This document shows positions 1-64,000 of a DNA stretch of 64,000 nucleotides, piece after piece (position 1 is the stretch's first letter; each line of letters begins with the position of its first letter). Under the pieces are notes generated by a model that worked only from the letters and a program-made list of their open reading frames with translations, was not told where the DNA came from and ran no database searches. The DNA lies in the NCBI RefSeq assembly GCF_020520425.1, contig NC_079487.1, positions 112,130,141 through 112,194,140 of the forward strand. The letters are read 5' to 3'. Position numbers and translations under genes: made by a program. The stretch comes from Spinacia oleracea. Its lineage: Eukaryota > Streptophyta > Magnoliopsida > Caryophyllales > Amaranthaceae.

Positions 1-664
1 ATCTATGGGGGTCCAAAGAAATTTATGATTTGTTTTCCTTTTAGTGGGTTAAAGTTGAAAGGTAAATAGTTAATATTATAAACGTAGTAATAAAATACGT
101 GGAGAATTATTGAATTTTAATTTTGGATTTTCATAACAATAGTCCAAATTATAACAATAACTTGACGCGATATCAATTTAAAATGGAAAACGAGTTTTTC
201 ATACTTTGAAAAAGATTTACTTTATTACAATAATTATCTCTGAACAAGTAGCACACACAAACACTAATAAAAAGAAAAATGAACATTATTCTCAACGCTT
301 GTGGGGTAACACTTTGCGAAATAATTAATTAGATCTCTAAAAAGTTCAAGTTAACATGCAACTATAAGTCTATAAAAATGTAGCAGAAATATACATTACT
401 AGAAACATATCTTATGGAAATTATAAAATATTTTTGAAGAAAAAATAAACTACACTTTTTTGTGTTTTTGTAAATCAAATTAAATCATGTATCATTACAG
501 AAATAACAAAATAAAAAATAAAGTGATAAGAAAAAATGACTTACAAAGGAAAAAGGATAAACAAAAAAAAAAAGAATTTAGATGATCAACAAACGACAAG
601 TAAAAGAGAAAATAAATTTTAAAAAAACAATCATATTTAAGAGGATTCGAACTCAGATAGCCTA
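1..664. other. AT-rich intergenic DNA, no gene seen
   Basis: No open frame or recognisable domain. The first bases (about 4-20, a run of g followed by tccaaag) resemble the strand-flipped end of a DNA element seen near 12059-12105, so the window may open inside a larger element spanning the nested Helitrons. Positions 641-660 contain a tRNA B-box-like word (rejected as a tRNA, see rejected list). Confidence 0.5.
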
Positions 665-1138
665 TCTATAGTTCTATACTAATATATTAAAAAGCTTTGT
701 GGAAAACGTCTATGTGCCACGTAGTACTTTTCCCTTTGCGCCACATCATTCACTCGCCAAGTGGTATGCCATGTCATGGATAACCAAAAATCAATACAAT
801 GAGGTTCGAACTCTAGACCTCATGTCTGAATTATATTTCTCATTACCATCTTAACCAACCACCAACTGTGGTTTGTTTCTTCACATTAACTAGATTAGGT
901 CCCGTGCACGCATGGATATTTAAAAATTATTTTTTGACCATCTTTTTTATAAAATTTTTAATTGAATTATTTATCCCTTAAATCTATTGCATAATTAATA
1001 ATCTCGAATATACTCATTTTATCATATTTTAACTTACTACGTATTATATATTTTATATGTTTAATACGATGATCTGACTAAAATATTTGATATATTTAAT
1101 ATGTTAAATTTGACCAAAATATCGAGTAAGAATAATTT

Positions 1139-2533
1139 TGAAGGAAATAATGCCCTTGGTCCAAGTATGCATTCTATGATAAGTCTAATAAATGCGGTTC
1201 AGTATTAATTAACAAGTTAATAATTCAGTGAGATCAAGTGAGCTGAATGCCTAGCTAGAGGCCGCTTCAGTTCAAGTGGAATTAATGATATTAATCCACA
1301 GCTTACTCTTGACTGAACCCGTAGGGTCACACAAATAGTACGTAAACGGATCAAGTATTTAATGGCATTAAATACTCCATCTATGAATATTCGGAATCGA
1401 CGGATCTTGGTTTCAGTGGGAGCTGAGATCGTCACAGGCAAGAAATGAATACTCCGGAAACGATGATATTGCCGGAAACGGAAATATGGATCGTATCGGA
1501 AATATAAATATTATCCAAGTCGTAGATGTTGCCGGAAACGGAAACATGGTACGTATCGGAAAATATTATCGGAAATGGAAATATTGCCAGAATCGGAAAT
1601 ATTGCCGGAAACGGAAATATTGTCAGAATCGGAAATATTATCGGAATCGGAAAATAATTCCGGAAACGGAAATATTAAATATTTTTTCGAAACGGAAATT
1701 AATTCTGGAATCGGAAATGTTAAATATTGTTCGTATCGGAAATGAATTCCGGAATCGGAAATTTAATCGGAAGCGTATCGTACGAATAAGCATCGGACGA
1801 GGCCTGCCGGACGAGGGCCCAGCTCGAAGCCAGGCCATCGCCCAGCAAGCCAAACGCGCGCCACAAGCCCAGCCAAGGTAGCGCCCAGGCCTACCGCAAG
1901 GCAGGCCCAGCGCGCGCCAAGGCCGCGGCTGCGTGGGCCTCGCTGCGTGGGCTGCTGCTCGCACGCACGCGCATGGGTGGCCCATCGTGGCTGCCGTGTG
2001 TGTGTGTGTGTGAGTTTGTGTTCATGCACGATTCCTAAAACGTGCAGAGTTCGGTTAATGATTAAATTCCTAATTCTATTTGATAAATTAATTAATTAGA
2101 GTTCTTGTAGGATTCTAAGTTTAATTAATTCGTATCCTAATAGGATTCCAATTCTCTTTCCATACCCCTATAAATATGTGGCCTGGGTTCACAATTTATA
2201 ACGAGTTTTAAAAGTATTCAAAGTGAGTTTTTGAGAGAAAAAATTCAGTCACACATCTTGCTCAAAAGTGCCGAAAATTCTAGTACCTTAAGGGCGATTC
2301 TAGTTGGTCAATCTTAAGGCGGATCCGGACGTGCTGTGGACTATCTACGGAGGGACGACACTTGGAGTCTTAAAGACTTGTTCTTGTTCGGTTCGGGCGC
2401 AGCTAGGGAGGGCACGCAACAAAGAGTATGCATCTAAATTATGCTATATGATTATGTGTAAATAATATGTATTCCTGGGTTAATGGTTGTTTCCGCATGA
2501 TTTATGTAATATCATATGTATCATAACCTAATA
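1139..2533 (+). repeat. 5' LTR of the copia element
   Basis: Starts TGAAGGAAATAATGCC; its mate has the same start at 10147. It contains a degenerate minisatellite of the words ATCGGAAATATT and CCGGAAACGG (about 1455-1770), a GC-rich block (about 1800-1980), a short (tg)n run and a TATA box TATAAATA at 2169-2176. It is about 28 bp longer than the 3' LTR, largely from repeat-number differences in the minisatellite. Confidence 0.92.
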
Positions 2534-2550
2534 GTGGTATCACGAGCCCC
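2534..2550 (+). other. Primer-binding site of the copia element
   Basis: Directly inside the 5' LTR the sequence reads TGGTATCACGAGCCCC, close to the TGGTATCAGAGC word that pairs with initiator methionine tRNA in plant copia elements. Confidence 0.75.
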
Positions 2551-5316
2551 TTATTATTTTCATAATCTAATTTGCATGAACATGGTTAAATATTACAAAT
2601 TTGCAAGAATTAAAAGGGGTGATTAATTTTCGTAATTGTTAATTAATTGCAAATTGCGTTTATTTAATTATACGTACGCAGTTTTTCGGCAGTTTCTTCG
2701 TTACTCATCCAAATCGAGTGATTTTTGTGTCAATTCCGCATGTAAAAGGCATTCTAAAATTTTGACAAAAATAATATTTTTCTGCCGAACCCAGAATTCT
2801 CAAATTCGAAGCCTAACTATGACTTTTCGAAGGTTTTAGTTTTTCGAATGCAAAATTTCGTAAATTTAAGATGTTAAATTAAATATTTGCGATTCTTGTT
2901 GATAAATCTTGAATTTTTGATTGACCTACTGTATATGTTTAACAAGTTTGAATGCCTAGCCTTGTTAATTATGCAATCTAATTTGTAATTATGATTAATT
3001 TGTTGAAAATTAGAATAATTTAGAATTAATTTGATTTTCATAATTAATTATAATTTAATTAGAAACCTATGATTAAAAACCACCATAAAAATTGTAAATT
3101 TATGATAAATTTTAAATTTTTATGACCCAGACTTGAATCCATGATAATCGGAAATCAATTGAATAATAAATTTTCGATTTTTCGCCCTAAAATTATGAAA
3201 TTAATATTATTTATTAATTTGTCATTAATTTTAAATATAAATTTTAAATTTTTATGCGATTCGTTCATATAACTTGCTCGCACAAAGCAATGGACGCTTC
3301 GTGTTACCCTTAAGGGGTGTTGTATAGTGCGGGCATGCGACGACGAGCAAGGGAGCTCGTCGCCCGTGCGGCACCAATGCAATGAGCAAGGCATGGTGCA
3401 CGAGCACAAGGCAGCAGCCCTGCCTTGTGTCGTGGGCCACGAGCTATGAACAAATGGGCATGGGCGAAAGGCAAGCCAAGGCAGTCGCGTGTGGGCAGCA
3501 AGCGAGCTGCGCCACAACGCGCACTGCCTCGCGCAAGAGCGCGCAGCCTCGCGCGCAGCGAGCGCAAGCTCGCGTGCCACGAGCGCTGCGCCCAGCGTTG
3601 CTCGCGCGCACAGCGAGCGATGTCGCGCGCACAGCGAGCAATGGCTCGCGCGCACAGCGAGCTATGGAGCGCGCGCAGCGAGCGCTGGCGAGCGCGCACT
3701 GCGAGCGATGGCTCGCGTGCGATGAGCGATGGCGCGCGCAGCGAGCACCACAGCGTGCGGAGGCTTGCGATGGGAGATGCAGCAGCTATGCGACGAGCGC
3801 ATGGGCTGCGCGCACATGGCCATCAATGGCTGTGTGCGTGCGGCCCATGGGCGTGCAATGCGTAGGGTGTTTGCGTTACGATTAGATCGTTTTGAATGTT
3901 TAATTTGAAAATTTCAGTTCACGTAATTTTAATTAATTTTAAAATTAATAATTTAAATTATTTTCTTGGATTTTAGTTTTGAATATTGTAATTATAATAA
4001 ATTTTATTTATTCTAATTATTTTACTAAAATTAAAATCATGAATTAATTTAAATAACGACTGAAATTAAATTAAACTTTTTGGATTCAATTATAAATTTA
4101 TATGAGCTTTAAATTTTAATTAAATTTGTATGTTTCCGGTTAGACTAGAAATACATTTTTATGTTTAAAATTAGTAAAGCATAGAATTTATTGGTTTAAG
4201 TGGGAGCGCTTTTTAGTCATAAACTCTTGATTAGGTCTACAAATCCTTAAGGTTAAAACAACTTGATTAGAATTAATAAGGACTGAATAATTGGTAGATT
4301 ATTGGTGCCCTTGATTAATTGCTGCAAATGTTTACGTGATGCATAATGTGTTTTACTAACCAGCTATGTGGGCCATTCATGATAATGAATGGGTGAATGG
4401 TATATATTGTATATGTACTGTTTTGCAGGTTATGAAGTGACTAGTATGGCCCAAATAGGATAGAAAATATGGTCTGCGTACCATTAATTTGAATGTAATT
4501 GGTCTAAAGTACCAAAGTTATTTTTCAATTCAAATATGGTCTGCGTACCATCAAATAGTTGTAATTAGTTATAGCTTATCCTATTTGAAGAAAATGGTGC
4601 CTCCCACGGAGATTTTCAAGACGGACTTTGAAGTCAGAGCTTCAAGATGAAGTCGGGCCATACTAGATCACATTTATCTTATGCATGTTTTAAGTTATTT
4701 ATTGCTTTTAAATATGTCTTAAAATGCATGAGATCAAAAGCTTGATTATGTTGCATGATTAAGGATTTTAGTTCACTTAAAATCTAACCAACATAGTAAG
4801 AGCCTTAAGTTCCAAACTTAAAAATTGAGTTAAAAGGTTCCATGCCAAAATATACACTTGCTTGGATATCCTTTACATCAATCTAGTAATAGTTTTCGCT
4901 CAGCGAGGTGTTACTTATTGGTCCTAAAGGGGCAAGGTACACAAACAATTGTGAGTACATGTTAGTTTTGGTGAAACTCAACGATATAAATAAGGAGTCC
5001 TTTTATGTCGTGGCAAAATCGATAGGTTTACCTAATAAGTACTTCGACGTACCTATCAACCAAGAATAGTTTCTAGACTATTAGCAAAAGGCTTTTGCTT
5101 ACCTAAGATGTTCTAGGATTAAGTCGACAAACTGTGCTTAGTTCTTCAATGATTTTAGGATCTTGGATTCATTTCATTCACACCTGCCGGAACACATAAC
5201 TTGAATAAAATGCTTAATAAACATTGAATTATGCATGTATGCTAGAATTTAAGTTTATTAAGAGAAACTGTGAATGGTTATTTATTTGTTTATTCTTTTC
5301 AATTGTAGTTTTTAAT
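2551..5316 (+). other. Long untranslated leader of the copia element
   Basis: About 2.8 kb between primer-binding site and gag, unusually long for copia. It is AT-rich except for the GC-rich block at 3340-3865. No recognisable protein. Just before gag (about 5290-5309) is a pyrimidine-rich stretch ending in TTGTAG that resembles a splice acceptor; whether the leader is spliced is unknown. Confidence 0.7.
3340..3865 (+). repeat. GC-rich degenerate tandem repeat in the copia leader
   Basis: The words GCGCGCAGCGAGC, GCGCGCACAGCGAGC and gcgagcgatggc recur many times with small variations, in an otherwise AT-rich leader. The several open frames across it on both strands are by-products of the GC-rich repeat and show Ala/Arg/Ser-rich low complexity, so I do not call them genes. 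Confidence 0.85.
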
Positions 5317-8300
5317 ATGGCAAACAACAATTCATTCAACATTCGATCAATTCTCGAAAAGGAGAAGTTGAACGGGAAAAAATTCCTTGACTGGCAAAGG
5401 AACTTGCAAATAGTTCTTATGCAGGAAGAAAAGGAGTATGTCCTAGATGAGGCGATGCCCGAAGCTGCAGGCGACGGGGTCACTCAGGCAGCCCTCAATC
5501 GTTGGATTGATGCCAACAAGGATGTGAAATGTCTAATGCTCGCCACCATGAGTGCGGATCTGCAGAAAACGTTCATCAACTCAGATGCTTTCACAATCAT
5601 CAGTGAGTTGAAGAACATGTTCCAAGATCTGGCTAGAGTCAAAAGATTCGAGACTCATAGGCAAATTCTTGAGACCAAGCTTAAGAAAGGCGAGCCCGTA
5701 AGTCCACATGTTCTCAAAATGATTGGACTCATTGAGAATATGAGTCGGCTGGATCAGCAATTTTCTCAGGAAATGGCTATAGACACCATCCTCCATTCTC
5801 TTCATAGCGGGTATGATCAGTTCAAACTGAACTACAGTATGAATAGTCTGGACAAAACGCTCACTGAGCTTCACGGTATGCTGAAGACCGCTGAAAAGAC
5901 GCTCAAAAGTGATAAGCAGGATGTGCTTATGGTGCGTGGGGGCAAGTTCAAGAAATCTGGAAAGAAGAGGAATGCTAAGAAAGGTGGCAACAAGGCCAGC
6001 CCAACTAAGCAAACTGGCGCCAAATCTGTAAAGAGGAAGGTCAGTCAACCCACTTCTGAATCCGAATGCTTCTACTGCAAGAAGAAGGGGCATTGGAAGA
6101 GAGATTGCTTGAAGCTAAAGGAAGATCAGAAGAACGGAACAGTCGTTCCATCTTCAGGTATTTTCGTTATAGACTGTATACTTGCTAATTCAACTTCTTG
6201 GGTATTAGATACAGGTTGTGGCTCACACTTATGTTCCAATCCACAGGGACTAAGAAGAAGTAGAAAGTTAAGCAAGGGTGAAGTCGACCTACGAGTGGGA
6301 AATGGAGCACGGATTGCTGCATTAGCTGTAGGAACTTACTATTTGTCGTTGCCCTCCGGGCTAGTTTTGGAACTGGAAGAATGTTTCCATGTTCCAAGTC
6401 TTACTAAAAACATCATTTCAGTTTCTTGCTTAGATGCTAAGGGATTTTCCTTTTTAATAAAAGACAATAGTTGTTCGTTTTATTTTAAAGAGATGTTTTA
6501 TGGATCTGCTAGATTAGTCAATGGACTTTATTTATTAGATCACGACAAACAAGTATATAACATAAATACCAAAAAGGCCAAAAAGGATGATTCAGATCTC
6601 ACCTATCTGTGGCATTGTCGATTAGGCCATATAAACTTGAAACGCTTAGAAAGACTTCAAAAGGAAGGAATTCTAGAACCATTTGACTTAGAGGATTATG
6701 GTAAATGCGAATCATGTTTACTTGGCAAAATGACAAAGCAACCTTTCTCTAAAGTTGGAGAAAGAGAAAATGAACTATTGGGTTTAATCCATACAGATGT
6801 ATGTGGACCAATGAGTACAAATGCTAGAGGTGGTTTCAGCTACTTTATCACTTTCACTGATGACTTCAGTAGGTATGGTTATGTCTACCTAATGAAGCAT
6901 AAGTCTGAATCCTTTGACAAATTCAAGGAATTTCAGAGTGAAGTAGAGAATCAATTAGGCAAGAAGATTAAGGCACTGCGGTCTGATAGAGGCGGTGAAT
7001 ATCTGAGCTATGAATTTGATGACCATCTGAAAGAATGTGGAATTCTATCAGAATTGACTCCTCCTGGAACACCACAATGGAACGGTGTGTCGGAACGGAG
7101 GAACAGAACCTTGCTAGACATGGTCAGGTCAATGATGGGTCAGGCCGAACTTCCATTAGAATTTTGGGGACATGCACTAAATACAGCTGCACTCACTATA
7201 AATAGAGCTCCGTCTAAAGCTGTCGAAAAGACTCCATACGAATTATGGTTTGGAAAGCCTCCAAATGTGTCTTTTCTTAAGATTTGGGGATGTGAAGTAT
7301 ACGTCAAACGATTAATTTCAGACAAACTTCATCCAAAATCTGACAAATGTATCCTTGTGGGCTATCCAAAGGAAACAAAAGGGTATTACTTCTACAATAC
7401 ATCTGAGAACAAGGTGTTTGTTGCTCGAGATGGTGTCTTTTTGGAGAAAGATCACATTTCCAAAATGACAAGTGGGAGAAAAGTAGACCTCGAAGAAATT
7501 CGAGTCGAACAACAAACTCTAGAGAATGCTCAAGATGACATTCAGGATGAAACTCAGAGATCTTTAGAAGAATCTGGTGAGAATCATGGTCAATCTAGAA
7601 ATGTTACCCCGCGTAGATCGCAAAGATATAGATCTCAACCGGAAAGGTACTTAGGTATTTTGACGAACGAGAGCTATGGCGTTCTATTACTTGAAAGTGA
7701 TGAACCTGCGACTTACAAACAAGCTATGACGAGCCCTAGCTCCAAGCAATGGCAAGAAGCCATGCAATCTGAATTAGGCTCCATGTCTGAAAACCAAGTA
7801 TGGGATTTGGTCGATTTGCCAGATGGCTACCAAGCCATTGGAAGCAAATGGGTTTTCAAACTGAAAAAGGACAAGGATGGGAAACTTGAAGTTTTCAAAG
7901 CTACATTGGTTGCAAAAGGTTACAGGCAAGTCCACGGTGTGGATTACGATGAAACTTTTTCACCAGTTGCAATGCTAAAGTCTATTCGGATAATGTTAGC
8001 AATCGCTGCATATTACGATTACGAAATATGGCAGATGGATGTCAAAACTGCTTTCTTAAACGGCGTTTTAACAGAAACTGTGTTTATGACACAGCCTGAA
8101 GGTTTTGAGGATCCAAAGAATTCTAAAAAGGTATGCAAGCTAAAGAAGTCAATCTACGGATTGAAGCAGGCATCCAGGAGCTGGAATATACGTTTCGATG
8201 AAGCAGTCAGTGACTTTGGTTTCATCAAGAACGCAGACGAATCTTGTGTATACAAGAAGGTCAGTGGGAGCAAAATTGCTTTCCTAGTATTATATGTCGA

Positions 8301-9282
8301 CGACATATTACTTATCGGAAATGACATTCCTATGTTGAACTCTGTCAAGATTTGGCTTGGGAAATGTTTTTCGATGAAGGATCTAGGAGAAGCACAGTAC
8401 ATATTGGGCATCAAGATTTACAGAGAAAGATCTAAAAAGATGATTGGACTTAGTCAAAGCACTTATATCAATAAGGTGCTTGATAGGTTCAAGATGGCGG
8501 ACTCCAAGCAAGGCTACCTACCCATGTCTCATGGAATGACTCTAAGCAAGACTCAGTGCCCAAAAACACTTGATGAGCGTAGACGAATTAATGGGATTCC
8601 ATATGCATCATTGATTGGTTCAATAATGTATGCTATGATATGTACACGCCCGGATGTTGCGTACGTACTCAGTGCTACGAGAAGATACCAGTCAGACCCA
8701 GGAGAGGCGCATTGGACTGCTGCCAAGAACATTCTGAAGTACCTAAAAAGGCACAAAGATGACTTCCTGGTCTATGGTGGAGATGATGAATTAATTGTTA
8801 AAGGCTATACGGACGCAAGTTTCCAAACCGACAAAGATGATTTCAGATCACAGTCTGGGTTTGTCTTCTGCCTCAACGGAGGAGCAGTAAGCTGGAAAAG
8901 TGCTAAGCAAAGCACCATTGCGGATTCTACAACTGAAGCGGAGTACATTGCTGCACATGAAGCAGCAAAGGAAGCTATATGGCTAAGGAAGTTCATAGGT
9001 GAACTTGGTGTAGTCCCCTCCATTAAAGGACCAATAGCCCTGTATTGTGACAATAACGGAGCTATTGCACAGGCAAAAGAGCCTAGACACCACCAGAGAG
9101 TCAAGCATGTACTTCGTAGATTTCACCTTCTACGAAAGTTCGTTGAAAGAAAAGAAGTCGAGATAAGCAAAATTGGAACTGATGACAACATATCAGATCC
9201 ATTAACTAAACCTCTGCCGCAAGCGAAGCACAACTCGCACACTGCAGCTATGGGAATCAAGCATATTGGAGAATGGCTTTGA
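5317..9282 (+). CDS. Ty1/copia gag-pol polyprotein
   Basis: Encodes one polyprotein of 1321 residues from the ATG at 5317 (MANNNSFNIRS). An in-frame ATG at 5224 would add 31 hydrophobic residues; I prefer 5317 because plant copia gag proteins usually begin near this motif. Gag spans about residues 1-270 and ends in a CCHC zinc knuckle (CFYCKKKGHWKRDC, starting at 251). Protease has the DTG triad at about 298. The integrase zinc region (HCRLGH...CESC) comes next, then the catalytic D494, D557 and E593 with the usual 35-residue D-E spacing. Reverse transcriptase carries YVDD at 993. RNase H shows YTDA, EAEY and YCDNN. The product would form virus-like particles, copy the RNA and integrate the DNA in its own host cell lineage. 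A single uninterrupted frame. Confidence 0.95.
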   Translation: MANNNSFNIRSILEKEKLNGKKFLDWQRNLQIVLMQEEKEYVLDEAMPEAAGDGVTQAALNRWIDANKDVKCLMLATMSADLQKTFINSDAFTIISELKNMFQDLARVKRFETHRQILETKLKKGEPVSPHVLKMIGLIENMSRLDQQFSQEMAIDTILHSLHSGYDQFKLNYSMNSLDKTLTELHGMLKTAEKTLKSDKQDVLMVRGGKFKKSGKKRNAKKGGNKASPTKQTGAKSVKRKVSQPTSESECFYCKKKGHWKRDCLKLKEDQKNGTVVPSSGIFVIDCILANSTSWVLDTGCGSHLCSNPQGLRRSRKLSKGEVDLRVGNGARIAALAVGTYYLSLPSGLVLELEECFHVPSLTKNIISVSCLDAKGFSFLIKDNSCSFYFKEMFYGSARLVNGLYLLDHDKQVYNINTKKAKKDDSDLTYLWHCRLGHINLKRLERLQKEGILEPFDLEDYGKCESCLLGKMTKQPFSKVGERENELLGLIHTDVCGPMSTNARGGFSYFITFTDDFSRYGYVYLMKHKSESFDKFKEFQSEVENQLGKKIKALRSDRGGEYLSYEFDDHLKECGILSELTPPGTPQWNGVSERRNRTLLDMVRSMMGQAELPLEFWGHALNTAALTINRAPSKAVEKTPYELWFGKPPNVSFLKIWGCEVYVKRLISDKLHPKSDKCILVGYPKETKGYYFYNTSENKVFVARDGVFLEKDHISKMTSGRKVDLEEIRVEQQTLENAQDDIQDETQRSLEESGENHGQSRNVTPRRSQRYRSQPERYLGILTNESYGVLLLESDEPATYKQAMTSPSSKQWQEAMQSELGSMSENQVWDLVDLPDGYQAIGSKWVFKLKKDKDGKLEVFKATLVAKGYRQVHGVDYDETFSPVAMLKSIRIMLAIAAYYDYEIWQMDVKTAFLNGVLTETVFMTQPEGFEDPKNSKKVCKLKKSIYGLKQASRSWNIRFDEAVSDFGFIKNADESCVYKKVSGSKIAFLVLYVDDILLIGNDIPMLNSVKIWLGKCFSMKDLGEAQYILGIKIYRERSKKMIGLSQSTYINKVLDRFKMADSKQGYLPMSHGMTLSKTQCPKTLDERRRINGIPYASLIGSIMYAMICTRPDVAYVLSATRRYQSDPGEAHWTAAKNILKYLKRHKDDFLVYGGDDELIVKGYTDASFQTDKDDFRSQSGFVFCLNGGAVSWKSAKQSTIADSTTEAEYIAAHEAAKEAIWLRKFIGELGVVPSIKGPIALYCDNNGAIAQAKEPRHHQRVKHVLRRFHLLRKFVERKEVEISKIGTDDNISDPLTKPLPQAKHNSHTAAMGIKHIGEWL

Positions 9283-10130
9283 TGTCTCTGTTTAATGTTT
9301 TAAAGTTTTAGAGTTTAAATCTTTGTAAAACATTATTGGTTAATCATTCACAATAAATGAAAAGAATTCATTTTTCCATTTAATTTGTGGTTTATTAAAT
9401 GATGAGTCCCTTCAATTTGACGATATATTCAAGATAGACTGTCAGGACCAGTCCTGTGACTAAGAAATGTCTATCAAGTGAACTTGAATGTCAAAGGTTG
9501 AAAATGGTCCCTAATCGGAGTTTTCTATAAAATTGGACGCATAGAAAACGTTAGACGATTAGAATGCAAGATGACTAGTAGTTCTGTTTCTTGAACTATG
9601 TGGACATGGCAATGTCATAATCATTTGCATAGATACTTACTTTGAGAAGATTAGTATCGGACAAGACCTATGAAACTTTACTGTAAGAGATGAAAATCTG
9701 TCATAAGTAAATTTCATTAAATTATTAGACACTAAATCCTCAATACCTGAGTGATTTGAGATTACTTGTTTGAGAACTGGTTGCTTTGACGTTGACCAAC
9801 CGTCGCACCGTAAAAGGAGGCTATAAAGGCAACGCTCAGGTAATCACCTATCAAACGAAGTCTAATCTCAAGATCGCAAGATTGGGATTGTCCTCCCATA
9901 AATCGGGATGAGATGCTTAAAAGTTGTACAAGGCCACTCGGAGAGCTAGAAACTGTGAAATGCATGGCCGTGCTCAGATGAATCATAGGCTATGATTATC
10001 TGTTTATTTGATCAGTTGAACTCTGAAACCGAGGAACACCTCTGGACATAATAAGGATGACAACTCTTACCTTATGTTCAAGAGCAAGCATCGAGCGACA
10101 AAGGAATTAGGAAATGCACACTTGTCCCTA

Positions 10131-10146
10131 AGGACAAGTGGGAGAC
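10131..10146 (+). other. Polypurine tract of the copia element
   Basis: AGGACAAGTGGGAGAC immediately precedes the 3' LTR; purine-rich tracts here prime plus-strand DNA synthesis in LTR elements. Confidence 0.75.
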
Positions 10147-11513
10147 TGAAGGAAATAATGCCCTTGGTCCAAGTATGCATTCTATGATAAGTCTAATAAA
10201 TGCGGTTCAGTATTAATTAACAAGTTAATAATTCAGTGAGATCAAGTGAGCTGAATGCCTAGCTAGAGGCCGCTTCAGTTCAAGTGGAATTAATGATATT
10301 AATCCACAGCTTACTCTTGACTGAACCCGTAGGGTCACACAAATAGTACGTAAATGGATCAAGTATTTAATGGCATTAAATACTCCATCTATGAATATTC
10401 GGAATCGACGGATCTTGGTTTCAGTGGGAGCTGAGATCGTCACAGGCAAGAAATGAATACTCCGGAAACGATGATATTGCCGGAAACGGAAATATGGATC
10501 GTATCGGAAATATAAATATTATCCAAGTCGTAGATGTTGCCGGAAACATGGTACGTATCGGAAAATATTATCGGAAATGGAAATATTGCCAGAATCGGAA
10601 ATATTGCCGGAAACGGAAATATTATCGGAATCGGAAAATAATTCCGGAAACGGAAATATTAAATATTTGTTCGAAACGGAAATTAATTCCGGAATCGGAA
10701 ATGTTAAATATTGTTCGTATCGGAAATGAATTCCGGAATCGGAAATTTAATCGGAAGCGTATCGTACGAATAAGCATCGGACGAGGCCTGCCGGACGAGG
10801 GCCCAGCTCGAAGCCAGGCCATCGCCCAGCAAGCCAAACGCGCGCCACAAGCCCAGCCAAGGCAGCGCCCAGGCCTACCGCAAGGCAGGCCCAGCGCGCG
10901 CCAAGGCCGCGGCTGCGTGGGCCTCGCTGCGTGGGTTGCTGCTCGCACGCACGCGCATGGGCGGCCCATCGTGGCTGCCGTGTGTGTGTGTGAGTTTGTG
11001 TTCATGCACGATTCCTAAAACGTGCAGAGTTCGGTTAATGATTAAATTCCTAATTCTATTTGATAAATTAATTAATTAGAGTTCTTGTAGGATTCTAAGT
11101 TTAATTAATTCGTATCCTAATAGGATTCCAATTCTCTTTCCATACCCCTATAAATATGTGGCCTGGGTTCACAATTTATAACGAGTTTTAAAAGTATTCA
11201 AAGTGAGTTTTTGAGAGAAAAAAATCAATCACACATCTTGCTCAAAAGTGCCGAAAATTCTAGTACCTTAAGGGCGATTCTAGTTGGTCAATCTTAAGGC
11301 GGACCCGGACGTGCTGTGGACTATCTACGGAGGGACGACACTTGGAGTCCTAAAGACTTGTTCTTGTTCGGTTCGGGCGCAGCTAGGGAGGGCACGCAAC
11401 AAAGAGTATGCATCTAAATTATGCTATATGATTATGTGTAAATAATATGTATTCCTGGGTTAATGGTTGTTTCCGCATGATTTATGTAATATCATATGTA
11501 TCATAACCTAACA
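10147..11513 (+). repeat. 3' LTR of the copia element
   Basis: Near-identical to the 5' LTR over its length, with a TATA box at 11149-11156 and the same minisatellite (about 10463-10760) with fewer repeats. The exact last base is uncertain (11511-11513) because the two LTRs differ there. Confidence 0.92.
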
Positions 11514-11916
11514 ATTTTCTATTATTGACATGAAAGTTTGACTAAAATTTTACCAAAATTTTAATAATGGCATATTCCATAATCCTATATTTTTCCATAT
11601 ATAAACATTTATACAAAAGGAGAGAAAATAAAAAAAGAATAAAATAAATATGTCTTTTTAGGAAAGAGTTTTTGGCGGGAAAAATTTTCACCAGGAAATG
11701 ACACGTGTCATTCCTGGTGTCTCTTTTAGTGTATAGTAATAGATTTATAAATAAATGTTAACATGAAGTCTAAACCAACTAAATTTTTATTTGATTTTTT
11801 TATTTTCTATGGAATAAATGGTATACATGCATTTCGTCCAATATTGTGCTCAAGAAAAATCTAAAATTTTAACTATTCAATGTAGCGACCGGAGCATCGC
11901 CCGGGCCACACACTAG

Positions 11917-12187
11917 TGTAGAATTATAGTCAAGCAACCATCATGCCACAAGTATTTCATTAAAATTATTGTAAGTTAATTATATACTAGGTATGTGTTA
12001 ACTATTTAATTGCAATTAATTACCTCAAAATCAATTTAGCAACTCTTTTTTGAAAATAATGGGGGTCCCTTTGGACCCCTCCAGGGCTTCATAGGTCCGC
12101 CCCTGCTTTGAGGAGAATTCCACAGCTTGTTTTAGATTTTATATGTTTTGCGTTATGTACGGATGTTTTACAAGCAAGCATCTACTC
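11917..12187. other. Intergenic DNA with a DNA-element end
   Basis: AT-rich host sequence. At 12059-12105 a GC-rich stretch (gggggtccctttggacccct...ggtccgcccctg) looks like the terminus of a DNA transposon and echoes the first bases of the window. I found no partner terminus inside the window. Confidence 0.35.
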
Positions 12188-12450
12188 TGTTAGGATAATG
12201 CCTTGAATCGGTCAAGCCCCTTACTGCAACGCCTTAGCACGGGGATCTCGCATCTGTCTAGAAAGTACTATATAAATTAACTCTTTAGGTCATAACCTAG
12301 TTGTATTCTGTAATTTGTACTCCTCAAGATCAATAAAAAAAAAAATCCCCTTTGCCTGTAGACGTAACTAACACATTGTTAGTGAACCACGTTAAATCTT
12401 TGTGTTCTTTATTTACGTTATTTAATCTTTCTTTGTATCCGTTGTAACCT
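12188..12450 (+). mobile_element. Probable solo or truncated LTR relic (copia type)
   Basis: Starts TGTTAGGATAATGCC, a start common to plant copia LTRs. A TATA-like word (TATATAAATTAA) lies near 12270, an AATAAA-like word near 12330, then GTGAACCACGTTAAATC and TTTGTATCCGTTGTAACC near the right side. No internal coding region is attached. Right edge approximate. An old fossil. Confidence 0.45.
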
Positions 12451-15400
12451 ACTCTTTCACTTTTTTTTTTGGGTGCCATGGAATGCAACTCCTATAAGCG
12501 CATCTACGCATGCGAAATAACTGATGTGTGTACACGGCCATATGCTTCTACGTACAGTTCCATGACAAATTAGGAAACGCATAGTTGGCACTGAGCTCGC
12601 TGGCCAGGCGGTATGGCTAACACGGGTTTGGCCCGGCCTTCCGATATGGCTACGTGTACCATTCCTTTTGCATTCTCCTATAAAAAGAAAGACGGATTCT
12701 TGCTTGAAATAGAATGAGATTATTGACTTTTACTAAGGCCTCATTAGTCATTACGACTGATTTTTACTTAATACCAAGTATTTTAAGGTGAACTGAATGT
12801 CGGCAAAACCCTCTTTAAGGCAGGGAGTGTATCTTTACTTTAAAACTAACTTGATGAAATAAATTGTCAAGCTAAATAGTTCGTATTAAAATCTGACTCA
12901 AGAAATATCATATCCGCATGATAAAAGAAGAAAAGGTTAATAATTCCACGTTAAAATCGTATGACTAGTTTTAACGTGGAACCTCTTTTGGTCTTGTCAA
13001 GTAAACTCTCTCAATCTATTGGGAATGGGCGGGGCTTAGGCAACTGTTTTGTTTCTCTATTAACAATCCATACTCAAATGCTCCACCTTCTCTGTTGGTT
13101 CGAATAATCTAACAATTGACATCTCTTTTCGTCATCCTTAAGATCAATTAATTAATGATAGTAGAGATTCAATCTACGTCGTAGGTTTTATTTCCAGAAA
13201 TAAGAAGAAAAAAGTGATATGCTTTGATTTCTATTCTACTTCCATAATGTACTTCAATTTTATTGAACCAAACCAAATGGAAAAAATAATCATTTACTTA
13301 ATTAATTGATTAGCGCGCTAAGTAATCTCATCACCAAGCCATTTCACATCATGGATAAGAAAACAGGTCAGTGGAGATCTAAGATGGTCCATAATAGACG
13401 TTAAGATATACACGGAATTTAAGCAACTTAATTAAGCCAAGAGATTGATGGATGGAAACAACAATGATACTCAAACAAGTAAAACTTTTAGTTATTACTG
13501 ATCCGGCCACAACATTTTACTATTTAGGCTGGTCAATTATCTTCTGGTAAACTCATTGAACACATATAAGTCTGACGGGGTTCCATTTTAATATCAATTG
13601 GTGATAGATGAAGTACGTAGGTCACCAATATTATATGTTAGTCAACCTCCCTTTATTTCTTCCATATGGGACAACCAGTCTCAACTCACATGTGTGTTAG
13701 TTTTCTAAACAACTTCCCTAAAAATGTACATGGCGAATATTATACACAATTCTTAATTGAATTCAATAATAATGTCAATAGAATTAGGGTTCCATACATG
13801 TTCATGAGAGCATAACATAAAGGGATAAGTTTTCCCTGGTTTCCACTATAGCCTCCGAATCTGTCCTTTCAACTATGGAAATTGTGTACTCCATCTTTTA
13901 AATTGGAGCTATCATTTAAAGAGACCACTTTAGTAGCATCTTGCATTTTCACATATAAATAAAGTATATTATTGACTAGATCGAGCATTATTCATTATTA
14001 TTATTGATTGTTCATCTTTTTTGAGTCCATACTTAGTTTGTGATTGTAGAATTTAGCTACTATCGATATTTTAAGACTTCGTACGAACGATGCAGCATTT
14101 TAACAACTTGCACCTTAAAATATTTAATATAGCATATACTTATTTAATTACATTCAAGACTCGCTAAATATCTTGTAGACAACTAATGAGTTTTAGTCTC
14201 GTGGTTAAAACTGAGATTGTACGATATTTTACAAGTACAAATTACTCCTCCCCCATATGTAATTTGTATTGCTGCCTTTGTAAGTTGTAACTCATTAAAA
14301 AACAAAAACAAAATATCATGTAGACCAAGTATTTAATTTAGTGTACCATATATACGTTCCGTATGTTCTCTAACTGTCTAACCTTTATACTAGTCACCCA
14401 AGCTAAAAGGATAAAAAGGAAAAGGGTAGAAAGTACTTTTGTTATTGTCAAGAGGTTAACACTTTGAACCTCACCCTTTAACAATTTCCATATATGCATT
14501 TTTGTTGTTAGATCTTGATTTTTATTATAGCCGGCGGTATTTATAGAATGTGTTTCAATAAATGAATTGATTTTAGTTCAAAAAGAGTTTGGTTGATACA
14601 CAAAGCTACGCAGAATGAAAATTAAAACGTGTTCTCTGAATTGTATTGAAAGTACAAGTTTAGAATTGTACCCATGATTTAATTTAACCTTTTAAAGGTG
14701 TACTCCGTATATAAGATGAGGGTTTGAACTAGATTTAATTTTAACCGGATAAACTATTTACTATCGGTACACCATTTGTCATACATGTATAAGGTAGTTG
14801 CATTGGTGTTGTTTGACTCTTCCACGGAAAATATATATTAATAATACACTAAACTCAATATGAAGAAACGATGGCGAAATCCTTTTTGACCAGAGAAAAT
14901 AGGGATTGTAACATTAAGACGGAGACATATATGTACAAGTCAAGATAATTCTGCATGACCTAATCTAGTCCTACTTATGTGATCCACGATACTTCTTTTC
15001 AAGTAAAAAGCAGAAATAAAAGATATACCCACTAATCATCATTTTTAAAAGGTAAAACAAAAGAAGACTTCTTTTCCAGTGTCATTTTCAGCCCTAAAGT
15101 GTTCAAATGAATGATTAATTTTGCACATGCTTATCTACCTTTAATCACCTTACCTTATTACCAACTTGCTAAAACAATTACTAACACATACTGTAATTAA
15201 TACTTTGTAATTTTGTATACAAACTTAAATCATATGTGCATGTGCAAATGTGAGTAAAAAAATGTAAATCGGTGCACCGTTCATGTAGAGCTAGATGAGT
15301 AGCTGCACCCCTAAATTGCCTACTTTAAGGTTGCTTATTGGTGTGGCTTATTCCAAGCTACATCGTTAATTATTACTCCGTAGAAGATAAAAGATCAATA

Positions 15401-16319
15401 AAATAAAAGGGTTTTTTCGATATATAAAGTAAACACGCAACCTAATATTTATAGAAAAATTCTGATTCCAAATAGTAGAAACTTGCACTGAATTTACATG
15501 TGTTGGTGTAGCCATATAGTGGGCAGAAGTAAGTGTAAAATCCAACGCTTAAAGATTTTGTTCCCCATTTTAATTATAGATTACATCATTGCATTGCATG
15601 ACGTGATTGCGCTCCATTTAACTCCCCTCGTTCATTCATCTCACTCTCATCGAACCCTCTCATTTTACCCGACTCTTGCACTACACCAATGTTTAATTAT
15701 CTTTAAATTAATAAATTACTTTTGTAGAAAAATGATGGAAACCACTACAATTAACCTACTATTTTTGTGTAATGGAAAAGTAAATGCGGCATATATATAT
15801 AATATTCCGTATTTATGGGATGTGACGGTTGAAATTTTAATAAAATATAAGTAGGTAGGTTGAAATTAAATACATAATTTGTCCAAAACAAGTGTAAGGT
15901 AAGGTTAGTGAAACTATTTTAATGGGATTCAATAAGGAACGATGTTCATGCGACTTTAGTGATGATGAGATGGAACTTTAGCAAAATCTAGGGAGACTTT
16001 TATGTGATTGGGTTTACTTTATTGTCTTAAATTTTTTTATTTTTTTTGTAGGGGACATTTATTGTCTTATTTGTACAGAGTATAAACTTATCTTATTATT
16101 TCTTTCCTTCGTAAATACTCTAAAACTAAAAATATTATTATTGATGAGCTTTCACTTGAGTCACAAAAATCTTTCATAATTGTTTTTTTATCCTACAATG
16201 GTGAGTCCTTGTTTTCAAAACTCGTTTAAGACTCAAACATCCAATGGTGAGTCCTTGTTTTTAAAACTCAAACATCCTATGGTGAGACTTTTAAAAAGTA
16301 ACTTTTCATTTATTACAGA
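12451..16319. other. Gene-poor AT-rich region
   Basis: No supported coding region on either strand. Open frames here are short, lack recognisable motifs and have no splice-consistent partners. An imperfect direct repeat (ccaatggtgagtccttgtt...aaactc, about 16195-16290) lies just left of the CACTA-type element. I see no RNA gene. Confidence 0.5.
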
Positions 16320-16624
16320 CACTACAAGAATTTGTATCTTTAATGACAACCTAATAACGACGGGTCAAAAATCCGTCGCAAAACCACGAGGCTAACAACC
16401 AAACAAAGACAAGAACAACCTCGCAAAACGACGAGGCTAACAACCAAACAAAGACGGGAACAACCGTCGCAAATGTCATTTACGATGGGTTAACGATGAG
16501 ATTTTCCATTAATGACGGCCCCCTTTTATGACGGGTTTACGACGGGAAATACCGCCGTTAATCAACGATTATTGACTTTTAGCGTCGAGATTTTCCGTTA
16601 TTAATGATACAATTTCTTGTAGTA
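16320..16624 (+). mobile_element. Non-autonomous CACTA (En/Spm) element, MITE-sized
   Basis: Begins CACTACAAGAATTTGTAT and ends with the near-inverse ATACAATTTCTTGTAGTA, flanked by a 3-bp duplication aga (16317-16319 and 16625-16627). The CACTA terminus and 3-bp duplication define the superfamily. Its 305 bp carry no gene, only repeated short words such as gacgggt and ccgtcgcaaa that are probably subterminal transposase sites. A relative lies at 62733-62980. Confidence 0.85.
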
Positions 16625-17633
16625 AGAAGGACTTCTATTTTATTTTTTCAGATTTTTTTTTCCAAAAACTTTCATTTGTAGGGACTAAAGAACTCTTTGG
16701 AGAAGAGTTATAAAAATGTTGTCAATTTTGATAACTCGTTTAATAGGGGCTCTTCTTTAACGACACTTTTTCTTCTTTTAAGCCCTATATGAATCTCCTA
16801 TTGGAGATAATCTAAGTGTACCATATACTGATATACTCCTTTTTCTAGTAGTTTTTTTACTCCATATTCCCCTTTAAAATTTCTCCATTTATCTTTTGGG
16901 TTTGTCCCTTTAACTTTTCCCGTCCATATGTCATAAATAATTATGCGAAAACAATTTCAACCATTTTACTCTCATAGTCTTCTCACATAAGTATCACTTT
17001 TGGTCTCTTCTTTTTCATCAACTTCTTCAATTGTACCAAAACTAAAAGAGTGCGGTTAACATTTTCCCAATGTGCCGAGGCAATTTTAGAGGGACGGAGA
17101 TAGTACATTTAAGAAGTTAATGACATTGAGTAGACCTAGTTATTGAATATGGCAACCCAATAAATATAGGGTTAATGTCAAGTTAAAGAGTTTTTATTGG
17201 ATATGACGTCAAGTTCAATATAAAGTCGAAGTTATAGCCAATAACTAGCTTTTGAGCTCGTTCAAAGAACGGGCGGTTGTATATTGGTTGTTTAGATGTC
17301 TTTTGAAGTTTTAATTAGTTAGTACTTGTGATTTTTGGTAACATATGAATTAAATAGAAGTGTAATTTAAAGGTTGGAAAAATATAAAAAGTAGAACTAT
17401 GATGAATAAATATTGGATGTTAAAGTGGTGGAGTGGAAGAGACTAATGAGTATAATAGACTAATAATAACTTGATGTTGAATAAGGAAAATGGAGTGGAA
17501 GAGGCATTAGAAGTTGTAAAACATAGAAACAATTAAAAAAAATTGAAAAAAACAACAAAACAAAGTGATGGATGAAAGGAGAGATGTCACATGGCTTCTA
17601 ATAATGAGATGCCACACGGCTTCTAATAACCTA
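16625..17633. other. Gene-poor region
   Basis: No gene seen. A 25-bp near-repeat (agatg.caca.ggcttctaata) occurs twice just left of the Stowaway element (about 17583 and 17608). Confidence 0.5.
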
Positions 17634-17987
17634 CTCCCTCCGTCTCTTTTTGTTCTTTATGTTTGTTATTTTGCACGCGTTTTACGACTAATTAATGTGC
17701 ATTGAGATTCCTCTATTTTTTTTATTTAAACAAGACAAATTACGTTTATTTGTAATGTTTTCACTTTTATCAAAATTCTGATATTGGAAAAATGAGAAAA
17801 TTTTAATGTCTCAATGGAAAAGTGTGAGATATTAAATGATCCAATGAATTTAATTGGTTAAAATAATTATTGGACACAAATTTTGATAGAATTTAAAGCA
17901 TTTATGTGATAATATAAAAAGAAATGTAAATAACATTTTGGTACACCAAAAAAGGAAAAAGTAAAGAACAAAAAGAGACGAAGGGAG
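17634..17987 (+). mobile_element. Stowaway MITE (Tc1/mariner)
   Basis: CTCCCTCCGTCTCTTTTTG at the left is mirrored by AAAAAGAGACGAAGGGAG at the right, and TA flanks both sides (17632-17633, 17988-17989). CTCCCTCCGT is the hallmark Stowaway terminus. 354 bp, no coding capacity. Confidence 0.92.
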
Positions 17988-17989
17988 TA

Positions 17990-19526
17990 TATTTTTCTTT
18001 TTAAATACTAAGTATAGATTTAGATTTTAAAAGATAATTAAATAATTACTCACATTTTTTCTAGGTTTTCATTCATATTTTGTTCACATTTGTCTCTTTC
18101 ATTTTTTTTTTTTATTATTTTTTTCTTGCCCATTTAATGGTCCACCAATTTAACCCGCCATTAACAAATGACTTGCTCTAGCCTCTAGCCCACCCAATAA
18201 CACCCCTCTTATGATGAGATTGATAACCCTAGCTTTTATGACCCAACCTGAACAACCTACACTGACGGCTGACCCTAATCCAACCTGCCCAATAACCGGC
18301 TATAACAGCAAGAACTTATGTTACAGACGGATGGTAATACCATAATTCATGGTATCCATGAAATTGATAAAATATACTACGTAGTTGGAACTCATGATTG
18401 CACATAACCACCAAAACAAGGCTTTCGTGACAAAGACAATGCACTAAGAAAGGGCGCATTAAGCAGCGCACTATCGCCAGGGGTTAGGAGAAGCGTCGTA
18501 AAGTGTCATGTGCGCTTCCAATAAAGGATTTCATTCATGCATTTGATGTGATAACATTGCTTGCTCCATCTTGTTGGGCACAATAACACCCTGTCCCTTA
18601 CATTTACAATGAATTTGGCGGTTTGCTGTCCTATTATGTTGTAGTGGTCGAATTTGCGTGCTAGTTTCCTTGGACAACTTTTGCCACCCAAATTGTGTGG
18701 ACTGTATATATTTTGTTCTAAACGGCCTAAATGGCTGATTGTCCGTTTTGGTGTTAAGAGTTTTAGGACTAACTTCGACTACAATAAGTCAATGATTACC
18801 TCAAGTAGTCAAGTATTCGGAATTCCTATGTTTTTTGACTTGTTGTATACTATGTACTTTGTTTTTTCTTTTATGTTTAATAGGTAACAAGAAGGGACCC
18901 TAGCGAACAAGCATCTATTATAGGTTAGTCAGCCCAATTAAACAATTCTTCGCTTGAGCTACGACTCACAAGCATTTCGCAGTTGTGAGGCTAAATTTTG
19001 TTACCTTCAAATTACAAGGTGAGTTTCACACCAACTCCACCAAGTTGTGCTGGTTTGCTTTATACTCTGTATATGTAACGAGTTTGTGTTCAATAGTCTC
19101 TTTCCTACGAAGTTTATTTTTATTCGTATGTAATTTAGGCTGTTTAAAATTTTGTAATATCATCTACTTTGCTATATTTTCTTTTGGTTGGTAGCTAAAT
19201 GGAAGGTGCAGGTAAAATTTGGTACAGATTGAATAGTCAATGTGACGAAGACAACCATTTACCAAGGTGACCCTTAATTAAAAGTGATAAGTCAAAGTGT
19301 TGATCAACGCATGTGTTTCAATTGATTTTTTGTCCTCAAACTTCTCCCTACGAGATAGTAGGCCGCAGGCCCAATATTTGCTTTTTGTTCACTAGTTCAA
19401 ACTATTACCGACATCATGATCAACTAATTATTCAAACATAAAAGAATCAATTAAATTTAAAGGAGATTTCACTCTAAAATAAAATTAATAATACTTGTTG
19501 AGTAGTAAGAATACTCATTGAACTTA
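17990..19526. other. Gene-poor region
   Basis: Short open frames on both strands between 18500 and 19200 have no recognisable domain. Nothing else identified. Confidence 0.45.
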
Positions 19527-19528
19527 TA

Positions 19529-19853
19529 CTCCCTCCCTCCGTCCCGGAATACTCGACCCGGTTTGACCGGCACAAATTTTAAGGAATTTGAATTGACTTA
19601 TTTAATTTAATAGGTAGTAGTTGATAGTGGGGTATTATTTTAATGTAGTTAGTGGGAGGTGGGTTAAGAAGTGAGGTTGGGGGAGAGTAGGGGTTGAATT
19701 TTTAATTATTTTTTGTATGGAGTAGGGGGTAGGTGGGTTAATAGGGGTGGAGTGAGAAATAATATAATATTGTTAGAATATTTCCATTTTTAGAAACAGG
19801 TCAAGGGACGACCCGATAAGGAAAACAGGTCAAGTATTCCGGGACGGAGGGAG
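19529..19853 (+). mobile_element. Stowaway MITE, first of an adjacent pair
   Basis: Left end CTCCCTCCCTCCGTCCCGG, right end CCGGGACGGAGGGAG, with TA target duplications (19527-19528, 19854-19855). Carries the internal word gtttgaccgg shared with its neighbour, so both belong to one family. 325 bp. Confidence 0.92.
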
Positions 19854-19906
19854 TAATTTGGCACTTTCACTCTTTTTTTTCTTTTTTTAATTGTAGTTTT
19901 TAGGTA

Positions 19907-20231
19907 CTCCTTCCGTCCCTTAATACTCGCACCGGTTTGACCGGTGCGGAGTTTAAGACATTTGAATTGACTTATTAATTTAATGGGTGTTAGTTGATAG
20001 TGGGGTATTTTTTTAATACAGTTAGTGGAAAATGTGTAAGAGGTGGAGAGTGGTGAGTGGATGTGTGAATTTTTAAATGATTTTTGTAGGGAATAGGGGT
20101 GTATGTGGAGTTAGTAAGTAAGTGTGAGAAATAATATAATATTGGTATAAATTTCCATTTATAGAAACGGTGCAAGTATTAAGGGACGGTCCGAAAAGGA
20201 AAGCGGTGCAAGTATTAAGGGACGGAGGGAG
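19907..20231 (+). mobile_element. Stowaway MITE, second of an adjacent pair
   Basis: Left end CTCCTTCCGTCCCTTAATAC, right end GTATTAAGGGACGGAGGGAG, flanked by TA (19905-19906, 20232-20233). Only 51 bp separate it from the previous MITE. Same length (325 bp) and same internal gtttgaccgg word. Confidence 0.92.
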
Positions 20232-20523
20232 TACTCGCCAACGATAATCAACTAAAGTAGTGCATAATACTTCGTATTTATTTATGGAAAATAAATGGAT
20301 ATGTAACAATAATACAAATAAAATACCTTATTATATTATAACCCATAAACAAATATCACTTTTAATTGTTATTATATTACAAAGTTGAATGCGTATATTT
20401 GAAATGTTAAACTTGTTAATTACATGGTACACTTACTATAATTATTTAGTGAGGAAGAGGAAGATGGTTACGTTCATTATGAAAGCGATGTGAAGGGTGA
20501 AGCTTCGGGCAATGAGCCCCGTG

Positions 20524-20592
20524 CCACCACTTGAGGTTGGTGGGAAGATTCAGGCAATAAGCTTCCGACCCACCACTTGAGGTTGGTGGGAG
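20524..20592. repeat. Twin inverted-repeat hairpins
   Basis: The word CCACCACTTGAGGTTGGTGG, itself able to fold (CCACCA with TGGTGG), occurs twice 46 bp apart inside a short imperfect tandem duplication. Function unknown. Confidence 0.6.
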
Positions 20593-23500
20593 GAATGCGA
20601 TGATAACAGCCTCGTAGTATGTCGACACGCATTGCAAACCTTTTGTTTATACGTTGCACTAATTAAGCTTGCTTTTGGCTAGGTTAAAGTATTAAACAGT
20701 AAACAAAGTGTAACAGTTACCGATAACTTAAGCAACAATTTTCTACAAATAAGGTGGAGGGGCCGGCGGCAGGTTGATAGGTGGTTTGAATAACTTCAAC
20801 TTCTTGATAATTCACTTCATGTATCACCATTTTCCTCAATGGAGGGACTGTTTTTCTGTTGGTGGTGCCCTAGCTATTGTTTACAATTATTCAGTTTCGG
20901 AAATTTGAATAAATTATGTTTTATGTATTATGTGGTGAATTGGTGATGTAACTACACCAACTAGTAATGTCGACAATCTTATTCTCCATCAAGACTAGGA
21001 GAATTTTGGACTATGGATGCATGTGCACGATGGTCAATTGCTTAATAACTTAAATATTATAAAACTATAAAACTCAAGTGTATATCTTTTGTTATTAATT
21101 ATAATGTTAGGTTATTTTATATATGCACTTATGTTTTATGTGCATATTGATTATAAAAAAACATATGCTCATGATCTAATTTACGATCGGTTGGTTGGGG
21201 GGGGGAGTAGTTTATAAATGATTTTTGGTGCATGCCTAGCAAGTAAATTTGACATATTTCATACTCCATTACCCAATCAACCAAAATCATCAACACAATT
21301 GCATATTTCGATTTTTGCAGAAATAGCCCCACACTCAAATTAAAACAATGTAAATTATCTCCTAGATTGCATCTCAATTGGATTTTCCATAGTCCATAAC
21401 ATAACTTTTCTTATCGTAACAATGAACTTTGTGTTTGTCACTATACCTCTAGTGCAAAAGGGCTTGGTTGTACTTATCATTAACAAAATGTCAAAAAACA
21501 AATACGGAGTATAAATAGTTATGATGATGTAAGCAAGAGAAGGTAGCTCAGGTCGCCCCCCATAGTTGTCGATCTGAGACCAGTGAATAGATGGAAAAGC
21601 AGTACATACATTGTCTACAAATAAGTAAGTTATGGTGGTGGGGCCGTGAGGGGAGTTATGCCGGATAATTGCGAGTTATAGTAGTAGTAGTATATTAGCA
21701 GCACCAAAATTGTCTTTTAGTAAAAGAACATGGGGTTGTAATAAGTTGTAACATGCTGAAATGATGGAATCGAAGAAAACAATAATAGAGCTACTAGTCT
21801 TGATTGCTAATGACACTCCCATAAAGGAAACGGCGTACACGTTCCCCTCGCCCCTCCCTACTCGTAGGACTCACTATATACAAATACATTCGTTTGTTGC
21901 AACATGCATGCAGATATTTTGTATATTCAATAAGCTAGATTGGATGTTGATAAAATGGACAAATTCAGATTGTTACACCCACAAGAGAAAATGATACTAG
22001 TGAAAACATACACCACAAGCTATAGCTAGCACGATGTTGACAAATCTTATCTGATTTTATAATTTATACATGTTTTAATATCCAACAAATTGCTCTTTAA
22101 CATCGTACAATCAGCCATTAGCTAACAATTAACCTCTTTTACGTGAAATGATGCATATCTTTGATATAGTGGACATTCTATCTATCCATAAGCGATCTTT
22201 CAAAACCTTACACATGTAATGAACAAAGTACGAGGTAATTTTGAAAGAAATTTTTTTAAAAAGTTTGACTCGAAATCCCCTCTCAAAAATAAGTTCTAAC
22301 AATTAATTTTCTCCTTAGGCTTGAATAAGTGTACGATTTACCCTATCACAGAGGGTGAGGCTATTCATTTATTCTCATCCATGCTTCTCCGATAGAAGAC
22401 CCTTAAATTTTTTTGTGGTATAATAGGAATGCTCCTTAATCTCCTAAAACACCATGCAAATCCACTTTCAATGATGTATATTATTCCTCCTTACCCTCTT
22501 CCTACAAGAGAAACAAACAAAAAAAAAAAAACTGGGCCACGGTATAAGCAAAGCTGACCACACTATAAGGGTATTTTTCTATCCACTTCCCAACATAGTG
22601 GCCTAGTGGGCTTCAGTTGATTAAAGGCCAGCCTAATCCACTACAGGACTAAAGATACATCATATTCAATTATTGATGAACCATTAAAATCTTGCTCTGT
22701 CTTATTAGTTATTATCCCGAAAGAGACAATCTCAATTAATCCAAAATTAAATTAATATAATTTTAATTCAATGAATTTAAATTGATATGAACATACTTAT
22801 ATTGATTAAAATTTAATAGAAATTGATTGACTTTTAATGATCTAAATCGAAATAATTCAATCAAGCAAGGAAAAAGGTAAAATATACAGATGTGTAATGG
22901 GAAATACATACAAACCAAATGTAAACGAGTACTACATATAAACATTTCTCTTTTATTCCATGTAAATTGTTGTTCCGTATTCCAACATTTTTTAATTGAA
23001 GTATAAAGTTGGATAGTTAATACTTAGAATGACAAATGTGCCTTTAATCATGCGAGGAGTATAAGGTCAGTGCAAAATGCAGATGGATAAGTATAGCCAA
23101 CTGTAAGAAACCATCAAAATATTCCAAACAATCTTAAATTCGCAATGTAATGAATTATAAAAAGGTGACTTTTTTATATGCAATGAGAATATCGTACAAA
23201 GGTGTATGCAATAAACGTGATTTTTTATTTATTTAGCTTGTAAATTCGTAATGTAATGAATTATACAGCTACAAATCCTTTGAAACAACTTTTGGGTGAT
23301 GAAAGGATGAAATACGCCATGCATCTTAAATTCTTAATATGTGGTCTCACAAACTAAACATTTTGAGGCCGTTTAAATGTTGTTTTTTTCACACTGAACA
23401 CAAAGGGCCTTGGCCCAAAAAAAGCACTTGTAGCAAGTCTACAAAGGAATTGTCCTTCCTAGCAGCCCACCATGATTATGAGATATCGACTCCAATCTCA

Positions 23501-23728
23501 TGGTGAAGACTACAAAGCCCGAAAAGAGACCCGGAGGGTTCACATAGAAACTGCGACCAAACAATCGGAAGTGCCAAAACCAATTTTTGGACTAGAGAAA
23601 ATATCAATAGGTCTAGTGTACAACTACAAAGCCTATACGTCCGCTACACCCGTCCACTGCTCGACACACCCTCTGCTCTTGTCACCCTTACCTTGCCATC
23701 AGGTTGAGGAATGCTAAACCTCAAGTGA

Positions 23729-23936
23729 CTTGTGTCCATATGGATATGGATACAAGTGACCTAAAAACAACTATTTTTAGTACCAACACAGCATATGTCA
23801 GTACCAATAACACAAATAATTTGTATTGGTACTTCTTAGCAATGTATTAGTATACCAATACCATACTAGTCTTAGTAACAATACCAAATTAGCGGGTACC
23901 AATTACAAGCTACTTGTGTCCATATGGATACAAGCC
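23729..23936. repeat. Pair of near-perfect palindromes
   Basis: CTTGTGTCCATATGG...ATACAAG occurs twice (about 23729-23756 with a 6-bp internal expansion, and about 23911-23932). Between them are further self-complementary words built on ggtac and ttgg. This could be a foldback-type element with short ends; no target duplication identified. Confidence 0.4.
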
Positions 23937-24664
23937 ACTAAAGACTTCCTCCCATCAGATTACCAACCATACAAAAAAGTAAAAAGTGATCTCATATCCT
24001 ATGATAAAAAGTATATACATGGCAATCTTTCTTGCGACGTGTACTCTAATCCGTGGGAGACTGAGAATGCAAGGATGTAACATTCCCCTTGTGTGCACAT
24101 ACTAGCTATCAATTTAATTGTGACAATCGTGAAAATGCTATTACATGAGGTAAGACAAGCCATCAGCACAAACAACAAATCTCTAGTTATCTTATTCCAA
24201 CTATATTAGAGAGTAGATGCTGACAATGGGTATCAGAGATACCAATAGTGGCAATAGTTTTTGTAAGGTCATGAATGTGTAATCCAAAGCAATTGAGGTC
24301 AGAACTGTGATTGCTTCTACAAAATCTAAGGTGTAAAATTCAGCCACACCCACTCAGCTGATAACAATATCCAACACCGTGAACTCGTCTAAATAAGGCT
24401 GAGAATGTTCCTTCTTTGTAATCAATCTCCAATTCTAGACCCACAATCAAGCAACAAGATAATATAGCATTACAAACAATGTGCAAAGAATGTAAATGCC
24501 AATATCGTATCAAAATCAGGAGTTTTATGAAAGAATGGACTTCATTCACTATAACATGCTACGGAGTACTACATTATCAGTGTTCTTCGCCTTACTATCA
24601 CAACAAAAACTACTACGGTGCAAAATTTACAAGGATCATACCCGATCACACACCAAACATACAA

Positions 24665-24694
24665 GGGATTGGGATTGGGATTGGGATTAGGATT
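24665..24694. repeat. Hexamer microsatellite (GGGATT)n
   Basis: Four perfect units and one variant (aggatt) in the 3' flank of the lectin gene. It is not the plant telomere word TTTAGGG. Confidence 0.9.
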
Positions 24695-24711
24695 ACAAGG
24701 GGAAAATGCAT

Positions 24712-25815
24712 TTAATTCGTGGAATCATCAAAAGCATTGTCCACCGTCACGTTTACCTTCTCATATTTGAAATCCATAGGAGTCATAGGTAATTCAGGCA
24801 CCACATTTGAATGCCTACCGAATAACACCACCCAGACAAACAATGCAACAAACGCCACTAATGTGCCACAACCCGTCGCAAAAATCAACGCACCAAGAAC
24901 AGTCAGAAAACTACTCTTTTTCCTTTGAATTGGCTGTTGTTCACCTAGATGAGCCTCTTCAGGATTCAATGGTTCCGAATGTAATGACCTAGGAATACTC
25001 CTCACTCTAAAACTCCATGAAGACAAACTACTCACTTGCCTTGAATCCACACTGGATGAGCTAATCCCTACCAAAATCTCCTTATCTCCCCACATTTTCG
25101 ACAAATCGATAGGAAAAGAAATCAATGGCTGAATTGGTCTTTCGCTTTCCGATTCACCCAATCTGATCTCCAATCTCTTTGAACTAGCTTCATAATCAAT
25201 CCAAGATTTCAAAGGTACTCCACCATTCAACAGTAAACCAATTGAAGAAACATCAGTATTATCAGAAGATACAAAACTACCCACATCTACACCAACATGA
25301 TTACCATTCAAATCACCTACATTATCATCTTTCCGAGTATCATACTCAACAGCAACAAATTTGCGGTCAATATTATCAGAAACCCCAAAATACCCTCGAT
25401 CAAAAACCTGGGAAAGTTCATCTTCCCCACCCCCAGGGAAAATCACAAATGCAATGCCATCTCCATTACCAGGGGTAATTGTGAATGTAAAATCACTAGA
25501 AAATGAAATAATAGGTTTTGAAGATTTCGAATCAACAAATTTAAAGGGTTTCTTGTAAACGATTTGCCCAGAACTGGTGGGCCCAGATGAAGGGGAAGTA
25601 AGATTGACGAAATTACCTTCATTGGCGATCTGGGCATCCCCTAAAAGGGTAAAATCGGAATTAAAGTTGGGATTTTGATCGCCATTGAAGCCTTGGAGTG
25701 AGAATGATGAAATTGGTTTTGCAATTAGGGTTAGGAAATTGAAGATTAGGAAAGAAGATGAGAAGAAATACCTTTGATTTTGATTTAGGGTTACCATGAT
25801 TTCTTCTTCCCCCAC
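24712..25815 (-). CDS. L-type (legume) lectin membrane protein without kinase domain
   Basis: A single-exon frame of 367 residues. Residues 7-35 form a hydrophobic signal peptide, and 37-271 match the legume lectin fold. Visible landmarks are DGIAF at 119-123 (the Asp is a sugar/metal-site residue in this family), VAVEYDT at 154-160 followed by an Asp/Asn-rich metal loop and NHVGVDV (172-178), and the closing SSWSF near 265-269. Residues 303-332 are a strong transmembrane helix, and 333-367 a short cytoplasmic tail. L-type lectin receptor kinases share this outer part but continue into a kinase of roughly 300 residues; here the frame stops after the tail, so it resembles the kinase-less lectin receptor-like proteins of plants. 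Likely a plasma-membrane protein that senses or binds glycans or cell-wall ligands; partner unknown. ATG at 25797 (MVTLNQ) is an alternative start six codons in. Confidence 0.85.
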   Translation of the reverse strand: MGEEEIMVTLNQNQRYFFSSSFLIFNFLTLIAKPISSFSLQGFNGDQNPNFNSDFTLLGDAQIANEGNFVNLTSPSSGPTSSGQIVYKKPFKFVDSKSSKPIISFSSDFTFTITPGNGDGIAFVIFPGGGEDELSQVFDRGYFGVSDNIDRKFVAVEYDTRKDDNVGDLNGNHVGVDVGSFVSSDNTDVSSIGLLLNGGVPLKSWIDYEASSKRLEIRLGESESERPIQPLISFPIDLSKMWGDKEILVGISSSSVDSRQVSSLSSWSFRVRSIPRSLHSEPLNPEEAHLGEQQPIQRKKSSFLTVLGALIFATGCGTLVAFVALFVWVVLFGRHSNVVPELPMTPMDFKYEKVNVTVDNAFDDSTN

Positions 25816-26191
25816 TCAAATGAATCAATTACCAAGTTGAAATATCTTCGAATCGACTGAAAAGGAAGAAAAAAATCTGGGTTTTTTTGTTTAGATTTAG
25901 AATTTTTATTAATTTGGGGATTTTTTTGCCTACATTCTTGAGGGCAGGATTTTCAGGGATTCACAGAATATAGGTGAGGATGCCGACGATTGTGTGAAAG
26001 AGATAGATTAGAAGAAGGGGAGGTGGAATATGCCGATAGGTGGCCAGTAGGACGGTAGCACGTCTTAGCAGTTAGCAAGTGGGTTACATTTACAATAACA
26101 AATTAATGAATGATTAAGAATACTTCATTATTTCTTCTACAACAATAAATTAATAATGAGTACTCCAACTAATTAGTCTCTTGTTCATAAA
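25816..26191 (-). promoter_or_regulatory. Upstream region of the lectin gene
   Basis: AT-rich sequence 5' of the lectin start on the minus strand, ending at a Tourist-like element (26195). It presumably holds the 5' UTR and core promoter; I could not single out a TATA box with confidence. Confidence 0.35.
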
Positions 26192-26194
26192 TAA

Positions 26195-26972
26195 GGGGCC
26201 GTTTGGTTGGGGTATTCAGAAAAGGGAATGGGAATCAGAATGATTAATTCCCTTTGTTGTTGTTTGTAATGCTATTTCAATCATTCCCTTGACCCCCTTG
26301 ATTCCCTCAAATCCCTCTATATTGATTTCCCACCCCCCTAGGTATTGACATTCCCTTTCCTGAGTCATCAAAGCACCACCACATCCACCATGACCAACCC
26401 TTGTCGAAGGTTGACCGAGGTCGACGGTTGATGGTTGTTGACGGTTGCCCGACAGTCGACGGTTTCCGACCGTTGCCGAAGGTTGCTCGACGGTTTTTGA
26501 GTTAGATTTGGTCGACGATCGCCGGCCATTTTTGTTTTAGATGTAGATCGGCGAGTTTCAATTCACCACCCTCGACGAGTTCAATTGTAGATCGGCGGGT
26601 TTCAGTTCACCACCCTCGACGAATTTCAGTTGTAGATCGCCGATTTCAGTTCACCACCCTGGAGGTCGACGGGTCGGGGAGAGAGGGGGAGTGGGGCTTC
26701 GGGGGAGGGAGTCGCGGAGGGAGTCGGGGTTCGGGGGAGGGAGTCGCAGAGGGAGTCGGGGTTCGGGGTTCGAGAGTCGTGAGGACGGTAGACTGGTGGT
26801 GGAATCGTCGGATTATAGTAGTGAGGGTGGTGGACTGGTGGTGGAATTTTTAAGGTTTCTCTTGGATATGTTCAAACAAACAACTCTTAAAATCTAAGGG
26901 ATTTGCTTTTCATTCCTTTCCTTACCCTTTGTTGATTCCATTCCCTTTACCCCTGATGAACCAAACGGCCCC
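26195..26972. mobile_element. Tourist-like (PIF/Harbinger) non-autonomous element
   Basis: GGGGCCGTTTGGTT at the left is inverted as AACCAAACGGCCCC at the right, flanked by TAA on both sides (26192-26194, 26973-26975). The terminus and TAA duplication fit PIF/Harbinger. Its 778 bp include a roughly 54-bp tandem repeat (gtagatcggcg..ttcaattcaccaccctcgacga, about 26537-26660) and a G-rich tract (26670-26790). The open frame across the G-rich tract is low complexity and not a gene. Confidence 0.88.
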
Positions 26973-26975
26973 TAA

Positions 26976-27300
26976 AAGTTAATTTTCTTTAGACGTCATT
27001 TAAATTCACATTATTTATCTTAATCTGATATGATCTGAATTTATTTTTCTGATATGGTCTAAATGGATTTGATCTAACCTTATCTGATTCTTAAAAATTG
27101 AGATTTAAATAAAACTTACAATATTCGTAATTTAATATGTTAAATTATTATAGTCATAATCAATATTACTTGTAAAATAATTTATACTTTGTAATGTTGT
27201 TATTTTAAATTTACACAATATTGATTTGACTATGGGATGTAACTGCATTTTACTTATATAGAACTTCTTGACAGTTTCGCCGCCAATTTTTAAACAAAAT
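26976..27300. other. AT-rich spacer
   Basis: No gene or element recognised between the Tourist-like element and the copia fossil. Confidence 0.5.
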
Positions 27301-28229
27301 CTTATGTTAATTAAATGGGTATAATCAAAAGATTTTGCTTATCGTCAGGTATGAAACTCTGCTTTATAATCAGATTACGATTGTCTAACCAATAGGACAT
27401 TAGGGTCGTAGACAATTTCTCAAAACAACATCCGGGAGCTTGCTTCAAGCCGTACAACGACTTTCTCATTCTGCACACTTTATCAGAATAATTTTTCTGA
27501 AATCCAGGAGGAATATTCATATAAATCTCTTCCTCTAAATCTTCATGTAAGAATGCATTATGAACATCCATCTGGTGAACCTCTCAATTCTTAATAGATG
27601 CAACTTCTAAGAAAGTACGAACGGTTGCCACTTTTTCCACAGGAGCAAATTTTTCATTGTAATCCAACCCTCCTCCTGATGATTTCCCATACATACTAAC
27701 CTTGCCTTTAGACGCAAAACATTCTCATCTTCGTCACACTTCTCAGTTTACACCCATTGCTTCCAAGTGCCTTCTTTCTAATGTCCAGGTGCTCTGTTCC
27801 TCAATAGCGTCAATCTCAACATCCATTGCTTGTCGCCAACCCTCATGTTGCACAATTTGTTTAAATGTTTTAAGTGCATTTTCTTCCTGCAATGCTGCAA
27901 TAAGTTTATGTGTTTGGGCAAAAACTCTTGTAAATTAACAAAATATATGAGGATAAGGAGTGCTTGAAGAAGATGAGGTCGTAGGTGAGACTTCATAAAT
28001 ACTATATTTTTCCGTATTGTATGCATCTCATAATCTCGCAACTTGGTCGATAAAATTTCCCACTCTTCCCTCTTCTTAACACCGCATCCTCCACATATTG
28101 CTCATTCGCACTTGTTCCCGCAGTACTCGATGAGCCTACATGTTTCCCACTCGCTCTCTCTTGCACTCCCTCACTCGTTGCAGTGTGCTTCCGCCCACGC
28201 TCACGCTCACGCACAGACGAGCCATCCCT

Positions 28230-28490
28230 TACTCCCTCGATGTTCATCCCTCGCTGCTCACAGTGTTGCACCCTTGTTAGCTCGACAGACATCCCTCGCT
28301 GCTCACATGTGCCATCCCTTGTTCTCTAGTTGTCCATCCCTCGCTGCTCATACAGGGCATTCCTCGTTGGCTCGTTGGCCATCCCTCGCTGCCCATAGAG
28401 GCATCCCTCGTTGTCTCGATAGCTATCCCTCGCTGCCTATACGAGGCATCCCTCGTTATCTCGACATCAATCCCTCGCTGCCACTCAATC
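28230..28490. repeat. Minisatellite in the hinge of the copia fossil
   Basis: The core word catccctcgctgc recurs about every 35-45 bp, about six or seven times, with variable linkers (ctcgttgtctcg, ctcacatg and similar). It probably expanded after the element died. Confidence 0.75.
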
Positions 28491-29038
28491 CCTGATGCGT
28501 TTCATTCACCTCCATACACACCGTACCCATTTACTCTTCAACCACATTACACTCACGCACCCCCAAGTGCCAATAATCAATCTCATCGTCACCTCCACGC
28601 ACACCTTCGTCCATACCAATTAGACACTTATGAGACAACAACGAATCACTTGACGCATTCGCATACGGAAACACCTTTTCATGGAATTTCGCATCACGAG
28701 AAACAAAAAATTCATGCGTCTCTAAGTCATACAATTGCCACCCTTTTTTGCCCAAATGGATAACCCTGAAACACATATTTTTGACTTCTCGACTTAAACT
28801 TGTCACAATTACTTCGTTGATTATACGCGTAGCACAAACAACCAAAAACACAAATAGGCACATATGATGGAGGTTTACCAAATAACATATCATATGGTGG
28901 CATATTGGCAAGAAGCGGTGTAGGTGTACGATTAATCAAATAGCATGCGGCAAGAACACATTCTCCCCAAAATTTTCTTAGGCAAATTTCCTTGAAACTG
29001 TAATGCTCTACCCACATTCAAAATATGTTAATGTTTCC

Positions 29039-29343
29039 TAGAGCTGATCAACCGCCCGACCCGAAAATTACTGGGTTTTGGGTAGAATTTTTTGACCTGG
29101 GTTTCGGGCCCGCCCCGAACTTTTTTAAAAAAATTGAGGGATTTGGACAACGTAAAACAACAACTTTAGTTATAAATTTGGCCGGCCCGAAAATGGCCCG
29201 AAAAGCCCCCTATTTTTGGCCCAGAATAGAGGGTTTGGGCACAAAAATCGGCCCAAAATTTGGACCGTCCCGGCATAATGGGTAGATTTTTATGCTCTCG
29301 GTCCGGCCCGAACCCGGCTTGACCCGCCTTCTGATCAGGTCTG
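29039..29343. mobile_element. hAT-type MITE inserted in the copia fossil
   Basis: The left end TAGAGCTGATCA and the right end inverse CAGACCTGATCA match at most positions, and an 8-bp duplication atgtttcc flanks it (29031-29038, 29344-29351). An 8-bp duplication with (T/C)AGAG ends fits hAT. The interior is rich in cccgaaa and ggcccg words, as in common plant hAT MITEs. 305 bp, non-coding. Confidence 0.85.
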
Positions 29344-29430
29344 ATGTTTCCTCTCCACTCCCCCGTTTTATTGAGGGGTCGCAACACACGATGATTCAAA
29401 CAATATTCCATGTTTAAAACATATCAGAAA

Positions 29431-30055
29431 AGAAAATGGTGCAACTAATATGTAACTTCAACAAAAGAAAAATGATGCAAAAAAACATAGGAAGTAAAAT
29501 TTGTAATAAAATAAGGTGAATAGAATTATGCCTAAATTTAATTATTCGGCTTCAATGCATTAGAGCATGTTAGCTTTGGAAAACCCCAAAACCCCAAAAC
29601 GAAGAAACATTGAACCCCTCAATCACGTGGTATTGTTAACTTGCTGCCTAGAGTTAGAAGAAAGTGACAAGAAAGTGACCTGCTTAGCTGCATTCCCTTA
29701 GTTCAGTGGCGTGAGAGATTTTGCAATTTTTTAGGTGGACCCTGTTTATAATAGCCCAAAGAAGATGAACATGAATTAACATAGGCTAGAAACTTAGTGG
29801 GCTAACCCAAATTATAAAGCGAGATTTAATTTATGGTCCGAAAAGGGTGGATATCATATATTCAAATGCCTCAACCCCAGGCAGTGGGCTTTTGACTGGA
29901 TATCAGAGAAGGCTTGATAATTTAAAAATATAAATTGAGACTAATTTATTTATTTTTGTTGCTAAATTGTTGTGTTTATTTATCAGTACATAATACAAGT
30001 ACATAATTTAAGTACATAATTTAGAAGCGGAGGAAATATTAACTTGTTGTGTTTA
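29431..30055. other. Spacer before the tandem array
   Basis: No gene. A short repeated word (agtacataat, about 29985-30025) precedes the Helitron end. Confidence 0.5.
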
Positions 30056-30382
30056 TCTCTATTATATAAGCCAAGAGCTGAGGTTAAATAGGTAAATTAA
30101 CTTTTCGTGTCCCCAATCAAAAAGTCTAATATACCCTTCACACTTCAATTGCAACCCAAACCCTTCGGCCTTCGCTCTCCCTTCCCGTTTTCTTCTCTCC
30201 CCTCCCTCCCTGCAACACAAACCCTCTCCTCTCCCGTTCGTGTTCTTCTCTCTCCTCCCTCCCGTTCGTGTTCTTCTCTCTCCTCCATCAGATCCTCTCC
30301 TTCGATCTTATTCATCTTCTGTAACATCAACATGCTCGAAAAAATCCAAAATAAAAATAAATAATCGAGATCTAATTGGTGA

Positions 30383-32980
30383 ATGATGGGTTCCAATTAT
30401 CAGGAAATCATCTCTATTATACGGGGAAGAAATGGGGAAGACATCGAGTTCAGAATCACGCTACATCCCTCTCTCTTAGGTAAATAATTCAATTTCTCTT
30501 ATTTCTTAAATATTTCGATTGATTTGTACAAAAACGCATAAACGATGAAGTATATGAGTATATCGCATTTGAACAAAAACCCAGATACAATCTTATATTA
30601 AAAAGTTACAAATCGAGAAAATAATACAAAATTATAAAGCATGTCAATGAATAATCATATTAAGAAATAAATATGATCGGGGATTTTTTGTTAATATATG
30701 GGGGGAAATGAAAAAATAATATACCAGTAGCATATGATATGGGAAGAACAGAGATCCCAAGTCGTGAGGCGGCCCTAGAAGCGAACAACCGTAAAGCCAT
30801 TGTTATTGTTACCCTACTTTCTCTCTTCCGAAGTACTCCGTATATTTGTGCAGTGAGGACTGAGGAGGAGGCGTATTTTTGTGTTAATTCTTTGAATTTG
30901 GTTGTTTAATGCCATTGTGTTTGAATTTTGATTGCATTTTTGTGTTAATTCTTTGAATTTGGTTGTTTAATGCCATTGTGTTTGAATTTTGATTGCATTT
31001 TTGTGTTAATTCTTTGAATTTGGTTGTTTTATGCCATTGTGTTTGAATTTTGATTGCATTTGTATGTTGATTCTTTGAATTTGGTTGTTTGAATTGATAG
31101 GTTGTTGCCGCTGGAGTTATGATTATTGGAAGAGTTCCCTGATCCTGATGTCAAGTCACATTCGTTACAATCTGATTCACATTCGAACCAAAGAAAATGT
31201 AAGAATTCATCTTTTTCTCCTTTATAAATACGAATTAATGTTAAAAATAGTTTAATTTTTACTGAAATTTTGTGTGTTTGTGATGATTTGAATGAAAAAC
31301 AGTTGGATTTGGATAGATTTATTTCGAATAGATCAGCTATGAATTTTAATTTTGGTTTATTTTGTGAGTTTAGTTTGATTCAAAATCGGAAGGTAGTAGT
31401 AGGTACACATTATATGCAACACTTCTCTGAAGTTTGTGAGTCACTTAGTTACAACCAATAGGTGGGAGGGTAAATTGCATGTATAATAGAAGTTTAAGGG
31501 ATTAATTTTCCACTTTCCCGACCAAAATAACCGGCTGAAAATGGGTTTGTTGTCTCTGAAAGCAATCGTCTGCGTTCAAGTTTTATCAGTTTTTTCCTTA
31601 TATAATAAAGAACCCGGGACAACTAAATTCTAATATACCAATGCTTAAGATTAGCTGCAAACATAGACAACTCTTCCTACTCTAAAATTCTCTGAAACGT
31701 CAAGTTATCTTCTCTTCTTAGTTGAGCTGAATTCGACCCCTTATTATGGGTTCAATGTGGAATATATGGTCCAACTGCCCCGGATCATTGCTATGCAGCT
31801 ATGTTTTCGCGATATTTGGATACTTAGATTAGTTGGTACTTCATTTGCTTTTCCTGTTTTTTTTTTTTGCAGGCTTCTCGATCCTTCTCCTCTACTCTCA
31901 GCTTCGTAAGTTCTTGATTTACCGTTTGAAAATACTTTTAGATTTTTAGTTTTTAGATTTACAATTTCACCATATGACTAAGTACTTAATTATTACAAAC
32001 GACGATGATCTTGGCGTCGACCTTGATGTTGACCCCCTCTGGGATTTCCAAATGAATCATTTTTTGCTCATTTTCATATCAATATAAATTGGGATTTGTA
32101 CAAATGGTGTGCACTCTTATTACTGATTTTTTGTATATGTAAAAGTTGATATTTTTTCCCATTACTTCACTACTTTGATGTTCAGAGATTTAAAAAAAGA
32201 ACATGAACACATTCATGAGGTACACTGCTCCAGGGAAAGAAGTAGGGCGGCATGGAAAATTGTCGAAAAGGTAGCGTGTTAGAATGCATTGTTATTCTTA
32301 GATATAAGCAACTATTTTTATCATCTCCATCTTAGAGTATACCCATTAGTTTTTATACCTAATTACAAATTAATAGTGGTATCCATGTTAGGATTTCATA
32401 AGTAATTGATAATTTTTTTTAATGTCCAGGTAGTTGGAGTTGCAGATGCTGCAACTAAGGTGCATATATGGATTTCGCTTTCTATGCCAATTGTCTTCGT
32501 GCCGAGGTTAGTTGTCCTGAACAGATTAACTGCTTCTTATGTACTACTGCTTCTGATCAAATCAGATCAGTTCAGTTGTTTTGACAAAATTGCTGGTATA
32601 TGCTAGCTATATAACTTGGCTTTAGATTAGTTCAGTTGTTCAAAGCATGTTTGTAGTTCTGCAAAATAAATATTGGGAATCAAAGCAGTTATAAATCTTG
32701 ATCTTGAAAAAAAAATTGATGAATTTCTTCTATTCACAAAACAAGACCATGTGTGACAAACTGCTTAAGAAAGAAGCTGAAGGAACTATTGATGGAATTT
32801 TTTGATTAGAGTTCAATTGGAGTATAATTTTTTTTTTATGCTTTGATTTTCTTATAATCTGGTAATGTAAACAAGACATATTTGCAGGTGTGTATGAAGG
32901 TTCATATTACTTAAGGAGATCATGAAGGAAAAGCAATAATTGTTTCATCGGTAACAATGGAGGAACCAGGTTCTGATAAG
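30383..32980 (+). other. Captured gene-like exon series in the array unit, coding status doubtful
   Basis: Splice-like borders delimit candidate exons: to 30479 (donor GTAAAT), 31101-31198, 31873-31905, 32186-32270, 32430-32459 and 32888-32980, each with AG before and GT after. The leader (30140-30300) is TC-rich like a plant 5' UTR. From ATG 30383 the first two exons join in one open frame of about 65 codons and the third continues it. The fourth is open only in another phase (DLKKEHEHIHEV...), so no single protein runs through. I do not recognise the source gene. It looks like a host transcript segment captured by a Helitron. The same structure recurs in copies 2-4 at +4592/4593 bp steps. 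The short uninterrupted frames here are not separate genes. Confidence 0.4.
30877..31095. repeat. 61-bp minisatellite inside the array unit
   Basis: About 3.6 copies of a 61-bp repeat built on gtgttaattctttgaatttgg and ending tttgattgca. It sits in the first putative intron and is present in every array copy at the same offset. Confidence 0.93.
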
Positions 32981-34677
32981 GTTAAGTATCATAATTATAC
33001 TTCTGGGTATATTCATCATTGTACCCTCAGAAATTTGAAGGTAAGATTTTGAAGGTGTTTTATTGATTCAGTACTTCTGTATGTATTAGAAATTGGTGCA
33101 GTTTTTAGTGTCTGTTACCTGTAAATATATACTTGCTGAGAGAGTCTTCGGTTACTAATACTGTTACCTAATTCGATAATCCCCTGCGAACTACTCCTAA
33201 ACATATTAATTGGTACAGTGGAAGTGTGGAACACTTTTGTTGTAGTTTTTAGTGTCTGCTGGTTGTATGTCAATATATGTTTGCTGAAAGTCTTGAATCA
33301 CTAACAGTAATTCGCTAATCCTGCGAATTGTTAAGGCAAATTGTTACAGTGTAACATTTTTGGTGCAGTATTTGGTGTCTAATGCTACCTGTCTGTAAAT
33401 ATCTTTGCTGAAATGCTTTTGATTTCTTGATGCTTCAACTTCCAGTTTTCTATCTGAAGAAAATAAAGAAGTATTTGTTACTGGAGTTTCTAATGCTACC
33501 AGTTTTCTACATAAACCAAGGGATATTTTAGTAGTCTGAGGCTGTTTTTGCATAGAAGATTTTTGCGGGAATTCAGGAGGTAATCTGGAGCCAACACCCC
33601 TGCAGAGGAGTTCTGCAGAAATAGGGCACGAGGATCGGATTCATTTGTCATTGTTGAACTGATATAGCTGATGCTTTTTTGGAGCATCGGCCTTATTTGT
33701 TGTCTCTTGAATGGTGTTATATATATGTAAAATGGTGTATATATATGTTCAATACTACTTAAAATCCACATAGATTATGTATTATATGTGTAGTTTCTTT
33801 ACTTTGATAATACAATTTAGATTCTTTTTGTCATGTAAGGGCACGCTAATTACATTTTTGCATTATTTAGATGTTTTTTTTAATAAAGATTTTGTCAAAT
33901 TTTTCTTTAGACAAATGTTGTGAACAATTTTCCTTGCTTATAACTTCCTCTGTCCCAATTTCATTGTCACGTTACCTTTTATGTTATTGAGCCACTAAAG
34001 TTTATTACATCCCTTTTCCACTACCAAAAGTTAGGGTCTCATTCTTATAAAATATAAATTAGCAAATAATAACTTATCGTAGAAAATTTCGCAAAAATCA
34101 TATTCCGACGATTAAATTATAATGGAGCCAGTATGTGTCATTTGATGTAATAACACACTTTTTTTAATACTTATGCGTGCATATAAGACTAGGTAAATAG
34201 CGAATTTAAAAAATCATCAAATTTAAACCAAATAGTCGGAAGAATTTGGTTTATGCACGCGATAACATTGAACTATAGACTTAAAGTACTAGACTATTTG
34301 GTAATAGATTGAAACTATAGACTTAAATATTGCACCAGAACAAACAATATTGTAAGCCGGTGTTTGGTAATCTCTCACTCTATGTGCTTTATCAATATTG
34401 CACTAGAACAAACAAACAATTTAAAGTTCAAAGTATTATGGTGGTGAAGTTCTTATATTATCACGCACGCATCGCGTGCATATAAGACTAGTCAGTACAT
34501 AATGTAACTCCATTCAGACAAATCCACATTCGTTATACTTCATGGAAGAGATCCGACACTTTGCAATACCAAAGAGGATCCACACGATTCAACTCCATTC
34601 AGACAAACCAATACTCTCCCAATCAAGGTTGTTAGGATCGGTATCTCATTTTTGGTCGGTAGGGAGGCAGGAACCAA

Positions 34678-37600
34678 AAATAGGTAAATTAACTTTTCGT
34701 GTCCCCAATCAAAAAGTCTAATATACCCTTCACACTTCAACTGCAACCCAAACCCTTCGGCCTTCGCTCTCCCCTCCCGTTTTCTTCTCTCCCCTCCCTC
34801 CCTGCAACACAAACCCTCTCCTCTCCCGTTCGTGTTCTTCTCTCTCCTCCCTCCCGTTCGTGTTCTTCTCTCTCCTCCATCAGATCCTCTCCTTCGATCT
34901 TATTCATCTTCTGTAACATCAACATGCTCGAAAAAATCCAAAATAAAAATAAATAATCGAGATCTAATTGGTGAATGATGGGTTCCAATTATCAGGAAAT
35001 CATCTCTATTATACGGGGAAGAAATGGGGAAGACATCGAGTTCAGAATCACGCTACATCCCTCTCTCTTAGGTAAATAATTCAATTTCTCTTATTTCTTA
35101 AATATTTCGATTGATTTGTACAAAAACGCATAAACGATGAAGTATATGAGTATATCGCATTTGAACAAAAACCCAGATACAATCTTATATTAAAAAGTTA
35201 CAAATCGAGAAAATAATACAAAATTATAAAGCATGTCAATGAATAATCATATTAAGAAATAAATATGATCGGGGATTTTTTGTTAATATATGGGGGGAAA
35301 TGAAAAAATAATATACCAGTAGCATATGATATGGGAAGAACAGAGATCCCAAGTCGTGAGGCGGCCCTAGAAGCGAACAACCGTAAAGCCATTGTTATTG
35401 TTACCCTACTTTCTCTCTTCCGAAGTACTCCGTATATTTGTGCAGTGAGGACTGAGGAGGAGGCGTATTTTTGTGTTAATTCTTTGAATTTGGTTGTTTA
35501 ATGCCATTGTGTTTGAATTTTGATTGCATTTTTGTGTTAATTCTTTGAATTTGGTTGTTTAATGCCATTGTGTTTGAATTTTGATTGCATTTTTGTGTTA
35601 ATTCTTTGAATTTGGTTGTTTTATGCCATTGTGTTTGAATTTTGATTGCATTTGTATGTTGATTCTTTGAATTTGGTTGTTTGAATTGATAGGTTGTTGC
35701 CGCTGGAGTTATGATTATTGGAAGAGTTCCCTGATCCTGATGTCAAGTCACATTCGTTACAATCTGATTCACATTCGAACCAAAGAAAATGTAAGAATTC
35801 ATCTTTTTCTCCTTTATAAATACGAATTAATGTTAAAAATAGTTTAATTTTTACTGAAATTTTGTGTGTTTGTGATGATTTGAATGAAAAACAGTTGGAT
35901 TTGGATAGATTTATTTCGAATAGATCAGCTATGAATTTTGATTTTGGTTTATTTTGTGAGTTTAGTTTGATTCAAAATCGGAAGGTAGTAGTAGGTACAC
36001 ATTATATGCAACACTTCTCTGAAGTTTGTGAGTCACTTAGTTACAACCAATAGGTGGGAGGGTAAATTGCATGTATAATAGAAGTTTAAGGGATTAATTT
36101 TCCACTTTCCCGACCAAAATAACCGGCTGAAAATGGGTTTGTTGTCTCTGAAAGCAATCGTCTGCGTTCAAGTTTTATCAGTTTTTTCCTTATATAATAA
36201 AGAACCCGGGACAACTAAATTCTAATATACCAATGCTTAAGATTAGCTGCAAACATAGACAACTCTTCCTACTCTAAAATTCTCTGAAACGTCAAGTTAT
36301 CTTCTCTTCTTAGTTGAGCTGAATTCGACCCCTTATTATGGGTTCAATGTGGAATATATGGTCCAACTGCCCCGGATCATTGCTATGCAGCTATGTTTTC
36401 GCGATATTTGGATACTTAGATTAGTTGGTACTTCATTTGCTTTTCCTGTTTGTTTTTTTTTGCAGGCTTCTCGATCCTTCTCCTCTACTCTCAGCTTCGT
36501 AAGTTCTTGATTTACCGTTTGAAAATACTTTTAGATTTTTAGTTTTTAGATTTACAATTTCACCATATGACTAAGTACTTAATTATTACAAACGACGATG
36601 ATCTTGGCGTCGACCTTGATGTTGACCCCCTCTGGGATTTCCAAATGAATCATTTTTTGCTCATTTTCATATCAATATAAATTGGGATTTGTACAAATGG
36701 TGTGCACTCTTATTACTGATTTTTTGTATATGTAAAAGTTGATATTTTTTCCCATTACTTCACTACTTTGATGTTCAGAGATTTAAAAAAAGAACATGAA
36801 CACATTCATGAGGTACACTGCTCCAGGGAAAGAAGTAGGGCGGCATGGAAAATTGTCGAAAAGGTAGCGTGTTAGAATGCATTGTTATTCTTAGATATAA
36901 GCAACTATTTTTATCATCTCCATCTTAGAGTATACCCATTAGTTTTTATACCTAATTACAAATTAATAGTGGTATCCATGTTAGGATTTCATAAGTAATT
37001 GATAATTTTTTTTAATGTCCAGGTAGTTGGAGTTGCAGATGCTGCAACTAAGGTGCATATATGGATTTCGCTTTCTATGCCAATTGTCTTCGTGCCGAGG
37101 TTAGTTGTCCTGAACAGATTAACTGCTTCTTATGTACTACTGCTTCTGATCAAATCAGATCAGTTCAGTTGTTTTGACAAAATTGCTGGTATATGCTAGC
37201 TATATAACTTGGCTTTAGATTAGTTCAGTTGTTCAAAGCATGTTTGTAGTTCTGCAAAATAAATATTGGGAATCAAAGCAGTTATAAATCTTGATCTTGA
37301 AAAAAAAATTGATGAATTTCTTCTATTCACAAAACAAGACCATGTGTGACAAACTGCTTAAGAAAGAAGCTGAAGGAACTATTGATGGAATTTTTTGATT
37401 AGAGTTCAATTGGAGTATAATTTTTTTTTTATGCTTTGATTTTCTTATAATCTGGTAATGTAAACAAGACATATTTGCAGGTGTGTATGAAGGTTCATAT
37501 TACTTAAGGAGATCATGAAGGAAAAGCAATAATTGTTTCATCGGTAACAATGGAGGAACCAGGTTCTGATAAGGTTAAGTATCATAATTATACTTCTGGG

Positions 37601-39270
37601 TATATTCATCATTGTACCCTCAGAAATTTGAAGGTAAGATTTTGAAGGTGTTTTATTGATTCAGTACTTCTGTATGTATTAGAAATTGGTGCAGTTTTTA
37701 GTGTCTGTTACCTGTAAATATATACTTGCTGAGAGAGTCTTCGGTTACTAATACTGTTACCTAATTCGATAATCCCCTGCGAACTACTCCTAAACATATT
37801 AATTGGTACAGTGGAAGTGTGGAACACTTTTGTTGTAGTTTTTAGTGTCTGCTGGTTGTATGTCAATATATGTTTGCTGAAAGTCTTGAATCACTAACAG
37901 TAATTCGCTAATCCTGCGAATTGTTAAGGCAAATTGTTACAGTGTAACATTTTTGGTGCAGTATTTGGTGTCTAATGCTACCTGTCTGTAAATATCTTTG
38001 CTGAAATGCTTTTGATTTCTTGATGCTTCAACTTCCAGTTTTCTATCTGAAGAAAATAAAGAAGTATTTGTTACTGGAGTTTCTAATGCTACCAGTTTTC
38101 TACATAAACCAAGGGATATTTTAGTAGTCTGAGGCTGTTTTTGCATAGAAGATTTTTGCGGGAATTCAGGAGGTAATCTGGAGCCAACACCCCTGCAGAG
38201 GAGTTCTGCAGAAATAGGGCACGAGGATCGGATTCATTTGTCATTGTTGAACTGATATAGCTGATGCTTTTTTGGAGCATCGGCCTTATTTGTTGTCTCT
38301 TGAATGGTGTTATATATATGTAAAATGGTGTATATATATGTTCAATACTACTTAAAATCCACATAGATTATGTATTATATGTGTAGTTTCTTTACTTTGA
38401 TAATACAATTTAGATTCTTTTTGTCATGTAAGGGCACGCTAATTACATTTTTGCATTATTTAGATGTTTTTTTTAATAAAGATTTTGTCAAATTTTTCTT
38501 TAGACAAATGTTGTGAACAATTTTCCTTGCTTATAACTTCCTCTGTCCCAATTTCATTGTCACGTTACCTTTTATGTTATTGAGCCACTAAAGTTTATTA
38601 CATCCCTTTTCCACTACCAAAAGTTAGGGTCTCATTCTTATAAAATATAAATTAGCAAATAATAACTTATCGTAGAAAATTTCGCAAAAATCATATTCCG
38701 ACGATTAAATTATAATGGAGCCAGTATGTGTCATTTGATGTAATAACACACTTTTTTTAATACTTATGCGTGCATATAAGACTAGGTAAATAGCGAATTT
38801 AAAAAATCATCAAATTTAAACCAAATAGTCGGAAGAATTTGGTTTATGCACGCGATAACATTGAACTATAGACTTAAAGTACTAGACTATTTGGTAATAG
38901 ATTGAAACTATAGACTTAAATATTGCACCAGAACAAACAATATTGTAAGCCGGTGTTTGGTAATCTCTCACTCTATGTGCTTTATCAATATTGCACTAGA
39001 ACAAACAAACAATTTAAAGTTCAAAGTATTATGGTGGTGAAGTTCTTATATTATCACGCACGCATCGCGTGCATATAAGACTAGTCAGTACATAATGTAA
39101 CTCCATTCAGACAAATCCACATTCGTTATACTTCATGGAAGAGATCCGACACTTTGCAATACCAAAGAGGATCCACACGATTCAACTCCATTCAGACAAA
39201 CCAATACTCTCCCAATCAAGGTTGTTAGGATCGGTATCTCATTTTTGGTCGGTAGGGAGGCAGGAACCAA
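34678..39270 (+). repeat. Tandem array copy 2 of 4 (4593 bp)
   Basis: Same content as copy 1 without the first 30 bp of the Helitron. One base longer owing to a change in a T-run (about 36449-36463). Helitron 3' CTAG at 39081-39084. Confidence 0.97.
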
Positions 39271-42200
39271 AAATAGGTAAATTAACTTTTCGTGTCCCCA
39301 ATCAAAAAGTCTAATATACCCTTCACACTTCAACTGCAACCCAAACCCTTCGGCCTTCGCTCTCCCCTCCCGTTTTCTTCTCTCCCCTCCCTCCCTGCAA
39401 CACAAACCCTCTCCTCTCCCGTTCGTGTTCTTCTCTCTCCTCCCTCCCGTTCGTGTTCTTCTCTCTCCTCCATCAGATCCTCTCCTTCGATCTTATTCAT
39501 CTTCTGTAACATCAACATGCTCGAAAAAATCCAAAATAAAAATAAATAATCGAGATCTAATTGGTGAATGATGGGTTCCAATTATCAGGAAATCATCTCT
39601 ATTATACGGGGAAGAAATGGGGAAGACATCGAGTTCAGAATCACGCTACATCCCTCTCTCTTAGGTAAATAATTCAATTTCTCTTATTTCTTAAATATTT
39701 CGATTGATTTGTACAAAAACGCATAAACGATGAAGTATATGAGTATATCGCATTTGAACAAAAACCCAGATACAATCTTATATTAAAAAGTTACAAATCG
39801 AGAAAATAATACAAAATTATAAAGCATGTCAATGAATAATCATATTAAGAAATAAATATGATCGGGGATTTTTTGTTAATATATGGGGGGAAATGAAAAA
39901 ATAATATACCAGTAGCATATGATATGGGAAGAACAGAGATCCCAAGTCGTGAGGCGGCCCTAGAAGCGAACAACCGTAAAGCCATTGTTATTGTTACCCT
40001 ACTTTCTCTCTTCCGAAGTACTCCGTATATTTGTGCAGTGAGGACTGAGGAGGAGGCGTATTTTTGTGTTAATTCTTTGAATTTGGTTGTTTAATGCCAT
40101 TGTGTTTGAATTTTGATTGCATTTTTGTGTTAATTCTTTGAATTTGGTTGTTTAATGCCATTGTGTTTGAATTTTGATTGCATTTTTGTGTTAATTCTTT
40201 GAATTTGGTTGTTTTATGCCATTGTGTTTGAATTTTGATTGCATTTGTATGTTGATTCTTTGAATTTGGTTGTTTGAATTGATAGGTTGTTGCCGCTGGA
40301 GTTATGATTATTGGAAGAGTTCCCTGATCCTGATGTCAAGTCACATTCGTTACAATCTGATTCACATTCGAACCAAAGAAAATGTAAGAATTCATCTTTT
40401 TCTCCTTTATAAATACGAATTAATGTTAAAAATAGTTTAATTTTTACTGAAATTTTGTGTGTTTGTGATGATTTGAATGAAAAACAGTTGGATTTGGATA
40501 GATTTATTTCGAATAGATCAGCTATGAATTTTGATTTTGGTTTATTTTGTGAGTTTAGTTTGATTCAAAATCGGAAGGTAGTAGTAGGTACACATTATAT
40601 GCAACACTTCTCTGAAGTTTGTGAGTCACTTAGTTACAACCAATAGGTGGGAGGGTAAATTGCATGTATAATAGAAGTTTAAGGGATTAATTTTCCACTT
40701 TCCCGACCAAAATAACCGGCTGAAAATGGGTTTGTTGTCTCTGAAAGCAATCGTCTGCGTTCAAGTTTTATCAGTTTTTTCCTTATATAATAAAGAACCC
40801 GGGACAACTAAATTCTAATATACCAATGCTTAAGATTAGCTGCAAACATAGACAACTCTTCCTACTCTAAAATTCTCTGAAACGTCAAGTTATCTTCTCT
40901 TCTTAGTTGAGCTGAATTCGACCCCTTATTATGGGTTCAATGTGGAATATATGGTCCAACTGCCCCGGATCATTGCTATGCAGCTATGTTTTCGCGATAT
41001 TTGGATACTTAGATTAGTTGGTACTTCATTTGCTTTTCCTGTTTTTTTTTTTTGCAGGCTTCTCGATCCTTCTCCTCTACTCTCAGCTTCGTAAGTTCTT
41101 GATTTACCGTTTGAAAATACTTTTAGATTTTTAGTTTTTAGATTTACAATTTCACCATATGACTAAGTACTTAATTATTACAAACGACGATGATCTTGGC
41201 GTCGACCTTGATGTTGACCCCCTCTGGGATTTCCAAATGAATCATTTTTTGCTCATTTTCATATCAATATAAATTGGGATTTGTACAAATGGTGTGCACT
41301 CTTATTACTGATTTTTTGTATATGTAAAAGTTGATATTTTTTCCCATTACTTCACTACTTTGATGTTCAGAGATTTAAAAAAAGAACATGAACACATTCA
41401 TGAGGTACACTGCTCCAGGGAAAGAAGTAGGGCGGCATGGAAAATTGTCGAAAAGGTAGCGTGTTAGAATGCATTGTTATTCTTAGATATAAGCAACTAT
41501 TTTTATCATCTCCATCTTAGAGTATACCCATTAGTTTTTATACCTAATTACAAATTAATAGTGGTATCCATGTTAGGATTTCATAAGTAATTGATAATTT
41601 TTTTTAATGTCCAGGTAGTTGGAGTTGCAGATGCTGCAACTAAGGTGCATATATGGATTTCGCTTTCTATGCCAATTGTCTTCGTGCCGAGGTTAGTTGT
41701 CCTGAACAGATTAACTGCTTCTTATGTACTACTGCTTCTGATCAAATCAGATCAGTTCAGTTGTTTTGACAAAATTGCTGGTATATGCTAGCTATATAAC
41801 TTGGCTTTAGATTAGTTCAGTTGTTCAAAGCATGTTTGTAGTTCTGCAAAATAAATATTGGGAATCAAAGCAGTTATAAATCTTGATCTTGAAAAAAAAA
41901 TTGATGAATTTCTTCTATTCACAAAACAAGACCATGTGTGACAAACTGCTTAAGAAAGAAGCTGAAGGAACTATTGATGGAATTTTTTGATTAGAGTTCA
42001 ATTGGAGTATAATTTTTTTTTTATGCTTTGATTTTCTTATAATCTGGTAATGTAAACAAGACATATTTGCAGGTGTGTATGAAGGTTCATATTACTTAAG
42101 GAGATCATGAAGGAAAAGCAATAATTGTTTCATCGGTAACAATGGAGGAACCAGGTTCTGATAAGGTTAAGTATCATAATTATACTTCTGGGTATATTCA

Positions 42201-43862
42201 TCATTGTACCCTCAGAAATTTGAAGGTAAGATTTTGAAGGTGTTTTATTGATTCAGTACTTCTGTATGTATTAGAAATTGGTGCAGTTTTTAGTGTCTGT
42301 TACCTGTAAATATATACTTGCTGAGAGAGTCTTCGGTTACTAATACTGTTACCTAATTCGATAATCCCCTGCGAACTACTCCTAAACATATTAATTGGTA
42401 CAGTGGAAGTGTGGAACACTTTTGTTGTAGTTTTTAGTGTCTGCTGGTTGTATGTCAATATATGTTTGCTGAAAGTCTTGAATCACTAACAGTAATTCGC
42501 TAATCCTGCGAATTGTTAAGGCAAATTGTTACAGTGTAACATTTTTGGTGCAGTATTTGGTGTCTAATGCTACCTGTCTGTAAATATCTTTGCTGAAATG
42601 CTTTTGATTTCTTGATGCTTCAACTTCCAGTTTTCTATCTGAAGAAAATAAAGAAGTATTTGTTACTGGAGTTTCTAATGCTACCAGTTTTCTACATAAA
42701 CCAAGGGATATTTTAGTAGTCTGAGGCTGTTTTTGCATAGAAGATTTTTGCGGGAATTCAGGAGGTAATCTGGAGCCAACACCCCTGCAGAGGAGTTCTG
42801 CAGAAATAGGGCACGAGGATCGGATTCATTTGTCATTGTTGAACTGATATAGCTGATGCTTTTTTGGAGCATCGGCCTTATTTGTTGTCTCTTGAATGGT
42901 GTTATATATATGTAAAATGGTGTATATATATGTTCAATACTACTTAAAATCCACATAGATTATGTATTATATGTGTAGTTTCTTTACTTTGATAATACAA
43001 TTTAGATTCTTTTTGTCATGTAAGGGCACGCTAATTACATTTTTGCATTATTTAGATGTTTTTTTTAATAAAGATTTTGTCAAATTTTTCTTTAGACAAA
43101 TGTTGTGAACAATTTTCCTTGCTTATAACTTCCTCTGTCCCAATTTCATTGTCACGTTACCTTTTATGTTATTGAGCCACTAAAGTTTATTACATCCCTT
43201 TTCCACTACCAAAAGTTAGGGTCTCATTCTTATAAAATATAAATTAGCAAATAATAACTTATCGTAGAAAATTTCGCAAAAATCATATTCCGACGATTAA
43301 ATTATAATGGAGCCAGTATGTGTCATTTGATGTAATAACACACTTTTTTTAATACTTATGCGTGCATATAAGACTAGGTAAATAGCGAATTTAAAAAATC
43401 ATCAAATTTAAACCAAATAGTCGGAAGAATTTGGTTTATGCACGCGATAACATTGAACTATAGACTTAAAGTACTAGACTATTTGGTAATAGATTGAAAC
43501 TATAGACTTAAATATTGCACCAGAACAAACAATATTGTAAGCCGGTGTTTGGTAATCTCTCACTCTATGTGCTTTATCAATATTGCACTAGAACAAACAA
43601 ACAATTTAAAGTTCAAAGTATTATGGTGGTGAAGTTCTTATATTATCACGCACGCATCGCGTGCATATAAGACTAGTCAGTACATAATGTAACTCCATTC
43701 AGACAAATCCACATTCGTTATACTTCATGGAAGAGATCCGACACTTTGCAATACCAAAGAGGATCCACACGATTCAACTCCATTCAGACAAACCAATACT
43801 CTCCCAATCAAGGTTGTTAGGATCGGTATCTCATTTTTGGTCGGTAGGGAGGCAGGAACCAA
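39271..43862 (+). repeat. Tandem array copy 3 of 4 (4592 bp)
   Basis: I saw no difference from copy 4 by eye. Helitron 3' CTAG at 43673-43676. Confidence 0.97.
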
Positions 43863-46800
43863 AAATAGGTAAATTAACTTTTCGTGTCCCCAATCAAAAA
43901 GTCTAATATACCCTTCACACTTCAACTGCAACCCAAACCCTTCGGCCTTCGCTCTCCCCTCCCGTTTTCTTCTCTCCCCTCCCTCCCTGCAACACAAACC
44001 CTCTCCTCTCCCGTTCGTGTTCTTCTCTCTCCTCCCTCCCGTTCGTGTTCTTCTCTCTCCTCCATCAGATCCTCTCCTTCGATCTTATTCATCTTCTGTA
44101 ACATCAACATGCTCGAAAAAATCCAAAATAAAAATAAATAATCGAGATCTAATTGGTGAATGATGGGTTCCAATTATCAGGAAATCATCTCTATTATACG
44201 GGGAAGAAATGGGGAAGACATCGAGTTCAGAATCACGCTACATCCCTCTCTCTTAGGTAAATAATTCAATTTCTCTTATTTCTTAAATATTTCGATTGAT
44301 TTGTACAAAAACGCATAAACGATGAAGTATATGAGTATATCGCATTTGAACAAAAACCCAGATACAATCTTATATTAAAAAGTTACAAATCGAGAAAATA
44401 ATACAAAATTATAAAGCATGTCAATGAATAATCATATTAAGAAATAAATATGATCGGGGATTTTTTGTTAATATATGGGGGGAAATGAAAAAATAATATA
44501 CCAGTAGCATATGATATGGGAAGAACAGAGATCCCAAGTCGTGAGGCGGCCCTAGAAGCGAACAACCGTAAAGCCATTGTTATTGTTACCCTACTTTCTC
44601 TCTTCCGAAGTACTCCGTATATTTGTGCAGTGAGGACTGAGGAGGAGGCGTATTTTTGTGTTAATTCTTTGAATTTGGTTGTTTAATGCCATTGTGTTTG
44701 AATTTTGATTGCATTTTTGTGTTAATTCTTTGAATTTGGTTGTTTAATGCCATTGTGTTTGAATTTTGATTGCATTTTTGTGTTAATTCTTTGAATTTGG
44801 TTGTTTTATGCCATTGTGTTTGAATTTTGATTGCATTTGTATGTTGATTCTTTGAATTTGGTTGTTTGAATTGATAGGTTGTTGCCGCTGGAGTTATGAT
44901 TATTGGAAGAGTTCCCTGATCCTGATGTCAAGTCACATTCGTTACAATCTGATTCACATTCGAACCAAAGAAAATGTAAGAATTCATCTTTTTCTCCTTT
45001 ATAAATACGAATTAATGTTAAAAATAGTTTAATTTTTACTGAAATTTTGTGTGTTTGTGATGATTTGAATGAAAAACAGTTGGATTTGGATAGATTTATT
45101 TCGAATAGATCAGCTATGAATTTTGATTTTGGTTTATTTTGTGAGTTTAGTTTGATTCAAAATCGGAAGGTAGTAGTAGGTACACATTATATGCAACACT
45201 TCTCTGAAGTTTGTGAGTCACTTAGTTACAACCAATAGGTGGGAGGGTAAATTGCATGTATAATAGAAGTTTAAGGGATTAATTTTCCACTTTCCCGACC
45301 AAAATAACCGGCTGAAAATGGGTTTGTTGTCTCTGAAAGCAATCGTCTGCGTTCAAGTTTTATCAGTTTTTTCCTTATATAATAAAGAACCCGGGACAAC
45401 TAAATTCTAATATACCAATGCTTAAGATTAGCTGCAAACATAGACAACTCTTCCTACTCTAAAATTCTCTGAAACGTCAAGTTATCTTCTCTTCTTAGTT
45501 GAGCTGAATTCGACCCCTTATTATGGGTTCAATGTGGAATATATGGTCCAACTGCCCCGGATCATTGCTATGCAGCTATGTTTTCGCGATATTTGGATAC
45601 TTAGATTAGTTGGTACTTCATTTGCTTTTCCTGTTTTTTTTTTTTGCAGGCTTCTCGATCCTTCTCCTCTACTCTCAGCTTCGTAAGTTCTTGATTTACC
45701 GTTTGAAAATACTTTTAGATTTTTAGTTTTTAGATTTACAATTTCACCATATGACTAAGTACTTAATTATTACAAACGACGATGATCTTGGCGTCGACCT
45801 TGATGTTGACCCCCTCTGGGATTTCCAAATGAATCATTTTTTGCTCATTTTCATATCAATATAAATTGGGATTTGTACAAATGGTGTGCACTCTTATTAC
45901 TGATTTTTTGTATATGTAAAAGTTGATATTTTTTCCCATTACTTCACTACTTTGATGTTCAGAGATTTAAAAAAAGAACATGAACACATTCATGAGGTAC
46001 ACTGCTCCAGGGAAAGAAGTAGGGCGGCATGGAAAATTGTCGAAAAGGTAGCGTGTTAGAATGCATTGTTATTCTTAGATATAAGCAACTATTTTTATCA
46101 TCTCCATCTTAGAGTATACCCATTAGTTTTTATACCTAATTACAAATTAATAGTGGTATCCATGTTAGGATTTCATAAGTAATTGATAATTTTTTTTAAT
46201 GTCCAGGTAGTTGGAGTTGCAGATGCTGCAACTAAGGTGCATATATGGATTTCGCTTTCTATGCCAATTGTCTTCGTGCCGAGGTTAGTTGTCCTGAACA
46301 GATTAACTGCTTCTTATGTACTACTGCTTCTGATCAAATCAGATCAGTTCAGTTGTTTTGACAAAATTGCTGGTATATGCTAGCTATATAACTTGGCTTT
46401 AGATTAGTTCAGTTGTTCAAAGCATGTTTGTAGTTCTGCAAAATAAATATTGGGAATCAAAGCAGTTATAAATCTTGATCTTGAAAAAAAAATTGATGAA
46501 TTTCTTCTATTCACAAAACAAGACCATGTGTGACAAACTGCTTAAGAAAGAAGCTGAAGGAACTATTGATGGAATTTTTTGATTAGAGTTCAATTGGAGT
46601 ATAATTTTTTTTTTATGCTTTGATTTTCTTATAATCTGGTAATGTAAACAAGACATATTTGCAGGTGTGTATGAAGGTTCATATTACTTAAGGAGATCAT
46701 GAAGGAAAAGCAATAATTGTTTCATCGGTAACAATGGAGGAACCAGGTTCTGATAAGGTTAAGTATCATAATTATACTTCTGGGTATATTCATCATTGTA

Positions 46801-48454
46801 CCCTCAGAAATTTGAAGGTAAGATTTTGAAGGTGTTTTATTGATTCAGTACTTCTGTATGTATTAGAAATTGGTGCAGTTTTTAGTGTCTGTTACCTGTA
46901 AATATATACTTGCTGAGAGAGTCTTCGGTTACTAATACTGTTACCTAATTCGATAATCCCCTGCGAACTACTCCTAAACATATTAATTGGTACAGTGGAA
47001 GTGTGGAACACTTTTGTTGTAGTTTTTAGTGTCTGCTGGTTGTATGTCAATATATGTTTGCTGAAAGTCTTGAATCACTAACAGTAATTCGCTAATCCTG
47101 CGAATTGTTAAGGCAAATTGTTACAGTGTAACATTTTTGGTGCAGTATTTGGTGTCTAATGCTACCTGTCTGTAAATATCTTTGCTGAAATGCTTTTGAT
47201 TTCTTGATGCTTCAACTTCCAGTTTTCTATCTGAAGAAAATAAAGAAGTATTTGTTACTGGAGTTTCTAATGCTACCAGTTTTCTACATAAACCAAGGGA
47301 TATTTTAGTAGTCTGAGGCTGTTTTTGCATAGAAGATTTTTGCGGGAATTCAGGAGGTAATCTGGAGCCAACACCCCTGCAGAGGAGTTCTGCAGAAATA
47401 GGGCACGAGGATCGGATTCATTTGTCATTGTTGAACTGATATAGCTGATGCTTTTTTGGAGCATCGGCCTTATTTGTTGTCTCTTGAATGGTGTTATATA
47501 TATGTAAAATGGTGTATATATATGTTCAATACTACTTAAAATCCACATAGATTATGTATTATATGTGTAGTTTCTTTACTTTGATAATACAATTTAGATT
47601 CTTTTTGTCATGTAAGGGCACGCTAATTACATTTTTGCATTATTTAGATGTTTTTTTTAATAAAGATTTTGTCAAATTTTTCTTTAGACAAATGTTGTGA
47701 ACAATTTTCCTTGCTTATAACTTCCTCTGTCCCAATTTCATTGTCACGTTACCTTTTATGTTATTGAGCCACTAAAGTTTATTACATCCCTTTTCCACTA
47801 CCAAAAGTTAGGGTCTCATTCTTATAAAATATAAATTAGCAAATAATAACTTATCGTAGAAAATTTCGCAAAAATCATATTCCGACGATTAAATTATAAT
47901 GGAGCCAGTATGTGTCATTTGATGTAATAACACACTTTTTTTAATACTTATGCGTGCATATAAGACTAGGTAAATAGCGAATTTAAAAAATCATCAAATT
48001 TAAACCAAATAGTCGGAAGAATTTGGTTTATGCACGCGATAACATTGAACTATAGACTTAAAGTACTAGACTATTTGGTAATAGATTGAAACTATAGACT
48101 TAAATATTGCACCAGAACAAACAATATTGTAAGCCGGTGTTTGGTAATCTCTCACTCTATGTGCTTTATCAATATTGCACTAGAACAAACAAACAATTTA
48201 AAGTTCAAAGTATTATGGTGGTGAAGTTCTTATATTATCACGCACGCATCGCGTGCATATAAGACTAGTCAGTACATAATGTAACTCCATTCAGACAAAT
48301 CCACATTCGTTATACTTCATGGAAGAGATCCGACACTTTGCAATACCAAAGAGGATCCACACGATTCAACTCCATTCAGACAAACCAATACTCTCCCAAT
48401 CAAGGTTGTTAGGATCGGTATCTCATTTTTGGTCGGTAGGGAGGCAGGAACCAA
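43863..48454 (+). repeat. Tandem array copy 4 of 4 (4592 bp)
   Basis: Last unit. Its right edge runs on into ccaaacggtag, the unduplicated continuation of the 48415-49310 element, which fixes the array boundary at 48454/48455. Helitron 3' CTAG at 48265-48268. Confidence 0.97.
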
Positions 48455-49310
48455 ACGGTAGAATCATATCAAAATCGTAGATCCTACAAACTTGAAAAGG
48501 GGAGTATTAAAAATGTTGGATGATGATAAAGGTCGCAAGTTGCGAAAACATTTAGTTGTCGCAATCTTACGTGTCGCAGTTTAATTGGTACATATAGGCG
48601 TCACGTAGGCTATGCGTCATCAGAATATTTTTATTATCAATGCAATATTTTTACTATGAAAATATGTAAATAAGTTAGTCGATATAAAGAAGGAAACAAA
48701 TTAGAATATTAAGATTTTCCTACCTTTTTATGAAACATGTATAATAGGTTATATGAGTAAACTATTTTAATTTCCAATTTAAATAATGACACATAGGAAT
48801 AGGTCGCATGTTGCGACCTTTATCATTTTCGAAAAATGTTACTACGTATTGAATTGAATGAAAAATACACACCTTCCAAACAATGTGGATGCTAACACAT
48901 AAGTTTTTTCTTACATGATATTGTTGATAGTTTAAAGTGATATGGTTTCGTAAGAGTCTTATAGATTAGGGAAGAGAAATATTCATTTATGAAGTTGGGT
49001 TATCATATTTTTCTTAAAGAAAAAGTTAGTTGCTTTATAGATCATTTTAATAAGTAAAAAAGTAGGATCGTTCGATTCTAACTGATCCTGCACGATCATG
49101 TACGACCCTTACTGATCCTACAACGTTACTAAGACAATCTAAGTAAAAAGTAGGATCGTCTTATCTTATTATGATCCTACCGATCCTATACGATTCTACT
49201 GATCTTGTAGCGACCCCACCGATTCAACTATGTGATTCTTCTTGTGATCTTGATCGTTTTTATGAAATTGGATCGTAAGATCTTACGATCCAAATTGTGA
49301 TTCTAACAAC
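48415..49310. mobile_element. Unclassified inverted-repeat element bordering the array
   Basis: Left end GTTGTTAGGATC and right-end inverse GTTGTTAGAATC match at 11 of 12 positions. The interior is rich in gatcctac and taggatcg words. About 896 bp, no gene. No clear target duplication, so the superfamily is open (hAT or MULE-like). Its first 40 bp (48415-48454) are repeated at the end of every array unit. Confidence 0.5.
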
Positions 49311-49556
49311 AATGCTCCCTATAGTGGAATGGATTCGAAATGCTGAAACGTCTATACAAACTTGAATTAACACTAATTTTGCAAGGATGTCACGATGTAC
49401 AAGAAGCTGGATAAAACGTAAAGGATATAGTGCACAATTGGGCCTGTTTATACTTACGCCCACCAGGCTTCTAAATACCAAAGCATTAAGGAATCAATTC
49501 CTCTAAAGGGTTGAAGGACCACTATGACAAGGCTCAACTGTCTTTATGATCATCAA

Positions 49557-49897
49557 GGCTCCGTTTGGTAGGGCGTAAAACGTTTTCATTGTAAAATAAT
49601 TTTCCATGAAAAATATTTTTCAAGGGAAAACACAATTTCAAACTAGTTTTCCTTTGTTTGGTACCTTAAAGGAAAATGGGAGAAAATGGTGAAGATTGAG
49701 GGGAAGAAAGTAGAGGGAGGTAAGGAGGAAAGAAGGAAAAATGGTTTCCCTCCCTTTCAAATGGAAAAGGATTTTTCACCTTGGAGGGAGTCATGGAAAA
49801 CTGTTTTTCATCCTTTACCCAACCAAACAATGTAAAATGATTGAAAAATGAAAAATCATTTTACATGAAAATATTTTACGCCCTACCAAACGGAGCC
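49557..49897. mobile_element. MITE with 3-bp duplication (Tourist-like)
   Basis: GGCTCCGTTTGGTAGGGCG at the left is exactly inverted at the right, and the homology extends through TAAAA. Flanked by caa on both sides (49554-49556, 49898-49900). A 3-bp duplication and a GTTTGGT terminus suggest PIF/Harbinger, though TAA/TTA would be usual. 341 bp, non-coding. Confidence 0.8.
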
Positions 49898-49900
49898 CAA

Positions 49901-51241
49901 ATACTATAAATATTTCTCTTTTGGTGAATTTTAAGGAAAGTTTATTTATTGTACTTGCACACAAACTTAGTAAGATCTCTCATATTTGACTTCATTCTCT
50001 AACTTAGGTATCCTCAATCAAGGTTAAATGTTTCATACCGAAACATATTGTAACAATGAGACAAGTTCCTCTCTCTTTACAATGTGTCAATGTTTATTTA
50101 TTACCCAACACCTTGCTGAATAACATCCATGTGGTTCAACTAATTACTTACTTTATCCTTCAGCAATGACTACATGCGTTTGATCATTCATCTTCTCAAA
50201 ATATTTTCTTCCCTTAATTAACGAGCACAGATGTTTGATCAAATATCGATATCATAGACAAGATCTACGCCGTATATCATAAAGAGTGCATTAATTTACG
50301 CACTCCGTCTCTTGCTTAATTACGTTCTCTCTTTGTTTAGCCGGTGCACTCAACATTACAAATTATACTGTTGTTGATATGTAGTGCTAGGCGTGAAATA
50401 TTCAACATTTGTATATTTCTATGTACTTCGTAATAAATAACATAAATGGTTAACTTTTATGAGTCATGTCTTGCATAGTTGCTTACAACATGTTGTATAT
50501 GTCAAGCATTGACTATATAATTTGTGATGTTGATTATAATACACCTTCATAAAGTAGTATTGGCCTATGAACCCAAGGCATAGTTAGTGTGTTATTGTAA
50601 GCAATTTTCCCTAGTAATTACCCCCTCCACCTTACCTGGAACTCTGGAAGTGACATTCAAAATACTGTAAGGGTAAGAGAGAGAGTATAAAAGGATACTG
50701 TATTATTTATCCCATTAAATAACAAGTCATGCACTCATGCTTTATACTCTGTCGTTTGCTAATTGCTACTTTGCTAGAACTCATTTAGAGGTGGAAAATG
50801 GATTCTTTGGAACGGGTTCAGGTTATTTTAGTTCAGCTCATGTTTGGGTGAAGAAAAAATATGGTTGATTTCGTGTATTGGTCGGTTCGATTTAGGTCGA
50901 GTCATCATTCGGTTTATTGTTAGAAGACTTATTACAATAAGTTTATTAGACACATTTTTCGAGTTAGTTCGGTTTAAGTGTGACCAAAATTGGGTAGGGT
51001 ACAATTCAGTCAAGCGAGATTACGGATGAGTTTTGCAAGGCCTAAACTCACTTACTATAGTAAAAACAAAAATTGGGTCTAATATCTATAATATAAAAAT
51101 TATTTAGCAAAAAAAACAGTTCTTTTAAGTTAATTTTGGACTCTATTTTCTTTTCAAAAAAAACAAATACGTGGATGATTTTAGTGACGTGAAAACACTT
51201 TACTTTTGAAAATAAGACACATTCACCAAAATACCAAATTG
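49901..51241. other. Intergenic region before the MULE
   Basis: No supported gene. Words such as ggttcgatttaggtcgagtc near 50880 look like decayed repeat DNA. Confidence 0.5.
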
Positions 51242-51250
51242 TTTTTCTTA

Positions 51251-51391
51251 CGGATTTTTCACCAAATGCCCCTAAGGTTTACTTTAATGCACCAAATACC
51301 CATAAACTTTCCAAAATGCACCAAACACCCCTGACGTATGCAATAATATCATTAAATGCCCTTTTGTCTGACGGACGTTAACCCTCCGTTA
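51251..51391 (+). repeat. Left terminal inverted repeat of the MULE
   Basis: Begins CGGATTTTTCACCAAATGCC and ends at ctgacggacgttaaccctccgtta. Contains three rough internal units of the word gcaccaaa-acccc. It is about 11 bp longer than the right TIR near the tip. Confidence 0.93.
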
Positions 51392-51959
51392 CCATGTTTT
51401 TACCTTGTTGCCCTTACTTGTCCTTTCTGGCGCCATATCAAAAAAGAAAAAAAAAACAAATTCAAAACCTAACTTCCCAACTTCTTCCTCGACATTTCTC
51501 TCTGTTCTCTTACACCATTAGAGAGCACTTGAGTACCAAACCAAAGAGAGAGAAAGATCGAAATTTGCTGGGATTTGTGTAAAACAACTCGCAATAGTTA
51601 GTCGAAGTAAATCCCCACGAAAAGATCGACAATTTGGTCCAAAAATCTGCAGTTTTCGCGAGTCCTACAAAAGTGGGTGCAAGGAGAGCAAAGGACTGGA
51701 ATTTGTGGCTTCAACTTCATCAAAATTGTGTCAAGGTTAGTTCACTCAATTCGTTTCTTGTTCTTGGTGCTATTTTTTGCGAATTTTGCTTTGATTAGGG
51801 TTAGGGTTTTGCTAAAATCGTGATTTTTCCATGAGATGGGTTAACTTGAATTTTGGGGTGTTAATGGTAAAACATAGTGTCTGGTTGTGCTTTGTTGTTT
51901 TGCCTAATGATTTAGTTCATTAATTTGAATTTTTGTGTTGTGTTTATTGTTTGTATAGG

Positions 51960-54900
51960 ATGGTCGCAATTTGGTTGTTATGTCATTATAATGATCGGAA
52001 TTTTGATGTGAGGGTACAAGATACTGATGAAACGAACTACATGGATTTGGTTGATGACTTGTTTGATGATTCTATTAAGCAAGATGTTCTGATTCCCGAT
52101 TTATTTAGATTGTTTTATGTTAATCCTAGTACGAATAAAAGAGTAGAATTGTTGAATGATGTTGGTTTGATGGGCATGTGGGGTTTATTTAAGCGCACAG
52201 ATACTGTGGAAATATGGATAGAGAAGGCAAATGAGAAGGAAACTTCAATCCAATTTAGGACTGCAGTTAAGAAAAGGAAGGATAGGAAGGAAAGGAAGGC
52301 TGCAGAACTTAGAAGGAAAGCTGAGGAGTTTGAGAGGGAGAGGGAAGAGGAAAGGAGAAGGTTAGAAAGGGAGGCTGAGATTCAAAGGGATTTGGAGGAG
52401 CAATTGGCAAACACAGTGGCAGTTGAGGTGCCTGTGTATGATGTTGAGGATTTAAGCGTAGAGTACGTACGTGTTTACAGCTCACAACATGCTGACTTCT
52501 TTTCCCCGGGAGGTTCCCAACCACCAAATACACAAAAAGAGCCTTCACCACCACCAAGAGAGCCCTCACCACCACCAAATAATCCATCACCACCACCAAG
52601 AAGTCCCTCACCACCACCAAATAATCCATCACCACCACCAAGAAGTCCCTCACCACCACCAAATAATCCATCACCACCACCAAGAAGTCCATCACCACCA
52701 CCAAGAAGTCCCTCACCACCACCAACCTCACCACAAACACAACCACAGCAACAACAACAACAGACAGAACATCAGCAACAACAACAAACAGAACATCAAC
52801 AACAACAACAAACAGAACAACAGCAACACCAACCCACAGAACAGCAGCAACAACATCAAACAGAACACCAGCCAGATCAGACACCCCCTCCTAACAGGGC
52901 TGAGTTAAACAAAGGGAGGGGTTTCAGAATTTCCAGAAGTCATGCTAAGAAGACGGGTGAGTTTGTTCCTAAGAAGAGGGGGGGAAGGCCTGCTGGTTCA
53001 AGGGTGAGGAAACCCACTGCATACAATGTGGAGGAAGAGGAGCAATGGGATGATGAGAGTGATGATGAAAATTTTGAGGAGAGTGAGAGTGATAGTGAAA
53101 CTGGTTTCAACTCCGACGATTTCATTGACGAAGAAATTGAAGAAGATGAAGAACAAGATGTTCTTAAGGAGGTAATTTCTGAGAGAAGTTTTGAGGATCA
53201 TTTAGATGGGAGTAATAAGCTGGATAATTTGTATGCAAATGGGAAAGTTGTGGGAAGCATGCCATGGGGGACTATCAAGTTGCAACCATGGATGATATTC
53301 CAAAGCAAGACACACTTCATGGAGGTCTTTAGAGACTTCTGTATTCAAGAGGGATTTGCTGTGAGTGTTGAAAAGGCTGATACAACCAGATTCACTGCAA
53401 TGTGTCCGGTTGAGTCATGCAATTGGAGGATCCATGCCTGTGTGTTGTTGGATGGGGTCAGTTGGGCCATTAAAACTCTTGTCAGTGAGCACAAGTCTTG
53501 TGGGAGACTTGAGGAGAATCCCATGGTGACATCTCAATGGCTATGCACCAAACTACTTCCTGACATTGAAGCAAATCCAGAAATCCCAATTAAGACACTT
53601 CAAAGAAAGGCATTGGGGATTTATAGGGTACAAGTGAAACAGAGGTTGATGTACAAGGTGAGAAGCCTCGGGAGGCAGCAAATTTATGGAGGTTTTGATG
53701 AGTCATATGCCCTTTTACCATCCTATGCTGAAATGATCAAATCTACCAATCCTGGGAGTTATGCCTTGGTCACTTGGACTGCAGATTCTGGTAACGTGAC
53801 ACCCCGTTTCAAGGCTTGCTTTTTCTCCTTTGCTGCACAAGTTAGGGGTTTCTTAAGAGGTTGTAGGCCTATCATAGGCATTGATGGTGCACATTTGAGT
53901 GGATACTATAAGGGAATTCTCCTCACTGCAGTTGCTATCGATGGGAATAATGAGATTTTTCCATTAGCCTATAGCATTGTGAGTACGGAGAGTATGGACA
54001 CATGGTCCTATTTTTTCAGAAGTTTGAAGGCTTTGTTTGTTCAACATGGGTGCCAGAGGGATGACTGGACTTTTATTAGTGACAGAATGAGGGTAATTAC
54101 TCCTCCCTTTCTTGGTTTTTATTATTTGTAGTATTGTTTATATTTTTTTCAGTTTTCTGGTTCACTTCCCTAGTTATTGAAACTTGGAATTGTGTTATGC
54201 AGGGAGTAGAATCTGCTTTGTATGATGTTTTCCCCAAATCAGTCAGGAGGGTCTGTGCTCAGCATCTGTATACCAACTGCAGACAAGCTGGATACAGTGG
54301 CACAGCCTTCCATGACTTGTTCTGGGTTGCTGCTGATGCATACAATCCATATGTCTTCAACAAAGCCATGGAAAAGATTGGCAAACTCATCCCAGAAGCA
54401 GTGGGATATCTTGACAAAGTGCCTGAACAGTGGTCCAGACACAAGTTTGATGTTGGGGTCACTTGTGATCACAACACCACCAACTTTGTGGAATCCTTCA
54501 ACGCGTGTACCAAACCCTTTAGGGATCTTCCTGTTTTGTCACTTCTTGAAGGTAATCCTTTACATTTTATCCTATTTTTGTGTCATTGGAACTTATTTAT
54601 TTAGGTTTGTATTCAAGTGTCCGAGTCGGGTTTGTGTTCAAGTGTCCGAGTCGGGTATGTGTTCAAGTTTCCGAGTCGGGTATTTATTTTGCATTAAAAT
54701 GTGTGATGCCAATTATTGTATTCTGTTATGTTAGAAATAAGGTCTTGGTGCATGACGAAGATCGGGGCCAGATTTGATAAAGCTGTTGACATTGGACCCG
54801 ATCAATTGACGCCATATGCTACTAAGGAGCTTGAAGAGAGGAGTGCTGACTCGAGGTTCTGTTATGCAACTAATGCTGGGGGGGGTGAATTTGAGGTTTT

Positions 54901-55420
54901 AGATGGTCATGTGAAGTTCCCTATTAGGCTTGCTGCTAGAGTTTGTGGTTGTGGAAAATGGCAAGGGTGTGGTATACCTTGCAAGCATGCTATTAGGGTA
55001 ATATACCATCAAAGACTCAATCCTACAGATTTTGTTTCTCCTTACTTCAAAGGGGCAGCCTATAAGCTCACATACTCAGAGCATATTCACCCCATGCCTG
55101 ACTCAACACAGTGGCCTACATTTGAGCTACCTAGGATTCTTCCCCCACTAATGAGAAGGGCAGCTGGCAGACCAGCCAAGCAGAGAAGAAGAGGTGCTCA
55201 TGAGAAGAAGAGGGGGAAAAGAAACACCACTGTCAAGTGTGGGAAATGCAAGCAAATTGGGCATAACTCAAGAACCTGTAAAGGAGGTTCCACTGCAAAA
55301 CAGAGGAAAGAATCTGCTGCAGCTGCTGCTGGTTCTGCTGGTGCATCAACATCTGGTGCTAGGAAGAGGAAGGCTCCAACATCTAATGCATCGAGCAGCA
55401 AGAAGTCCAAAGCTGCATAA
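51960..55420 (+). CDS. MULE transposase (mudrA-like), three coding exons
   Basis: Cuts and joins the element ends. Coding exons 51960-54092, 54203-54551 and 54735-55420 give 1055 residues. The ATG at 51960 directly follows a 5' UTR intron (51736-51958), and I see no ATG in the leader exon (about 51480-51735). Joins are in phase: DRMR|GVES and LLE|EIRSW. N-terminus PB1-like; then a charged coiled coil (about 95-140); Pro-rich and Gln/His/Thr-rich repeats (about 190-310); an AT-hook-like GGRPAGSR; an acidic stretch; the MuDR zinc DNA-binding region (about 435-510). The DDE catalytic core has D642 (GIDGAH), D708 (ISDR) and E808 (FVESFN). A SWIM finger CxC-x9-CxH lies at 898-912. A CCHC knuckle C996/C999/H1004/C1009 precedes a basic tail. 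No stop or frameshift is visible in the joined exons. Works at the two TIRs; probably nuclear. Confidence 0.93.
52541..52870 (+). repeat. In-frame coding repeats (SPPP and Q-rich) in the transposase
   Basis: A 42-bp unit of caccaccaccaa(ataatc/gaagtc) is repeated about three to four times, followed by CAACAACAACAGACAGAACAT units. All stay in frame, giving a Ser-Pro and then a Gln/Thr/His linker of likely disordered structure. Confidence 0.9.
54606..54680 (+). repeat. 25-bp triple repeat in transposase intron
   Basis: Three consecutive 25-bp units of the form t.tgt.ttcaagt.tccgagtcggg, inside the last intron (54552-54734). Confidence 0.9.
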
Positions 55421-55653
55421 CTAGAAGTAAGCTTAGGATTCAGTTTAGTATTTCTGTTTTAAAGCTTAGGTTTATTTTGAAAAACAACTTAGGTTGTGGC
55501 ACATTTTGGCATTTTTTTGTAAAGCTACCCACAACTTGATGTTCGGTTTATTTTGGAAACAAACTATTTCAGTTACGAGTTCAAAGACTTGCATATTATT
55601 GATAAATGAAATTCATGTGCTCGTGCCATTACAACCATCATTGTTTGTCTTGA

Positions 55654-56031
55654 TTACTTCTTTACTACAAACATTAGACACAAAAACATTACAATTTCTA
55701 TTTTAATTGCTGCAGCTTGGAATTTTTTGAGCTCTTTCACTCTTTTCTTCAGTTTCTTCAGTTCGTCACTTATATTGTCGTTGTCTTCCGATGTTCCCTC
55801 ATACTCTATATTGCTCTGTTGCTGTTGGTGTTGTTGATTTTGGTGTAGAACACTTCCTTTGCACCACATAAAATGGTTACAAGGATCACACTTGTAATAT
55901 AGCCTCTGTGGATTTTTGGATGTCTCGGAGCTTTTTATTGCACATTTTTTGGAACAAATAGGACAACATTTGTTTGGAACAAGTATGTATGAAAACAGAT
56001 TGGATGATGATGTATTGGAACAAGAACTCAT
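55654..56031 (-). CDS. Small zf-GRF protein with C-terminal hydrophobic tail, carried by the MULE
   Basis: 125 residues, convergent with the transposase and separated from it by 233 bp. Residues 22-58 form a GRF-type zinc finger: cysteines at 23, 26, 48 and 51, with SKNPQRLYYKC in place of the usual NPGRRFYxC and then CNHFMWC (canonical CxFFxW). Then a Gln/Asn linker (62-75), an acidic stretch, a coiled coil (88-104) and a short hydrophobic tail (about 105-123) ending in KK, perhaps a tail anchor. GRF fingers bind nucleic acid, often single-stranded DNA, in other proteins. Small proteins with this layout (GRF, coiled coil, tail) are common in plant genomes as uncharacterised genes. Here it lies wholly inside a transposon. 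ATG 56031 is chosen because no upstream ATG exists in any frame back to the TATA box. Role in transposition is an inference; it could also be a captured host gene. Confidence 0.8.
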   Translation of the reverse strand: MSSCSNTSSSNLFSYILVPNKCCPICSKKCAIKSSETSKNPQRLYYKCDPCNHFMWCKGSVLHQNQQHQQQQSNIEYEGTSEDNDNISDELKKLKKRVKELKKFQAAAIKIEIVMFLCLMFVVKK

Positions 56032-56450
56032 GCTGTGTTGTTGTTCTTGCTGCTCTGTTGTTGCTGCTTCTGTTGTTGATGCTTCTGTTGTTGCTGCTTC
56101 TGTTGTTTGTTATTGTTGTTGTTGTGTTGTGTTGTTCTTGCTGCTGGTGTTGTCTATTCTTGTTGTTGATGTGTTGTTCTTGCTGCTGGTGTTGTGCTGT
56201 GTTGAAGTCCTTGTTGCTGCTGCTATTGGTGTTTGTTCTTGTTGCTCTGCTGTCTTGTTATTCTTGCTGTTGCTGCTGCTGCTGTTGTTGTTTGTTCTTG
56301 TTGTTGCTGCTGCTGGTGTTGCAGGGTTCTGCTTGTTGTTGGTGCTCCTGTTGCAGTGTTCTGGTTGTGCAGGTGGGGGTTTGGGGTGGACTGTTTGTGC
56401 AGTTGGGGGGGATTGGGGTTTAGGGCAGTGTGGTGTTGTTGTTGGGTATG
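56032..56450 (-). other. AUG-free CAA/CAG-rich leader of the zf-GRF gene
   Basis: On the minus strand this stretch is a long run of CAACAACAG-like words with no ATG in any frame (no 'cat' on the plus strand). The frame of the gene stays open upstream to a stop at about 56110-56112. The plus-strand open frames here are Val/Leu/Cys-rich shadows. Confidence 0.75.
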
Positions 56451-56460
56451 GTATATATAA
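56451..56460 (-). promoter_or_regulatory. Probable TATA box of the zf-GRF gene
   Basis: TTATATATAC on the minus strand, about 150 bp inside the right TIR and at the head of the AUG-free leader; correctly placed to drive leftward transcription. Confidence 0.5.
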
Positions 56461-56527
56461 GGGAAATTAGTGTATGGGTGACTGCAACGGCTATATTATT
56501 AACGGCTAGTTTTTGGAAAAAAAATTA

Positions 56528-56590
56528 CCAAACCTCAGGGGTATTTGGTGCTTTTTACCAAACCTCAGGGGTATTCGGTGCATTATGTTT
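56528..56590. repeat. Subterminal repeats inside the right TIR
   Basis: Two units of taccaaacctcaggggtatt.ggtgc lie just inside the right TIR and repeat the motif found within the TIRs. They are candidates for extra transposase-binding sites; the left side lacks them. Confidence 0.75.
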
Positions 56591-56606
56591 TAACGAACTA
56601 ACTGCC

Positions 56607-56735
56607 TAACGGAGGGTTAACGTCCGTCAGACAAAAGGGCATTTAATGATATTATTGCATACGTCAGGGGTGTTTGGTGCATTTTGGAAAGTTTAGGGGT
56701 ATTTGGTGCATTAAAGTAAACCTCAGGGGCATCCG
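56607..56735 (-). repeat. Right terminal inverted repeat of the MULE
   Basis: Inverse of the left TIR over about 129 bp with very few mismatches, apart from the missing 11-bp ttttcaccaaa segment at the tip. Confidence 0.93.
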
Positions 56736-56744
56736 TATTTCTTA

Positions 56745-57109
56745 TAAGTTCATCTTATCAATTAAAGCCTTAATAAAAAGTTCATGTTTCACAGGAACTT
56801 GAAAGCCTTAAAAAACATTTAATTTTGTTTTTTTTGTGAAAGCTTAAAAAAAAGCTCTTCAAAAATGTTTTTCACAAAAACTCTCTAATAACAGAAGGTA
56901 AAACAAAATTATTTTAATTTCGAAAACCAGTTTCTCCTTATTTAAGTTGAAAATTTAACTTTGGTTGATCTTCAAGAACAGGGATCAGATGGTATAAACG
57001 GGGATGCCCAAATTGTCGTAACAGGCTTAGGCTGGACACCCATTTCGCATATTAATTTGCGAAAAATGACCACTCATCATATCCCATTATCTGCCTGAAG
57101 GATCATACT
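56745..57109. other. Spacer between MULE and LINE
   Basis: AT-rich, with no gene or element recognised. Confidence 0.5.
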
Positions 57110-58023
57110 TTAATTGATAACCAAGCTTCTGATTATAAACCACCTCACCAAATGATACTATCTGTTTCTTCCGATGTGGGATGAAACATTTTCTTAGTTT
57201 TCGCATGTGCCTTTAACTTGTTTTACCAAGCAAGCAGACATCTACAAAGTAGAAGCAGTATAACTTTCGTACGTCCAACAAACAAGGACCGCACTGCACT
57301 CAGACTGCACCCTTGGCTATATATGTTGCATAAGTTGCTCCTAATGACTCAATGGGTCCAATGTGTTATAATGACAACAGTATGTACAACAAACGTCACA
57401 AATGATAATACTACGCAGTTGATACACCTGGTTTACATTGGCGGCCTATTAACATTTACTCCAGGAGTACTTGGCTATGTTCCCATAGTGATCGTTGTGT
57501 CATTTGTGATTATGAATCAAACAAGCACTTGTTCTTTGAATTCCATTACAACTCTCCGTGTATAAAGCTGATTAAAGAGTTGCTTGGCATAAGGGCACTT
57601 ACCGCAAAGTTCCCCAAACTGTTGACTTGGGTTGACAAAAGATATAAAGGCTCACGATTTAGAAAGCATATTATTATTTATGTTGTTTTGGCTATAGGTT
57701 ATATGATCCGGAAGGAGGGGAATAATGTTCTATGGAACTTCAAGATAACATGAGTGTATAAAACAATGCAGGAGATCAAGTTTTGCGTTAAGGAAAGAGT
57801 GAAAAGCCTGCTAAAGAAGAAGATCGATTACTCAATCTGATTTGGACTATTTGCAGTATTTTTTAATTGCCTTTTGGTGCTTACAACTTGTTTTCTTTTG
57901 TGCCTGTGTATAAGTTGTTATTTTAGGAAGCTGGGTAGAGACATGTCTATACTTCTTTCCTTTCTTGTAAACTTTCAGTGGGGTCAAGAAATAAAATTTC
58001 ACTTACTTACCCAAAAAAAAAAA
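57110..58023 (+). mobile_element. 5'-truncated, decayed L1-type LINE
   Basis: In-frame sequence at about 57550-57750 (WVDKRYKGSRFRKHII, then IRKEGNNVLWNF) resembles the C-terminal zinc-binding (zf-RVT) part of plant L1 reverse transcriptases. The element ends in a typical tail (tttcagtggggtcaagaaataaaatttcactta) and a poly(A) run at about 58013-58023. The upstream part is broken by stops and frame changes, and the left limit is a guess. Endonuclease and catalytic reverse transcriptase motifs are absent, so it cannot move. Confidence 0.65.
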
Positions 58024-58035
58024 ATGCAACATCAA

Positions 58036-58516
58036 GGATACATTTTTTTTACCACATACAAAAATCGAAAAATTATTTTTTACCACCTAAAAATTTAAAA
58101 TTGTATTTTACCGGGCACCTAAAAAAAATGAAATTTGTTTTTTACCACCTGAAAAACCGAAAAATTGATGAAACCTTTATGATGGGTCCACTAATTCATT
58201 TTTTCTCCAATTTTGTACACTTCCCGTATGATTTTCTTTAACTCCTTCACCCACCTCTTTTTACTGCCATTGAATTTGAATTTTGTCAATTTTGTGAATT
58301 AAGGAAGCATGAAAATAGAAGGGAGTTAAATACATGAAAACGTGAAAGAAGAGAAAATATCAGAAATAGTATTGTTATTATGGCCCTCGCATAACGTTTT
58401 CATCTGATTTTTCATTTTTCGGGTGGTAAAAAACAAGTTTTAATTTTTTTAAAATACAAGTTTTAGTTTTTTAAGTGGTAAAAAATAATTTTTCGATTTT
58501 TTAAAAACAATTATCC
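58036..58516. mobile_element. Non-autonomous MULE (long-TIR MITE)
   Basis: A perfect 9-bp duplication caacatcaa flanks it (58027-58035, 58517-58525). The ends GGATA...TTTTTTACCAC are inverted over roughly 100 bp with words aaaatcgaaaaattattttt and ttttaccacctaaaaa. 481 bp without a gene. The frame at 57978-58241 that crosses its left end is spurious. Confidence 0.88.
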
Positions 58517-58525
58517 CAACATCAA

Positions 58526-60870
58526 TGTAAGAATAAAAATTTGTCCACACCAAGGTCTCCTACCTTTGTGATCGAGTTTCAGATTTCAGTGCACATGTGG
58601 TTTTTTTTAACAACGTACAAATAGTCAAAATAAAAAACAATTGACGTAGACAAATTTCATACAAATCTTGAGGAGTTCCAACAAAATTAACAGCTGGCTT
58701 CCACACCTGTGCATTTAAGTCTAAAAAATGAAGATTATATAATTGATAAACTTATTGCACGAGACACCTCAAGAATAATTCTCACATAAATTCCAAAAAG
58801 AAATTGAAAGATTTTGGACCGCATGGACAATCCAAATAAATAACACGAGACACTTTAAAAATAATTTCCGAGTATATAATCCAAAAACTAGAAGGATTTT
58901 GGATGGCATGGACAATTCAAATAGAAAACAGAGATAGGAAATATTTTGTTTGGGTGAAGAATTGAAGAGTGTAGACGTACGTGTATAAGAAAGATTGTCG
59001 ATGAAATTGGAGCAATGTATAATGAGGGGACAAGAAAATTGGAAAAAAAGGACGTATTTTTAGGACCTATGTTCCCTGAATTATGATACCCGTTGCCTTC
59101 GGAGCACTCAATATGAATTATGAGGTCCCTCACATTGTTGAACAAATGGGACATCAACCAAACCCCATCATTTTTCGATGCCTTGGATTCTAATTTACTC
59201 TTTTTTAAAATAATATTTTTATTTTGTTTAATTGTTTTGTTTTAGCCTTATTGAGTTTTGACCTAATATGGTCACATGTAACGTATCTTTTCAACTCTTG
59301 CATTCTAAGAATCATATCTTCAGTGAGAGTAGTGAGAATCACTTCACAAGTGGATTCAAAATGTTTGTAGAGTACAATGATATAAATGAGATTTGATGTT
59401 ATCATTAACTTAAAACTTTATACAAATAAATAACTATGCTCTTACACAATCGATCTTCTACTAACTAAATGATCAAGATGCAACAAATTGAGTTGAACTC
59501 AGTTGACGTAGATGATTAATTGGTTGTAATGTTTTTTTTTTTTTTCCTTGGGAGGTTGTAATTAATTAGTTACGGACAACTTATGACGTCAGATCTCTTG
59601 ATTTTGTATTCGTAAAAACACTTAACATAATTGTTTCTTTATTTTATTTTTCTATACTGGCATTATCTTAATATAACTATTGTTTCAAAATGAAGGGAGT
59701 AATAAATAGGTCTTCAAAAACCATTTTAAGAAAGGAGCTTCCTTACATAGCTAATTAATCACAAAATCTATGTATTCACCTAACCACATTGTACATTGTG
59801 AGATTGTGTATCTACTCCGTATAATTGTTTGTAATTTGTGAGCATATGAATTTAAGATACGACCGATTGTATTGTAGATATCATTGCACTCTTCAAAAAT
59901 ATCAAGAGAAATGTTATTTAATTATATGGAGTTATCCAGCTAATTAACGTTTAGATTGGTTTACACTTGAATATCACGGGAAAATGATTCGCATGGCCAG
60001 CATAGTTCTTAAAATCATTAGCTTTTTCGTGCGAATGAAGCTAAAAATATCATCAAATTAAAGTAATTGCATATATATATTATTAATTAATTTAACTTTA
60101 GCTCGAAAGTAATCGCATTATTGCTAATGGTCAAAAGCTTCTAGACAATTGAGGTAAAAGCGGTATCAATATGGAAACAAGTTTTGACCTTACGAAAATT
60201 TCATCATAAAATGTAAAGAGCTAATGTTTTACTGATGTGATATAAACTAAAAAAGGTAAATCATCTTTATAATCGTGCTTTACTTGCTACCTTTTTCTTA
60301 ATCAATAATGATTGTTAACAAGCTTTGATCTTCAGAAATCCTTCAAACTTGATATTAATTTAGATCCAACTACCTTAAAAGTCATATTAAATCAAGTTGT
60401 TCATCTCTAATTTGATTTTTTATATGGATTTTCAAATTCGCCTATTACTTCGTACCGTTGAATTATTGTTCCAAACATTATATGTACATGTCACATATTG
60501 ATAAAAGAACACAAGAGAGGTTCGTGTAATTTTAATATGTAATCTCTTTTGATCTGTGTGAAGTAGAGACCATGAATTACTCTAATCAGAGGTGTGCATA
60601 GACATAGAAATACAATACACTCTAAGATTTTAGAATTAAGATTGATAATTTTGTTTCTTATGGTTTATTTGTTTACTAGAACCTTTGATAAATAATAAAT
60701 TGTTCTTGAGCCATTAGTTTGTTGTTCTTGAGCCATATATGTTTAGTATAATTGTATGTATAGATACTTTTTCAGCAAAATTATTCTGAAACAAAGACGG
60801 TATATAGCTCCCAGTTAAGTGTTTTAAATTCCAATTAAATTATCTCAATGGTTGCACAAAAAAAATATTA
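58526..60870. other. Gene-poor region
   Basis: No supported gene. At 58975-59085 a plus-strand stretch (DEIGAMYNEGTRKLEKKDVF) is open for some 35 codons and might be a gene fragment, unrecognised. Otherwise AT-rich. Confidence 0.4.
58758..58929 (+). repeat. Imperfect 86-bp tandem duplication
   Basis: Two copies starting cacgagacac (58758 and 58844), each running to gattttgga..gcatggacaat.caaata. Confidence 0.75.
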
Positions 60871-61497
60871 CGGCATGTTTGGTAGCCGATCATATATAAA
60901 TAATGTTAATAGGAATGAATCTGTATGTAAATCTATAAGGAAAATTAATATTCATTCACATGGTAATGTTAGTTCACTCAATATTATTTCTTTATGAATT
61001 TCTATTACCATTCATTTATCATTTGGGGAGTGGTAATAGGTGTGAATGCAAATTTATGAAAAAAAACCCAAGTTTGAGACAAAATTTCATTACCATGGAC
61101 ATCATAATATTATTTTCTTGCCAAACTTTCATTAACACTTAGGGGGTGTTTGCTTCGCGATTTCTAGGTATGAGGTATGAGTTTAGAATGGTCTAAACTC
61201 ATACCATGTGTTTGGTTGAAGTTTTTAAGAGTTTTAAACTCATACCTCAAACCCCCAATGTATGGGTTTTGGAAACCCAGGAGGAGGTGAGTATGACTCA
61301 TACCTTTACTCTAGGTATCAAACAAAAGAAAAAAACTCATCCCCAAATCAAACCAAACACATGGTATTAAGAATCAAGTTCCAAACTCATACCACATTGA
61401 TATCATTCTTGATTCCAACCTCATACAAACTTGCGAACCAAACGTCCCTTAGATATATTCTCATTCCCAACGTTTATTACCGGTACCAAACAGGCCG
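60871..61497. mobile_element. Outer MITE, interrupted by a Tourist element
   Basis: Left CGGCATGTTTGGTAGCCG and right inverse CGGCCTGTTTGGTACCGG are near-matching ends. tta precedes and taa follows, which extends the inverted repeat but leaves no clear target duplication. About 320 bp once the inner element is removed. Confidence 0.65.
61142..61448. mobile_element. Tourist MITE (PIF/Harbinger) nested in another MITE
   Basis: Left GGGGGTGTTTGCTTCGCG, right inverse GGGACGTTTGGTTCGCAAG; TTA target duplications at 61139-61141 and 61449-61451. The interior is repetitive (actcatacc and its inverse). Open frames across it are spurious. Confidence 0.85.
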
Positions 61498-61500
61498 TAA

Positions 61501-62230
61501 ATGCTTTAATAATGGTAATGAGCCGGATTCCTAATTGCATTATATCCACGATATTGATGTTGTGGAACTTTTTATCTCCAGGATTTGCAAAACCGATCGA
61601 ATCCGCCCAAAAATAGCAAATACAGAAATTAAAGATGAACAAAATAAATGGAAAGCAAATACTCATGGTCATTGACTCGATCATTGAGCATGCAGATTAG
61701 GATATTATTCTGTTTTCAATTATTTCATGAATTTATTTTAGATTCTTTTAAAACAAAAACCATTTAAATACGAAACCAGTGTAATAATGTTTACAGAAAA
61801 ATTATGAATAATTCCTATCAATTCCATATATTTTCAGAAAATCCTTTTCGTAAGTCACATAATTACCTTATATTCAAGCATCAAAACCCTCATTTTTTTC
61901 TTCTTTCAAAGCTAAGGAACATCTAGAAACAAGTACTCATATTACATAAAGAAGAACTAAAACAAGTTTGATGTTTATGTGATATGCGATGATTAATTAA
62001 AACTTGTTGTACGGAGAAGAATACAATACACTCGTTATATATATCGAATCCTCTTTTTTAAATGCATCTTTACATATATACTATCGAAAAAGGGATTACC
62101 TTATGTAGACAAGGTTCGTCATCTCAGCAGAAGAAGAATTAGCCCTTTTTGAAATTGTTTGTAGTTGGTTAAAAATACGAGGGAAATGAATTAAACTGAA
62201 CTGAACTGAACTGAATTAAATGATATGATA
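61501..62230. other. Downstream flank of MIR393
   Basis: No gene seen. A (ctgaa)n run of about four units lies at 62192-62214. Confidence 0.5.
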
Positions 62231-62250
62231 AATTAAGCTACGGAAGGATA

Positions 62251-62271
62251 AATCCAAAGAGATTGCATGAT
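62251..62271 (-). ncRNA. MIR393: miR393-3p (star strand)
   Basis: 21 nt starting ATCATGCAATC. It pairs with the guide with one A/C mismatch and one bulge, and offset ends compatible with Dicer-like cutting. Confidence 0.85.
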
Positions 62272-62306
62272 CCACAAACAGACTTTGCATAAAAATAGCT
62301 AAGTTG

Positions 62307-62328
62307 GGATCAATGCGATCCCTTTGGA
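62307..62328 (-). ncRNA. MIR393: Mature miR393-5p
   Basis: 22 nt beginning TCCAAAGGG and ending GATCC, exact to the conserved guide strand. A 22-nt length with 5' U is suited to AGO1 and can trigger secondary siRNAs from its targets. Confidence 0.95.
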
Positions 62329-62501
62329 TTCCTCCTCCAGCTGCTGTTAGCTAGGAACACAATCAACTAAACACCACTTCGATCTTTCTGTTTCTCTCTC
62401 TCTATACCAAGTATTTGTTTCTCTCTCTTGTGGGTACAGGGATGAGAATTGAGTGGAAGCATGAGGCTCTACTTAAATAAGAAAAGGGCTCCAAAACGCA
62501 C

Positions 62502-62511
62502 TATATATAAA
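62502..62511 (-). promoter_or_regulatory. Probable TATA box of MIR393
   Basis: TTTATATATAG on the minus strand, about 170 nt upstream of the mature miRNA. A second TATA-like word (ctatttataatag) lies near 62581-62594, so the start site is not settled. Confidence 0.4.
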
Positions 62512-62732
62512 TGAGCCTACTATTCTCATACTGTATGATCTAAGCTAAGCTAGCTCATGTGTTTACAATTCTTCTTTTACTATTATAAATAGGCAGACCA
62601 TTATTCGATCTACTTGGTCCCATCTACCCCTTCATACTATTAATTATTGCTCTGTTTATGACGATGTGTCGTTCTATTCATCTGATTTATTATTAAACCC
62701 TCGACTTATTTTTGTTGTCCATAACATAATTA

Positions 62733-62980
62733 CACTGCAAGAATTTGTATATTTAATGACAACCTAATTACGACGGTTCAAAAATCCCGTCGCAAAACAA
62801 CCAAACAAAGACAGGAACAATCGTTGCAAATGTCTTTTTACGACGGGTTAACGACGGAATTTTCATTAATGACGGCCCCCTTAATGACGGGTTCACGACA
62901 AGAAATTCCGTCATTAATCAACGATTATTGACCTTTAATGATGGGGTTTCCCGTCGTTAATTGAACAATTTCCTGCAGTG
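62733..62980 (+). mobile_element. Non-autonomous CACTA-type element, same family as 16320-16624
   Basis: Left CACTGCAAGAATTTGTAT, right ACAATTTCCTGCAGTG, with a 3-bp duplication tta (62730-62732, 62981-62983). Interior words gacgggttaacgacgg, atgacggccccctt and tcaacgattattgac match the element at 16320. 248 bp. It sits about 390 bp upstream of the MIR393 hairpin. Confidence 0.85.
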
Positions 62981-62983
62981 TTA

Positions 62984-63499
62984 TCCTCATTATAACTAAT
63001 TTAAAGTTTTGAAATGTTTTTTTCACGATTTGTACAAAGGCTAATGATATGTGCGGTGTTTAGGGTTCTAAGTAAGCATTTAATGCATTTCCTAAGTATG
63101 CAAAGGGATGTCGCCGAGCCGAGCAACGTGTTTGGTTGTTCGAGGTTTAAATCGTTTAAGGTTTACATTGTTTGAGCTTAGCTCACAAGTAGCTCGTTTA
63201 AGTTCGAGTCGAGCTAAATCAATATAATTGAGCTTTTGATAAACGAGTAGATCACATTTAAACCAACAGAATAGGGATCGTTCTGTATCATTGTCAATTT
63301 CTAGCTTTTGATTTATGACAAATTTGTTAGGGTTATGAATTTTCCTTGTGTTTGCATTGCATATCATTTGTGTTATATAGTACAACTTTGGCTATGAGCT
63401 TCCTAAGTTTAAATTAACCACAAGCCAAACCTACAAAGCCCAATATATACAAGATATTAAATACATAAGCCTTAATGAATAAACCCTAATGAATAAACC
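62984..63499. other. Repeat-derived spacer, probably with LTR remains of the adjoining fossil
   Basis: Contains gagc/agctcg-rich decayed repeat words (63105-63260). Left of the copia fossil, LTR-like sequence with tatataacacaaatg near 63370 on the minus strand suggests its 3' LTR, but limits cannot be set because the mate is absent. Confidence 0.35.
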
Positions 63500-64000
63500 C
63501 TAATACCCTTTCTCAAATTGGAGCATGGAGATCACAAATGCCTAACTTGTAGAGTAAATACAAATTTTTTCTCTTGCCTAATGCCTTCGTTAAAATGTCA
63601 GCAAATTGATTGTCTGTAGAAACCTAACTATTGGTAATAATACCCTCCTAAATAGCATCTATATCTCGTACATAGTGACAATCAATCTCTATATGCTTCG
63701 TGCGTTCGTGAAATACGGGATTGTGAGCAATGTGTAGAGCGGACTTACTGTCACAAAACAAAGCCATGGCATGGGGGTGAGCAACACCAATACTAAGAAG
63801 TAAGGGTTTAAGCCACCTCAACTCCGAAGTAATGGTTTCCATAGCACGGTACTCGACCTCCGCAGACGAGCGAGAAACAACATGTTGCTTCTTGATTTTC
63901 CAAGACATTGGGAAACCACCAAGAAATACCATCCAACCCACGAGAGATCTCCAAGTCAAGGGGAAGCTTGCCCATTCAGAATCGCACCAATTAGACAAAT
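63500..64000 (-). mobile_element. Ty1/copia fossil, RNase H end, runs off the window
   Basis: Minus-strand sequence from the right edge reads CDSEWASFPLTWRSLVGWMV...SWKIKKQHVVSRSSAEVEYR...FCDSKSALHIAHNPVFHERTKHIEIDCHYVRD in pieces typical of copia RNase H, followed by a decayed C-terminal tail (ADILTKAL-like). The rest of the element lies beyond the window. Broken; I see at least one or two breaks in this part. Confidence 0.85.

Follow-up and report, generated by a model that had tools for sequence, protein, structure and literature searches.

What is a small zinc-ribbon gene doing between the terminal inverted repeats (TIRs) of a plant MULE, pointing at the transposase from the opposite end? 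The question arises at positions 51251-56735 of a 64,000-nucleotide stretch of Spinacia oleracea DNA (NC_079487.1; the whole stretch is called the window here), where a 5485 bp element with termini CGG...CCG carries both genes (Table 1). The TIR arms (51266-51391 and 56607-56732) are 98% complementary over 126 nt, the left TIR holds three related units of ~29 bp each, and the flanking 9-mers agree at 8 of 9 positions. Both TIRs and the near-perfect target site duplication (TSD) claimed in an earlier note on this DNA are thus present, and together they mark the element as a MULE. Termini of the same kind with 9/9 TSDs occur in L069, L070 and L071; the TSD of L072 is 9/9 but consists entirely of T, and that of L073 is 8/9. 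The GRF-type gene, referred to below as gene B, lies near the right end and is convergent with the transposase gene, which is the two-gene layout of MuDR.

Table 1. Features of the MULE in the window (window coordinates)
Feature	Position	Strand	Description
Left TSD	51242..51250	.	9 bp, 8/9 identical to right TSD
Left TIR	51251..51391	+	Inner 126 nt 98% complementary to right arm
Transposase exon A	51960..54092	+	Charged Pro/Gln-rich N-terminal part, DBD_Tnp_Mut, start of MULE DDE domain with first two acidic residues
Transposase exon B	54203..54551	+	Bears NFVESFN acidic position
Transposase exon C	54735..55420	+	SWIM zinc finger, CCHC knuckle (by eye), stop codon
GRF-type zinc-ribbon gene (gene B)	55654..56031	-	125 aa, four invariant Cys, predicted helix 82-124, hydrophobic C-terminal tail
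Right TIR	56607..56735	-	Terminal part without 12 bp common in the family
Right TSD	56736..56744	.	9 bp

From its frame and splice sites, the transposase is predicted to be a 1056 aa protein encoded by three exons joined by GT-AG introns. Three Pfam domains score above their cut-offs: PF03108 DBD_Tnp_Mut (9.8e-08), PF10551 MULE (8.4e-10) and PF04434 SWIM (1.8e-07). The MULE DDE domain, MuDR DNA-binding domain and SWIM finger also place the protein among MULE transposases. The acidic positions of the IGIDG, SDR and NFVESFN motifs can be aligned with those of L069, L070 and L071 of the same clade and of L087 from a distant lineage. The transposase had been described as complete with DDE, SWIM and CCHC motifs, and this holds, the CCHC motif as recognized by eye.

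The product of gene B is named GRF-type, rather than a member of the Pfam family, because its match to PF06839 (18 bits) falls under the curated cut-off of 25.9 bits. The cut-off is passed by GRF frames of two other MULE lineages, C and D, and by exon 1 of L077. We assign the window protein to the GRF type because of profile comparison with these relatives and because NEIL3 GRF entries are its best PDB profile matches (3e-4 and 5.6e-4, for a query profile that includes lineages C and D). In hhalign, comparison with a profile of L075, L076, L003 and L004, GRF proteins that pass the cut-off, gave 94.6% over 39 columns, and the four cysteine ligands, C23, C26, C48 and C51, are invariant in 15 of 15 frames compared. 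In all 12 frames surveyed for a tail, two of them second exons, the most hydrophobic 19 residues (mean 1.94-2.86) end 1-3 residues before the C-terminus, a placement that by sequence resembles a tail anchor. The earlier description as a GRF zinc finger with a hydrophobic tail therefore stands for the cysteines, the relatives' profile and the tail, but not at the Pfam threshold.

The predicted model of the window protein (mean pLDDT 62.9, pTM 0.33) has three strands followed by a single helix spanning residues 82-124. By eye, the long helix looks like a coiled coil. A Foldseek search with this model against the PDB returned nothing below E 0.1; the top ranks were RNA-polymerase zinc-ribbon subunits, and NEIL3 GRF was at rank 12 (probability 0.91, E 0.6). 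The fold search is consistent with a zinc ribbon, but not decisive. Sequence and model together indicate a predicted zinc ribbon, helix and tail in the window protein, and the compared frames have the zinc ribbon, long helix and hydrophobic C-terminus in common, in that order. The GRF-type proteins are stand-alone proteins of 121-149 aa.

The copy in the window is probably in decay. Of 28 other readable family copies, 27 retain 12 bp that are missing from its right terminus (the unreadable L031 and the cut L018 were left out, and there are point differences in a few of these 27), and its GRF tail carries a private Gly-to-Glu change that is absent from 28 other intact frames among L010-L038. 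The 27 other copies have one terminus in common and differ in their flanks, and the two-gene MULE family of which the element is a member has been mobile in recent times. No empty site was found in the host genome, where the joined flanks of the window copy match only its own two flanks. The suggestion that the element is possibly autonomous is thus a better fit for the family than for the window copy, and the second gene, previously called undamaged, is intact as a convergent 125-aa frame but altered in its tail.

Is gene B a regular companion of the transposase? We counted linkage in rows of matches within the spinach genome, where a broken copy can yield two rows. Among the matches listed, a GRF row lies within 8 kb of 118 of 140 transposase rows of the same clade, and all 118 are downstream and convergent; the chance linkage in the pooled list of the same-clade set is ~0.5% per site. 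The expectation that relatives keep the GRF frame is borne out by these counts. Three of the 40 closest relatives have no GRF row among the matches listed, and missing rows say little: C1:118204697 is unlinked among those matches, yet its DNA (L071) carries a GRF gene.

Linkage extends to distant MULE lineages. Among the matches listed, 92 of 103 transposase rows are linked within 4 kb in one set, and 29 of 31 and 63 of 103 are linked within 6 kb in others. These counts are not additive, as C6:123736561 and C2:47664549, linked in the first set, are lineage-D elements also counted in a 6-kb set. In a further distant lineage, 11 of 30 rows are linked within 6 kb and 19 are without a GRF row among the matches listed (five of the 30 rows belong to lineages C or D). 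One element, L088, has no GRF frame in ~1.5 kb and no GRF row within 6 kb. Every linked pair in all sets is convergent, and no other orientation was found. A partner of this kind therefore recurs in spinach in three or more MULE lineages that are more distant, which makes at least four transposase lineages, a wider reach than the earlier note assumed.

Elements were also sampled by TIR alone (40 of 869 candidates scored). Among 28 elements, 18 have both genes (one with just a damaged partial GRF row), seven have only the GRF gene, none has only the transposase and three have neither. We considered the 7:0 excess of GRF-only elements as a sign of selective retention and rejected it: the transposase coding part is ~8 times longer than that of the GRF gene, so the excess is expected from gene size and has no value as proof. 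Four deletion derivatives, L017, L018, L033 and L038, were found via their GRF genes and are a biased sample.

The GRF frame is under purifying selection. In seven of eight pairs with dS <1, omega is 0.065-0.353 (LRT 4.3-61.0); the remaining pair, L083-L084, differs in seven codons and gives a non-significant 0.715. In four GRF pairs, the +1 and +2 sense frames give values of 0.995-1.79, none significant, and the antisense+0 and +2 frames give 1.0-4.8. The antisense+1 frame of these pairs gives 0.242-0.621 (LRT 1.6-15.8), as would be expected from a frame that shares its third codon positions with the GRF codons. In two of these pairs, the last transposase exon gives 0.151 and 0.190. Deep GRF pairs with dS > ~1.5 are saturated and were set aside; three deep transposase pairs give 0.009-0.146 and are probably saturated too. 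That the GRF frame is a functionless passenger would fit the broken copies, with a stop in the frame of L037 and of C3:143096285, and the private tail change of the window copy. However, among the matches listed 118 of 140 relatives have an adjacent GRF row, and the frame is constrained in its own register across lineages; both results disfavor this reading, which we consider extremely improbable.

Could separate MULE lineages instead have repeatedly acquired members of a host GRF family? Capture from the host is a common assumption for extra MULE ORFs (PMC6446971), the GRF gene of lineage E is apparently split by an intron while those of other lineages are not, and the GRF proteins of the window clade share only 20-30% identity with those of lineages C and D. 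Independent captures would nevertheless have to account for a position and an orientation of gene B that never vary among linked pairs, for a zinc ribbon, helix and tail that follow one another in the same order across frames, and for the correlation of GRF with transposase divergence (r 0.89 over eight lineages, including L072, whose transposase identities are too low because its transposase piece starts with ~45 TIR-derived residues). We regard repeated capture as very unlikely.

On the observed linkage, orientation, selection and correlated divergence, we consider it likely that gene B is a conserved accessory gene of a two-gene MULE family that co-diverged with the transposase in several deep lineages, and that may aid transposition in a role comparable to MURB. 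It looks like a working helper gene because it occupies the same place and orientation beside hundreds of related transposase matches in distant branches and is kept by selection. The proposal that the GRF protein is a candidate accessory factor thus gains support from both linkage and omega, the two measures by which the earlier note said that it could be refuted.

The closest parallel in layout is maize MuDR, which also has two opposite genes between its TIRs, a transposase and a small second gene reported as required for integration (PMC9168764). Gene B holds the position of mudrB but encodes a GRF-type zinc ribbon with a helix and hydrophobic tail, and the likeness drawn here concerns layout; mudrB itself is, according to the earlier note, specific to its lineage. 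Type II Abermu elements of barley and others, in 13 plants, similarly carry ORFR in the stretch from the transposase to the 3' TIR, in the orientation opposite to that of the transposase, and ORFR has Ka/Ks <1 (PMC9168764). Unlike gene B, ORFR is given no named domain in that paper (‘GRF’ has zero occurrences), which found no similarity of ORFRs between distant plants. Its authors take polymorphic rice elements without ORFR as a sign that the Abermu convergent frame may be unimportant for transposition, which counts against an accessory reading. VANDAL/Hiun elements (vanA, vanB, vanC), likened here by published description, are MULEs with accessory genes, one of them anti-silencing. The GRF zinc fingers of NEIL3 and APE2 are likewise zinc ribbons, but are domains within larger DNA-repair enzymes, whereas the MULE protein stands alone with its helix and tail. 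A table of NLR proteins mentions both the GRF-type and the MULE domain, each at a different place (PMC11734081). Among the open-licence PMC papers listed, none was seen to describe a MULE-encoded GRF protein.

How might such an accessory protein act? Gene B would be expressed from its own right-end promoter, and its product may oligomerize via the helix. The zinc ribbon could bind to the excised element or to the target where the DNA is single-stranded or forked, while the C-terminal helix may hold the protein at a membrane, either the nuclear envelope or the ER. Gene B is perhaps a tail-anchored nucleic-acid-binding cofactor that would assist integration or end repair, or control transposase access. 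In this it would be comparable to MURB of maize MuDR, and transposition would then require it. Alternatively, gene B may serve the element outside the chemistry of transposition, as an anti-silencing or expression factor, as is reported for vanC of Arabidopsis Hiun, or as a membrane tether or sequesterer of the transposase. In our judgement, the membrane-like tail in 12 frames is unexpected for a DNA-processing cofactor and would suit this role, but those GRF zinc fingers whose function is known are parts of DNA-processing enzymes, where they bind single-stranded DNA (PMC9266487, PMC8593216), and we think it rather unlikely.

A broader proposition can be put forward, tentatively and with some doubt: a GRF zinc ribbon with coiled coil and membrane anchor may constitute the ancestral second gene of a large share of plant MULEs, a functional mudrB counterpart that tethers transposition intermediates or transposase at the ER or nuclear envelope. 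Many genes annotated in plants as ‘GRF zinc finger family protein’, some association-study candidates among them, may be its copies or domesticated descendants. The idea that small plant zf-GRF-tail genes are transposon-derived gains support only for the sampled high-copy GRF frames of spinach. At the eight top-scoring PF06839 loci, the window transposase, a query that would miss distant lineages, was not matched within ~1.5 kb. By eye, two of these loci, L005 and L008, resemble DNA-repair genes.

The findings suggest that a small gene annotated in a plant as a GRF zinc finger can be part of a transposon. Genes of this kind have been named as trait candidates, for example in a wheat height study (PMC11782118), where a transposon origin is possible. 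Extra MULE ORFs are often put down to host capture, and Abermu ORFR is without known domain or function (PMC9168764). Here, one recognizable architecture is found at a constant place in the elements of four or more transposase lineages of one genome and is under selection, and the function of gene B therefore becomes a general, testable question. The predicted tail-anchor-like terminus would be out of the ordinary for a transposon protein, and it directs attention to the nuclear envelope or ER as a place where control might be exerted.

The window element is a genuine MULE, as the earlier note held. Its 126-nt TIR arms are 98% complementary, the flanking 9-mers are identical at 8 of 9 positions, and the transposase (gene A), which faces a convergent second gene (gene B), has DBD_Tnp_Mut, MULE and SWIM domains, each exceeding its cut-off, and conserved acidic positions. 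Outside the shared terminus, the flanks of family copies are by eye unlike one another, indicating many independent insertions, and the family shows recent movement. The description of the element as possibly autonomous suits the family more than the window copy itself: 12 bp that are kept in 27 of 28 other readable family copies are missing from its right terminus, and in the hydrophobic tail of its GRF protein a Gly has been replaced by Glu, a change private to this copy (Gly in the 28 other intact frames among loci L010-L038), so the copy is probably no longer fully competent. The second gene, once called undamaged, retains its full frame but carries this substitution in the window copy. 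It thus appears to be in decay within a family that is young. The ~29-bp TIR units of the clade are a possible transposase binding site.

Features of the window and of related spinach loci
Feature	Coordinates	Strand	Details
MULE element	window 51251-56735		5485 bp; termini CGG...CCG
Transposase gene (gene A)			3 coding exons, 1056 aa; splicing inferred
GRF-type gene (gene B)	window 56031-55654	-	125 aa
Right terminus	window 56600-56735		12 bp missing
21-nt tandem repeat	window 52489-52782		Pro/Ser-rich heptad array in transposase N-terminal half; Gln-rich stretch next
Related ~29-bp TIR units (examples)	window 51256-51343; L071:1936-2011		CACCAAAT(A/G)CCCC-like core
Deletion derivatives	L072:4228-6063; L073:1022-2853		1.83 kb
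GRF frame	L003:1354-1680	-	46-48% identical to lineage D (with L004)
GRF frame	L004:1420-1671	-	46-48% identical to lineage D (with L003)
Open frame	window 5221-9279	+	1353 codons; copia-type gag, integrase, reverse transcriptase domains
Frame	window 24715-25815	-	367 codons; legume lectin domain

We searched the whole genome (894,210,420 bases, 242 contigs; the window is C1:112130141-112194140) with the window GRF protein (at least 150 rows, each one match) and the catalytic exon of the window transposase (140 rows). At ≥88% identity, at least 37 of 40 transposase rows lie within 8 kb of a GRF row, convergent and downstream in 37/37; for the other three, there is none among the GRF matches listed. 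L069, L070 and L071, subfamily representatives unlinked in this first count, have clear termini and 9/9 TSDs, and inspection of their DNA revealed a GRF frame in all three. The earlier note made its proposal hinge on relatives keeping a convergent GRF frame, and they do: when L069-subfamily GRF rows (at least 150) are added, at least 118 of the 140 transposase rows are linked, 118/118 convergent and downstream. Linkage reaches at least 81 of 100 rows at 62-67% identity; by chance it is ~0.5% per site.

A left-TIR query, with the best 40 of 869 candidates scored, gave 40 ends. Paired, these make up 28 elements, of which 18 have both genes (the GRF row damaged and partial in one), 7 GRF only, none transposase only and 3 neither. 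This GRF-only excess is by itself no proof of selection, given how much shorter the GRF gene is than the transposase. Internal-deletion derivatives are common. Loci L017, L018, L033 and L038 each lack a different part of the transposase, and L072 and L073 have long TIRs, the last transposase exon only and an intact GRF frame. Similar rows in identity and length are numerous among the GRF matches listed; L072, L073 and L074 were inspected.

Purifying selection on the GRF frame, the other point raised previously, is evident in seven of eight pairs with dS <1 (omega 0.065-0.353, LRT 4.3-61.0), although these pairs share sequences and are not independent; L083-L084 is the exception.

Pairwise codon-model estimates for GRF frames of spinach loci
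Pair	Omega	dS	LRT	Remark
L071-L074	0.069	0.91	61.0	
L071-L078	0.065	0.80	57.8	
L011-L083	0.197	0.42	19.0	
L011-L084	0.194	0.46	19.6	
L069-L070	0.353	0.23	6.3	
L074-L078	0.224	0.17	7.9	
L072-L082	0.180	0.06	4.3	
L083-L084	0.715	0.03	0.1	7 differing codons

As controls, four GRF pairs read in the shifted sense frames (+1 and +2) gave omega 0.995-1.79, none significant. Among the reverse frames of four pairs, values of 0.242-0.621 occur in the one whose codons have their third positions in common with the GRF codons, where low omega is expected for that reason, and 1.0-4.8 in the other two. The last transposase exon gave 0.151 (L071-L074) and 0.190 (L069-L070). GRF and transposase-exon distances correlate across eight lineages (r 0.89, reached by 17 of 10,289 label permutations), in part owing to the deep divergence of the window clade from lineages C and D, and with an L072 transposase piece that is partly TIR-derived.

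More distant MULE lineages of the same genome also carry the pair. Three GRF places, each belonging to a large group of rows with like scores, were represented by a single locus apiece (L076, L075, L077); linkage in lineages C, D and E is counted in rows, of which one broken copy may yield more than one. In lineage C, the GRF frame of L076 (142 aa) includes the tail and converges on a MULE transposase tail sharing 31% identity with the window transposase. Rows linked within 4 kb, all convergent, number at least 92/103 (≥80% identity), 6/19 (60-79%) and 2/28 (30-59%). Lineage D (L075, L087) combines a 149-aa GRF frame with a MULE transposase, linked within 6 kb in at least 29/31 rows (≥84%), 2/4 (64-79%) and 63/103 (40-58%), and in 0/12 (30-39%) among the matches listed; 94/94 linked rows are convergent. 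Lineage E is represented by L089, where a transposase tail is accompanied by a GRF gene apparently split by an intron, with exon 1 at 23.9 bits against PF06839, slightly below cut-off. At least 11 of 30 distant transposase rows from the lineage E search, five of the 30 being lineage C or D members, are linked within 6 kb, 11/11 convergently. The third sampled group (L077) holds a second apparently intron-split GRF, with no transposase seen within its 1.7 kb. L088, a distant MULE transposase tail drawn from the same set of distant rows as lineage E, is a counter-example: there is no GRF frame in ~1.5 kb downstream and no GRF row within 6 kb among the matches listed; this lineage either lacks gene B or has an unrecognised one. 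The GRF frames of L003 and L004, with no window-transposase match within ~1.5 kb, are remnants or candidate domesticated copies.

Across a 15-frame alignment of the gene B protein, C23, C26, C48 and C51 are invariant, as are NP and Trp, and PF06839 matches 11 of 15 frames at E ≤0.1 (best 1.8e-07). The window-clade profile aligns along 39 columns (94.6%) with one built from L075, L076 and a pair of related solo frames. Against PDB sequences, the 15-frame profile has its best matches in two GRF entries of NEIL3 (3e-4 and 5.6e-4). An AlphaFold model (15 sequences; mean pLDDT 62.9, pTM 0.33) predicts three strands and one helix, 82-124, spanning the charged stretch and tail; by eye, the sequence suggests a coiled coil. 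The most hydrophobic 19-residue stretch lies 1-3 residues from the C-terminus in 12/12 frames examined, with mean hydropathy 1.94-2.86. These comprise the window frame, nine further ones belonging to the window clade and lineages C and D, and exon 2 of both L077 and L089.

The main rival reading makes gene B an anti-silencing or transposase-regulating factor. According to excerpts of the respective papers, the NEIL3 GRF region is a binder of both single-stranded and forked DNA (PMC9266487), the APE2 Zf-GRF one of ssDNA (PMC8593216); by analogy, gene B most likely encodes an accessory protein acting on single-stranded or forked DNA. Such an accessory protein would meet this DNA at excision, integration or repair, would be multimerised through the helix, and may be anchored via its tail, with membrane anchoring suggested by sequence alone.

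Reviewed second ORFs of MULEs include mudrB, mutB, vanB, vanC and PMD (often antisense), and 'GRF' is absent from the main text of that review (PMC6446971); no report of MULE-encoded GRF proteins was seen among the open-licence PMC papers listed. Excerpts of PMC9168764 give the two MuDR genes opposite directions of transcription, and describe Abermu type II elements of 13 plants as having a convergent ORFR with Ka/Ks <1 and no named domain, its origin and function given as unknown. The finding is real and extends further than the earlier note could see: the two-gene MULE is known, and what is new is a different gene B, widely conserved within the spinach genome.
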